A stretch of DNA of 45,040 bases from an uncultured Blastococcus sp. (GTDB taxonomy: Bacteria > Actinomycetota > Actinomycetes > Mycobacteriales > Geodermatophilaceae): NCBI GenBank assembly GCA_902805535.1, contig CADCTN010000034.1, positions 1 to 45,040 on the forward strand, in the 5' to 3' direction. Positions 1 through 45,040 of this stretch are shown here, piece after piece. The notes below the pieces were generated by a model. It had not been told where the DNA came from and ran no database searches. It saw only the letters and a list, made by a program, of their open reading frames with translations. The position numbers and the translations under genes are program-made. Position 1 is the first letter of the stretch, and every line of letters begins with the position of its first letter.

Positions 1-3000
1 GCGCCCGCCGCGCCCCCGACCGACCGCAAGCCCGCCGCCGGCACCTCGTCGCAGGCCGCGAAGCCCGCCGCCGCCCTCGGCAGCGACGGCACCACGATCC
101 CGCTGCGGGGCGCCGCGAACGCGGTCGTCAAGAACATGAACGCCTCGCTGGCCGTCCCCACGGCCACGAGCGTGCGCGCCGTGCCCGCCAAGCTGCTCGC
201 CGACAACCGCGTCGTCATCAACAACCAGCTCCGGCGCACCCGCGGCGGCAAGATCAGCTTCACCCACCTCATCGGCTACGCCCTGGTCAAGGCGCTCGTC
301 GACTTCCCGGTGATGAACCGGCACTTCGCCGAGTCCGACGGCAGGCCGACGGTCGTGCAGCCCGACCACGTCAACCTCGGCCTGGCCATCGACCTGGCCG
401 GGAGGAACGGGCAGCGCTCGCTGGTGGTCGTGTCGATCAAGGGCTGCGAGGCGATGAACTTCGCCCAGTTCTGGTCGGCCTACGAGGACATCGTGCGCAA
501 GGCCCGCCAGGGCGCGCTCACCGCCGAGGACTTCGCCGGCACCACCATCAGCCTCACCAACCCCGGCACGCTGGGCACCAACCACTCGGTGCCGCGGCTG
601 ATGCAGGGCCAGGGCACGATCGTCGGCGTCGGGGCGATGGAGTACCCGGCCGAGTTCCAGGGCGCCAGCGACGAGCGGCTCGCCCAGATCGGCATCAGCA
701 AGATCATCACGCTGACGTCGACCTACGACCACCGGATCATCCAGGGCGCCGAGTCCGGCGACTTCCTGCGCCGCCTGCACGCGCTGCTGCTGGGCGAGGA
801 CGGCTTCTACGACAAGGTCTTCCGCTCGCTGCGGATCCCCTACGAGCCGGTGCGCTGGATGCCGGACGTGCGGATCACGCGCGAGGGGCAGATCGACAAG
901 GAAGCCCGGGTCATCGAGGTCATCGAGGCCTACCGGCGCAACGGCCACCTCATGGCCGACACCGACCCGCTCGAGTTCAAGGTCCGCACCCACCCCGACC
1001 TCGACATCCTCCAGCACGGCCTGACGCTCTGGGACCTCGACCGGTCCTTCCCGGTGGGCGGGTTCGCCGGCGAGCGACTGATGGCGCTGCGCGACATCCT
1101 CGGCGTGCTGCGCAACTCCTACTGCCGCACCGTCGGCGTCGAGTACATGCACATCACCGATCCCGAGGAGCGCGAGTGGCTCCAGGCGCGGATCGAGGTC
1201 AAGCACGAGCAGCCCGACCGGGACAAGCAGAAGCACGTGCTCGGCCGGCTGAACGCCGCCGAGGCGTTCGAGACCTTCCTGCAGACCAAGTACGTCGGCC
1301 AGAAGCGGTTCAGCCTCGAGGGCGGCGAGTCGGTGATCCCGATCCTGGACGAGGTGCTGATCGCCGGCACCGACCACGGGCTCGACGAGGTCGCGATCGG
1401 CATGGCCCACCGCGGCCGGCTCAACATCCTGGCCAACGTGCTGGGCAAGAGCTACGCGAAGATCTTCGGCGAGTTCGAGGGCAACATCGACCCCGGCACG
1501 GTCCAGGGGTCCGGTGACGTGAAGTACCACCTCGGGGCCGAGGGGACGTTCAGCAACCCGTTCCGCCCCGACGCCGGGATCGCCGTCTCGCTGGCCAGCA
1601 ACCCGAGCCACCTCGAGACGGTCAACCCCGTGCTCGAGGGGATCGTGCGGGCCAAGCAAGACATGATCGACAAGGGCGAGCAGGGGTACACCGTGCTGCC
1701 GGTCCTGCTGCACGGTGACTCCGCGTTCGCCGGGCAGGGCGTGGTCGCCGAGACCCTGAACCTCTCGCAGCTGCGCGGCTACCGCACCGGCGGCACCGTG
1801 CACGTGGTGATCAACAACCAGGTCGGCTTCACCACCAGCCCGACGGCGGCCCGGTCGAGCCTCTACTCGACCGACGTGGCGCGGATGGTCAACGCCCCGA
1901 TCTTCCACGTCAACGGTGACGACCCCGAGGCGTGCGTGCGCGTGGCCCGGCTGGCCGTGGAGTACCGGCAGGCGTTCCGGAAGGACGTCGTCATCGACCT
2001 GGTCTGCTACCGCCGGCGCGGCCACAACGAGGGCGACGACCCGTCGATGACCCAGCCGCAGATGTACGACATCATCGACCGCAAGCGCTCGGTCCGGAAG
2101 CTCTACACCGAGGCGCTGGTGGGCCGCGGCGACATCACCCTGGAAGATGCCGAGGAGGCCCTCAAGGACTACCGCGGACAGCTGGAGCGGGCCTTCGCCG
2201 AGACCCACGACGCCCAGGACTCCTCCAAGCCCGAGCCGGTGATGGATCCGCGCACGCCGCAGGAGTCCACCGTGAAGACGGCGATCACGCGCGAGGTCCT
2301 CAAGGCCATCGGCGACGCCCACGTCTCCTTCCCGCCGAGCTTCACCCCGCACCCGAAGCTGCAGAAGATGCTCGAGAAGCGCGCGGCGATGGCCAGCGAG
2401 GGCGGCATCGACTGGGCCATGGGCGAGCTGCTGGCGTTCGGCTCGCTGCTCACCGAGGGCGTCCCGGTCCGGCTGGCGGGGCAGGACTCCCGCCGGGGCA
2501 CCTTCGTGCAGCGCCACTCGGTGCTCATCGACCGGACGAGCGGCGCGGAGTACACCCCGCTGGCCAACCTCGGCGAGGACCAGGCGAAGTTCTTCGTCTA
2601 CGACTCGCTGCTCAGCGAGTACGCGGCGCTGGGCTTCGAGTACGGCTACTCGGTGGCCAACCAGAAGGCCCTGGTGCTGTGGGAGGCGCAGTTCGGCGAC
2701 TTCGTCGACGGCGCCCAGATGGTGATCGACGAGTTCATCAGCTCCGGCGAGGCCAAGTGGGGCCAGCGCTCCGGCGTCGTCATGCTGCTCCCGCACGGAC
2801 TCGAGGGCCAGGGGCCCGACCACTCCAGCGGCCGGATCGAGCGGTTCCTGCAGCTGTCGGCGGAGAACAACATGACCGTCGCGAACTGCTCCACCCCGGC
2901 CAACTACTTCCACCTGCTGCGCCGCCAGGCGCTGTCGGACGTGCACCGGCCGCTGGTCGTGTTCACGCCCAAGTCGCTGCTGCGGGCCAAGGCGGCGGTC

Positions 3001-3447
3001 AGCGCCGTCGAGGACTTCACCGAGCAGAACTTCCGCCCGGTGCTGCCCGACGCCGGCGTGGGTGGCACCCCGCTCGATGCCGCCGCGGTGAAGCGCGTGC
3101 TGCTGTGCAGCGGCAAGGTGGCCTACGACCTGATGGCACAGCGGGAGGCCGAGGGCATCACCGACGTCGCGGTGGTGCGGGTGGAGCAGCTGTACCCGCT
3201 GCCCTCCGACCAGATCCGCGAGGCGCTGGAGCGCTACCCGGACGCCGGCGACGTCGTCTGGGTGCAGGAGGAGCCGATGAACATGGGCGCCTGGCAGTTC
3301 ATGGCCGTCAACCTCCCCGAGCACCTGCCGCAGGACCGGACCTTCCGCCGGGTCAGCCGGCGGGCGTCGGCCAGCCCCGCGGTGGGGTCGGCCAAGGTGC
3401 ACGAGGTCGAGCAGCGGCAGCTCGTCGCCGAGGCGTTCGCGGACTGA
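1..3447 (+). CDS. kgd: Multifunctional 2-oxoglutarate decarboxylase/dehydrogenase E1 with fused acyltransferase domain (5' truncated)
   Basis: This is the actinobacterial Kgd, which acts on 2-oxoglutarate in the TCA cycle as a ThDP-dependent E1 carrying its own E2-type acyltransferase domain. The frame is open from base 1, so the N-terminus lies outside the window; 1148 residues are visible, against about 1230 in M. tuberculosis KGD. The ORF-track start at 136 is an internal Met. An Ala/Pro-rich linker is followed by the acyltransferase domain with its [13 protein letters not shown] motif near visible residue 241. The E1 part shows MAHRGRLN (about 468), GDSAFAGQG (about 571) and RGHNEGDDP (about 673). 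In mycobacteria the FHA protein GarA inhibits this enzyme. The stop codon lies 4 bases before the DUF6104 gene. Confidence 0.97.
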
Positions 3448-3451
3448 GGAC

Positions 3452-3643
3452 ATGTACTTCACCGATCGCGGGCTCGAGGAGCTGACCGACCGGCGGGGCG
3501 AGGAGCAGGTCACCCTCGCCTGGCTGGCCGGTCAGCTGCAGGCGTTCGTGGACCAGCACCCCGACTTCGAGGTGCCGGTCGAGCGGCTGGCCACCTGGCT
3601 GGCCCGGGGCGGCACGGACGACGACGCGGACCTGGACGACTGA
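3452..3643 (+). CDS. DUF6104 family small protein
   Basis: This 63-residue acidic protein of unknown function begins MYFTDRGLEEL and continues with RRGEEQVTL and an RLATWLAR segment, the pattern of the DUF6104 family found directly after kgd in many actinobacteria. It starts 4 bases after the kgd stop, and its GAGGA ribosome site overlaps that stop, so the two genes are almost certainly cotranscribed and translationally coupled. No signal peptide or membrane segment is seen. The last codons end in DDDADLDD, and the stop region carries a 14-bp tandem duplication (separate entry). The role is unknown; the tight linkage suggests a function tied to Kgd, which is inference. Confidence 0.85.
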   Translation: MYFTDRGLEELTDRRGEEQVTLAWLAGQLQAFVDQHPDFEVPVERLATWLARGGTDDDADLDD

Positions 3644-3658
3644 GCCTGGACGACTGAG
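3631..3658. repeat. 14-bp tandem duplication over the DUF6104 stop codon
   Basis: The unit CCTGGACGACTGAG occurs twice back to back (3631-3644 and 3645-3658). The first copy holds the final Leu-Asp-Asp codons and the stop. The second copy repeats the same codons and stop in the 3' UTR, in a different register (+2). It looks like a small slippage duplication with no effect on the protein. Confidence 0.8.
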
Positions 3659-3717
3659 CCGGGACCCCTCCAGCGCGCCTGACCCGGGGTCGGTCGTCCG
3701 GGCCTCACCCTGGGTCC

Positions 3718-4431
3718 GTGCTCGGTCACTCGCATGCCCTGTCCGGGCTCGCCGCCGGCGCCGCGACGCTCCCCTGGGCCCCGGTGCACGGCGCCGTCGC
3801 GCAGGTCGCCTGGATCTCCGCGGCGGGCGGGTTCGCGATGCTGCCCGACCTGGACCAGCGGGGCTCCACCATCTCGCGGATGTGGGGCCCGGCCACCGAC
3901 GTCCCGTCCGGGTTGGTCGGAACGGTCGCCCGGGGCCACCGCTGGGGCACGCACGACGCGATCCTCGGGCCCGTCGTCTTCGGCTTGCTGGCCCACCTCG
4001 CCGCCGGGGCCTACTGGTCGAGCCTGCTGCTGATGGCGCTGGCCATCGGGCTGGCCCTGCGGGCGCTGCACTTCGTCATCCCCGGCCGCGCCGAGAACAC
4101 CGTGATCGGCAACCTCGTGCTGTCGTGGGGCGGGGCGTACCTCCTGCTGGCGCACAGTCCGGGCCCGGCCTGGCTGCCCTACGCGGTGGCCCTCGGGGTG
4201 CTGACGCACACCGCGGGTGACTTCCTGACCAAGGAAGGCATCCCCGTCCCGCTGTTCTGGCTGCTCCGGCGCAGCCGTCTGGCGCCGATCCACCTGCGCA
4301 CCGGCGCCGTGGTGGAGCAGGCGGTCCTGGTGCCGGCCTTCCTGATCGCGATCGCCGTCTTCGGCTACCTCAACACCTCGGCGCGCGGCACCGTGGACCC
4401 CTTGGTGGAGCGGCTGCTCAGCCTCGGCTGA
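3718..4431 (+). CDS. YdjM-family metal-dependent membrane hydrolase
   Basis: A 237-residue membrane protein starting MLGHSHALSGLAAG. The His-rich GHSH start followed by glycine-rich hydrophobic helices is typical of the YdjM/DUF457 family (LexA-binding inner-membrane hydrolase-like proteins). Further conserved-looking residues are LPDLDQRGST (about 42-51) and HTAGDFLTKEG in the second half. About five hydrophobic stretches are present. The substrate is unknown. The GTG start lies 6 bases after CACCCT, a weak version of the leaderless -10 pattern seen across this window; no ribosome site is evident. It converges on the malic enzyme gene, with 9 bases between the two stops. Confidence 0.8.
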   Translation: MLGHSHALSGLAAGAATLPWAPVHGAVAQVAWISAAGGFAMLPDLDQRGSTISRMWGPATDVPSGLVGTVARGHRWGTHDAILGPVVFGLLAHLAAGAYWSSLLLMALAIGLALRALHFVIPGRAENTVIGNLVLSWGGAYLLLAHSPGPAWLPYAVALGVLTHTAGDFLTKEGIPVPLFWLLRRSRLAPIHLRTGAVVEQAVLVPAFLIAIAVFGYLNTSARGTVDPLVERLLSLG

Positions 4432-4440
4432 GCGGCCCTG

Positions 4441-5631
4441 TCAGCGGGTGACGCCCTGCTCCCGCGCGCAGGAGGCCACGGCGGTGGCCACGGCGTCGAC
4501 GACCCGGCCGTCCAGGGGGCTCGGGACGATGTAGTCGGCGCGCACCTCGTCACCGACCACGTCGGCGATCGCGGTCGCCGCGGCCAGCTTCATCTCCTCG
4601 GTGATCGACCGCGCACCGGCGTCGATGGCCCCGCGGAAGATGCCGGGGAACGCCAGCACGTTGTTGATCTGGTTCGCCAGGTCGCTGCGGCCGGTGGCGA
4701 CGACGGCGGCGTACTTCGCCGCCATGCCCGGGTCGACCTCCGGCGTCGGATTGGCCAGGGAGAACACGATGCAGCCCGGCGCCATCGAGGCGATCGCGGC
4801 CTCGGGGACCGACCCACCCGACAGCCCCAGGTAGACGTCGGCGCCCTCCAGCGCCCCCACCATCGTCCCGGCGTACCCGGCCCGGTTGGTGTTCTCGACC
4901 AGCCACCGCTTGATCGGGGTCAGGTCCTCGCGTCCGGCGTGCAGCACGCCCTTGGAGTCGGCCACGGCGATGTCGCCGACGCCCGCCTCGAGCAGGATCT
5001 TCGTGCACGCGACGCCCGCAGCTCCCGCCCCCGCGACGACGACCCGCAGGTCGGCCAGCGGCCGGCCGACCACCTTGGCGGCGTTCCGCAGGGCGGCCAG
5101 CACGACGATCGCCGTCCCGTGCTGGTCGTCGTGCATGACCGGGATGTCCAGGCGCTCCCGCAGGCGGGCCTCGATCTCGAAGCAGCGCGGGGCGCTGATG
5201 TCCTCGAGGTTGATGCCACCGAAGGACGGCGCGATCGCCGCCACGGTCTCGACGATCGTGTCCACGTCGGTGGTGGCCAGCACCACCGGGACGGCGGACA
5301 GGCCCGCGAGCTCCTTGAAGAGGCAGGCCTTCCCCTCCATGACCGGCAGCGACGCGGCCGGCCCGATGTCCCCGAGACCGAGCACCGCCGTGCCGTCGGA
5401 GACGACGGCCACGACCCGCGGGGCCCAGGTGAACCGGCGGGCCAGGTCGGGCTCGGCGGCGATCGCGCTGGAGACGCGCGCGACCCCGGGGGTGTAGGTG
5501 AGCGCCAGGTCGGCCATGGACCCGATCGCGCGGGTGCAGACCATCGACAGCTTCCCGCCCTCGTGGACGGCGAACGCCGGGTCGTCGGCGAAGCGGTCGG
5601 TCGTCGGCTCGCCGATGGAGTTGCCACCCAT
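4441..5631 (-). CDS. NAD(P)-dependent malic enzyme
   Basis: Oxidative decarboxylation of malate to pyruvate, in the cytoplasm. 396 residues, the short bacterial form without the C-terminal phosphotransacetylase-like domain. Visible motifs are YTPGVARV near residue 46, SDGTAVLGLGDIGP near 80, the MHDDQHGTA active-site segment near 165, a VVVAGAGAAGVACTKI Rossmann loop near 197, and SNPTPE-like ANPTPEVDPG. The ORF track starts at a GTG two codons upstream (5637). I prefer ATG 5631, because a TACGCT -10 hexamer ends 8 bases before it and only 2 before the GTG, matching the leaderless spacing used elsewhere here. Coenzyme preference cannot be read from the sequence. Confidence 0.93.
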   Translation of the reverse strand: MGGNSIGEPTTDRFADDPAFAVHEGGKLSMVCTRAIGSMADLALTYTPGVARVSSAIAAEPDLARRFTWAPRVVAVVSDGTAVLGLGDIGPAASLPVMEGKACLFKELAGLSAVPVVLATTDVDTIVETVAAIAPSFGGINLEDISAPRCFEIEARLRERLDIPVMHDDQHGTAIVVLAALRNAAKVVGRPLADLRVVVAGAGAAGVACTKILLEAGVGDIAVADSKGVLHAGREDLTPIKRWLVENTNRAGYAGTMVGALEGADVYLGLSGGSVPEAAIASMAPGCIVFSLANPTPEVDPGMAAKYAAVVATGRSDLANQINNVLAFPGIFRGAIDAGARSITEEMKLAAATAIADVVGDEVRADYIVPSPLDGRVVDAVATAVASCAREQGVTR

Positions 5632-5639
5632 GGACACCG

Positions 5640-5645
5640 AGCGTA
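5640..5645 (-). promoter_or_regulatory. Leaderless -10 element for malic enzyme
   Basis: TACGCT on the minus strand with an 8-base spacer to ATG 5631. No ribosome site is present, so the transcript probably begins at or next to the start codon. Confidence 0.55.
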
Positions 5646-5686
5646 TCGGGGGTCGGTCCGCCCAGGCCGGTCAGGGCCGCGGCGGC

Positions 5687-6064
5687 TCAGATCGACGGTG
5701 CGGCGGGCAGTGCCCCCGGCCGGGGCCACAGCCGGGCCACGACGCGTCCCACGACGACGGCCGGCCCGAAGGACCGGCTGTCGTCGGTGGCGAACTCGTT
5801 GTCGCCTTCCAGCCAGTGCCCCCCCGGGACCGCCCGGCGGACCCGCTTGACGACGAGCAGTTCCGGCCGGGACGGGAACCGGGCCAGGACGACGTCCCCC
5901 GGGGCCAGGCGGGACGTGGGGCGGACGCGGCGGACCAGCAGCCGGTCGCCGTGCCGCACGGTGGGGGACATCGACGGACCGGTCACCCGCGCCACGTTCC
6001 AGGCTGCGTCGAGACCAGGAACGGGCGCCTGGGCCCCGTCTCCCGCACTGTCGCCGTGGATCAC
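5687..6064 (-). CDS. sodX: S26-family signal peptidase, probable NiSOD maturation protease (SodX-like)
   Basis: A 125-residue S26-type serine protease. The Ser of GPSMSPTV (about residue 33) and the Lys of LLVVKRV form the catalytic Ser/Lys dyad, and GDNEFATDDSRSFGPA is the usual S26 box. It faces sodN with 51 bases between starts, and the protein is small and lacks an obvious membrane anchor, so it is probably the peptidase that removes the SodN leader and exposes the nickel-binding N-terminal His. The start is uncertain: I chose GTG 6064, and another GTG lies about 7 codons before the GPSM motif. The long ORF-track extension to 6676 runs antisense through sodN and is rejected. Confidence 0.82.
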   Translation of the reverse strand: MIHGDSAGDGAQAPVPGLDAAWNVARVTGPSMSPTVRHGDRLLVRRVRPTSRLAPGDVVLARFPSRPELLVVKRVRRAVPGGHWLEGDNEFATDDSRSFGPAVVVGRVVARLWPRPGALPAAPSI

Positions 6065-6070
6065 CGCGAG

Positions 6071-6076
6071 TAGGGT
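6071..6076 (+). promoter_or_regulatory. -10 element and leader of sodN
   Basis: TAGGGT at 6071-6076 predicts transcription from about 6083, giving a leader of about 33 bases. A clear GGAGG ribosome site sits at 6104-6108, 7 bases before ATG 6116. This is a leadered promoter, in contrast to the many leaderless ones in the window. Confidence 0.55.
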
Positions 6077-6115
6077 TCCAGACGACCCAACCCCACGACA
6101 TCCGGAGGCACCTCC

Positions 6116-6535
6116 ATGCGTCTCACCCGCATGTTCTCCGCCCGCGTCGTCCAGGTGCTGGAGGCCACCGCGCACTGCGACCTCCCCTGCGGCGTGTACG
6201 ACCCGGCCCAGGCCCGCATCGAGGCGGAGTCGGTCAAGGCCATCCAGGAGAAGTACCAGGGCAACGAGGACCCGGTCTACCGCACCCGCGCCATCCTGAT
6301 CAAGGAGCAGCGGTCGGACCTGGTCAAGCACCACCTGTGGGTGCTCTGGACCGATTACTTCAAGCCCCCGCACTTCGAGAAGTACCCCCAGCTGCACGAG
6401 CTGTTCAACAAGGCCACCAAGCAGGCCGGCGCGGCCGGCGGCAAGGGCAGCATGGACCCCGCCGAGGGCCAGAAGCTGCTCGACTACATCGCCGAGATCG
6501 ACAAGATCTTCTGGGAGACGAAGGCCGCCGCCTGA
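6116..6535 (+). CDS. sodN: Nickel-containing superoxide dismutase precursor
   Basis: Dismutates superoxide using nickel held by an N-terminal hook. The 139-residue precursor has a 19-residue leader ending ATA, then the hook HCDLPCGVYD, whose His, two Cys and backbone bind nickel once the leader is removed before His20. The rest (DPAQARIEAESVK, IKEQRSDLVKHHLWVLW, the PHFEKYP segment) matches actinobacterial SodN, a four-helix bundle that forms hexamers. The leader is not a secretion signal, so the enzyme is cytoplasmic. The divergent S26 peptidase is the likely leader protease. In Streptomyces sodN responds to nickel via Nur; I did not identify a Nur box here. Confidence 0.97.
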   Translation: MRLTRMFSARVVQVLEATAHCDLPCGVYDPAQARIEAESVKAIQEKYQGNEDPVYRTRAILIKEQRSDLVKHHLWVLWTDYFKPPHFEKYPQLHELFNKATKQAGAAGGKGSMDPAEGQKLLDYIAEIDKIFWETKAAA

Positions 6536-6552
6536 CCTCCCCGCAACGCCTC

Positions 6553-6590
6553 GGACGGCGCCGGTCGACACCCGTCGGCCGGCGCCGTCC
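6553..6590 (+). terminator. Hairpin terminator after sodN
   Basis: A perfect 12-bp GC stem, GGACGGCGCCGG (6553-6564) pairing with 6579-6590, with a 14-base loop, 18 bases beyond the sodN stop. There is no U tract, as usual in high-GC actinobacteria. Confidence 0.6.
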
Positions 6591-6690
6591 GTCGTCCTGG
6601 GCGCCAGCCCCGGCAAACCTCCCCGGCCCGTGGTGAACAGCACGTATCGGCAGGTGAGGGCCCGGGCACGCACCATCGTCCGGGGACGCC

Positions 6691-6696
6691 TAGGGT
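6691..6696 (+). promoter_or_regulatory. Leaderless -10 element for the PP2C phosphatase
   Basis: TAGGGT ends 6 bases before ATG 6703, so a transcript starting on the ATG is expected. The same transcript would carry AGGAG at 6714-6718 ahead of an in-frame GTG at 6724. Confidence 0.55.
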
Positions 6697-6702
6697 CGTC
6701 CG

Positions 6703-7956
6703 ATGCCGAAGTCAGGAGTCTCCGTGATCGACGTCGGCGCGCTGCTGCACCACGTGGAGGACGCCGCCCCCATCGACGCCGTCGAGGTCGTCGCGGCGGA
6801 GCTCGGCGAGATGGTCGACGCGACGGCGGTGACCCTGCTCATCGCGGACTTCAGCGGCCGGGCCGTCGTCCGGCTCACCTCGGCCGGGCTGGTCGACGGC
6901 GCTCGCGGGCAGGGCGTGGAGCAGGCCGAGACCCTTCCGCTGTCCGGCACGACGTACGAGAAGGTCCTGCGCACGCAACAGGCCGACGTCCAGGACGTCG
7001 GCGACGGCGCGCGGATGGTCGTCCCGGTGACCGACCGCGGGGACGCCATCGGGCTGCTGGAGCTCGACCTGCCGCGGTACCCGTCCGAGGACGAGGTCGC
7101 CGACATCAGCGGCGCGGCCCACGCCCTGGCCTACGTCGTCATCGCCGCGCGTCGCCACACCGACGTCTTCGAGTGGGGCCAGCGCTCCACCCCCTTCGCC
7201 CTCGCCGCCGAGATCCAGCGCCGCCTGCTGCCGGCCTCCTACACCTGCGAGGCCGGGCAGTTCACCCTCGCCGGCTGGCTGGAGCCCGCGGCGACCGTGG
7301 GCGGCGACACCTTCGACTACACGCTGGACCGGGACTACCTGCACGTCTCCATCACCGACGCCGTCGGGCACCAGGTGGCGGCGTCCCTGCTCGCGACCCT
7401 CCTGGTGGGCAGCCTGCGCAACGGACGGCGCAAGGGCCTGGACCTGGCCGGGCAGGCGCGGTACGCCAACGACTCGCTGGCGCAGAACAGCGCGCCCGGT
7501 CAGTTCGTGACCGGGCAGCTGCTGCGGCTGGACCTGTGCGCGGGCCGGGCGGAGATCGTCAACGCCGGCCACACCCTCCCGCTCCGCCTGCGGGACGGGA
7601 AGGTGGAGGAGGTCGCGCTGGCCGTGGAGGCGCCCTTCGGCGTCGTGCCGGGCAAGGACTTCCTCGTGCAGCCCTTCCCGCTGGAGCCTGGCGACCGGAT
7701 CGTGTTCCTGACCGACGGGATGGTCGAGCGCAACGCCGCGGCCTTCGACGTCGCCGCCGCCCTGGCCGCCAGCGCCGAGCTGCACCCCCGGGAGGTCGTG
7801 CACGAGCTCGGTGCGGCGGTCCTGAAGGCCACCGGCGGGGACCTCGAGGACGACGCCACGATGGTCTGCCTGGACTGGTACGGGGGTCCGCCGCGCGGTC
7901 GGACGACGGAGTTCGGCGCCGATCGGGACCTCGCCTCGGCGCCCGCCGGACCCTGA
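6703..7956 (+). CDS. GAF-like plus SpoIIE/PP2C-type serine phosphatase
   Basis: A 417-residue cytoplasmic protein phosphatase of the PPM/SpoIIE class, the type that commonly dephosphorylates anti-sigma-factor antagonists. An N-terminal GAF-like sensor region (about 10-155) precedes the phosphatase, recognised by AAEIQRRLLP (about 168), VGGDTFDY in place of the usual GGDWYD metal motif, the DAVGHQVAASLLA segment, NAGHTLPL and the LTDGMVERN metal motif near 340. The ligand is not evident. Two starts compete: ATG 6703, placed for leaderless translation, and GTG 6724, with AGGAG five bases upstream. It stands alone, between sodN and the phospholipid genes; no anti-sigma partner is adjacent. Confidence 0.88.
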   Translation: MPKSGVSVIDVGALLHHVEDAAPIDAVEVVAAELGEMVDATAVTLLIADFSGRAVVRLTSAGLVDGARGQGVEQAETLPLSGTTYEKVLRTQQADVQDVGDGARMVVPVTDRGDAIGLLELDLPRYPSEDEVADISGAAHALAYVVIAARRHTDVFEWGQRSTPFALAAEIQRRLLPASYTCEAGQFTLAGWLEPAATVGGDTFDYTLDRDYLHVSITDAVGHQVAASLLATLLVGSLRNGRRKGLDLAGQARYANDSLAQNSAPGQFVTGQLLRLDLCAGRAEIVNAGHTLPLRLRDGKVEEVALAVEAPFGVVPGKDFLVQPFPLEPGDRIVFLTDGMVERNAAAFDVAAALAASAELHPREVVHELGAAVLKATGGDLEDDATMVCLDWYGGPPRGRTTEFGADRDLASAPAGP

Positions 7957-7983
7957 CGGCGGACCGGCGCACACCCGTGCCGG

Positions 7984-7989
7984 TACCGT
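7984..7989 (+). promoter_or_regulatory. -10 element for the psd operon
   Basis: TACCGT with 10 bases to ATG 8000. The spacing implies a leader of only a few bases, and no ribosome site is present. Confidence 0.45.
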
Positions 7990-7999
7990 TCGGCACACC

Positions 8000-8656
8000 A
8001 TGCGCATCGACCGGGCCGGGTGGCCTTTCATCACCGGACCCCTGGCCCCCGCGGCCCTCGCAGCCCTCGCCGGACGCCGGTGGGCGGCGTGGCCGTTCCT
8101 GGGGCTGTCGGCCTACATGGCGCTCTTCTTCCGGGACCCCGACCGTCGCTGCGACACCGTCGCGCCCCACCCGGACGACGTCCTCTCCCCCGCCGACGGC
8201 GTGGTGATGGTCGCCGGGACGCCGCAGGACGGCGTCGCTCCCGACGGGAACTGGCAGCAGGTCAGCGTCTTCCTCTCCGTGGTCGACGTGCACGTCAACC
8301 GGTCGCCGTACCGCGGCGAGGTCGTGCAGAGCTCCTACCGCAAGGGCAGCTTCCTGGCCGCCTACCGCAAGGAGTCCGCGCACCGGAACGAGCGCAGCGA
8401 GCTGTGGCTGCGGAACGGCGAGGGCCCCGGCGCCCGCACCGTCGTCTTCCGGCAGATCGTGGGCGTCCTGGCCCGCCGGATCGTCACGCGCACGGGACCG
8501 GGGCAGCGGCTGGCCACCGGCGAGCGCATGGGCCTGATGAAGTTCGGCTCGCGCATGGACGTGTTCGTCCCGCCGGAGTGCACGGTGGCCGTGACGAGGG
8601 GACAGCGGGTGCGGGGCGGCGAGACCGTCATCGCGCGCTGGCCCGCCGCGGGCTGA
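8000..8656 (+). CDS. psd: Phosphatidylserine decarboxylase proenzyme
   Basis: Converts phosphatidylserine to phosphatidylethanolamine at the membrane, using a pyruvoyl group made by self-cleavage. The 218-residue short-form proenzyme has an N-terminal membrane segment (about 12-40), SPADGVV near residue 63, DVHVNRSPYRG near 96, and the FGSRMDVF cleavage motif near residue 182, where the bond between Gly and Ser is cut. It precedes pssA by 12 bases, so one operon makes phosphatidylserine and then decarboxylates it. Confidence 0.95.
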   Translation: MRIDRAGWPFITGPLAPAALAALAGRRWAAWPFLGLSAYMALFFRDPDRRCDTVAPHPDDVLSPADGVVMVAGTPQDGVAPDGNWQQVSVFLSVVDVHVNRSPYRGEVVQSSYRKGSFLAAYRKESAHRNERSELWLRNGEGPGARTVVFRQIVGVLARRIVTRTGPGQRLATGERMGLMKFGSRMDVFVPPECTVAVTRGQRVRGGETVIARWPAAG

Positions 8657-8668
8657 GGAGGTCGCGCC

Positions 8669-9469
8669 ATGGCACCGACGCGACGCACCGCCACCGTGGA
8701 GTTCGTCCGGGGCTCCGTCCGCGGCACCCGCCGGCGAGCCCTGGCGACGCTGCCCAGCCTGTTCACCCTCGCCAACATGTTCTGCGGGTTCTTCGCCATC
8801 CTCGCCTCGATCAAGGGGCAGTACGACCTCGCCGCCGTCCTCATCGGGCTCTCGGTGATCTTCGACATCACCGACGGTGCCGTGGCGCGGCTGGTGGGCG
8901 CCGTGACGCCCTTCGGCCTCCAGTTCGACTCGCTGGCCGATCTGGTGTCCTTCGGCCTGGCGCCGGCGCTGCTGGCCTTCACGCTGTTCTCGCAGGGCCA
9001 GGACGAGTGGGACCCGCTGGGGTGGGTGATCTGCTTCGTCTGGGTGGCCTGCGCAGCGATCCGCCTCGCCCGGTTCAACACCACGATCGACCCGACCGCC
9101 GACAAGCGGTACTTCATCGGCCTGCCCAGCCCGGGAGCCGCCGGCGTCGTCCTGGCGTCGGTCTTCGCGTTCGGTGACCACATGCAGGGCCGTGACCGGC
9201 TGTGGGTGCTGCTCGTCGTCCTGGTGCCCGCCCTGCTGATGGTCACCAACATCCGCTTCCGGTCGTTCCGCTCGCTGGTGAGCCCCAGGAGCGGCCGCCC
9301 CTACGGGCTGGCCGCCGCCGCGGTGCTCCTCGTGGTGGGCATCGCCACCGCCCCCGTGGTCACCAGCATCGTGCTGGCCTACGGCTACCTGTTCGCCCCG
9401 GTGCTCGTGCCCGTCCTCGCCCCGCTGATCCGGTTGCTGCCCGACAAGTTCACGGAGGCCTTCTCATGA
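8669..9469 (+). CDS. pssA: CDP-diacylglycerol-serine O-phosphatidyltransferase
   Basis: An integral membrane enzyme that transfers serine onto CDP-diacylglycerol. 266 residues with about six to seven hydrophobic helices. The CDP-alcohol phosphatidyltransferase signature is intact: DITDGAVAR followed by GLQFDSLAD, giving the DGxxAR...G...D...D pattern near residues 69-93. A strong GAGGAGG ribosome site precedes ATG 8669, just after the psd stop, and its own stop overlaps the next start as ATGA, indicating tight coupling. Together with psd it supplies phosphatidylethanolamine. Confidence 0.95.
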   Translation: MAPTRRTATVEFVRGSVRGTRRRALATLPSLFTLANMFCGFFAILASIKGQYDLAAVLIGLSVIFDITDGAVARLVGAVTPFGLQFDSLADLVSFGLAPALLAFTLFSQGQDEWDPLGWVICFVWVACAAIRLARFNTTIDPTADKRYFIGLPSPGAAGVVLASVFAFGDHMQGRDRLWVLLVVLVPALLMVTNIRFRSFRSLVSPRSGRPYGLAAAAVLLVVGIATAPVVTSIVLAYGYLFAPVLVPVLAPLIRLLPDKFTEAFS

Positions 9470-9951
9470 CCGTGCGGCCCATCCGCCGAGACGACGTCCC
9501 CGCGGTCGTCGGCCTCGTCCGGGAGCTGGCCGAGTACGAGAAGGCGCTGCAGGAGGTCCGCCTCACCGAGGAGCAGCTCGCCGGCTGCCTCTTCGGCGAG
9601 ACCCCCGCGCTCTTCGGGCACGTCGCCGAGGACGAGGGCGCGGTGGTCGGCGCCGCCCTCTGGTTCCTGAACTTCTCCACCTGGCGCGGCACCCACGGCA
9701 TCTACCTGGAGGACCTGTTCGTCCAGCCGCAGCACCGCGGCAAGGGGCTCGGCAAGGAGCTGCTGGGCACCCTGGCCGCGGTCTGCGTCGAGCGCGGCTA
9801 CTCGCGGCTGGAGTGGTCGGTGCTGGACTGGAACGCCCCGTCGATCAGCTTCTACCGGGCCGCCGGCGCCGTCCCCATGGACGGGTGGACCGTCTTCCGC
9901 CTCACCGACGACGCCCTGACCGACTTCGCTGCCGACCGGAGGACCCCATGA
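9466..9951 (+). CDS. GNAT family N-acetyltransferase
   Basis: A 161-residue GNAT enzyme using acetyl-CoA. The family core is clear: YLEDLFVQPQHRGKGLGKELL holds the Q/RxxGxG/A acetyl-CoA loop near residues 80-97, followed by EWSVLDWNAPSISFYRAAGA. The EDLFV and DWN..A..FY pattern resembles diamine/spermidine acetyltransferases (SSAT type), but the substrate is a guess. It starts inside the pssA stop (ATGA) and its stop overlaps the next gene in the same way, so it is the third gene of the psd-pssA operon. Confidence 0.9.
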   Translation: MTVRPIRRDDVPAVVGLVRELAEYEKALQEVRLTEEQLAGCLFGETPALFGHVAEDEGAVVGAALWFLNFSTWRGTHGIYLEDLFVQPQHRGKGLGKELLGTLAAVCVERGYSRLEWSVLDWNAPSISFYRAAGAVPMDGWTVFRLTDDALTDFAADRRTP

Positions 9952-10730
9952 CCACCGAACGCACCCCCGCGCTGTGCTGGCTCACCGACATGGACGGCGT
10001 GCTGGTCCACGAGGAGAAGGCCCTGCCCGGCGCCGCGGAGTTCCTCGAGCGGCTGGTCGAGCGGCAGCGCCGCTTCCTCGTCCTCACCAACAACTCGATC
10101 TTCACCCCGCGCGACCTCGCCGCCCGGCTGGCCCGCACCGGCCTGCACGTGCCGGAGGAGTCGATCTGGACCTCCGCGCTGGCCACGGCGGACTTCCTCA
10201 CCACCCAGCTGCCCGGCGGGTCCGCCTACGTCATCGGTGAGGCCGGCCTGACGACGGCGCTGCACGAGGTCGGGTACGTGATGACCGACTCCGACCCCGA
10301 CTACGTCGTCCTCGGCGAGACCCGCACGTACTCGTTCGAGGCCATCACCCGGGCGATCCGGCTGATCGGGCGGGGCGCACGCTTCATCGCCACCAACCCC
10401 GACGTCACCGGGCCCTCGCCGGAAGGACCGCTGCCCGCCACGGGGTCGGTCGCGGCGATGATCACCCGCGCGACGGGTGCCGAGCCGTACTTCGTCGGCA
10501 AGCCCAACCCGATGATGTTCCGCAGCGCGATGAACCGGATCGAGGCGCACTCGGAGTCGACGATCATGGTCGGGGACCGCATGGACACCGACGTCGTGGC
10601 CGGCATCGAGGCCGGGCTGGAGACCGTGCTCGTGCTGTCGGGCTCCACCGCCGCCGCAGACGTCGCCCGCTTCCCGTTCCGCCCGAGCCGGATCCTCGAC
10701 TCCATCGCCGACGTCATCGACCTCATCTGA
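9948..10730 (+). CDS. HAD-IIA family sugar-phosphate phosphatase (NagD/AraL type)
   Basis: A 260-residue HAD hydrolase. Motif I is DMDGVL near residue 13 (nucleophile Asp), motif II is LTNNS near 46, and motifs III/IV are GKPNP near 184 and VGDRMDTDVVAGIEAG near 206. The cap position and NNS motif indicate the HAD-IIA (NagD) subfamily, which dephosphorylates small phospho-metabolites such as sugar phosphates or p-nitrophenyl phosphate in vitro. It is the last gene of the psd-pssA-GNAT-HAD operon, started by an ATGA overlap. It converges on the membrane protein gene with 10 bases between them. Confidence 0.9.
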   Translation: MTTERTPALCWLTDMDGVLVHEEKALPGAAEFLERLVERQRRFLVLTNNSIFTPRDLAARLARTGLHVPEESIWTSALATADFLTTQLPGGSAYVIGEAGLTTALHEVGYVMTDSDPDYVVLGETRTYSFEAITRAIRLIGRGARFIATNPDVTGPSPEGPLPATGSVAAMITRATGAEPYFVGKPNPMMFRSAMNRIEAHSESTIMVGDRMDTDVVAGIEAGLETVLVLSGSTAAADVARFPFRPSRILDSIADVIDLI

Positions 10731-10740
10731 GGACGCCTCC

Positions 10741-11235
10741 TCAGGGACGGTCCTGGTCCTCCAGGTACGCCAGCCGGGACCCGGGAGTGGCCAGCAGGTA
10801 CAGCTCCGTGGCCACCAGCAGCAGGATCGGCAGCCCGATCAGCGGGCGCTCCGCCTCGAACGCCGCGACGTAGCCGCACAGCCCGAGGAAGATCTGCGCC
10901 GCCACGACGGGGCCACGCGCCCAGGGCGCGGCCCGGGCCAGCCCGACCGCCGCCGCGCCCAGGCCGGCCGCGACGAGGGCGAGGATGACCACCTCGGCGA
11001 TGGCCCGGCCGAGGCTGTCCGGGGTGCTGGTGAGGGTGAGCCAGAGCCAGGCCGCGGCACCGACGGCGATGGCGGCCGCCTGGATGCCGACGACCGCGGC
11101 CGCCCACCGCAGCGCGGTCGGCACGTCGGCCCGGTCGCGCTCGGGTCGCGGGGCCGACGGCTCGGCGGCCGCACCGAACAACCGGTCCAGGCCGCGGCGC
11201 GGCGGCGGGGAGGCCGACCCGCTGGACTGCGTCAC
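10741..11235 (-). CDS. Integral membrane protein, Rv3217c-like
   Basis: 164 residues. A Pro/Arg-rich cytoplasmic N-terminus (about 1-45, with PPPRRGLDRLFG) is followed by four hydrophobic helices (about 45-70, 80-105, 110-130, 135-150) and a short charged tail. No catalytic motif is visible and the function is unknown. Its place, divergent from the lipid kinase and one gene before whiB1, matches Rv3217c of M. tuberculosis. I chose GTG 11235 because TAATCT ends 7 bases before it, a leaderless arrangement. The ORF-track extension to 12033 is antisense to the kinase. Confidence 0.75.
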   Translation of the reverse strand: MTQSSGSASPPPRRGLDRLFGAAAEPSAPRPERDRADVPTALRWAAAVVGIQAAAIAVGAAAWLWLTLTSTPDSLGRAIAEVVILALVAAGLGAAAVGLARAAPWARGPVVAAQIFLGLCGYVAAFEAERPLIGLPILLLVATELYLLATPGSRLAYLEDQDRP

Positions 11236-11242
11236 GCCCGCG

Positions 11243-11248
11243 AGATTA
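11243..11248 (-). promoter_or_regulatory. Leaderless -10 element for the Rv3217c-like gene
   Basis: TAATCT on the minus strand with a 7-base spacer to GTG 11235. It is one of the best -10 hexamers in the window. Confidence 0.65.
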
Positions 11249-11304
11249 CGCGGCGGCCGACCGGGTCCCGGGGCTTCCTCCCGGCCGATCCCGCGGGCGC
11301 TGGT

Positions 11305-11310
11305 TAGCCT
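11305..11310 (+). promoter_or_regulatory. Leaderless -10 element for the lipid kinase
   Basis: TAGCCT with a 7-base spacer to ATG 11318. It lies 57 bases from the opposing TAATCT element of the divergent gene. Confidence 0.62.
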
Positions 11311-11317
11311 GACCACC

Positions 11318-12340
11318 ATGCGTGCGCTCGTGGTGGTCAACCCCGCGGCGACCAGCACCAGCGCCAAGATGCGCGACGTCCTGGTCGGCGCCCTCGCCAG
11401 CGAGCTCAAGCTCGACGTCGTCGAGACCACCCACCGGGGCCACGGGCGCCAGCTGGGACGGGAGGCCGCCGCCGAGGGCATGGACCTCGTGGTGTCCGTC
11501 GGTGGCGACGGCACGGTCAACGAGGTGGTCAACGGACTGCTCACCGACGGCCCCGCGCCGCACCTGCCGATGCTGGCCGTCCTCCCGGGTGGGTCCACCA
11601 ACGTCTTCTCCCGCGCCCTGGGCCGCTCCCGCGACCCGGTCGAGGCGACGGCGGAGATCCTGTCCTCCGTGCGCGCCGGGCGGACCCGGCTGGTCTCCCT
11701 CGGCACCGTCAGCGCGACCGGCACGAGCACCGCACCCGTGCGAGGCACGGCACCCGGCACTGCCGAGGTGGCGGCCGCCGCTGACGCCGCAGCCCACGAC
11801 GGCTGGACCCACCCGCGATGGTTCGTGTTCGCCGCCGGGCTCGGGTTCGACGCCGAGGTCATCGCCCGCGTGGAGGCCCGCCGCGCGGCCGGCCGCCGGT
11901 CCACCGGCGCCCTGTACGTCAAGGAGGCCACCAACGCCTTCCTGCTGGGCCGCGAGCGCCGTCGTCCGGCCATGACGCTGCACCTGCCGGGCGAGCCGGA
12001 CCTCGAGGAGCTCTTCCTCTGCCTGGTGTCCAACGTCAGCCCGTGGACCTACCTGGGTGCCCGCCCGGTGAACCCGTCCCCGGAGGCCTCCTTCGACTCG
12101 GGCCTGGACGTCTTCGCGATGGGCCGCATGGGTCCGGTGCGGATGCTGCACACCCTGCGCCAGACGCTGGCCCGCCGGCCCGACGCCCGGGGCCGGGGCG
12201 TGCACCGCCGGCACGACCTCGAGGAGCTGTCGCTGACCGCCACCCGCCCGCAGGGCTGGCAGGTCGACGGCGACCACCTCGGGACGGCGACGGGCCTCCG
12301 GGTGCGGCACGTGCCGGCCGCGCTGCGCGTCGTCGCCTGA
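11318..12340 (+). CDS. Diacylglycerol kinase family lipid kinase (Rv3218-like)
   Basis: 340 residues of the DAGK_cat/NAD-kinase superfamily. The start VVVNPAATS, the nucleotide motif SVGGDGTVNEVVNGL near residue 66, and LPGGSTNVFSRALG near 92 are diagnostic. A later region (FVFAAGLGFDAEVI near 170) and the C-terminal QVDGDHLG are also typical. Such enzymes phosphorylate diacylglycerol or related lipids; the exact lipid is unknown. The ORF-track frame starts upstream at 10985, but ATG 11318 is supported by the leaderless promoter and by the family start. It precedes whiB1 as Rv3218 does. Confidence 0.9.
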   Translation: MRALVVVNPAATSTSAKMRDVLVGALASELKLDVVETTHRGHGRQLGREAAAEGMDLVVSVGGDGTVNEVVNGLLTDGPAPHLPMLAVLPGGSTNVFSRALGRSRDPVEATAEILSSVRAGRTRLVSLGTVSATGTSTAPVRGTAPGTAEVAAAADAAAHDGWTHPRWFVFAAGLGFDAEVIARVEARRAAGRRSTGALYVKEATNAFLLGRERRRPAMTLHLPGEPDLEELFLCLVSNVSPWTYLGARPVNPSPEASFDSGLDVFAMGRMGPVRMLHTLRQTLARRPDARGRGVHRRHDLEELSLTATRPQGWQVDGDHLGTATGLRVRHVPAALRVVA

Positions 12341-12634
12341 GCGGGCCCGTGACCGTCACGTTCGCGAACTCGCGCCGGGTCCTGCGGCGGGGCCGATCGA
12401 GTGGCGGGCCTAGCACGAGCGTGGTGAGGTTGCTCACGAGGGGTAGAACGACGACCTCGATCTGCTTGACAGGTGTCCATCTCGTGAAAACATCACCTGA
12501 GAACGCAACGCGCCGGTAACAAGGCGAGAAGTCGCTGACCCACAACGCTGGGCAACCGGTGCCGGCCCTGAACCTCGGTCCGAGGCCGGCGACTGAAGTA
12601 GCAACCCGTAGACGACACCGAGGAGTACACCGCC
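12341..12634 (+). promoter_or_regulatory. whiB1 upstream regulatory region
   Basis: A 294-base gene-free region. It holds GTGA-N6-TCAC at 12424-12437, which matches the core of the actinobacterial CRP/GlxR site, and a second, shorter-spaced GTGA-N5-TCAC at 12484-12496. A promoter candidate is TTGACA (12466-12471), N16, AAACAT (12488-12493), so the second palindrome overlaps the -10. The ribosome site GAGGAG lies about 10 bases before the ATG. M. tuberculosis whiB1 is known to be controlled by the cAMP receptor protein. The CRP reading here is an inference from core matches. Confidence 0.5.
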
Positions 12635-12886
12635 ATGGACTGGCGCCACCGCGCGCTCTGCCGGGACGAGGATCCGGAGCTGTTCTTCCCCATCGGGACG
12701 ACCGGCCCGGCAGTCGTGCAGATCGAGCAGGCCAAGGCCGTGTGCCGCCGCTGCCCCGTGGTGGAGTCGTGCCTGGACTGGGCCCTGCGCTCCGGCCAGG
12801 ACTCCGGCGTCTGGGGTGGGCTCTCCGAGGACGAGCGTCGCGCGCTGAAGCGCCGTCAGGCTCGGACTCGGGTGCACACCGCCTGA
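12635..12886 (+). CDS. whiB1: WhiB-family iron-sulfur transcriptional regulator, WhiB1-like
   Basis: An 83-residue [4Fe-4S] protein. The four cluster cysteines are at 9, 37, 40 and 46 (CRRC and later C), the same positions as in M. tuberculosis WhiB1. GVWGGLSEDERR is the family beta-turn, followed by the basic DNA-contacting tail KRRQARTR. WhiB1 is essential in mycobacteria, reacts with nitric oxide and binds the primary sigma factor. The neighbours (Rv3218-like kinase upstream, pdtaS downstream) support WhiB1 rather than another Wbl. It ends at a strong bidirectional terminator shared with pdtaS. Confidence 0.95.
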   Translation: MDWRHRALCRDEDPELFFPIGTTGPAVVQIEQAKAVCRRCPVVESCLDWALRSGQDSGVWGGLSEDERRALKRRQARTRVHTA

Positions 12887-12945
12887 TCCGGAGCACCACG
12901 GGCCCGGGGGTCACCCCGCGGCTCCGCACGACCACAGATCGCCTC

Positions 12946-12977
12946 GAAGCCGGTCCGGGACTCCCCGGACCGGCTTC
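12946..12977. terminator. Bidirectional terminator between whiB1 and pdtaS
   Basis: A perfect 14-bp stem, GAAGCCGGTCCGGG (12946-12959) pairing with 12964-12977, with a 4-base ACTC loop. It lies between two convergent genes and can serve both. Confidence 0.8.
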
Positions 12978-13009
12978 GGCGCGTTCGGCAGGGGTCTCCC
13001 CGGCCCGCG

Positions 13010-14503
13010 CTACCGGCGCGGCAGGCCCGCGCCGGGGAGGGTGAGCACGGCCTCGGTCCCCCGCCGTCCGTCGGTGTCCGGGGCGCACGGGCTGCTCATC
13101 GACAGCGTTCCGCCGAGCTCGCTGGTGACCAGCGTCCGGACGATCTGCAGCCCGAGCCCGTTGCTGCCGGCGGGATCGAAGCCGTCCGGGAGCCCCTGAC
13201 CGTTGTCCCGGACGCGGACGACGAGGTCGTCGCCGTCCCGCTCGGCGACCAGCTCGATGCTGCCCGGCCCCTCCGGGAAGGCGTGCTCGGCCGCGTTGTG
13301 CAGCAGCTCGGTCACCGCCAGCACGAGCGGTGTGGCCGCCGCCGCGGGCAGCTCCCCGAACGAGCCGGTGCGTCTGGTCCGGGCCGCCGGGCCGACGGAG
13401 GTCAGGTCGCCCAGCATCGGCAGCACCTGGTCGAGGACGTCGTCCACGTCGACGACGTCCTCGCGGCTGCCGGCCAGCGTCTCGTGCACGACGGCGATCG
13501 ACGCCACCCGGCGCACCGACTCCTCGAGGGCGGCACGCGCGGCCGGCTCGGTCATGCGGCGCGCCTGCAGGCGCAGCAGCGCAGCGACCGTCTGCAGGTT
13601 GTTCTTCACCCGGTGATGGATCTCCCGGATGGTGGCGTCCTTGGTGAGCAGGGCGCGGTCCCGGCGCCGGACGTCGGTGACGTCGCGGACGAGGACCAGG
13701 GCGCCGGCCTCGCCCCCCGGCGCCTGCAGCGGCAGGGCGCGCACGAGCATCGTCGCCGTCGTACCCTCGACGTCCATCGGGTCGGGGAATCGCCCCGCCA
13801 CGGCGGCGGCGATCCCCGCCGCCGCCGCTTCACCGGCTACGCGGTCGGCCGCGGCGCACCGCGTCAGCTCGGCGAGGTCCGCGCCGACGACGTCACCGGC
13901 CACCCCGATGCGGCGGTAGGCCGACAGCGCGTTGGGGCTGGCGTAGGCGGCCCGGCCCGCGCCGTCCAGCCGGACGAGCCCGTCGCCCACCCGGGGGCTC
14001 ATCTCGGCGTCCTGCAGCTTCTGCGGCGGGAAGGTCCCCGCCGAGACCATGAGGCAGAGGTCGGCGGCGATGTCGAGGTAGGTCAGCTCCAGCGTGGACG
14101 GCGAGCGGGTCGCGGCGAGGTTGGTGTCCTTGGCCAGGACCGCCACCGTCACGCCGTCGTGCCGGACGGGGATGACCTCCCGCCGGTGCGGCGCGGCACC
14201 GGCCCGGTCGGCCTCCCCCTCGGTCACCGGGTGCCCCTCGCGGTGGGCCGTCCGGAACGGCTCGGCGACCTCGCCGGAGACCTCGGCCCCCACCAGGTCC
14301 TCGGGACGGCTGGTGGGCGCGGTCAGCGGGCGCACCTGGGCCACGCACCACCATGTTCCACCCGCCAGCGGCACCCACAGCGTCAGATCGGCGAAGGCCA
14401 GGTCGGCCAGCAGCTGCCAGTCGGCGACCAGGCGCCGCGCGTGGTCGACCTGCGCGGGGCTGGAGGCGGAGCCGCGGGTGAGGCGTTCGGAGAGGCTGCT
14501 CAT
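13010..14503 (-). CDS. pdtaS: Two-component sensor histidine kinase, PdtaS type
   Basis: A 497-residue soluble histidine kinase. The N-terminal GAF-like domain (about 15-150) starts VDHARRLVADWQLLADLAFADL, as in PdtaS; a PAS-like domain (about 175-275) follows. The HisKA_2 phosphoacceptor is EIHHRVKNNLQ near 303, and the HATPase has LLHNAAEHAF, RVRDNGQGLP and NGLGLQIV near 400-470. PdtaS normally phosphorylates the ANTAR antiterminator PdtaR, which is not in this window. The position after whiB1 matches Rv3220c. A TAGGCT element lies 9 bases before ATG 14503, so the transcript is leaderless or nearly so. Confidence 0.93.
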   Translation of the reverse strand: MSSLSERLTRGSASSPAQVDHARRLVADWQLLADLAFADLTLWVPLAGGTWWCVAQVRPLTAPTSRPEDLVGAEVSGEVAEPFRTAHREGHPVTEGEADRAGAAPHRREVIPVRHDGVTVAVLAKDTNLAATRSPSTLELTYLDIAADLCLMVSAGTFPPQKLQDAEMSPRVGDGLVRLDGAGRAAYASPNALSAYRRIGVAGDVVGADLAELTRCAAADRVAGEAAAAGIAAAVAGRFPDPMDVEGTTATMLVRALPLQAPGGEAGALVLVRDVTDVRRRDRALLTKDATIREIHHRVKNNLQTVAALLRLQARRMTEPAARAALEESVRRVASIAVVHETLAGSREDVVDVDDVLDQVLPMLGDLTSVGPAARTRRTGSFGELPAAAATPLVLAVTELLHNAAEHAFPEGPGSIELVAERDGDDLVVRVRDNGQGLPDGFDPAGSNGLGLQIVRTLVTSELGGTLSMSSPCAPDTDGRRGTEAVLTLPGAGLPRR

Positions 14504-14512
14504 GGTGTCCCG

Positions 14513-14518
14513 AGCCTA
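14513..14518 (-). promoter_or_regulatory. -10 element for pdtaS
   Basis: TAGGCT on the minus strand with a 9-base spacer to ATG 14503. It faces the leaderless GNAT promoter 36 bases away. Confidence 0.55.
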
Positions 14519-14554
14519 GAGACGGGCCGGCGCACCGCTGCGGGAGTGCGCGCA

Positions 14555-14560
14555 TAGGCT
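14555..14560 (+). promoter_or_regulatory. Leaderless -10 element for the GNAT gene
   Basis: TAGGCT with a 6-base spacer to GTG 14567. No ribosome site is present. Confidence 0.58.
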
Positions 14561-14566
14561 GCCGCC

Positions 14567-15070
14567 GTGGCCCAGCACGCCCCTCCCCTGTCCGTCCGGC
14601 CGGCCGGTCCCGAGGACCACGCCGGGATCGCCGAGCTGACGGTCCGGGTGTACGTCGACGGGGGGCTCGCCTCCAGCGACTACACCACGCAGCTGGCCGA
14701 CGTCGCCGGCCGGGCCGACCGCGCGGAGCTCCTGGTGGTGAGCGACGAGGACGACCGGATCGTCGGCAGCGTGGCGCTGGTCCTCGCCGGCGACTTCGGC
14801 GAGATCACGACGTCGGACGACGAGGCGGCTTTCCGGATGCTCGTCGTGGACCCCGCCGCCCGGGGCAGGGGCATCGGCGAGCTGCTCGTCACCACCTGCC
14901 TGGACCGCGCCCGCGCCGCCGGCAAGCGCCGGATGGTGCTCTCGACCGATCCGCGCATGACCACCGCGCACCGGCTCTACCACCGGCTGGGGTTCACCCG
15001 GCTGCCCGAGCGGGACTGGTCCCCGGTGCCCGGGGTGGACCTGCTCGCCTACTCCTGCGAGCTCGGCTGA
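14567..15070 (+). CDS. GNAT family N-acetyltransferase
   Basis: A 167-residue acetyltransferase. The acetyl-CoA core is MLVVDPAARGRGIGELLVTTCLDRARAAG (about 94-120), followed by THRLYHRLGF-type TAHRLYHRLGFTRLPERDW. The N-terminal part begins SVRPAGPEDHAGIAELT. The substrate is unknown; the C-terminal RDW(S)P resembles antibiotic and amine acetyltransferase families but does not specify one. It sits divergently from pdtaS and converges on the biotinyl-protein gene with 9 bases between stops. Confidence 0.88.
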   Translation: MAQHAPPLSVRPAGPEDHAGIAELTVRVYVDGGLASSDYTTQLADVAGRADRAELLVVSDEDDRIVGSVALVLAGDFGEITTSDDEAAFRMLVVDPAARGRGIGELLVTTCLDRARAAGKRRMVLSTDPRMTTAHRLYHRLGFTRLPERDWSPVPGVDLLAYSCELG

Positions 15071-15079
15071 AGGACCCCG

Positions 15080-15304
15080 TCAGCCGTCGGTGACGGTGGC
15101 GATCAGGTCGCCCTCCTGGAGGACCTCACCCTCGACGACGTGCATCTCCTGCACGACGCCGGCGTGCTCGGAGAGCACCGGGATCTCCATCTTCATGGAC
15201 TCGAGGATCACCAGCGTGTCCCCCGCAGCGACCGGCGCACCGGGCTGCACGAGGACCTTCCACACGCTGGAGACCATCTCCGCGTGGATCTCCTCGACCG
15301 CCAC
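15080..15304 (-). CDS. Stand-alone biotin/lipoyl attachment-domain protein, TB7.3-like
   Basis: A 74-residue single biotinyl domain. The attachment motif ESMKMEIP puts the biotinylated Lys at residue 38, and the second half repeats the fold (VVQEMHVVEGEVLQEGDLIATV). It closely resembles the 71-residue mycobacterial TB7.3 (Rv3221c), which has the same neighbours. Start: GTG 15304, with GAGGAGG ending 4 bases upstream; the ORF-track ATG at 15349 has no site. It follows the degenerate biotin carboxylase gene on the same strand by 54 bases, probably as one operon. What carboxylase, if any, uses it is unknown. Confidence 0.93.
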   Translation of the reverse strand: MAVEEIHAEMVSSVWKVLVQPGAPVAAGDTLVILESMKMEIPVLSEHAGVVQEMHVVEGEVLQEGDLIATVTDG

Positions 15305-15358
15305 CGTGCCTCCTCTGTAGCTGCGCACCTTCCGGGCGCAGCCATCCAAGCACGCCGG

Positions 15359-16408
15359 TCAGCCGGTGGGGACGCCGCTGCCGATCGCCAGTCGCTCCAG
15401 CACCGCGGAGGTGTCCGCCCCGTCGTGGGGCACCCCGACGTCGGGGAGCGCCGACAGCACCCCCGACACCGCGGCGGCAGCGGTCCGGGTGTCGGGGCCG
15501 GCCGCGCTCACCGAGCCCAGCAGCGCGTCGTACCAGCCGTCCAGGCGGTCCCCAGGGTCGAAGCCGCTCACGGCCACCAGGTCGACGTCCGCGGCGGGGC
15601 CCGGCTGCGGTCCCGACGGCAGCCGGCCGGTGATCCGGCCCGGGGTGCCCGCCGACAGCGTCGCGCGCAGCTGGGCGGCGACGGCCGCCCGGGGGGTCCG
15701 GCCGGCCGGCTGCGAGCCGCTCGTGGTGGCCGTGCTCGACAGCGCGAGCTCGACGGCGTCCACGCCGTGCGCCCGCTCGAGCACGGCGATGTCCAGCGAG
15801 AACCCGGCGGCCACCTCCGCCAGCCCCCCGTCGGGCGAGATGCCGACGGTCACCAGCCCGCGCCAGCCCACCTCGGCCAGGCGCCGGGCGGCCGGGGGCA
15901 GGTCCAGGGCGCCGGTGGCCGCCCAGCCCTCCGGCGTCCAGGACACCCGGGCGATGCCGGCCGCCCGGTCCCGCGCGACGGGGGTGACGAACCGCAGCCC
16001 CTCGGGGGTGACCCAGGCGAGGAATCCGCTCTCGCTGGCCGGCTCCACCCCGTCGCCGCCCAGGCGCTCCAGCACCTCCGCGTCCGGTCCCACCCAGAGC
16101 AGGCCCGCGTCGGCCACCGCGGCGGCCAGCCGGGCGTTTCCGGCCAGTGCCGGCGTCACCGGGAGGACGGCGCGCACGCCGCTGCGCCGGGCGGCCTCCA
16201 CGATGCGGTGCACGGCCAGGTAGGACTCGCTCGCCGGGGCCGGCCCCAGGAGCACGGCGTCATCGGCCAGCCGCACGTGCCGGGCCGAGCGCTCGGCCTC
16301 CGAGTACACGGCGACGGCCTTCACCCCGAGCCGGGTGCACGCCGACACCACCGCGGACGCCGCCGGTCCACGGCCGGCCACGAGCACGCTCTCGATCTCC
16401 AGTGCCAC
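15359..16408 (-). CDS. Degenerate biotin-carboxylase-like protein lacking the ATP-grasp active site
   Basis: About 349 residues. The first 110 are a clear biotin-carboxylase N-terminal domain: VLVAGRGPAASAVVSACTRL, VAVYSEAERSARHVRLAD, GPAPASESYL, and a GLLWVGPDAEVLERL end. The GYGFLAEN-type segment has become VTPALAGN. The ATP-grasp region is largely replaced: no MGDK-type start, no GGGGRGM phosphate loop, no ExNxR. Echoes of the carboxylase remain in GFSLDIAVLERAHGVDAVELAL and in a C-terminal LLGSVSAAGPDTRTAAAA. The frame is intact and the residues look constrained, so it seems a decayed but expressed relative rather than a pseudogene. Start GTG 16408 (16411 is also possible) follows AGGGGGG. 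It is upstream of the biotinyl protein. Confidence 0.72.
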   Translation of the reverse strand: MALEIESVLVAGRGPAASAVVSACTRLGVKAVAVYSEAERSARHVRLADDAVLLGPAPASESYLAVHRIVEAARRSGVRAVLPVTPALAGNARLAAAVADAGLLWVGPDAEVLERLGGDGVEPASESGFLAWVTPEGLRFVTPVARDRAAGIARVSWTPEGWAATGALDLPPAARRLAEVGWRGLVTVGISPDGGLAEVAAGFSLDIAVLERAHGVDAVELALSSTATTSGSQPAGRTPRAAVAAQLRATLSAGTPGRITGRLPSGPQPGPAADVDLVAVSGFDPGDRLDGWYDALLGSVSAAGPDTRTAAAAVSGVLSALPDVGVPHDGADTSAVLERLAIGSGVPTG

Positions 16409-16479
16409 CACTGCCCCCCTGACCAATCCCCCGCCCCGGCACGCGGCCGGAGCGCCCCGTGAGAGGCTTGCAGCGTCAG

Positions 16480-16509
16480 CTTGGCGGTTCCGGCGGCGCT
16501 GCGCACGAT
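16480..16509 (+). promoter_or_regulatory. Candidate promoter of the bL37 gene
   Basis: TTGGCG (16481-16486), 17 bases, then CACGAT (16504-16509), in the 171-base gap between the carboxylase-like gene and bL37. The match is weak; the leader would be about 65 bases. Confidence 0.3.
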
Positions 16510-16579
16510 ACGTGCAGTCCCGTTCCGGCCCGCGAGAACGAGGGTCCGCAGGCCCATCGGCAGCGAGAGGAGGGCAGCG

Positions 16580-16654
16580 ATGTCCAAGCGTGGACGCAAG
16601 CGTCGCTCCCGCAAGGGAAGCAAGGCCAACCACGGCAAGCGGCCCAACGCCTGA
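16580..16654 (+). CDS. 50S ribosomal protein bL37 (AURKAIP1/COX24 domain)
   Basis: A 24-residue, extremely basic protein, MSKRGRKRRSRK...SKANHGKRPNA, too short for the ORF track. It matches the 24-residue mycobacterial ribosomal protein bL37 (SKANHGKRPN is the conserved end), a small subunit seen in actinobacterial 50S structures. AGGAGG at 16568-16573 lies 6 bases before ATG 16580, an excellent ribosome site, and a 16-bp hairpin follows. It stands alone, convergent with rsrA. Confidence 0.93.
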   Translation: MSKRGRKRRSRKGSKANHGKRPNA

Positions 16655-16674
16655 ACGAGGCCGCCCCGGAACGC

Positions 16675-16710
16675 AGAACGCCTCGACCCCCTGCGGGGTC
16701 GAGGCGTTCT
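16675..16710. terminator. Bidirectional terminator between bL37 and rsrA
   Basis: A perfect 16-bp stem (AGAACGCCTCGACCCC at 16675-16690 pairing with 16695-16710) with a CTGC tetraloop, between convergent genes. It is the strongest hairpin in this half of the window. Confidence 0.88.
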
Positions 16711-16743
16711 GGGTTCTCGGAGCGGATCAGGCCCCGGGGCGGG

Positions 16744-17094
16744 TCAGACGAGGTCGTCCCCGGACCGCTCGGTCAGCGTCTGCGCGGTGATCCGCTCGAC
16801 GCTGACTTGTGTGCCGTCCTCCGCGAAGGAGACGGTGGTCAGCTGGACCTTGATCCGCTCCCGCAGTCCGGACGGCGGGGCGTCTCCACCGCACCGGCGG
16901 CGGACCAGCGCCTTGAACTCCTGCTCGATCCCGAACTCGCGCAGGCACGACGAGCAGTCCTCGAGGTGCTCGGCGATCTGCGCGCGGCGGGCGGCGCCGG
17001 TCTCGTGGTCGAGGAACTCGAACACGTGGGAGAGGACGTCGTCACAGGAGTGGATGTCGATCAGCTCGCCGTCGTCATGGACGTCGTCGGTCAT
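16744..17094 (-). CDS. rsrA: Zinc-binding redox-sensing anti-sigma factor, RsrA/RshA type
   Basis: A 116-residue ZAS-family anti-sigma factor. The zinc and redox motif is HLEDCSSC (HxxxCxxC) near residues 43-50, with an upstream Cys in DIHSCDDV near 17 supplying the fourth ligand, as in RsrA. Under thiol oxidation such proteins form a disulfide, lose zinc and release the sigma factor. The N-terminal acidic stretch [12 protein letters not shown] and a C-terminal tail of about 50 residues complete it. Its ATG overlaps the sigH stop as ATGA, giving coupled synthesis of sigma and anti-sigma factor. Confidence 0.93.
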
Positions 17095-17777
17095 GACTGG
17101 CTCGCCTCCTCACCGGCTCCGGCGCGGACGAAGCCGCGCTCACGGGCGTAATCGGCCAGCAGCTTCTGCAGACCCCGACGGCCACGGTGCAGCCGCGACA
17201 TCACCGTGCCGATGGGCGTGCCCATGATCTCGGCGATCTCCTTGTAGGCGAACCCCTCGACGTCGGCCAGGTACACCGCGAGCCGGAAGTCCTCCGGCAG
17301 CTGCTGGAGGGCCTCCTTGATGTCGCTGTCCGGCAGGTGGTCCAGCGCCTCGATCTCGGCCGACCGCAGGCCGCGGGAGGTGTGCTCCTCCGCGGCGTAG
17401 AGCTGCCAGTCCTGCACCTGCTCGGTGGGGTACTGCTGCGGCTGGCGCTGCTTCTTGCGGTAGCTGTTGATGTAGGTGTTCGTCAGGATCCGGTACAGCC
17501 ACGCCTTGAGGTTCGTGCCCTCGGCGAACTGGTGGAAAGCCGAGTAGGCCTTGACGAACGTCTCCTGCACCAGGTCCTCGGCGTCGGCCGGGTTGCGGGT
17601 CATCCGCAGGGCCGCCGGGTAGAGCTGGTCCAGGAAGGGCAGCGCGTCGCGCTCGAAGCGGGCGTCCCGCTCCGCGCGGGTCTCGGCCACCTCGGCCCGG
17701 CTGCCGTCCGCCCGCGCTTCGGGTGTCTCCACCAAGGGTGTGCCCTCGGGGATCTGATCTGCGGTCTGCTCAGGCAC
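17091..17777 (-). CDS. sigH: ECF sigma factor SigH/SigR (thiol-oxidative stress)
   Basis: A 228-residue ECF sigma factor directing RNA polymerase to oxidative and heat stress genes. Region 2 shows [34 protein letters not shown] and [13 protein letters not shown]; region 4 is [39 protein letters not shown] 17777 is chosen for the short form because GAGGA lies 6 bases upstream. An in-frame GTG at 17906 would add 43 residues and lies just downstream of a SigH-type promoter, so a longer isoform is likely (see findings). RsrA, encoded next with an ATGA overlap, is the cognate anti-sigma factor. Confidence 0.95.
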
Positions 17778-17824
17778 CGACCGTCCTCTCTGTGGCCCCC
17801 GGATGCGGGGCGCCGCATCGGTCG

Positions 17825-17830
17825 ATCCTA
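17825..17830 (-). promoter_or_regulatory. Proximal -10 element of sigH
   Basis: TAGGAT on the minus strand predicts a start near 17818 and a leader of about 40 bases, with the GAGGA site before GTG 17777. Such a transcript excludes GTG 17906 and would make only the short SigH. Confidence 0.4.
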
Positions 17831-17915
17831 GCCGCGCGTTGTCGGGGCGGCCTGGGGGCCGCCGGAGTGGAGACCTCGGGCGGGCGCTGGAGACGGTGCT
17901 GCTCACGGTGGTCCC

Positions 17916-17942
17916 AACCGCCGGGGCGGGGTCACGATTCCC
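17916..17942 (-). promoter_or_regulatory. SigH/SigR-type autoregulatory promoter
   Basis: On the minus strand GGGAAT (17942-17937), exactly 18 bases, then GTT (17918-17916). This is the full SigR consensus known from Streptomyces (GGGAAT-N18-GTT). The in-frame GTG 17906 begins 9 bases after GTT, within the usual distance to the transcription start. Confidence 0.8.
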
Positions 17943-17973
17943 ACGAGGCCGGGGCAACCCGCCAGAACCTCGC

Positions 17974-17979
17974 TACGCT
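17974..17979 (+). promoter_or_regulatory. Leaderless -10 element for ybaK
   Basis: TACGCT with an 8-base spacer to GTG 17988, and no ribosome site. Confidence 0.55.
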
Positions 17980-17987
17980 TCGCCGCC

Positions 17988-18461
17988 GTGGCGGCCACCC
18001 CCGCGGTGCGGGTCCTGGAGCAGGGCAAGGTGCTCCACACCCTGCACCCCTACGATCCCGAGCACCCCTCCGACCAGGGGCACGGCGAGGCCGCGGTGGC
18101 CGCTCTCGGCGCCGACCCGGACCAGGTGTTCAAGACCCTGGTCGCGCGGGTGGACGGCGCGCTGACCGTCGCCGTCGTCCCGGTGGCCGGCACCCTGGAC
18201 CTCAAGGCGTTGGCCGCGGCGACCGGCGGGCGCAAGGCCGTGATGGCCGACCCGGCCGACGCCGAGCGGGCCACCGGCTACGTGCTCGGCGGCATCAGCC
18301 CACTGGGCCAGAAGAAGGCGCTGCCGACGGTGGTCGACGACTCCGCGCTCGGCCTGGACACCGTCCTGGTCAGCGCCGGACGACGGGGCCTGCAGGTCGA
18401 GCTCGCGCCGGGCGACCTGATCCGGTTGACGAGGGCCCGCACCGCTGCGATCGGGCGCTGA
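17988..18461 (+). CDS. ybaK: Cys-tRNA(Pro)/Cys-tRNA(Cys) deacylase YbaK
   Basis: A 157-residue trans-editing enzyme that hydrolyses Cys-tRNA(Pro) made by prolyl-tRNA synthetase. Family features are the N-terminal TPAVRVLEQG, DPDQVFKTLVARVDG with the catalytic-site Lys near residue 49, VPVAGTLDLKALA near 67, and GGISPLGQKKALPTVVD near 103, which contains the conserved GxxSPxG loop. It is divergent from sigH and meets the spermidine-synthase-like gene tail to tail with one base between the stops. Confidence 0.93.
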   Translation: MAATPAVRVLEQGKVLHTLHPYDPEHPSDQGHGEAAVAALGADPDQVFKTLVARVDGALTVAVVPVAGTLDLKALAAATGGRKAVMADPADAERATGYVLGGISPLGQKKALPTVVDDSALGLDTVLVSAGRRGLQVELAPGDLIRLTRARTAAIGR

Positions 18462-18462
18462 C

Positions 18463-20001
18463 TCAGCCGTAGGGCGTCAGCAGCTGGTCGACCGGCGCGA
18501 AGTCGTCGGTGAGCACCTCGGCGTCGCCCACGAAGGCGTCTAGCTCGGCGCCCTGTGTGACCTGCCAGTCCAGCCCCCGGTCGGCCAGCCGGGCCGCCAT
18601 CGCCTCCGCGGGGATGGGCGAACGGGAGGCCACGGCCACGACGTTCCCGCCGTCCTCGCCGCCGAGCACCGAGGCGGCGGCCAGGACCGCGACGTGCGGG
18701 AACACCGCCCGGAGGGTGGCCAGCTCGGCGCGGACGAACGCCAGCGGCGGGTGGTCGATGAGGTTGATCGCGTAGACGCCGTCGTCGGCCAGCGCCCGGT
18801 CGACGAGCGTGACGGCCTCGCGGGTCGTGAGCTGCCACGGCACGGACAGCCCACCGAAGGCGTCGCCGACGACGAGGTCGCGCGCCCCGGCCGGCTCGTC
18901 GGACAGGCCGACGCGGCCGTCCACGACGCGCACCCGGAGCTCCTCGGAGGTCTCCAGCGCCAGCTGCTCGCGGTCGATCTCGACGACGCCCGGATCGACC
19001 TCGAGCACCAGGTTCTCCGTGCCCGGCCGGACGTCGCTCAGGTAGCGCGGCAGGGTCAGTCCTCCCCCGCCGACGTGCAGCGCCGACAGCGGCTCGCCCT
19101 CGTCGCGCAGCACGTCGGTGACGGCGGCGATCGCCCGGACGTACTCGAACTCCAGGTGGGTGGGGTCCTCGAGGTCGACGTAGGAGTGCCGCGCCGTGTC
19201 CAGGAAGAGGACCCGGCCGGCAGCCCGCTCGGGATCGGCCTCCACGCGGGCGCAGTGGTAGCCGGTCTCGATCTCGCAGGGGGACGGCGCGACCGCGGCC
19301 AGCCCGCCGCCCGCGACGGCGAGGACCAGCAGGCCCACCGGGACCTGGCCCGCGCTCCCGCCCGTCCGCCGTCGCAGGAACACCGCGACGGCGACGCCGG
19401 CGAGCACCGTGACCGCGCCGGTGGCGACGAGGATGACGCTGCTCGGCAGCACGGCAATCAGCACGAAGCCGGTGCCGAAGGTGGCGGCGATCCCGCCCAG
19501 CGTGCCGATGCCCGACAGCCGGCCCACGACGGCGCCGGTCTCCGCCAGGCTGGCCAGCTGCAGCTTCACGACCATGGGCGGCACCGCCGACAGCAGCGCG
19601 GCCGGGACGACGACGGCGACGGCGGCCAGCAGCAGCACCGCCCCCGCGTCGGGTCCGCTGAGCAGCGAGCCGGTGAACCGCACGAGCGGCAGCACGGCGA
19701 TCACCAGCGCACCGCCGGCGACCATCAGCGGCGCGATCAGCCGCCGGGGATCGGTGCGGTCGGCCGCGATCCCGCCGCTCCACGCACCGAGGGCGATCGC
19801 GGCCAGCGCGTAGCCGATGACCGCGGTGCTGGTCTGCAGCGTGACGCCGACGTAGGGGGCGATCAGCCGCAGGCCGACGATCTCCAGCACCAGCACCGCG
19901 CCGGAGGACAGGAAGGTGACGGCTGCCGCCACCCACGAGGGCAGGGCCGCGCTGCCCGCCGGGCGTTGCGTCGTCGGGCTCCTGTCCGCGGGCGCCGCCA
20001 C
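18463..20001 (-). CDS. Membrane-anchored spermidine-synthase-like protein (MFS-like N-terminus)
   Basis: 512 residues. The N-terminal half has about seven hydrophobic helices (FLSSGAVLVLEIVGLRLIAPYVG start; a YALAAIALGAWSGG segment), the pattern of fused MFS/spermidine-synthase proteins. The C-terminal half is a Rossmann methyltransferase-like domain with LHVGGGGLTLPRYL, LEVDPGVVEID, VVDGRVGL and VVGDAFGG. The aminopropyltransferase active-site DSTD-type motif reads GDAFGG, so true spermidine synthesis is doubtful. GTG 20001 begins 2 bases after the SRAP stop, giving a two-gene operon. The ORF-track extension to 20748 overlaps SRAP and is not used. Confidence 0.82.
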   Translation of the reverse strand: MAAPADRSPTTQRPAGSAALPSWVAAAVTFLSSGAVLVLEIVGLRLIAPYVGVTLQTSTAVIGYALAAIALGAWSGGIAADRTDPRRLIAPLMVAGGALVIAVLPLVRFTGSLLSGPDAGAVLLLAAVAVVVPAALLSAVPPMVVKLQLASLAETGAVVGRLSGIGTLGGIAATFGTGFVLIAVLPSSVILVATGAVTVLAGVAVAVFLRRRTGGSAGQVPVGLLVLAVAGGGLAAVAPSPCEIETGYHCARVEADPERAAGRVLFLDTARHSYVDLEDPTHLEFEYVRAIAAVTDVLRDEGEPLSALHVGGGGLTLPRYLSDVRPGTENLVLEVDPGVVEIDREQLALETSEELRVRVVDGRVGLSDEPAGARDLVVGDAFGGLSVPWQLTTREAVTLVDRALADDGVYAINLIDHPPLAFVRAELATLRAVFPHVAVLAAASVLGGEDGGNVVAVASRSPIPAEAMAARLADRGLDWQVTQGAELDAFVGDAEVLTDDFAPVDQLLTPYG

Positions 20002-20003
20002 CG

Positions 20004-20750
20004 TCAGAACAGTGCGGGCTGGTCGGCCGGAGCGCTGACCGCCTCCGAGCGCGTCACGAGCTCGTGGCCGTTGTGGGCCACGTTGTTGACCGCGGTGCTC
20101 ACCGGCCGCAGCTCCAGCGCCTCGACCAGCTCGATGGGGGTCGGCCCGGTCAGCTCCCCGACGTCCTGGTGGGCGGGGTCGAGCCAGTCGGCCCAGCGGT
20201 CGGGTGGGAGGACCAGCGGCATGCGCTCGTGGATCTGCGTCAGCTCGCCGACGGCGGGAGCGGTGACGATGGTGCAGGTGTAGAGCCGGTCCTCCCCGCG
20301 CCCCCACACCTCCCAGAGGCCGGCGAAGGCGAGCACCGACCCGTCCTGCGGGGTGATGAAGTAGGGCTGCTTGGTCGGGGAGTCCAGCCGCTTGGCCCAC
20401 TCGTACCAGCCGTCGGCCGGCACGAGGCAGCGGCGCGTGGCCGCGGCCTTGCGGAAGGCGGGCTTCTCGGTCAGTGACTCGACCCGGGCGTTGAGCAGCC
20501 GGTTGCCGACGGAGGCGTCCTTGGCCCAGGACGGGACCAGGCCCCACCGCACCGCCCGGAGCTCGCGGTGGCCGCCTCCGGTGGGGGCGCCCTCGGCGTC
20601 GCGTTCCTTCTTGTGCCGGACGACGTACACGTCCTTGGTGGGTGCGACGTTGTAGTCGGCGGGCAGCGGCCGCTGCCCCTCGGCACGGACCGCCTCGAAC
20701 TCGACGACCAGGTCGTCGGGGTTGCGGCTGGCGGCGTAGCGACCGCACAT
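20004..20750 (-). CDS. yedK: SOS response-associated peptidase, abasic-site crosslinking protein (SRAP/YedK/HMCES)
   Basis: A 248-residue SRAP protein that protects abasic sites in single-stranded DNA by forming a thiazolidine link through its N-terminal Cys2. The start MCGRYAA is diagnostic and fixes ATG 20750; GGGAGG lies 8 bases upstream. Other active-site parts are visible: NVAPT near residue 35, RWGLVPSWAKD, NARVES, DGWYEW (Glu) and the HERMPLVL His. It matches the place of Rv3226c before aroA. The spermidine-synthase-like gene follows directly. Confidence 0.95.
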   Translation of the reverse strand: MCGRYAASRNPDDLVVEFEAVRAEGQRPLPADYNVAPTKDVYVVRHKKERDAEGAPTGGGHRELRAVRWGLVPSWAKDASVGNRLLNARVESLTEKPAFRKAAATRRCLVPADGWYEWAKRLDSPTKQPYFITPQDGSVLAFAGLWEVWGRGEDRLYTCTIVTAPAVGELTQIHERMPLVLPPDRWADWLDPAHQDVGELTGPTPIELVEALELRPVSTAVNNVAHNGHELVTRSEAVSAPADQPALF

Positions 20751-20881
20751 CGGCGTTCCCTCCCTGCTCGGGCTGACCTCTCGAACTCTAGGTGCGGCCT
20801 GCGACAACCCGCCGTGCGTGCGGGTGGCGGCGAGGGGTAGACCTCGTACCGGACGACGTTCCCGAGAGACGAGGATCACGC

Positions 20882-22345
20882 GTGACAGCGACGCAGAACC
20901 CCCCCACCGAGCACCCGAAGACCGCCAGCGACACCGCCGAACGGCGCTACGCCACGGTCAACCCCTTCACCGGCGAGACGGAGAAGGAGTTCCCCTTCAC
21001 CGAGACCACGGAGATCGACGGGATCATCGGGCGGGCCCACACCGCCTACCAGGAGTGGCGGAACCGCCCGGTCGAGGAGCGCGCGGCCGTCGTCCGGCGG
21101 GCCGCCGAGCTGATGGACGAGCGCCGCGACGACCTGGCCGCCCTGATCACCACGGAGATGGGCAAGCGCCGCCAGGAGGCCTCCGGCGAGCTGCAGCTGT
21201 GCGCCATGATCCTCAGGTACTACGCCGACAACGGCCCCGGCTTCCTCGAACCGACGACCATCGCGCCGCTGATGGGCAAGGGCGAGGCGGTCGTGGAGAC
21301 CAAGCCGATCGGCGTCCTGCTGGCCATCGAGCCGTGGAACTACCCCTTCTACCAGGTGGTCCGCGTGGCGGGGCCGAACCTGGTGCTGGGCAACACCGTC
21401 ATCCTCAAGCACGCCGAGATCACGCCCCAGTGCGCCGTGGCGATCGAGCAGCTGTTCACCGATGCCGGCGCACCCGTCGGCGTCTTCACCAACACGTTCC
21501 TGCGCATCGCCGACGTGGAGCAGGTCATCGCCGACCCGCGCATCCAGGGGGTGACGCTGACCGGCAGCGAGCGCGCGGGCAGCGTCGTCGGCGCCCTCGC
21601 CGGCAAGCACCTGAAGAAGTCGGTGCTCGAGCTCGGCGGCAGCGACCCGTTCATCGTGCTGGACGCCGACAACATGGGCGCCACGGTCAAGGCCGCCACC
21701 ATGGGCCGGATGCAGAACACCGGCCAGGCCTGCACGGCGTCCAAGCGGCTGATCGTCACCGAGGAGCACTACGAGCCGTTCGTCGAGGCGCTCAAGCAGG
21801 CGTTCTCCGCCTTCGCCCCGGGCGATCCGGCCGACCCGGCGACCTCCCTCGCCCCGCTGTCCAGCGAGCGGGCCGCACGGGACCTGCACGCGCAGATCCA
21901 GGACGCCGTGGACAAGGGCGCCACCGTCGTCGCCGGTGGCAAGCGCCCCGACCACGCGGGGGCGTTCGTGGAGGCGACGATCCTCACCGACGTCACCCCG
22001 GAGATGCGCGCCTTCCGCGAGGAGCTGTTCGGTCCCGCGGCCGTCGTCTACAAGGTCAAGGACGCCGACGAGGCGGTCGCCCTGGCCAACGACAGCGACT
22101 ACGGCCTGGGGGCCACCGTCATGAGCAGCGACCCCGACCGGGCACGGGCGGTGGCCGAGCGGCTCGAGGCCGGCATGGTGTGGATCAACCAGCCCACCGC
22201 CTCCTCCCCCGAGCTGCCCTTCGGCGGGGTCAAGCGGTCCGGTTACGGTCGCGAGCTGTCCGAGCTGGCCATGTTCGAGTTCGCCAACCGGCGGCTCGTG
22301 CGCACCGTCCCGGCGAAGAAGGCCGACAAGCCCCAGGCGGGCTAG
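20882..22345 (+). CDS. NAD(P)-dependent succinate-semialdehyde dehydrogenase
   Basis: A 487-residue aldehyde dehydrogenase. [22 protein letters not shown], the LTGSERAGS cofactor loop, LELGGSDPF (catalytic Glu) and [13 protein letters not shown] (catalytic Cys) are all present; [11 protein letters not shown] and [11 protein letters not shown] are typical of GabD-type succinate-semialdehyde dehydrogenases. GTG 20882 has GAGGA 6 bases upstream; the ORF-track ATG at 20792 has no site. Kgd, encoded at the left end of this window, can make succinate semialdehyde, so the two may act in one route to succinate; that link is inference. It is divergent from SRAP and 48 bases before aroA. Confidence 0.9.
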
Positions 22346-22381
22346 AGCGGTGCGCGAGGCGGTGCGGCGGGCCGGACACGG

Positions 22382-22387
22382 CAAGAT
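22382..22387 (+). promoter_or_regulatory. Weak leaderless -10 candidate for aroA
   Basis: CAAGAT with a 6-base spacer to GTG 22394. It fits the leaderless spacing but deviates at the first base, and aroA could also be read from the upstream gene. Confidence 0.35.
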
Positions 22388-22393
22388 GTCCCT

Positions 22394-23674
22394 GTGACAG
22401 ACGTCTGGACCACGCCGCACCGCACGGCGCCCGTCGACGCCGTCGTCTCGTTGCCGGGCTCGAAGTCGATCACCGCGCGGGCCCTGATCCTCGCCGCGAT
22501 CGCGGACGGCCCCAGCCGGCTGATCCGCCCGCTGCGCGCCCGCGACTCCGAGCTGATGGCCGCCGGTCTGCGCTCCCTGGGCGCGAGCGTCGAGGACGAC
22601 GGCGCGGACTGGCTGGTCACCCCTGGTGCGCTGCGCGGGCCGGCCGAGGTCGACGCCGGCCTGTCCGGCACCGTGCTGCGATTCCTCCCCCCGGTGGCAG
22701 CGCTGGCCGACGGCCCCGTACGGGTGGACGGCGACCCGCGGTTGCGCGACCGGCCCAACGCCGGCCTCCTCGGTGCGCTGCGCGACCTCGGCGTGGAGAT
22801 CGACGACGGCGGGCGCGGCAAGGCGCCGTTCACGGTGCACGGCACCGGACGGGTGCGCGGTGGGGCGGTCACCGTCGACGCCGGCGAGTCCTCGCAGATC
22901 GTCTCCGGCCTGCTGCTGGCGGCGGCGCGCTTCGACGAGGGACTGGACCTCTCCCTCACCGGCGGCGTCCCGTCGATGCCGCACGTCGACATGACCGTCA
23001 CCAGCCTGCGCGCCCACGAGGTCGACGTCACCGCCACCGAGCGCGGCTGGCGGGTCGCGCCCGGGCCGATCGCCGCGCGCGACGTCGTCGTCGAGCCCGA
23101 CCTGTCCAACGCGGCTCCCTTCCTCGCCGCCGCGCTGGTGACCGGCGGGCGGGTCACCGTGCGGGACTGGCCGGAGGTCACCACCCAGCCCGGCGCACGG
23201 CTCGACCGGCTGCTGGCCGGCATGGGCGCGGACGTGGCGCGGACCCCCGCGGGCCTGCAGGTCACCGGGCGGGGGCCGATCCGGCCGCTCGTCGCCGACC
23301 TGGGTGAGGTGGGCGAGCTGGCCCCGGTGCTCGCCGCGCTGTGCGCGCTCGCCGACGGCACCTCGCGGCTGACCGGGATCGCGCACCTGCGGGGGCACGA
23401 GACCGACCGGCTGCACGCCCTCGACCAGGTGCTCACCGCCGTGGGGGCCCGTGTGGAGCAGCTCCCCGACGGTCTGGTCATCGAGAGCGGGCCGCGCCGG
23501 GCGGCGCGGCTGGACTCCTACGCCGACCACCGGATGGTGATGGCGGCCGCCGTCCTCGGCCTGGCGATCGAGGGCGTGCAGGTGGCCGACCCCGGTGCGG
23601 TGACCAAGACCCTGCCCGACTTCGTCGAGCGCTGGAGCGGACTGCTGGGCACGCCGGCGGGAGTCGCCCGGTGA
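22394..23674 (+). CDS. aroA: 3-phosphoshikimate 1-carboxyvinyltransferase (EPSP synthase)
   Basis: Sixth step of the shikimate pathway. 426 residues, normal length. Substrate-site motifs are LPGSKSIT.R (Lys, Ser and Arg kept), GLSGTVLRFLPPVAA, GDPRLRDRP, VDAGESSQIVSGLL, the DLSNAAPFLAAA segment, RGHETDRL near 335 and TKTLPDF near 410. The Asn usual before the Arg of the first motif is Ala (TARAL), a deviation from the TNRAL of most homologues I know. It is followed after 25 bases by rsgA, the same order as Rv3227-Rv3228. Confidence 0.96.
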   Translation: MTDVWTTPHRTAPVDAVVSLPGSKSITARALILAAIADGPSRLIRPLRARDSELMAAGLRSLGASVEDDGADWLVTPGALRGPAEVDAGLSGTVLRFLPPVAALADGPVRVDGDPRLRDRPNAGLLGALRDLGVEIDDGGRGKAPFTVHGTGRVRGGAVTVDAGESSQIVSGLLLAAARFDEGLDLSLTGGVPSMPHVDMTVTSLRAHEVDVTATERGWRVAPGPIAARDVVVEPDLSNAAPFLAAALVTGGRVTVRDWPEVTTQPGARLDRLLAGMGADVARTPAGLQVTGRGPIRPLVADLGEVGELAPVLAALCALADGTSRLTGIAHLRGHETDRLHALDQVLTAVGARVEQLPDGLVIESGPRRAARLDSYADHRMVMAAAVLGLAIEGVQVADPGAVTKTLPDFVERWSGLLGTPAGVAR

Positions 23675-23699
23675 GTCGCGCGATGCCGACGGGCCGGCG

Positions 23700-24713
23700 A
23701 TGAGCAGGCGGCACGACAGCCGCTCCGACGAGGACGACATCCGCGTCCGGCCCGGTCGCCGCGGTTCCCGTCCCCGCACCCGCACCCGCCCCACGCACGC
23801 GGACGCCGTCCCCGGGCTCGTCGTGGCGGTGGACCGCGGGCGGATGACCGTCCGCGTGGACGGCGCCGACGGCCCCGTCGAGGTCACCTCGATGCGGGCG
23901 CGCGAGCTCGGCAAGCACGGTGTCGTCGTCGGTGATCGCGTCCGGCTGGTCGGCGAGACCACCGGGCGGACCGACAGCCTGGCCCGCATCGTCGCCATCG
24001 CCGAGCGGACGACGTCGCTGCGGCGCACCGCCGACGACACCGATCCCACCGAGCGGGTGGTGGTCGCCAACGCCGACCTGCTGGTGATCGTGACCTCCGT
24101 CGTCGACCCGGAACCGGCGCTCGGCTTCCTCGACCGCTGCCTGGTCGCGGCCTACGCCGGTGGCCTCGAGCCGTTGCTGTGCCTGACCAAGACCGACCTG
24201 GGCAGTCCGCAGCCGCTGCTGGACCGCTACGCCGGCCTCGGGCTGGACGCGGTGGCGCTCTCCCGCGAGCTGCCGCTGAGCCCGCTGATCGACCGGATCA
24301 CCGACCGGATGAGCGTCTTCGTCGGGCAGTCGGGAGTTGGCAAGTCGACGCTGGTGAACCGGCTGGTGCCCGACGCGTTCCGGGCCACCGGCGACGTGAG
24401 CAAGATCGGCAAGGGCCGGCACACGTCGTCCTCCGCCGTCCTCTTCGACCTGCCCGGCGGCGGGATGGTCATCGACACCCCGGGGATCCGGTCCTTCGGC
24501 CTGGCCCACGTCACCGCCGACGACGTCCTCGCCGCCTTCGACGAGATCGCCGAGGTGGCGGTCGACTGCCCGCCGGGCTGCGGCCACACCGGCGACGACC
24601 CGCAGTGCGCTCTCGACGCGTGGGCCGCAGCCGGGCCACCCGCCCGCCAGCAGCAGCTCGCCGGCCTGCGCGTGCTGCTCGCCGCCGTCGGGCAGGTCGG
24701 GCCCGGCTACTGA
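23700..24713 (+). CDS. rsgA: Ribosome small-subunit-dependent GTPase A
   Basis: A 337-residue circularly permuted GTPase that helps mature the 30S subunit. A basic N-terminal tail (RPGRRGSRPRTRTRP) precedes an OB fold (about 40-110). The GTPase motifs come in permuted order: LTKTDL (G4) near 160, GQSGVGKST (G1) near 210 and DTPGIRSFG (G3) near 258. The C-terminal zinc-binding segment is CPPGCGHTGDDPQC. ATG 23700 is the only sensible start; nearby ATG 23682 runs into a stop after six codons. It is cotranscribed with aroA. Confidence 0.95.
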   Translation: MSRRHDSRSDEDDIRVRPGRRGSRPRTRTRPTHADAVPGLVVAVDRGRMTVRVDGADGPVEVTSMRARELGKHGVVVGDRVRLVGETTGRTDSLARIVAIAERTTSLRRTADDTDPTERVVVANADLLVIVTSVVDPEPALGFLDRCLVAAYAGGLEPLLCLTKTDLGSPQPLLDRYAGLGLDAVALSRELPLSPLIDRITDRMSVFVGQSGVGKSTLVNRLVPDAFRATGDVSKIGKGRHTSSSAVLFDLPGGGMVIDTPGIRSFGLAHVTADDVLAAFDEIAEVAVDCPPGCGHTGDDPQCALDAWAAAGPPARQQQLAGLRVLLAAVGQVGPGY

Positions 24714-24768
24714 GGCCGCCCCGCCCCCGCTACCCCCGTGCCCGCGGCGGCATCGTGCGAGGGGCCGG

Positions 24769-25452
24769 TCACCGGGAGAGACCCCGGCGGGGCGGCGCGA
24801 AGAGGTCGTCGGCCATGGGCTCGTCGACCGCCTCGATCCGCAGGTCGTGCCCCTTCCCGGGGGTGGGACCGTCGATCTCCTCCGTCAGGACGCAGACCCC
24901 CGTCCCGACATCCAGCCGCACCCGGAACGCCGCGGCACAGGCCGGCGGCACGCGCGCCGGGGAGCCCGCGTACTCAAGGAGGTCGATCCGCCGCGTGTGC
25001 AGCAGCGGGCAGCACCCGCACCGGGGCTCGTAGGAGGGCGCGTCCGAGACGACCGCCTCCCACGCCGACCGGCCGTGATGCGACACCTCGGTCACGGACG
25101 CCGCGTCGACGCCCGCCAGCTCGGCGGGGTCGAGCATGGCGACCCAGTGGTAGTCCTGGTGCATCGGAGCGTCGGTGCCGGAGGCCCACGGGGCCGGGCG
25201 GCTCGCGACGAGTCCGTCCGGACGCAGCACCGGCACCGCGCGGCGCACATCCGGCGGCTCGCGGACGATCTGGACCAGCCCACCGTCGAGCCCCTCCACG
25301 CGCAGGACGTCGGGTCGGCGCAGCCGGGCACGGAGCGCGCCGGTCTTCCTCCGGTCGCCCGGCCACCGCACCGTGAAGCGCAGGGTCGACCAGCGCCACG
25401 GCGACGACCGGGCAAGGGCGGCGAAGGTGTCGGCGGACGGGGTGGGGACCAC
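24769..25452 (-). CDS. Conserved protein of unknown function with Cys cluster
   Basis: A 227-residue protein I do not recognise. It begins with a segment rich in beta-type residues (WRWSTLRFTVRWPGD, VLRVEGLDGGLVQIVREP), contains HHGRSAWEAVVSD and a RCGCCPLLHTRRIDLL Cys/His cluster near 160, and ends EPMADDLF. The layout loosely resembles lipoprotein-sorting (LolA-like) folds, but no signal peptide or lipobox is visible. The GTG 25452 start lies 6 bases after CACACT, a weak leaderless pattern. Four GTCGAC repeats lie just upstream of its promoter. The long ORF extension to 26256 is a shadow. Confidence 0.6.
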   Translation of the reverse strand: MVPTPSADTFAALARSSPWRWSTLRFTVRWPGDRRKTGALRARLRRPDVLRVEGLDGGLVQIVREPPDVRRAVPVLRPDGLVASRPAPWASGTDAPMHQDYHWVAMLDPAELAGVDAASVTEVSHHGRSAWEAVVSDAPSYEPRCGCCPLLHTRRIDLLEYAGSPARVPPACAAAFRVRLDVGTGVCVLTEEIDGPTPGKGHDLRIEAVDEPMADDLFAPPRRGLSR

Positions 25453-25495
25453 GCGGGCAGTGTGCGGGCGCCGCCCGGCGTCGTCGAACGGATTC

Positions 25496-25527
25496 GTCGA
25501 CAGGTCGACAGGTCGACTCGTCGACGA
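25496..25527. repeat. Four GTCGAC hexamers at exact 8-bp spacing
   Basis: GTCGAC begins at 25496, 25504, 25512 and 25520, each followed by two variable bases (AG, AG, TC, GA). The unit is self-complementary. The array lies in the 80-base gap upstream of the unknown gene (start 25452) and just after the DUF2087 regulator stop (25533), about 8 bases upstream of a -35-like TTCGAC. It may be an operator. Confidence 0.7.
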
Positions 25528-25532
25528 CGCCC

Positions 25533-26069
25533 TCAGACGTCGACCCGGCCGCCGCTGCGCCAGTAGACGCCGGCCTCGCGGGTGAGCAGCCCCTCGTCCA
25601 CCAGGTACCGGCGCAGCGCCGCGACGTCGGGGTGCCAGACGGCGAGCAGCGCGTTCACCTCGCGCTCGGGGTACCGCACCCCCGGCTCGAACACCCGCGC
25701 GAGGTGCTCGAGCACCACGCGGCGCTTGCCGTGCTGGGCCGGGATCGAGACCAGCCGGCCGTCGCGGACGAACGCCGACAGCACGGCGTCCTCGGCGGGG
25801 TCGGACGAGAGCGGCTCCGGCGGGGGCGCGGCGTCGGCGGCGGCACGGGCCGCGGCGCCGAACCGGTCGGTGTGCAGCGCGAGGGCGTGACCGTCCCGGC
25901 TCACCAGCCCGGCGCGGGCCAGCCGCCGGGCGGCGAGGGCGACGTCCTTGAGCGGCAGCCCCGCGGCGCCGGCGACGTCCTCGATCGTCCCGGCGCCCAG
26001 CGCCAGCGCCGCGACGACCTTGAGCCGAGCCGGGTCGGCGAGCAGCCCGGCGATCGTCGCGGCGTCCAC
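25533..26069 (-). CDS. ArsR-like HTH regulator with C-terminal DUF2087
   Basis: 178 residues. An N-terminal winged-helix resembling ArsR/Lrp regulators (VDAATIAGLLADPARLKVVAAL, EDVAGAAGLPLKDVALAARRLARAGLV) is followed by an acidic linker and a C-terminal DUF2087 domain (RYPEREVNALLAVWHPDVAALRRYLVDEGLL, YWRSGG). The DUF2087 role is unknown. GTG 26069 is chosen because TACGGT ends 6 bases before it; the ORF-track start at 26168 adds 33 residues of low-complexity sequence. It is divergent from hisN and may regulate the unknown gene downstream. Confidence 0.82.
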   Translation of the reverse strand: MDAATIAGLLADPARLKVVAALALGAGTIEDVAGAAGLPLKDVALAARRLARAGLVSRDGHALALHTDRFGAAARAAADAAPPPEPLSSDPAEDAVLSAFVRDGRLVSIPAQHGKRRVVLEHLARVFEPGVRYPEREVNALLAVWHPDVAALRRYLVDEGLLTREAGVYWRSGGRVDV

Positions 26070-26075
26070 TCCCCG

Positions 26076-26081
26076 ACCGTA
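26076..26081 (-). promoter_or_regulatory. Leaderless -10 element for the DUF2087 regulator
   Basis: TACGGT on the minus strand with a 6-base spacer to GTG 26069. Confidence 0.57.
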
Positions 26082-26199
26082 TCGGCGCATCGGAGGAGGC
26101 GGACGCGAGGAGGTCGGCGGGCACGGTGCGGCGTCGACATCCGGCCGGTCGTGTCGGGCACGGACCACCCGGTTCCGCGGTCTTCGACCGATCCCCGGC

Positions 26200-26205
26200 T
26201 AGGTT
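26200..26205 (+). promoter_or_regulatory. Leaderless -10 element for hisN
   Basis: TAGGTT with an 8-base spacer to ATG 26214. It decides the start over the ORF-track ATG at 25632. Confidence 0.6.
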
Positions 26206-26213
26206 CGGTGTCC

Positions 26214-27017
26214 ATGACGTCGGCGCGGGGCTTTTCCGAGGACATGCGACTGGCACACGTGCTGGCCGACCAGGCCGACTCGATCAGCCTGGAGCGGTTC
26301 AAGGCGCAGGACCTGAAGGTGGACACGAAGCCCGACCTGACCCCGGTCACCGACGCCGACCGGGCGGTCGAGGAGATGCTGCGGATCACGCTGAGCCGCG
26401 CCCGGACCCGGGACGCCGTCACGGGCGAGGAGTTCGGCACGACCGGGCACGGTCCGCGCCGCTGGGTCCTGGACCCCATCGACGGCACGAAGAACTTCGT
26501 CCGCGGCGTCCCGGTCTGGGCGACGCTGATCGCCCTCTTCGACGGCGAGGAGCCGGTGGTCGGCCTGGTCTCCGCGCCGGCGCTCAACCGTCGCTGGTGG
26601 GCGGCCAAGGACGTCGGGGCCTGGACCGGCCGCCGCCTGGAGTCCGCCACCCGCTGCCGTGTCTCGGCGGTCACCGACCTCGGCGACGCCAGCCTGTCCT
26701 ACTCGAGCCTGTCCGGCTGGGAGGAGCGAGGCGTCCTCGACGGCTTCCTCGACCTCACCCGGTCGGTGTGGCGCACCCGCGCCTACGGCGACTTCTGGAG
26801 CTACTGCCTGCTGGCCGAGGGCGCCGTCGACATCGCCTGCGAGCCCGAGGTGTCGGTGTGGGACCTCGCCGCCCTCGACGTCATCGTGCGGGAGGCCGGC
26901 GGCCGGTTCACCGACCTCACCGGCGCGCCGGGGCCGACGGGCGGCCACGCGATCGCCACGAACGGCGCGCTGCACGACGCGGCGCTGGCCCACGTCCGGC
27001 TGCCCGACCCCGGCTGA
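26214..27017 (+). CDS. hisN: Histidinol-phosphatase of the inositol-monophosphatase family
   Basis: Removes phosphate from histidinol phosphate in histidine synthesis. 267 residues. The metal-binding signature is GEEFG near residue 69 and WVLDPIDGTKNFVRG near 84; the C-terminal motif is VSVWDLAALDVIVREAGG near 214. The form DGTKNFVRGVPVWATLIAL is that of actinobacterial HisN rather than SuhB. The ATG follows a leaderless promoter. No other his gene is in the window. Confidence 0.9.
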   Translation: MTSARGFSEDMRLAHVLADQADSISLERFKAQDLKVDTKPDLTPVTDADRAVEEMLRITLSRARTRDAVTGEEFGTTGHGPRRWVLDPIDGTKNFVRGVPVWATLIALFDGEEPVVGLVSAPALNRRWWAAKDVGAWTGRRLESATRCRVSAVTDLGDASLSYSSLSGWEERGVLDGFLDLTRSVWRTRAYGDFWSYCLLAEGAVDIACEPEVSVWDLAALDVIVREAGGRFTDLTGAPGPTGGHAIATNGALHDAALAHVRLPDPG

Positions 27018-27038
27018 CTGCCAGGATCGGGCCGGTCA

Positions 27039-27230
27039 TCACACCGCCGGGCCGGTCCCGCTCCCGCCGTCGCGGCGCCCGCCCTGGATCCGGCGGCGCA
27101 CGCCGTCGATCCGCGCCCGGGTCCTGGGGTCGTCCGCCAGCTGCTGAGCCTTCTCCGTGGCCTTGCGGACCGCCTGCTTGCCCTGGGGGCTGTTCGCGAA
27201 CCGGACGACCTTGTCGAACAACGACACCAT
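27039..27230 (-). CDS. Small basic helical protein of unknown function
   Basis: A 63-residue soluble protein, MVSLFDKVVRFANSPQGKQAVRK..., rich in Lys, Arg and Ala, with a helical N-terminal 45 residues and a Gly-rich tail (GGRRDGGSGTG). No domain recognised. The pattern FANSPQGKQ...ADDPRTRARI recurs in short conserved actinobacterial proteins. The start is ATG 27230 with an AGGGGG stretch 8 bases upstream; the next codon is also a possible GTG. It converges on hisN and lies after xylB. Confidence 0.6.
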   Translation of the reverse strand: MVSLFDKVVRFANSPQGKQAVRKATEKAQQLADDPRTRARIDGVRRRIQGGRRDGGSGTGPAV

Positions 27231-27275
27231 GGGGTCGTCCCCCTCTCCTCGGGAGCCGTGGGCAGGCCCCGCTGG

Positions 27276-28706
27276 TCAGGCCAACGGTCCCGGGACCGGC
27301 CCCGTTCCCCCGGGTCGCAGCAGGCCCGCCGACCACCGGTGCCGGGCCGCGGCCAGGCCGTCGTCCGGCCGTGGTTCGAGCAACGCGCCGTCCTCTCGCC
27401 GCGGGGCGACGGCCACGTCCACTCCCCGGCCGGCGAGCACGGCGGCCCCCACCGCCGAGGCGCTGCGCAGACCGAGCGGGCGGACCGCACGGCCGAGCAC
27501 GTCGGCCAGGAGCTGCACGACGACCCCGGACCTCGCGGCTCCTCCGGTCAGCAGCACCGGGTCGTCGTCGGGGACGTCGACCAGGTCGAACGCCGCCCGC
27601 ACCGCGAAGGCCACGCCCTCCAGGGCGGCACGGGCCAGGTGGGCGCGCGTCGTGCCCGCGTGCAGCCCGGTCCAGCTCCCGCGGTCCTCCGGCCCGGCGA
27701 CTCCTCCGCGCTCGCCGCTGAGGAAGGGCCGGAAGACGACGCCGCCCGCGCCCGCGGGGACCCCGGCGGCGGCCGCGACGAACTCCGCCCACGACAGGCC
27801 GAGGACGTCGCACACCCACTCCCAGGCCGAGCCGCCGTTCTGCAGGGCCGCCATCGCGTACCACCCGCCGGTGGTGTCGGCGTAGGTGTGCACGACGGGG
27901 TCGGTCCCCGCCCGGGGGCGGTGGCCCGGCCGCAGCAGCTGGGCACCGGTCCCCAGGTTGACCTGCGCCCCCGAGGTGGCCCCCGAGGCCAGGAGCGCCA
28001 GCGGCGTGTCCGCGCCGCCCACGACGACGGGCACCTCGCCGAGCGGCAGACGGGCGACGCCGGCCACCTCGGCCGAGGGCCGCACGGCCGGCAGGAGCTC
28101 CCGCCGGATGCCGGCCGCACGGCAGGCCGCCCGCGACCAGCCGTCGGCGACGACGTCCCAGAGCAGGGTCGCGGAGGCGTCGCTGCGGTCGGTCACCGCC
28201 GGGTCGGCTCCGGGCAGCAGGGTGGCCCGCAGCGCGTCCTTGGGCAGCAGCACCGTCGCGGCACCGGCCACCGTCGCCGGATCGTGCCGCGCCAGCCAGG
28301 CGAGCAGCGGGCCGGTCATCCCGGGCACCAGCGGGTTGGCCAGCACCGCGCGGTCGTCCGGGGCCAGCGCCCGCCACCGCGACAGCTCGCCGACGGCCCG
28401 CCGGTCGGGCCAGAGCAGGGCCGGCCCGACCGCCACGCCGGCCCCGTCGACCAGCACGGCCCCGTGCATCTGACCGGAGAGGCCCAGCGCGCGGACCCGG
28501 GCGCCGGCCAGGTGGGGGGCGATCTCGGCGAGCGTGTCGTCCAGCGCCGACCGCCAGGTCGCCACGTCGATCTCGGCCCGCCCCGGGGCCGGCCGGTCGT
28601 AGGCGTAGGCGCGCTCGGCCTGGGCCAGCACGCCGCCGTCGGGGTCCAGGGCGACCAGCTTGAGCCCGGAGGTGCCGAGGTCGGCACCGAGCAGCACGTC
28701 GGGCAC
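27276..28706 (-). CDS. xylB: Xylulokinase (FGGY family)
   Basis: Phosphorylates D-xylulose at O5 with ATP. 476 residues. The N-terminal ADLGTSGLKLVALDPDG phosphate loop, LSGQMHGAVL near residue 77 (substrate-site QMHG is specific to xylulokinases), and a C-terminal LLTGGAARSGVVVQLLADVLG adenosine loop near 390 are present. Neither xylose isomerase nor a sugar transporter is adjacent. It is the third gene of an AKR-xdhC-xylB run, starting 8 bases after the xdhC stop. Its GTG lacks a strong ribosome site, suggesting coupling. Confidence 0.92.
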   Translation of the reverse strand: MPDVLLGADLGTSGLKLVALDPDGGVLAQAERAYAYDRPAPGRAEIDVATWRSALDDTLAEIAPHLAGARVRALGLSGQMHGAVLVDGAGVAVGPALLWPDRRAVGELSRWRALAPDDRAVLANPLVPGMTGPLLAWLARHDPATVAGAATVLLPKDALRATLLPGADPAVTDRSDASATLLWDVVADGWSRAACRAAGIRRELLPAVRPSAEVAGVARLPLGEVPVVVGGADTPLALLASGATSGAQVNLGTGAQLLRPGHRPRAGTDPVVHTYADTTGGWYAMAALQNGGSAWEWVCDVLGLSWAEFVAAAAGVPAGAGGVVFRPFLSGERGGVAGPEDRGSWTGLHAGTTRAHLARAALEGVAFAVRAAFDLVDVPDDDPVLLTGGAARSGVVVQLLADVLGRAVRPLGLRSASAVGAAVLAGRGVDVAVAPRREDGALLEPRPDDGLAAARHRWSAGLLRPGGTGPVPGPLA

Positions 28707-28714
28707 GGGCGTCG

Positions 28715-29188
28715 TCAGCCGCTGTGGGAGAAGCCGCCGCTGCGGCCGTTGCGGTCGGCCAGCAGCCCGGCCAGCGTGGAGACGGCGATCTCCGCCGGTT
28801 GCCGGGAGCCGATGTCCAGCCCGATCGGCCGGTGCACCCGCGCGACGTCCTCCGGCGGCACGCCGAGGGCGGTCAGCGCGGCGACGTGCGGGCCCTCGTG
28901 CCGGGGATTGCCCAGGACGCCGATCCAGCGCGCGGGGCGGGCCAGGGCGTCGCGCAGCAGCTCACCCAGCTCCTCGCGGTGGTGGTCGGTGACGACGACG
29001 TCCGCGCCGCCGCCGGCGAGCTCGTCCTCGATCTCGGGAAAGCTGCGGGCCGCGCGGTCGGCCGGCCCGTCGCCGGTGGGCTCCCCCGGCTCGATCAGCA
29101 CCGTCCGGAAGCCGAGCTCGGCACCCCACCGCACCAGCACGTCGGCCACCGGGGAGGCGAACACCGCGACCAGCAGGCGCTCGGTCAT
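28715..29188 (-). CDS. XdhC-family Rossmann-domain protein (C-terminal domain only)
   Basis: A 157-residue protein with the C-terminal Rossmann domain of XdhC/CoxF, the factors that sulfurate and insert molybdenum cofactor into xanthine and CO dehydrogenases. [37 protein letters not shown] and [19 protein letters not shown] are characteristic. The N-terminal XdhC domain is absent, and no molybdenum hydroxylase lies nearby, so its partner is unclear. ATG 29188 overlaps the aldo-keto reductase stop (ATGA). Confidence 0.85.
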
Positions 29189-30213
29189 GCCGTCTTCTCG
29201 GGGCTGTCGCCGTAGGTGTAGCCGGTGTCGGCGTACCGGCCGCCCACCGCGACCCCTGGCGGCGCGATGGCGTCCAGCCGGGCGAGGTCGTCGGGAGTGA
29301 GCTCGACGGCGACCCCGCCCACGTTCTCCTCGAGGTGGGCGCGCCGCTTGGTGCCGGGGATGGGGACGACGTCCTCCCCCTGGGCCAGCACCCAGGCCAG
29401 GGCGAGCTGACCGGGCGACGCACCCTTCTCGACGGCCAGCTCGCGCACGGCCTCGACCAGCCGCAGGTTTGCCTCGAACGCCTCGCCCTGGAAGCGCGGG
29501 TGGGTGCGGCGCCAGTCGTCGTCGTCGAAGTCGGCCGGGCTCGTGATGGCCCCGGTCAGGAAGCCCCGGCCCAGCGGGCTGAACGGGACGATGCCGACCC
29601 CGTGCTCGCGGGCGACCTCCAGCACGGTGCTCTCACCACCCCGGCCGACCTCCAGGTCCCGGGTCCACAGCGACCACTCGCTCTGCAGCGCCGCGACGGG
29701 GTGGACCGCGACCGCGCGCCGGATCGACGCCGCGCTGGCCTCGGAGAGCCCCAGGTACCGGACCTTGCCCTGCTGCACCAGCTCGGCCATCGCTCCGACG
29801 GTGTCCTCGATGGGGACCTTCGGGTCGACGCGGTGCTGGTAGTACAGGTCGATGGCGTCGACCCCGAGCCGGCGCAGGCTCGCCTCGGCACGGGCCCGCA
29901 CGTTCTCCGGCCGGCCGTCGATGACCATGCCCGCGCCGGTGTCGTGGGTCAGCGAGAACTTGGTCGCCAGCGCCACCTCGTCCCGGCGTCCGGCGATCGC
30001 CTCCCCGACCAGCTCCTCGTTGTGGCCCTCGCCGTAGACGTCGGAGGTGTCGAGGAAGGTGACGCCGAGATCGAGCGCGCGATGGATGGCCGCGATCGAC
30101 TCCTGCCGGTCGGCCGCGCCGTACATCTGGCTCATGCCCATGCAACCGAGACCGACCGAGGAGACGGTCAGGCCGTTCCGGCCCAGCGTGCGGGTCCCGA
30201 CGGGTGAAGTCAT
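29185..30213 (-). CDS. Aldo/keto reductase
   Basis: A 342-residue NADPH-dependent aldo/keto reductase. [13 protein letters not shown] near residue 20, [19 protein letters not shown] near 53 (catalytic Asp/Tyr), TKFS (Lys), the [10 protein letters not shown] His segment near 120, and [17 protein letters not shown] near 285 define the family; it is closest in style to the YakC/AKR13 group. ATG 30213 is preferred, and ATG 30222 is also possible. It heads the operon with xdhC and xylB, so it may reduce a sugar or its aldehyde. Confidence 0.9.
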
Positions 30214-30390
30214 GCCCCGCATCCTCACCCCCGCGGTCAGCCGCCCGCCAGCGCATGGCCACCGCACTCCCGGCCGAGGAGCCGGCAGGTACCGATCCGC
30301 GCCCGCGCCGCTTCTCGTGGGATGGTGCTGTCGGGGCGGGCGACCACGCCGCTGCGGAGGAGTCGCGACCGCCCCGGAGGAGGTAGGACC

Positions 30391-31781
<1,391 letters not shown>

Positions 31782-31785
<4 letters not shown>

Positions 31786-32927
31786 CGTCCCCCGGTGGGT
31801 TCAACACCCGCGCCATCCACGCCGGGCAGGAGCCCGACCCCGCCACCGGCGCGGTCATCCCGCCGCTGCACCTGACGACGACCTACAAGCAGGACGGCGT
31901 CGGCGGCCTGCGGGGCGGCTACGAGTACAGCCGCAGCGCCAACCCCACCCGCACGGCCCTCCAGGAGGCGCTGGCCGCCCTCGAGCACGGCACCAGGGGC
32001 ATGGCGTTCGCCTCCGGCCTGGCCGCCGAGGACACGGTGCTGCGCACGGTCTGCGAGCCGGGCTCGCACATCGTGCTGGGCGGGGACGCCTACGGCGGCA
32101 CGTTCCGGCTGATCTCGGGGGTGGCCTCGCGGTGGGGGGTCGAGCACACACCGGCCGACCTCAACGACCTCGACGCCCTGCGCTCGGTCCTGCGGCCGAC
32201 GACCCGCATCATCTGGTGCGAGACGCCGACGAATCCGATGCTCAACATCGCCGACATCGCCCGGCTGGCCGAGCTCGCGCACGAGCACGGCGCGCTGCTC
32301 GTCGTCGACAACACGTTCGCGTCGCCCTACCTGCAGCAGCCGCTCACCCTCGGCGCGGACGTCGTCGTCCACTCCACGACGAAGTACCTCGGCGGGCACT
32401 CCGACGTGGTCGGCGGCGCCCTGGTGACGACGGACGCGGAGCTCGGTGAGCGGCTGGCGTACCACCAGAACGCGATGGGGGCCGTCGCCGGACCGTTCGA
32501 CGCGTGGCTGGTGCTGCGCGGCATCAAGACCCTCGGCGTGCGGATGGACCGGCACCAGGCCAACGCCGCCCGGATCGCGGAGTTCCTCCTGGACCACCCC
32601 GACGTCGGCACCGTCCGCTACCCGGGCCTGCCCGACCACCCCGGTCACGAGATCGCCGCGCGGCAGATGTCGGGCTTCGGCGGCATGCTGTCCTTCCGCC
32701 TGACCGGCGGCGAGGAGCAGGCGCTGAAGGTCTGCGAGCGGGCGCGGCTGTTCACCCTCGCCGAGTCGCTGGGCGGCGTGGAGTCCCTGATCGAGCACCC
32801 GGGCCGGATGACCCACGCCAGCGCCGCCGGATCGCCGCTGGAGGTGCCCAGCGACCTGGTGCGCCTCTCGGTCGGCATCGAGGACGTCGACGACCTGCTC
32901 GCCGACCTCGAGCAGGCGATGGGCTGA
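31782..32927 (+). CDS. metB: Cystathionine gamma-synthase/lyase (PLP)
   Basis: A 381-residue Cys/Met-metabolism PLP enzyme. [40 protein letters not shown] and the PLP-Lys motif [16 protein letters not shown] near residue 200 are all typical; SRSANPTR and QTPLxLGAD-like segments favour MetB. It is translationally coupled to cbs. Together the two can interconvert homocysteine and cysteine through cystathionine; gamma-synthase versus gamma-lyase activity cannot be settled from the sequence alone. Confidence 0.94.
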
Positions 32928-32984
32928 GCCGCTGCGTCGCGCCTGCGCGGGAGCCTCCGGCCCCCACTCGGCACGACCTGGCAA

Positions 32985-33755
32985 TCACTTGGGGAGAGTC
33001 AGGATCCTGGGGCCGGCCTCGGTCACCGCGACGGTGTGCTCGGCGTGGGCGGCGCGGCTGCCGTCCGCGCTGCGCAGCGTCCAGCCGTCGGCGTCGACGC
33101 GGTAGTCGTCGGCCCCACCGGCCAGGAACCACGGCTCGATGGCGATCACCAGCCCGGAGCGCAGCGGCACGCCCCGGCCCGCGCGCCCCTCGTTGGGCAC
33201 GCTCGGCGCCTCGTGCATCGCCCGGCCGATCCCGTGCCCGCCCTGGTCGGTGTTGATGCCGCAGCCGCCGGCCCGGCCCACCGCGCCGATGGCAGCGGAG
33301 ATGTCACCGATGCGGTTGCCCACGACGGCCGCCGCGATGCCGGCTGCCAGCGCCCGCTCCGTGGTCGCCACGAGCGCCAGGTCCGCCGCCCGCGGCGTGC
33401 CCACCGGGAAGGTGGTCGCCGCGTCCCCCACCCAGCCGTCGAGGGTGGCGCCGGCATCGACGCTCAGCAGGTCGCCGTCATCGAGCACGTCGGGGGTCGG
33501 GATGCCGTGCAGGGCGACGTCGTTGACCGACAGGCACAGGACGCCCGGGAAGGGGGGTGTGGTGGCCAGCGGGGCGTACCCGAGGAAGGGCGAGTCGGCG
33601 CCGGCGTCGGCCAGGACGTCGCGCGCCACCGCGTCCAGCTGCGACAGCCGGACGCCCGGTGCCGCGGCCGCCCGGACGGCGGCGAGCATGTCCGCGACGA
33701 CGGCGCCCGCGGCCCGCATCGCGTCGAGCTCGCCGGGTGTCCGCAGTTCGATCAT
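32985..33755 (-). CDS. map: Type I methionine aminopeptidase
   Basis: Removes the N-terminal Met from nascent proteins. A 256-residue metallopeptidase without an N-terminal extension. Metal ligands are visible: SVDAGATLDGWVGDAATTF (two Asp), GGHGIGRAMHEAP (His), IAIEPW (Glu) and HAEHTVAV (Glu); the substrate-site His is in VALHGIPT. ATG 33755 is preceded by GGAAGG. It is divergent from a small XRE regulator across a 45-base gap holding two tandem operator-like repeats, so its expression is probably controlled by that regulator. Confidence 0.95.
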   Translation of the reverse strand: MIELRTPGELDAMRAAGAVVADMLAAVRAAAAPGVRLSQLDAVARDVLADAGADSPFLGYAPLATTPPFPGVLCLSVNDVALHGIPTPDVLDDGDLLSVDAGATLDGWVGDAATTFPVGTPRAADLALVATTERALAAGIAAAVVGNRIGDISAAIGAVGRAGGCGINTDQGGHGIGRAMHEAPSVPNEGRAGRGVPLRSGLVIAIEPWFLAGGADDYRVDADGWTLRSADGSRAAHAEHTVAVTEAGPRILTLPK

Positions 33756-33766
33756 GTCGTCGCCTT

Positions 33767-33794
33767 CCGGTATGAGTATCCCGGTATTAGTATC
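33767..33794. promoter_or_regulatory. Tandem 14-bp operator-like repeats between map and xre
   Basis: CCGGTATGAGTATC (33767-33780) and CCGGTATTAGTATC (33781-33794) abut and differ at one base. They fill most of the 45-base divergent gap. The second copy contains TAGTAT (33788-33793), the -10 of the XRE gene, 7 bases before ATG 33801. The first, read on the minus strand, gives GATACT, a plausible -10 for map. Their position over both promoters suggests binding by the XRE protein. Confidence 0.65.
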
Positions 33795-33800
33795 ACGCCC

Positions 33801-34070
33801 ATGGTCCGACCACCGCTGACAGCTGCCGAGCGCGACCGGGGCCGGCGCCTGGGCGCCCTGCTCCGTGCCGCCCGCGGGGACCGGAGCCCGGCCGACGTCG
33901 CCGCCGCCTCCGGCGTGAGCCAGGAGGCGCTGCGGAAGATCGAGACCGGCCGCGTGCCCACGCCCGCGTTCTTCACGGTCGCCGCGCTCGCCGGTGCGCT
34001 GGACGTGCCGCTGGACCGCCTGCTCGCCGGCTCCGCCCCGTCGGCCGGCGAGACCGCGCGCACCGCCTGA
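33801..34070 (+). CDS. Small XRE-family helix-turn-helix regulator
   Basis: An 89-residue protein that is almost entirely one lambda-repressor-like HTH: RLGALLRAARGDRSPADVAAASGVSQEALRKIETGRVPTP with recognition helix SQEALRKIE near residues 45-53, then AALAGALDVPLDRLLAG. No ligand or toxin domain. ATG 33801 follows TAGTAT by 7 bases, so the message is leaderless; the ORF-track start at 33036 is antisense to map and is not used. It probably represses itself and map through the tandem repeats in the shared gap. Confidence 0.87.
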   Translation: MVRPPLTAAERDRGRRLGALLRAARGDRSPADVAAASGVSQEALRKIETGRVPTPAFFTVAALAGALDVPLDRLLAGSAPSAGETARTA

Positions 34071-34145
34071 GGGTCGCAACCGGCGAACGCATGCACCGCG
34101 CCGCGGTCGTACCCGGCGGACGGCCCGACCCAGGAGGATCCGAGC

Positions 34146-34655
34146 GTGAGCAGCACCGACGACACCCGCGACCCGACCGCCCTCGAGCAGGAGCGCGCCC
34201 GCATCCGCGACGCATACCTGAAGCCGACCGGTGAGCGCCCCGCCTCGACCGCTCGGGGCCTGCACCACACGGCGCTGATCAGCTCCGACGTCGAGCGGAC
34301 CGTCCGCTTCTACCAGGACGTCCTCGGCTTCCCGCTGACCGAGCTCATCGAGAACCGGGACTACCCCGGCTCCTCGCACTTCTTCTTCGACATCGGCAAC
34401 GGCAACCTGCTGGCGTTCTTCGACTTCCCCGGCCTGGACGTCGGCCCGTACGCCGAGGTGCTCGGCGGGCTGCACCACATGGCGATCAGCGTCGACCCCG
34501 AGCGCTGGGAGAAGCTCGTCGAGCGGCTCGCCGAGGCGGGCGTCGAGCACGAGGTGCACAGCGGCGTCTCGGTCTACTTCCGCGACCCCGACGGGGCGCG
34601 CATCGAGCTGATCGCCGACCCGCTCGGCGAGATGTACGGCCAGCACGTCCTGTAG
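34146..34655 (+). CDS. VOC (glyoxalase/bleomycin-resistance fold) family protein
   Basis: A 169-residue vicinal-oxygen-chelate protein. The N-terminal 35 residues are charged (DPTALEQERARIRDAYLKPTG). The first betaalphabetabetabeta module has LHHTALISSDVERTVRFYQDVLGFPL, and the second has LHHMAISVDPERWEKLVERLAEAGV with a terminal RIELIADP. Possible metal ligands are the His residues of the two LHH motifs and the Glu of RIELI. The substrate is unknown; it may be a glyoxalase-like lyase or a ring-cleaving dioxygenase relative. GTG 34146 has AGGAGG 8 bases upstream. Confidence 0.87.
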   Translation: MSSTDDTRDPTALEQERARIRDAYLKPTGERPASTARGLHHTALISSDVERTVRFYQDVLGFPLTELIENRDYPGSSHFFFDIGNGNLLAFFDFPGLDVGPYAEVLGGLHHMAISVDPERWEKLVERLAEAGVEHEVHSGVSVYFRDPDGARIELIADPLGEMYGQHVL

Positions 34656-34693
34656 GGCCGCGCACCGCGTCGCTGTCGTCGCACAGCACGGAA

Positions 34694-34723
34694 AAGGCCC
34701 GGCCACCGAGGTGACCGGGCCTT
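34694..34723 (-). terminator. Terminator hairpin after initiator tRNA (copy 1)
   Basis: A 14-bp stem with one mismatch (34694-34707 with 34710-34723), followed on the minus strand by TTTTCC. It lies 7 bases beyond the tRNA 3' end and can also serve the convergent VOC gene. Confidence 0.7.
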
Positions 34724-34729
34724 CCGTCG

Positions 34730-34803
34730 TAGCGGGGACAGGATTCGAACCTGTGACCTCTGGGTTATGAGCCCAGCGAGCTACCGAGCTGCTCCACCCC
34801 GCG
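34730..34803 (-). tRNA. Initiator tRNA-fMet (CAU), copy 1, no encoded CCA
   Basis: A full cloverleaf of 74 bases with anticodon CAU. Initiator marks are three consecutive G:C pairs in the anticodon stem (CTGGG/CCCAG) and an unpaired C1 opposite T72. The D arm is GAGC/GCTC and the T arm ACAGG-TTCGAAT-CCTGT. The 3' end runs into CGA, so CCA must be added enzymatically. It is nearly identical to the copy at 37662-37738. Confidence 0.95.
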
Positions 34804-34814
34804 TCGTGGATGCC

Positions 34815-34820
34815 AGGTTA
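34815..34820 (-). promoter_or_regulatory. -10 element of initiator tRNA copy 1
   Basis: TAACCT on the minus strand, 11 bases before the tRNA 5' end. Confidence 0.5.
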
Positions 34821-34918
34821 CACGCCCGCCGGAGGCGGCCGCCGGCACCCCCGGAACACCCCGTCACACCGGTCCCAGGGGTCCGCGCGCCTCCCCCTCC
34901 CGAGCGTGCCGATCCGCT

Positions 34919-34924
34919 TACAGT
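34919..34924 (+). promoter_or_regulatory. Leaderless -10 element of the unknown gene at 34932
   Basis: TACAGT with a 7-base spacer to GTG 34932. It decides the start; the ORF-track ATG at 34767 lies inside the antisense of the tRNA. Confidence 0.6.
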
Positions 34925-34931
34925 CCGCTAC

Positions 34932-35393
34932 GTGGTGGGCACCGAGGCGGCGAGCATGTTCGCCGGACGCCCTCAGCCGGTGGAGATCCACCACCGCGGC
35001 ATCTGGTACTCCGGCGAGCTGATCGGCTGGCGGCACGCCGGCGACGGCCGGGTGTCGGCCCGCGTACGCTGCCGCGTCGACGGCCTGCGGCACTCCGCCT
35101 GGATGGACCTGGCCGACCTGCGCCTGCCGGACCCGAAGCGCCCTCCGCGCAAGGAGTCCTTCCCCGCCGTCATCGGCCAGTCCGCCCCGCCGGCAGAGCC
35201 GGACGACGACGACGCGACCCGCCCGTACCTGCTGCCGGCCGGGCAGCGGAGCCGACCGGCCAGGCCGGCCCACGCCGTGCAACCGCCCGCCTATCCGGAC
35301 GACGTGCCGGTGGAGCCGGAACAGCCCCGCGAGGCGGCCGTGCGCCGGAACCAGTACCTGCGCAAGCGCGAGGCCTACGCCGCCGTCCTCTGA
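34932..35393 (+). CDS. Conserved protein of unknown function
   Basis: A 153-residue soluble protein I do not recognise. Residues 1-60 form a compact beta-rich part (GRPQPVEIHHRGIWYSGELIGWRHAGDGRVSARVRCRVDGL..WMDLADLRLPD) reminiscent of small SH3-like or tudor-like folds. A Pro-rich acidic linker with DDDD follows, then a basic end EAAVRRNQYLRKREAYAAVL. It lies between the two initiator tRNA genes and converges on the SNF2 helicase gene with 16 bases between the stops. Confidence 0.7.
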   Translation: MVGTEAASMFAGRPQPVEIHHRGIWYSGELIGWRHAGDGRVSARVRCRVDGLRHSAWMDLADLRLPDPKRPPRKESFPAVIGQSAPPAEPDDDDATRPYLLPAGQRSRPARPAHAVQPPAYPDDVPVEPEQPREAAVRRNQYLRKREAYAAVL

Positions 35394-35409
35394 CCGCGCC
35401 GCCGGCGGG

Positions 35410-37533
35410 TCAGGCGGAGAGGGCGTCGGTCAGCAGCGCGACGAGCGCCTCGAGCTGGACGCCGGCGGACGACGAGATCTCCTCGTCGGACCCGTCGAGC
35501 GCCCGGGCGGCGAGTCCGGCCTTGCTGTCGATGAGCTCGGCGATCCGGGCGTCGATGGTCTGCGCGGCGATGATGCGCCACGCGGTGACCGGCTCGGTCT
35601 GACCGATCCGGTGGCTGCGGTCGATCGCCTGCGTCTGCTCCGCGTCGGTCCACGAGAGCTCGGCGAGGACCACGTTGGAGGCCACCTGCAGGTTGATCCC
35701 CACACCCGCCGCGGTGAGGGAGCACACCGCGATCGCGACGTCCGGGTCCTTCACGAACGCGTCGATGTTCTTCTGCCGCACGCCGGGCGTCTGGTCCCCG
35801 CGGATCGAGGAGAACCGGACGCCCTGTGCGGCGAAGGCCTCCTCGGCCGCGTCCATCACGTCGACGTGCTTGGCGAAGAAGACGACCTTGCCCGCGCTGC
35901 GCGCCAGCTGCGCCGCGTAGTCCGCGGCCAGGCCGGCCTTCGCGCGGCCGATGCGCCGCATCATGCTGAAGACGTTCTCCCCGGCCTCACCCGTCGTGGA
36001 GTCCTTGAGCTCCGACCGGGCCACCCGGCGGACGAGGTCGGCGTCGATGCCGTCGACGACGGCGCCGGACGAGCGGTTGGCGAGCGCGGCCTCGTACCGG
36101 GCCACCATCCGGCGGGCGAGCTCCTGCTCGGCGGCCCGGATCGACCGGCCGGCGGCCCCGTCGAGCTCGACAGGGAGGTCGGCGATGCGGCGGGCGGGGA
36201 TGTCCGCGGCGACGTCGACCTTGCGGCGCCGCACGATGCCCATGTCGACCACGCGCTGGCGCGCGGCGGCGTAGAAGCCGGGGTCGGCGGGCGTCAGGCC
36301 CGTCGCCTCCAGCGCCTCCATCAGCTCGCCGAGCGGCTTGGCGTCGTCGATCCAGCCGAGGAACTGCCAGATCGCCCGGAAGTCGTCGATGTCGTTGATC
36401 AGCGGGGTGCCGGTCAGGGCCATCAGCAGCGGACGGGGCACCCGCGACCGGATGCGCTCGGACAGCTGGAGAACGTTCTGGGAGCGCTGCGAGGTCTTGT
36501 TCTTGATGAAGTGCGCCTCGTCGACGACCATGCCGCGGAAACCGAAGTCGCCCAGCCAGCCCACGTGGCGGTCCAGCACCTCGTAGTTGACGACGACGAT
36601 GTCGGCGAAGCCGTCGACGGTGTCCCCGTTGCCCTGCACCACGGTGGCGGCGCGGTGCGGCGTCCAGCGGCCGGCCTCGCGCGCCCAGTTGGTCTTGACC
36701 ACGTTCGGCACGACGACCAGCAACGGGTAGGCCTCTGCCGCCTCGGCGGCGAGCAGGGCCTGGGCGGTCTTGCCCAGACCGGGCTCGTCCGCGAGCAGGA
36801 AGGTCCGGTGACCGGCCGCGGCCGCGGCGACCAGCTGTCCCTGGTGCGCCATCAGTTCCGCGCCCGCCGGCGTGTACCGGGCGGTCGGGAACGGCAGTGC
36901 CATGCAGGCGGCGGCGCCGGCCCCGGCCCGCTCGAACGAGCTGAACAGCGGGCCGAGCACCTCCCAGCCGACGAGGCGGCGAGGACGGGCCGGCCGCTGG
37001 GGGGCCGCGGAGAAGTCGGGGGCGAGGAAGGGGTTGGCCAGCTGCCGGGAGACCACCGACTGCGGTACCACCCGGCGCTCGGGAGCGGTCGGTTCGGCCG
37101 CGGGTTCCACCTCCGGCGCCGCCTCCGCAGCGGGCTCGATCCCCGCGGCGCGCTGCATCTCCCGCGCCAGGGCGCGCGCGGAGTCCGAGGCCAGGGCGTC
37201 CTCGCCGAGGAGGGCGAGGAGGCCGGCGTCGCGGACAGCGGTCTTCGCCAGGATCGTGGCAACCCCCTCCAGGCGCTTGAGCTGCTCGGCGCGGTGGCTG
37301 GGCGTGCCGCCCTCCTCCGCCCGCACCCGGGCCCGCTCCTCCCGCGCCAGGAGCGCCACGGCCTGGAACTTCGTGCGCACCGAGGGGGTGACGCGACCAC
37401 GCTGCACCGCGGCCTCGACCTCGCGCACGGCCCGGGCGAGCGAGGCGATGACGTCCTCCCGGTCGCGACCACGTCGCTGGTTGCGCGGAGCAGTACGGCG
37501 AGTGCCCGCCGGGGGCTGACCTCGTCGTGCCAC
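35410..37533 (-). CDS. SNF2-family DEAD/DEAH helicase-like ATPase
   Basis: A 707-residue superfamily 2 ATPase. A predicted helical/coiled N-terminal region (about 1-190, with many Arg/Glu heptads and a PE/A-rich linker) is followed by the SNF2 core: DEPGLGKTAQAL (Walker A) near residue 245, VVDEAHFIKN (DEAH) near 340, TGTPLIND, and in the C-terminal half FFAKHVDV, SLTAAGVGINLQ and QAIDRSHRIGQTEPV (motif VI). Such proteins translocate on double-stranded DNA and remodel bound proteins; the partner is unknown. GTG 37533 has AGGAGG 6 bases upstream; the extra 28 codons of the ORF track lack support. It sits between two initiator tRNA genes. Confidence 0.9.
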   Translation of the reverse strand: MARRGQPPAGTRRTAPRNQRRGRDREDVIASLARAVREVEAAVQRGRVTPSVRTKFQAVALLAREERARVRAEEGGTPSHRAEQLKRLEGVATILAKTAVRDAGLLALLGEDALASDSARALAREMQRAAGIEPAAEAAPEVEPAAEPTAPERRVVPQSVVSRQLANPFLAPDFSAAPQRPARPRRLVGWEVLGPLFSSFERAGAGAAACMALPFPTARYTPAGAELMAHQGQLVAAAAAGHRTFLLADEPGLGKTAQALLAAEAAEAYPLLVVVPNVVKTNWAREAGRWTPHRAATVVQGNGDTVDGFADIVVVNYEVLDRHVGWLGDFGFRGMVVDEAHFIKNKTSQRSQNVLQLSERIRSRVPRPLLMALTGTPLINDIDDFRAIWQFLGWIDDAKPLGELMEALEATGLTPADPGFYAAARQRVVDMGIVRRRKVDVAADIPARRIADLPVELDGAAGRSIRAAEQELARRMVARYEAALANRSSGAVVDGIDADLVRRVARSELKDSTTGEAGENVFSMMRRIGRAKAGLAADYAAQLARSAGKVVFFAKHVDVMDAAEEAFAAQGVRFSSIRGDQTPGVRQKNIDAFVKDPDVAIAVCSLTAAGVGINLQVASNVVLAELSWTDAEQTQAIDRSHRIGQTEPVTAWRIIAAQTIDARIAELIDSKAGLAARALDGSDEEISSSAGVQLEALVALLTDALSA

Positions 37534-37622
37534 GGACTTCCTCCTCTGGGTACCCGGGACTCCGCGACGGCGGACTGCCGCACACGGTCCCGTCCTCGTG
37601 GCGATGACCTCGCGCACAAAGG

Positions 37623-37657
37623 GGAACGGCCCTCACAGTGACTGTGAGGGCCGTTCC
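37623..37657 (-). terminator. Terminator hairpin after initiator tRNA (copy 2)
   Basis: A 17-bp perfect inverted repeat (37623-37639 with 37641-37657) around a single central base, so the real stem is about 15-16 bp. On the minus strand it is followed by CCCCTTTG. It lies 4 bases after the encoded CCA. Confidence 0.8.
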
Positions 37658-37661
37658 ATCG

Positions 37662-37738
37662 TGGTAGCGGGGGCAGGATTCGAACCTGCGACCTCTGGGT
37701 TATGAGCCCAGCGAGCTACCGAGCTGCTCCACCCCGCG
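37662..37738 (-). tRNA. Initiator tRNA-fMet (CAU), copy 2, with encoded CCA
   Basis: The same cloverleaf as copy 1, with C1/T72 mismatch, three G:C pairs in the anticodon stem and anticodon CAU. It differs by an A-T to G-C swap in the T stem (GCAGG/CCTGC) and by an encoded CCA (37662-37664 on the plus strand as TGG). Orientation is the same as copy 1, 2.9 kb away. Confidence 0.95.
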
Positions 37739-37750
37739 TCGGTAGACACC

Positions 37751-37756
37751 ACTCTA
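37751..37756 (-). promoter_or_regulatory. -10 element of initiator tRNA copy 2
   Basis: TAGAGT on the minus strand, 12 bases before the tRNA 5' end. Confidence 0.5.
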
Positions 37757-37818
37757 CCAGCCGTTCCGAGGGGGTGGACACGGGCTCCGTGCCACCCCCT
37801 CGAAACCGCCGTCCGGGC

Positions 37819-40788
37819 TCAGCCTCCCGGCGACGCGCCGGCCGCCTGCTGGGCGGTCTGGTACGCGGTGACCGCCTGCTGGAGGTCCTCCAGGGCCTGC
37901 CCTTGAGCGGCGAAGTCGCCGTTGCGCTGCGCGGTCTCCAGCGCCTGCAGCGCCCCCTGGATGTCGGCCACCGCCTGGTCCACCGTCGCGTCGGGCGCTC
38001 CGTCGCCGGTGGCCGGCGGCGTCGTCGGCCCGGTCGGCGGCGTCGTGGGAGCCGCCGGCGGATCCGGCTCGTCCGTCGCCGGTCCGTCACCGCTGTCCAC
38101 GGCCGACTCCCCCGCGCCGGCGCCGAAGACCTGGTCGAGCGCCTCGGACAGGGTGTTGGCGTAGCCGACCCGGTCGCCGTAGTTCACCAGGACCTTCTGC
38201 AGCAGCGGGAAGGAGTTCTCGCCCGTGCCCTGGACGTAGAGCGGCTCGACGTAGAGCAGCCCGTCCCGGCCGATCGGCAGCGTCAGCAGGTTCCCGAACA
38301 CCGCCCGCGACTCCTGGCTGTTGAACAGCGTCAGGTCCGGTCTCACCTGGTTGTTGGTGATGAAGGACTGCTGGACCTGCTGCGGACCGCGGAACGGGGT
38401 GTTGCCCGGCAACCGCAGGACCTGGATCTCGCCGTAGGTCTCGGGGTCGCTGGACGCCGAGATGAACGAGGACAGGTTCTCCCGGTTGAAGGCGTTCAGC
38501 GCGCTGGTCAGCTGGAAGCTGGCCCGCTCGTCACCCGGGCGCTGGGCCAGGATGTAGTACGGCGGCTGCGCCGCGTCGGTGTCCTGCGTCGGGTCGTCGG
38601 GCACCTGCCAGCGGTCGTTCTGGTTGTAGAAGTCGACCGGCTGGGAGACGTGGTACCGCGTCAGGATGTCCCGCTGGAGCTTGAAGAGGTCCTCCGGGTA
38701 CCGGACGTGGCTCATCAGCTCCTCGGGGATGTCGTCGTAGGGGGTGACCGTCTCCGGGAACGCCTTCATGTACGTCTGCAGGACCGGGTCCTCCTGGTCC
38801 CACTCGTACAGCGTCACGGTTCCGTCGTAGGCGTCGACGGTCGCCTTGACCGAGTTCCGGATGTAGTTGAACTGGTCGTTGGGCAGCGCCGCCGTCCCGG
38901 CCCCGGTCAGCGAGTCCGCCGCCGTCGTCCCCAGGTCACGGAGCTCGGCGTAGGGGTAGGCGTCCGAGGTCGTGTAGCCGTCGAGGATCCACATCACCCG
39001 GCCGTCGATCACCGCCGGGTACGGGTCGCCGTCGACCTCGAGGAACGGCGCGGCCTTCTCGACGCGCTCGCGCGGGTCACGGACGTAGAGGACCTTGGAC
39101 TCGTCGTTGACCGCGCCGGAGAGCAGGAAGTTCCGCTCGCGGTAGTAGATGGCGTAGGTCAGCTGCCGGAAGAAGCTGCCGATCTCCACCCCGCCGTCGC
39201 CGTCGTAGGTGTTGTTGAGCTGCCCCTCGTCGGAGCCGTCCTCGGGCCGGTCGAACTCCCGCGGCTCGGCGCCCTCGGGCGCACCCACCACGGAGTACAC
39301 GTCCTGGCCGTTCTGCTGGATCAGCTCGCCGTAGTAGATCCGCGGCTGCTCCACCTCGATGTTGCCGGTGGTGGGCAGGTCACCGGTGGTGAAGTTCGGC
39401 TGGCCACCCTCCTGGCCGGCGACGACCTCGTTGGCGGGTGCGGCGACGAAGCCGTTGCCGTGGGTGTAGACGGTGTGCCGGTTGATCCAGCTGTCCTGGT
39501 TCTCCGACAGCCCGGCGCTGTTGAGCTCGCGGACCGCCACCACGTAGTCGTTGGTCTCGCCGTCGATCGTGTACCGGTCGATGTCGAGCTTCTCGGGGAA
39601 GCCGTAGACGTTGCGGATCTGCTGGAGCGCGGTGAACGTCTCGGACAGGACGTTGGGGTCCAGCAGCCGGGCGTTCGGGATCGTCTCGGTGTCGTTGCGC
39701 AGCTCCGCCTGGGCGGCGTCGGTGTCGACCGAGTCCCCGGTGGCCTCCTCGGCGTAGTTGACGTAGTCGATCTCGGAGAGCCCGTAGGCGTCCAGCGTCG
39801 ACTTGATCGCCCGCTCGATGTAGGGGGCCTCCTTCTGGTCCGCGCTGGGCCGGACCACGAACTGCTGGACGATCGCCGGGTAGGCGACCCCGATGACCAG
39901 GCTGGAGATCAGCAGCAGGACCAGCGCCGCGGCCGGCAGCAGGAAGTTGCGCACGAAGATGTTGGCGAAGAAGGCGATGGCGCAGACGGCCGCGACGAAG
40001 ACCAGGATCGTCTTGGGCACCAGCAGCGCGTTGACGTCGGTGTAGCTGGCGCCGGTGAAGACGTCACCGCGGTCGGAGTAGACCAGCCCGTACCGGTCCA
40101 GCCAGTAGGCGACGGCCTTGAGCGCGACGAAGAGCCCCAGCAGGACCGACAGCTGCACCCGGGCTGCCGAGGTGAGCTTCTGGCCCGGGGTCTGCAGGCG
40201 CAGCCCGCCGAACACGTAGTGGGTGAGCACCGCACCGATCAGGGCCAGGAGCGTGATCGCGAACCCGAAGCCCAGCACCAGCCGGTAGAAGGGGTAGTCG
40301 AAGACGAAGAAGGACAGGTCGACGCCGAACTGCGGGTCGGTCCGGCCGAACTCAGTGCTGTTGCGGAACTGCAGCCAGGTCTGCCAGCTGCCCTGCGCGG
40401 TGAAGCCGGCGAACAGGCCCAGGACGACGGCGACCGCGGTCAGCACGAGCCCGCGGCGGGGCTCCAGCGACTGGCGGTAGCGCTCCAGGTTCTGCTGCTC
40501 GAGCGACATCGGCCGGAACGTCGGACGGAACCGGTAGGCCAGGTGGATGGACGCCGCGACCAGTCCGCCCGTGGCGACGCCGGCGACGGCGAACAGCAGC
40601 GCCCGCGTCTGGAGCTCGGCCCAGAAGACCTCGGTGTAGCCGGTCTCGTCGAACCACAGGTAGTCGACGTAGACGCCGGTCAGGGTGCCGATGGTGGTGA
40701 ACAGGACCAGGAGCACGGCGACGGCGCCGAGGACAAGCTTCGCGCGACGCGACAGGGTCGGCACCGGCACGGGGGGCCGCATGGCCAC
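37819..40788 (-). CDS. UPF0182 family membrane protein (Rv3193c-like)
   Basis: A 989-residue protein of unknown function. Seven hydrophobic helices are predicted in the first 320 residues (LVLGAVAVLLVLFTTIG, FAVAGVATGGLVAA, LTAVAVVLGLFAGF, LVLGFGFAITLLALI, and others), with the family YVDYLWFDETGY motif after the first. A large extracytoplasmic domain of about 580 residues follows (VRPSADQKEAPYIERAI, WILDGYTTSDAYPYAE, FKLQRDILTRYHV, LPIGRDGLLYVEPLYVQG), ending in a Thr/Pro-rich and Gln-rich tail. GTG 40788 has AAGGAG 7 bases upstream. It is followed upstream by the YlbL-type protease and the TIGR03624-type gene, the same trio as Rv3193c-Rv3195. Confidence 0.93.
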   Translation of the reverse strand: MAMRPPVPVPTLSRRAKLVLGAVAVLLVLFTTIGTLTGVYVDYLWFDETGYTEVFWAELQTRALLFAVAGVATGGLVAASIHLAYRFRPTFRPMSLEQQNLERYRQSLEPRRGLVLTAVAVVLGLFAGFTAQGSWQTWLQFRNSTEFGRTDPQFGVDLSFFVFDYPFYRLVLGFGFAITLLALIGAVLTHYVFGGLRLQTPGQKLTSAARVQLSVLLGLFVALKAVAYWLDRYGLVYSDRGDVFTGASYTDVNALLVPKTILVFVAAVCAIAFFANIFVRNFLLPAAALVLLLISSLVIGVAYPAIVQQFVVRPSADQKEAPYIERAIKSTLDAYGLSEIDYVNYAEEATGDSVDTDAAQAELRNDTETIPNARLLDPNVLSETFTALQQIRNVYGFPEKLDIDRYTIDGETNDYVVAVRELNSAGLSENQDSWINRHTVYTHGNGFVAAPANEVVAGQEGGQPNFTTGDLPTTGNIEVEQPRIYYGELIQQNGQDVYSVVGAPEGAEPREFDRPEDGSDEGQLNNTYDGDGGVEIGSFFRQLTYAIYYRERNFLLSGAVNDESKVLYVRDPRERVEKAAPFLEVDGDPYPAVIDGRVMWILDGYTTSDAYPYAELRDLGTTAADSLTGAGTAALPNDQFNYIRNSVKATVDAYDGTVTLYEWDQEDPVLQTYMKAFPETVTPYDDIPEELMSHVRYPEDLFKLQRDILTRYHVSQPVDFYNQNDRWQVPDDPTQDTDAAQPPYYILAQRPGDERASFQLTSALNAFNRENLSSFISASSDPETYGEIQVLRLPGNTPFRGPQQVQQSFITNNQVRPDLTLFNSQESRAVFGNLLTLPIGRDGLLYVEPLYVQGTGENSFPLLQKVLVNYGDRVGYANTLSEALDQVFGAGAGESAVDSGDGPATDEPDPPAAPTTPPTGPTTPPATGDGAPDATVDQAVADIQGALQALETAQRNGDFAAQGQALEDLQQAVTAYQTAQQAAGASPGG

Positions 40789-40801
40789 GAGCGCTCTCCT
40801 T

Positions 40802-40820
40802 CAGTTGCAGACAGTTGCAG
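40802..40820. repeat. Two CAGTTGCAG direct repeats in the UPF0182 leader
   Basis: CAGTTGCAG at 40802-40810 and 40812-40820, a 10-base period (one DNA turn), ending just before the AAGGAG ribosome site on the minus strand. It may be an operator or a leader element; no -10 was assigned. Confidence 0.55.
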
Positions 40821-40943
40821 GTGTGCGGTGACACGGGTTCGGAACCGCATCGGGTCGAGCAGCCTCGAACGGTCCGCGGGAACTTCCGGTCATCCCAGCA
40901 CAACGCGTGGCGGGCGACGGGGTTCCCCGCATGGCGGGAGGGT

Positions 40944-41966
40944 TCAGCAGGTCTCCGGGGTCCGCCCCGCCCGGAAGTCCGCGAGGGCGTCCAGGGCGTC
41001 GTCCAGCGTGGCGACGCGGGCGAGCGGGAACCCGGGATCGGCTGCCGCGGCGGCCTCGGCGCAGTTGCCCTCGGGCACCAGGAACATCCCGGCGCCGATC
41101 TCCCGGGCGGACACCATCTTCAGCGGGATCCCCCCGATCGGCCCGACCCTTCCCTCGGCGTCGATCGTCCCGGTCCCGGCGATCACCGCTCCCCCGGTCA
41201 GGTCGTCCTCGCCCACCAGGTCGAGGATGCCGAGCGCGAGCATCAGGCCCGCCGAGGGGCCGCCGACGTCCTCCACCTGGATGTCCACGTCGAAGGGGGC
41301 GGCCGGCTGCTCCAGGATCGTGATGCCCAGCAGCGAGCCCTCGCGCTCCTCCGCGGCGCCGGTGGTCACCGTCGCCGTCCCGGGCTCGCCGAGCCGCGTG
41401 TAGGACACGGTCACCGTGGAGCCGCCAGGGATGCCGGTCAGCACCTGATCGAGGGCCTCGGTGTCCGGCGTCGGGACGCCGTCGACGGCCTCGAGGGCGT
41501 CGCCTTCCTCGAGGGCACCGTCGGACGGCGAGTCGTCGGCCAGTCCCTGCACGACGACCTTCACCGGGTAGCCGAGCCGGCCCAGCGCGACAGTCATCGC
41601 GGCCTGCTCCGAGGTCAGGAACGCCTGCCGGTTGGCCCGCCGGGTGTCCTCCTCCGATCGGTCCGGCGGGTAGACCGCCTCCTCGGGGACGACGCTCACC
41701 TCGTCGTCGAACCAGCCGCGGACCGCCTGCACGAGGCTGAGCCCACCGCGGCTCACGCCGACGGTGGTCAGGTTCAGGTTGCCCTCGACGTCGTTGCGCT
41801 CCCGGCCCTCGACGCTGATGATCGGCTCGCCGTCGATGTCGCCGAGGGTGTTGAACGTCGGCCCGGGCACCTGGGCGACGTAGGGCACCGGCAGCGTCGT
41901 CCCCAGGAGTCCGAAGAGGACCAGGAGCACGACACCGGCGGTCAGGGTGGCGATCCGGCGGGTCAC
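40944..41966 (-). CDS. PDZ-domain Lon-like serine protease, YlbL type (Rv3194c-like)
   Basis: A 340-residue membrane-anchored protease. An N-terminal transmembrane helix (about 5-27) is followed by an extracellular region with PGPTFNTLG, a PDZ domain (about 150-230: VVVQGLADDSPSDGALEEGDALEAVDG), and a C-terminal Lon-type proteolytic domain with catalytic Ser in GGPSAGLML near residue 245 and catalytic Lys in IGGIPLKMVSA near 290. GTG 41966 has TAGGCT ending 8 bases upstream. It is followed by UPF0182 on the same strand after 155 bases, suggesting that the two work together at the membrane. Confidence 0.92.
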   Translation of the reverse strand: MTRRIATLTAGVVLLVLFGLLGTTLPVPYVAQVPGPTFNTLGDIDGEPIISVEGRERNDVEGNLNLTTVGVSRGGLSLVQAVRGWFDDEVSVVPEEAVYPPDRSEEDTRRANRQAFLTSEQAAMTVALGRLGYPVKVVVQGLADDSPSDGALEEGDALEAVDGVPTPDTEALDQVLTGIPGGSTVTVSYTRLGEPGTATVTTGAAEEREGSLLGITILEQPAAPFDVDIQVEDVGGPSAGLMLALGILDLVGEDDLTGGAVIAGTGTIDAEGRVGPIGGIPLKMVSAREIGAGMFLVPEGNCAEAAAAADPGFPLARVATLDDALDALADFRAGRTPETC

Positions 41967-41974
41967 GACGGGCG

Positions 41975-41980
41975 AGCCTA
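41975..41980 (-). promoter_or_regulatory. Leaderless -10 element of the YlbL-type protease
   Basis: TAGGCT on the minus strand with an 8-base spacer to GTG 41966. Confidence 0.57.
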
Positions 41981-42050
41981 TGCGGCGGGGCTGGACGCTG
42001 CCGTCCGCCCAGGGCGCAACGAGTTGCTCACCCGGCGAAGATCACCCGTC

Positions 42051-42056
42051 TACCGT
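42051..42056 (+). promoter_or_regulatory. Leaderless -10 element of the TIGR03624-type gene
   Basis: TACCGT with a 6-base spacer to ATG 42063. It faces the protease promoter 70 bases away. Confidence 0.57.
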
Positions 42057-42062
42057 GGACCC

Positions 42063-43409
42063 ATGAGTGACGTCCCGTTCGGCTTCGGACCCTCCGATCG
42101 CGATCCCGAGCGCCGCGAGCCGGGCCCGGCCGGTGACCCCTTCGGCCTCGGTGCCCTGTTCGGCGGCATCGCCGGTGGGGGCTCGCCGGAGGACCTGATG
42201 GGCAAGATGCCGCTGTTCGCCGAGCTGCAGAAGCTGATGAACTGGTCCGGCGGCCCGGTCAACTGGGACCTCGCCCGCCAGGGCGCCATCAGCCAGCTCG
42301 CCGCGGGACACCAGCCGTCGTCGGACGCCGAGCGGACGGCGGTGGCCGAGTCGCTGCGCCTGGCGGACCTGTGGCTGGACCAGGCGACCGAGCTGCCGTC
42401 GGGCATCGAGCGGACCGCCGCCTGGTCCCGGGTCGAGTGGGTCGAGAAGACGCTGCCGGCATGGGGATCCCTCATCGATCCGCTGGCGGAGAAGGTCGTC
42501 GCCGCGATGACCAGCGCCCTGCCGCAGGAGGCCGCCATGGCCTTCGGCCCGGTCGCCGGGATCATGGGCCGGATGGGCGGCATGATGTTCGGCGCCCAGG
42601 TCGGCCAGGCCCTCGGCAAGCTCGCCGACGAGGTGGTGACCAGCACCGACGTCGGGCTGCCGCTGGCCCCCGCCGGGACGGGCGTCCTCGTGCCGCAGAA
42701 CGTGGCCGCCTTCGCGGCGGGCCTGGATCGGCCGGCCGACGAGGTCCGCCTGTTCCTCGCGCTCCGCGAAGCGGCCTCCCAGCGGCTCTTCGCGCACGTC
42801 CCGTGGCTGCGCCAGCAGCTCCAGGACGCGGTGCACGCCTACGCCCGCGGGATCACCATCGACCGCGAGGCGATCGAGCGGGGGCTCGCGGAGGCCATGT
42901 CGGGGATGGAGGGCGGCATCGACCCCGGCAACCCCGAGAGCATCCAGCAGCTGCTCGGCAGCGGGGTCCTCGAGCCCGAGGAGACCCCCGAGCAGCAGAT
43001 GGCGCTGCGCCGCCTGGAGACCCTGCTCGCGCTGGTCGAGGGCTGGGTCGACACCGTCGTCGCCGAGGCCGCGAAGGACCGGCTGCCCGGCCACTCCGCC
43101 CTGGCGGAGACGATGCGCCGGCGCCGCGCCTCGGGCGGTCCCGCCGAGCAGACCTTCGCCACGCTCGTCGGGCTGGAGCTGCGCCCGCGGCGGCTGCGGG
43201 ACGCGGCGACGGTCTGGGGTGCGATGACCCAGCAGCACGGGTCGGACGCGCGCGACCGCCTGTGGTCGCACCCCGACCTGCTGCCCACGTCTGCGGACCT
43301 CGACGAGCCGCTGGACTTCGTGACCCGCCAGGGGCTGGACGACGAGCTCGAGGCGCTCACCGCCGACGACGCGGAGAAGCCGGACGAGGACGACCCCGGC
43401 CGCGGGTGA
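42063..43409 (+). CDS. Putative zinc-dependent hydrolase of the TIGR03624/DUF2342 type (Rv3195-like)
   Basis: 448 residues. A Gly-rich N-terminus (about 1-45) precedes MPLFAELQKLMNW, VNWDLARQGAISQLA, LADLWLDQATELP and a glycine/methionine-rich helix (GPVAGIMGRMGGMMFGAQVGQALG). The central part has VPQNVAAFAAGLDRPADEVRLFLALREAASQRLFAHVPWLRQQL. The family name implies a metalloprotease, but there is no HExxH. The EAAHQRLF and EGWVDH segments I expect from Rv3195-type proteins read EAASQRLF and EGWVDT, so metal binding is uncertain. The C-terminus is acidic (EDDPGRG). It is divergent from the YlbL-type protease. Confidence 0.85.
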   Translation: MSDVPFGFGPSDRDPERREPGPAGDPFGLGALFGGIAGGGSPEDLMGKMPLFAELQKLMNWSGGPVNWDLARQGAISQLAAGHQPSSDAERTAVAESLRLADLWLDQATELPSGIERTAAWSRVEWVEKTLPAWGSLIDPLAEKVVAAMTSALPQEAAMAFGPVAGIMGRMGGMMFGAQVGQALGKLADEVVTSTDVGLPLAPAGTGVLVPQNVAAFAAGLDRPADEVRLFLALREAASQRLFAHVPWLRQQLQDAVHAYARGITIDREAIERGLAEAMSGMEGGIDPGNPESIQQLLGSGVLEPEETPEQQMALRRLETLLALVEGWVDTVVAEAAKDRLPGHSALAETMRRRRASGGPAEQTFATLVGLELRPRRLRDAATVWGAMTQQHGSDARDRLWSHPDLLPTSADLDEPLDFVTRQGLDDELEALTADDAEKPDEDDPGRG

Positions 43410-43446
43410 ACCTCAGCGGCCCGCTGCGGGGCAGCGGGATCCTGGC

Positions 43447-44148
43447 TCAGTCGACGACGTCGTCGCCGGGCTCGTCACCCGGAGCGGCGTCGGACGCGGC
43501 GAGCTCGACGCCCTCGAGGAAGCCGCGCGCCCGCTCTGCCCGCGGGTAGCGGGCCACGAGCGCCCAGAACCGCTCGTCGTGCCCAGGCTCGATCAGGTGC
43601 ACCAACTCGTGGACCAGGACGTAGTCCACGACGTACTCCGGCATCGACCGCAGTCGGCTGGACAACCGGATGCTGCCGTCGGCCGGGGTGCAGGAGCCCC
43701 ACCGGCGGTTCTGGTTGTCCACCCAGCGGACGCTGGTCGGCTCGGCGAGCCCGTCGAGATGGGCATCCGAGAGCGTGCGGGCGCGCGCCATCAGCTCGTC
43801 GTCACCGCCGAGCGAGCGCCGGCGTCGGTCCTCCCGCGTCTGGAGCTTCGCGACCATCTGGGCGACCCAGCGCCGTTCCTCGGCCGGGCTGAAGGCCGCC
43901 GGGATGAGGACGATGGTGCGCCCCCTCTCCCGGTAGGCGGTCACCGTCCGGCGGCGGCGGGCACTGCGCCGCACCTCGACGGAACCGATTCCCGCGGGGC
44001 CTCCGGCCAGGTCCGGGCGCCCGGCCGCGCTCGCCTCCGCGGGCCGGCGCGGCCGGGCAGCGGGCACCGCGCGACCGACCCGGCCGGTGGAGGAGGACGG
44101 GCCGATCGGCTCGGGGCACGCGTGAGCGTCAGGAGTCGATCCGGGCAC
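43447..44148 (-). CDS. YgjP-type (DUF45, M48-like) zinc metallopeptidase
   Basis: 233 residues. An N-terminal low-complexity region (about 1-55) leads into a basic strand (VEVRRSARRRRTVTAYRERGRTIVLIPAAFSPAEE) and the catalytic part: RWGSCTPADGSIRLSSRL, YVVDYVLVHELVHLIEPGHDERFWALVARYP. HELVH with a downstream His in GHDERFW forms the zinc site, as in the YgjP/SprT-like family. GTG 44148 is chosen because TACGGT ends 6 bases before it; the ORF-track start at 44412 adds improbable residues. Function unknown; it ends 37 bases from the convergent preceding gene. Confidence 0.85.
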   Translation of the reverse strand: MPGSTPDAHACPEPIGPSSSTGRVGRAVPAARPRRPAEASAAGRPDLAGGPAGIGSVEVRRSARRRRTVTAYRERGRTIVLIPAAFSPAEERRWVAQMVAKLQTREDRRRRSLGGDDELMARARTLSDAHLDGLAEPTSVRWVDNQNRRWGSCTPADGSIRLSSRLRSMPEYVVDYVLVHELVHLIEPGHDERFWALVARYPRAERARGFLEGVELAASDAAPGDEPGDDVVD

Positions 44149-44559
44149 GCAGGCACCGTAAGGCACCGCGGGGACCGCGCGCCTGCGCGGATGCACCCTC
44201 TCGGGTGCAGGTCGCACGGACGGTGGACACGGCTGCCGCTCCACCCGGTGACAAGGGTTGCGCGGGCCGGTGAATCCACAGTGCCGACCGTGAGGAATCC
44301 GCAGGTCGGGGCGCGGTGGGTGGGGTCGCAGCCGCACTGTCCCCGACCCCGTCCCCGGTGGGCGCACAGGGACACGCCGAGTGGTCCCCACGCGCTCCAC
44401 AGAGTTGTCCACAGGCTGTGGGTGGACGGGCCGCCGACGAGGGGACGGGCGTCACCCACGGCACCGCTGATGGCCCGGTGCCCTGCCCGCACGGGTAGCG
44501 TCCCTGCCCAACGGCGCCCGGCGCGCGTGCCGAGGCACCCCGAGTTCGAGGAGATCCCC
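44149..44559. promoter_or_regulatory. Divergent 411-base intergenic region with promoters and DnaA-box-like sites
   Basis: No credible gene was found here. It holds the leaderless TACGGT (minus, 44155-44160) of the YgjP-type gene, and TAGCGT (plus, 44496-44501), which would start transcription near 44508 for the DUF5679 gene. Between them are three TCCACA cores: 44275-44280, 44396-44401, and a perfect DnaA-box match TTGTCCACA at 44405-44413, itself in a CCACA-GGC-TGTGG palindrome. Confidence 0.5.
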
Positions 44560-44712
44560 GTGGCGGAGAGCTACAACGGCTACTGCGTGAAGTGCAAGGA
44601 GAAGCGCGACTTCGACGGCGAGGTCAAGGTCAGCGAGTCCGGTCGCCGCATGGCGCAGGGCCCCTGCCCGGTGTGCGGCACCAAGATGAACCGGATCCTC
44701 GGCAAGGCCTGA
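44560..44712 (+). CDS. DUF5679 zinc-ribbon-like small protein
   Basis: A 50-residue protein missed as a separate line in the ORF track. It begins MAESYNGYCVKCKEKRDF and ends GPCPVCGTKMNRILGKA. Two CxxC pairs (Cys9, Cys12 and Cys37, Cys40) look like a zinc ribbon, and SESGRRMAQG fits DUF5679. GTG 44560 has GAGGAG 6 bases upstream. The ORF listed from 43579 carries a long antisense extension. Function unknown. Confidence 0.88.
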   Translation: MAESYNGYCVKCKEKRDFDGEVKVSESGRRMAQGPCPVCGTKMNRILGKA

Positions 44713-44748
44713 ACGGGAGCCAGCCCGGACGAGAACCAGCACGTTCCC

Positions 44749-44778
44749 ACGGCGGCGTCCCCTCGGGGGCGCCGCCGT
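44749..44778 (+). terminator. Terminator after the DUF5679 gene
   Basis: A 14-bp stem (44749-44762 with 44765-44778, one T-G wobble) with a two-base loop (in practice a slightly larger loop), 37 bases beyond the stop. Confidence 0.7.
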
Positions 44779-44793
44779 TCGTCGTCGAGCACC

Positions 44794-44802
44794 TGTGGAC
44801 GA
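44794..44802 (-). promoter_or_regulatory. DnaA-box-like site
   Basis: TCGTCCACA on the minus strand, matching the Streptomyces DnaA box pattern (YYV-TCCACA). It lies between the DUF5679 terminator and the next gene. Confidence 0.4.
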
Positions 44803-44840
44803 CGACAGCAGCGGCGCCGTTCCGCTGCGACGCTGCCCCG

Positions 44841-45040
44841 GTGACCGACACCGTCCACCCCCTCCTGCCGGCCGCCACTCCCCTGCTGCGCGACGGTGAC
44901 GGCGCCGTCCGGATCGGCGGGGTCGACACGCGCGGCGGCCTGGTGCTCGGTCCCGACGGGACGGCCGTCCTGGCGCTCCTGCGGGGGCTGGACGGCCGCC
45001 GGCCGGAGCGGGCGGTCCTCGGCGACGCCGCGCGCGCGGG
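44841..45040 (+). CDS. ThiF-like/TOMM leader-binding-like protein, N-terminal fragment (3' truncated)
   Basis: An open frame from GTG 44841 to the window end, 66 codons. It begins VTDTVHPLLPAATPLLRDGDG and continues with LVLGPDGTAVLALLRGLDG, an arrangement seen at the N-terminus of actinobacterial ThiF-family/cyclodehydratase-like proteins (a short winged-helix-like part). No adenylation motif is inside the window, so the assignment is tentative. GACGCT ends 6 bases before the GTG, the leaderless spacing with a variant first base. Confidence 0.55.
   Translation, partial: MTDTVHPLLPAATPLLRDGDGAVRIGGVDTRGGLVLGPDGTAVLALLRGLDGRRPERAVLGDAARA

Follow-up and report, generated by a model that had tools for sequence, protein, structure and literature searches.

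A biotin carboxylase (BC) homologue encoded in the 45,040-nucleotide stretch of uncultured Blastococcus DNA analysed here (the window) is, as judged from its sequence, a pseudoenzyme descended from the stand-alone BC subunit of a split acyl-CoA carboxylase. This protein, termed pBC, has a predicted BC fold without the lid, and it is maintained by purifying selection next to a TB7.3-type biotinyl carrier in a sigR-rsrA locus. It probably has a non-enzymatic or new job.

The pBC locus

The features of the locus are as follows.

15359..16408, reverse strand: pBC, lidless pseudo-biotin carboxylase, 349 residues, GTG start (PF00289, alignment to active BCs, AF2, Foldseek)
pBC residues about 1-113: N-domain
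pBC residues 117-126: junction GGDGVEPASE
pBC residues about 127-225 (about 125-225): degenerate ATP-grasp second half
pBC residues about 240-345: degenerate C-domain
15080..15304, reverse strand: TB7.3-type biotinyl carrier, about 74 residues, ESMKME intact (NF004547, alignment, RBS)
17091..17957, reverse strand: SigR/SigH-type sigma factor frame, upstream slot marker, conserved in related loci
16744..17094, reverse strand: RsrA-like anti-sigma factor, upstream slot marker, conserved upstream in related loci
16580..16654, forward strand: bS22-like small basic protein MSKRGRKRRSRKGSKANHGKRPNA, between rsrA and pBC
14567..15070, forward strand: GNAT acetyltransferase-like gene, downstream marker, conserved in relatives
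13010..14503, reverse strand: PdtaS-like sensor histidine kinase, downstream marker, conserved in relatives
Beyond the PdtaS-like kinase, forward strand: WhiB1-like gene

The frames of pBC and the TB7.3-like gene follow one another on the reverse strand, at the coordinates and in the order given in a preliminary description of this DNA. The carrier frame is open from 15349 (15080-15349), with a GTG at 15304 behind AGGAGG that is the more likely start, and an AGGAGG-like RBS also precedes the carrier in relatives. Against NF004547 (PRK05889, the TB7.3-type equivalog model) the carrier scores 108.2 bits, above the curated cut-off of 75, and it holds the biotinylation motif; the PRK08225 model matches it as well. 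It is presumably biotinylated in the cell. The names of the flanking genes (sigR, rsrA, GNAT, PdtaS, WhiB1) are presumed from established knowledge, not from family searches. The real sigR start probably lies inside its frame, and a small frame at the position of the bS22-like gene is common to relatives.

A SigR-type promoter before pBC was considered and rejected, as the sole pattern match is upstream of sigR. This match (GGAAT-N18-GTT, 17916-17941, reverse strand; SigR/SigH-type) lies near the start of the sigR frame, with one match found vs 0.37 expected, and might fit autoregulation, if weakly. A conserved hairpin in the gap between pBC and the carrier (15305-15358, reverse strand) was likewise discarded: the perfect inverted repeat of the window, GCTGCGC-9-GCGCAGC, is absent from relatives.

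Loss of the lid and of the catalytic residues

In a Pfam search pBC residues 5-113 match Biotin_carb_N (PF00289, 5.5e-28), and the NCBIfam BC models cover just the same ~115 residues; neither PF02786 nor PF02785, nor any other Pfam domain beyond PF00289, is matched even at E<=1. The preliminary description had recognized the N-terminal BC domain and traces of the C-terminal part, and had proposed a search with PF00289 and PF02786. The former is matched and the latter is not, and the degenerate C-domain is recognizable by alignment and fold. Its further statement that the ATP-grasp core is lost stands in part: the lid (the B subdomain, with the Gly-rich loop) has gone and other residues stand at the catalytic positions, yet the second half survives in degenerate form, as seen in the alignment, in the predicted fold and through an intermediate form described below (L113). 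Of the marks of an AccC-type enzyme, pBC has the N-terminal domain but not the PF02786 ATP-grasp domain with lid and Gly-rich loop, the lid being deleted in the alignment.

AlphaFold prediction of pBC from 54 alignment rows gave a pLDDT of 87.9 and a pTM of 0.90; prediction from 25 pBC rows without active BCs gave a pLDDT of 82.2 and a pTM of 0.86. In Foldseek searches with both models BC structures rank first (best E 4.4e-25 and 3.0e-23), so that even the model made from pBC rows only still matches BC; the top matches are AccA3 (5mlk), M. smegmatis complexes and E. coli BC, with TM by query of about 0.75-0.8. Both predictions thus show pBC as a folded, lidless BC. Structure prediction of the 349-residue protein alone had been proposed earlier as a check, and it returned this lidless fold with no intact ATP-grasp.

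Of the positions inspected that serve ATP, Mg, bicarbonate or biotin in catalysis (numbered as in E. coli and located by motif), E288 alone is retained in pBC. K116, K159, the Gly loop, H209, K238, E276, N290, R292, Q294, E296 and R338 are replaced or missing, and E201 is variable; since the pBC alignment is weak in the C-terminal half, single-residue calls there are less sure than the overall catalytic loss. In the active BCs that occupy the same slot in other families the catalytic residues are invariant. The description of the protein as a catalytically dead BC relative is thereby upheld, with the ATP-grasp fold not intact and the catalytic residues not in place, and an ordinary active BC-BCCP pair is ruled out by the absence of these residues. 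It is scarcely credible that pBC still works as an enzyme, whether carboxylase or ATP-grasp, through an unusual active site: its fold is BC-like overall, but the residues for ATP, Mg, bicarbonate and biotin, like the lid and the Gly-rich loop, are gone or replaced, and PF02786 is unmatched.

Conservation, linkage and origin

A genome scan found 52 loci that encode pBC, in Blastococcus, Geodermatophilus, Modestobacter, Klenkia, Goekera, Trujillonella and a few records labelled otherwise; the near-complete members (n=51) are nearly all from Geodermatophilaceae, and the closest named relative is Blastococcus haudaquaticus, with a pBC that is 87% identical. Each of the 51 near-complete members, the one in the window included, has an open frame of 335-354 residues, which rules out a sequencing or annotation artefact, and the family has long conserved blocks. 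There are 146 invariant positions, 48 of them common with active BCs and 76 different, and thus new. Many of the new invariant residues sit at the old active site; 23 new invariant positions are found in the ATP-grasp second half, where the EMNTRLQVEH strand of active BCs has become a fixed EVAAGFSLDxA. The N-domain is 48% identical to active split BCs, the C-terminal region 17-23% identical to active BCs.

Median pairwise dN/dS (Nei-Gojobori, base composition uncorrected, so that values are relative only) is 0.28 for pBC, 0.22 for PdtaS, 0.33 for RsrA, 0.40 for GNAT and 0.165 for the carrier. pBC is under purifying selection, its dN/dS resembling that of neighbouring genes, and selection is thus retained without catalytic residues, as in a pseudoenzyme. 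A decaying relic without function might be supposed from the eroded look of the pseudo-BCs in another family, f12 (in L138 a 324-residue frame from which most C-domain signal is gone). For the Geodermatophilaceae this is very improbable: the intact frames, together with constraint like that on PdtaS and RsrA and the long conserved blocks, argue strongly against it.

The carrier lies downstream of pBC, 35-157 bases away, in 49 of the 50 testable loci, and the neighbours are largely identical wherever a pBC contig extends far enough; the linkage with a single biotinyl protein claimed at the outset has thus been borne out by a genome survey. The one exception is Geodermatophilus sp. TF02-6 (L021:600-2215), in which the GNAT gene comes next after an intact pBC; a search of this genome found no TB7.3-type carrier elsewhere either. 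Conversely, the carrier is independent of pBC, since TB7.3 persists in many genomes without BC or pBC. In several Blastococcus genomes (L016, L025, L029, L057) the carrier and the GNAT gene are separated by about 1 kb of extra DNA.

In other families of the order the sigR-rsrA/carrier slot holds a full-length BC of about 450 residues with complete catalytic residues (L109 and L110 in family f9; L112 in f3; L115 in f7; L111 and L114 in f10). In L115 the split BC is fused with the TB7.3-type carrier in one 554-residue frame (6998-8662, reverse strand), and in both f10 loci an enoyl-CoA hydratase and an aminopeptidase lie between BC and carrier. Two MAG contigs show sigR-rsrA-BC up to the contig end (L062) and BC-hydratase-carrier (L067). 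The enoyl-CoA hydratase-family gene is directly 3' of the active BC at L067:6344-7108 (forward strand), L111:8869-9630 (forward strand) and L114:6480-7247 (reverse strand), and the order BC-hydratase-carrier is reminiscent of the Bacillus yng operon. Elsewhere (L120, L123, L125, L135) the split BC is located away from the carrier, which is at sigR, and near a TetR-type regulator and a carboxyltransferase (in L120 PF01039, 3e-156). A TetR-type regulator, split BC, HMG-CoA lyase and carboxyltransferase stand together, with the carrier far off at sigR, in L123:5718-12724 (forward strand) and L125:1715-8773 (reverse strand), an arrangement that points to a methylcrotonyl-CoA-carboxylase-like enzyme as the one served by TB7.3 in these two genomes.

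Kinship among genomes being ignored, the TB7.3-type carrier is present in 20/20 split-BC genomes of other families, and carboxyltransferase in 14/20 of these vs 0/32 genomes with neither split BC nor pBC. Among genomes of the pBC-bearing lineages, no active split BC was found in the 5 Geodermatophilaceae and 2 f12 genomes tested for it, and no partner carboxyltransferase in the 12 Geodermatophilaceae and 2 f12 genomes tested for that. The constant company of TB7.3 and split BC across the order suggests that the original role of TB7.3 was as carrier of a three-part acyl-CoA carboxylase; this bears on the function of the orphan biotinyl protein, which Mycobacterium tuberculosis has too. In the trees the pBC rows fall inside the split-BC side as one group (95/94; N-domain alone 91/92), with long branches, the pBC stem branch being very long at 3.34 changes per site. 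Synteny and tree together establish, at the level of sequence comparison, that pBC and the active split BC occupying this slot elsewhere share an ancestor.

Both f12 genomes examined (L113, L138) also carry a lidless BC in this slot. The L113 protein (393 residues) matches PF02786 only at profile positions 93-208 and has most catalytic residues replaced; that of L138 (324 residues) is more eroded. L113 looks like a possible intermediate, and as such it makes the residual BC homology of Geodermatophilaceae pBC clear. Geodermatophilaceae and f12 may have lost the lid in one event or in two: the gene tree joins the two (with long-branch warnings), the marker tree separates them, but a single clade is not rejected (AU p = 0.198). 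An active ancestor, a possible intermediate and a stabilized pseudoenzyme in the same slot of related families make this a tractable case of enzyme-subunit conversion.

Candidate roles and known counterparts

The preferred proposal, which is held with evenly balanced confidence, is that pBC partners the biotinylated carrier without catalysis, by docking, holding or capping it or by helping assembly. The preliminary description had suggested a scaffold or regulator of biotinylated proteins, which is a candidate role; one genome (L021) has pBC and no carrier. Its ancestor would have been the stand-alone BC of a split acyl-CoA carboxylase composed of BC, TB7.3-type carrier and carboxyltransferase. 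Towards the Geodermatophilaceae the lid would have been deleted, the catalytic residues replaced and the carboxyltransferase lost, pBC and carrier remaining side by side at sigR-rsrA and under purifying selection. pBC would have kept the carrier-docking surface of BCs and would act on the carrier without catalysis, the old active site having been rebuilt into a new fixed surface. The docking proposal is based on the conserved linkage (49/50) and on the carrier found in all 20 split-BC genomes; it supposes that pBC folds in the cell, that the carrier is biotinylated, that pBC binds it and that binding has an effect. Against docking stand the presence of pBC without carrier in L021, the persistence of TB7.3 without pBC, the low C-terminal identity (17-23%), with which the old docking surface may be gone, and the association with carboxyltransferase in just 14 of the 20 split-BC genomes.

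The main rival, possible if somewhat unlikely, is that pBC has left biotin chemistry altogether, the lidless fold and rebuilt site binding another ligand or partner, possibly tied to the thiol-stress function of sigR-rsrA, with the adjacency of the carrier simply inherited. The 76 new residues among 146 invariant ones and the replacement of EMNTRLQVEH by EVAAGFSLDxA favour such a change, as do a very long stem (3.34 changes per site) that gave way to constraint, and the carrier-free L021; on the other hand, only one of the 50 testable loci lacks the linked carrier, the N-domain is still 48% identical to active BCs, and no SigR-type promoter pattern precedes pBC. In a more specific and rather doubtful idea, lidless pBC would be a dedicated non-catalytic receptor at the redox-stress sigR locus, taking the carrier in its biotinylated or carboxy-biotinylated form; if it were true, the orphan biotin carrier would be part of a regulatory or storage device and not of a carboxylase. 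Unlikely too is that pBC serves as a subunit that helps to assemble or regulate the cell's other acyl-CoA carboxylases (AccA/AccD type), with their BC dimers or carrier domains as its partners in place of TB7.3. AccA-type BC frames are present in the same genome, mixed BC dimers offer a simple route for a dead relative to act, and glue subunits without catalytic function are on record for acyl-CoA carboxylases (PMC11926652), but no linkage of pBC to accA or accD was seen, the linkage being to TB7.3.

The docking proposal can be set beside several known systems. Compared with AccC or the BC domain of AccA3, pBC shares the overall fold, as predicted, minus the lid, and has 349 residues vs about 450. 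NF046056 (the BPTD_3102 family) comprises short carboxylase-like proteins of about 207 residues; it weakly matches the ATP-grasp second half of L113, whereas pBC has no match to it. In Bacillus subtilis, YngH/YngHB typify a split three-part acyl-CoA carboxylase with a 70-residue carrier. The split BC loci of the order likewise combine a stand-alone BC with a carrier of about 70 residues, in some genomes with HMG-CoA lyase, enoyl-CoA hydratase or carboxyltransferase nearby, whereas the pBC genomes tested are without active split BC and carboxyltransferase.

TB7.3 (Rv3221c) of Mycobacterium tuberculosis, which lies at the sigH locus, is like the window carrier in position and in that the latter scores above the NCBIfam cut-off for such carriers; the window differs in the pseudo-BC neighbour, and to our knowledge no pseudo-BC beside TB7.3 is known. 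The preliminary description likewise knew of no described function for such a pair, and none was found in the open-access literature. Within the mainly open-access papers searched, no inactive biotin carboxylase was found, and thus no dead one kept by selection. TB7.3 itself is listed only as a putative BCCP in a 2011 paper (PMC3048393).

The plant BADC proteins, non-catalytic BCCP relatives of heteromeric ACCase, are thought to aid BC-BCCP assembly (PMC11926652). They and pBC are both dead relatives of a carboxylase subunit, and may provide a working analogy; BADC is a dead carrier and pBC a dead carboxylase, and the two are non-homologous. By this analogy alone, pBC might play a BADC-like glue role, binding both carrier and BC and promoting assembly of their complex.
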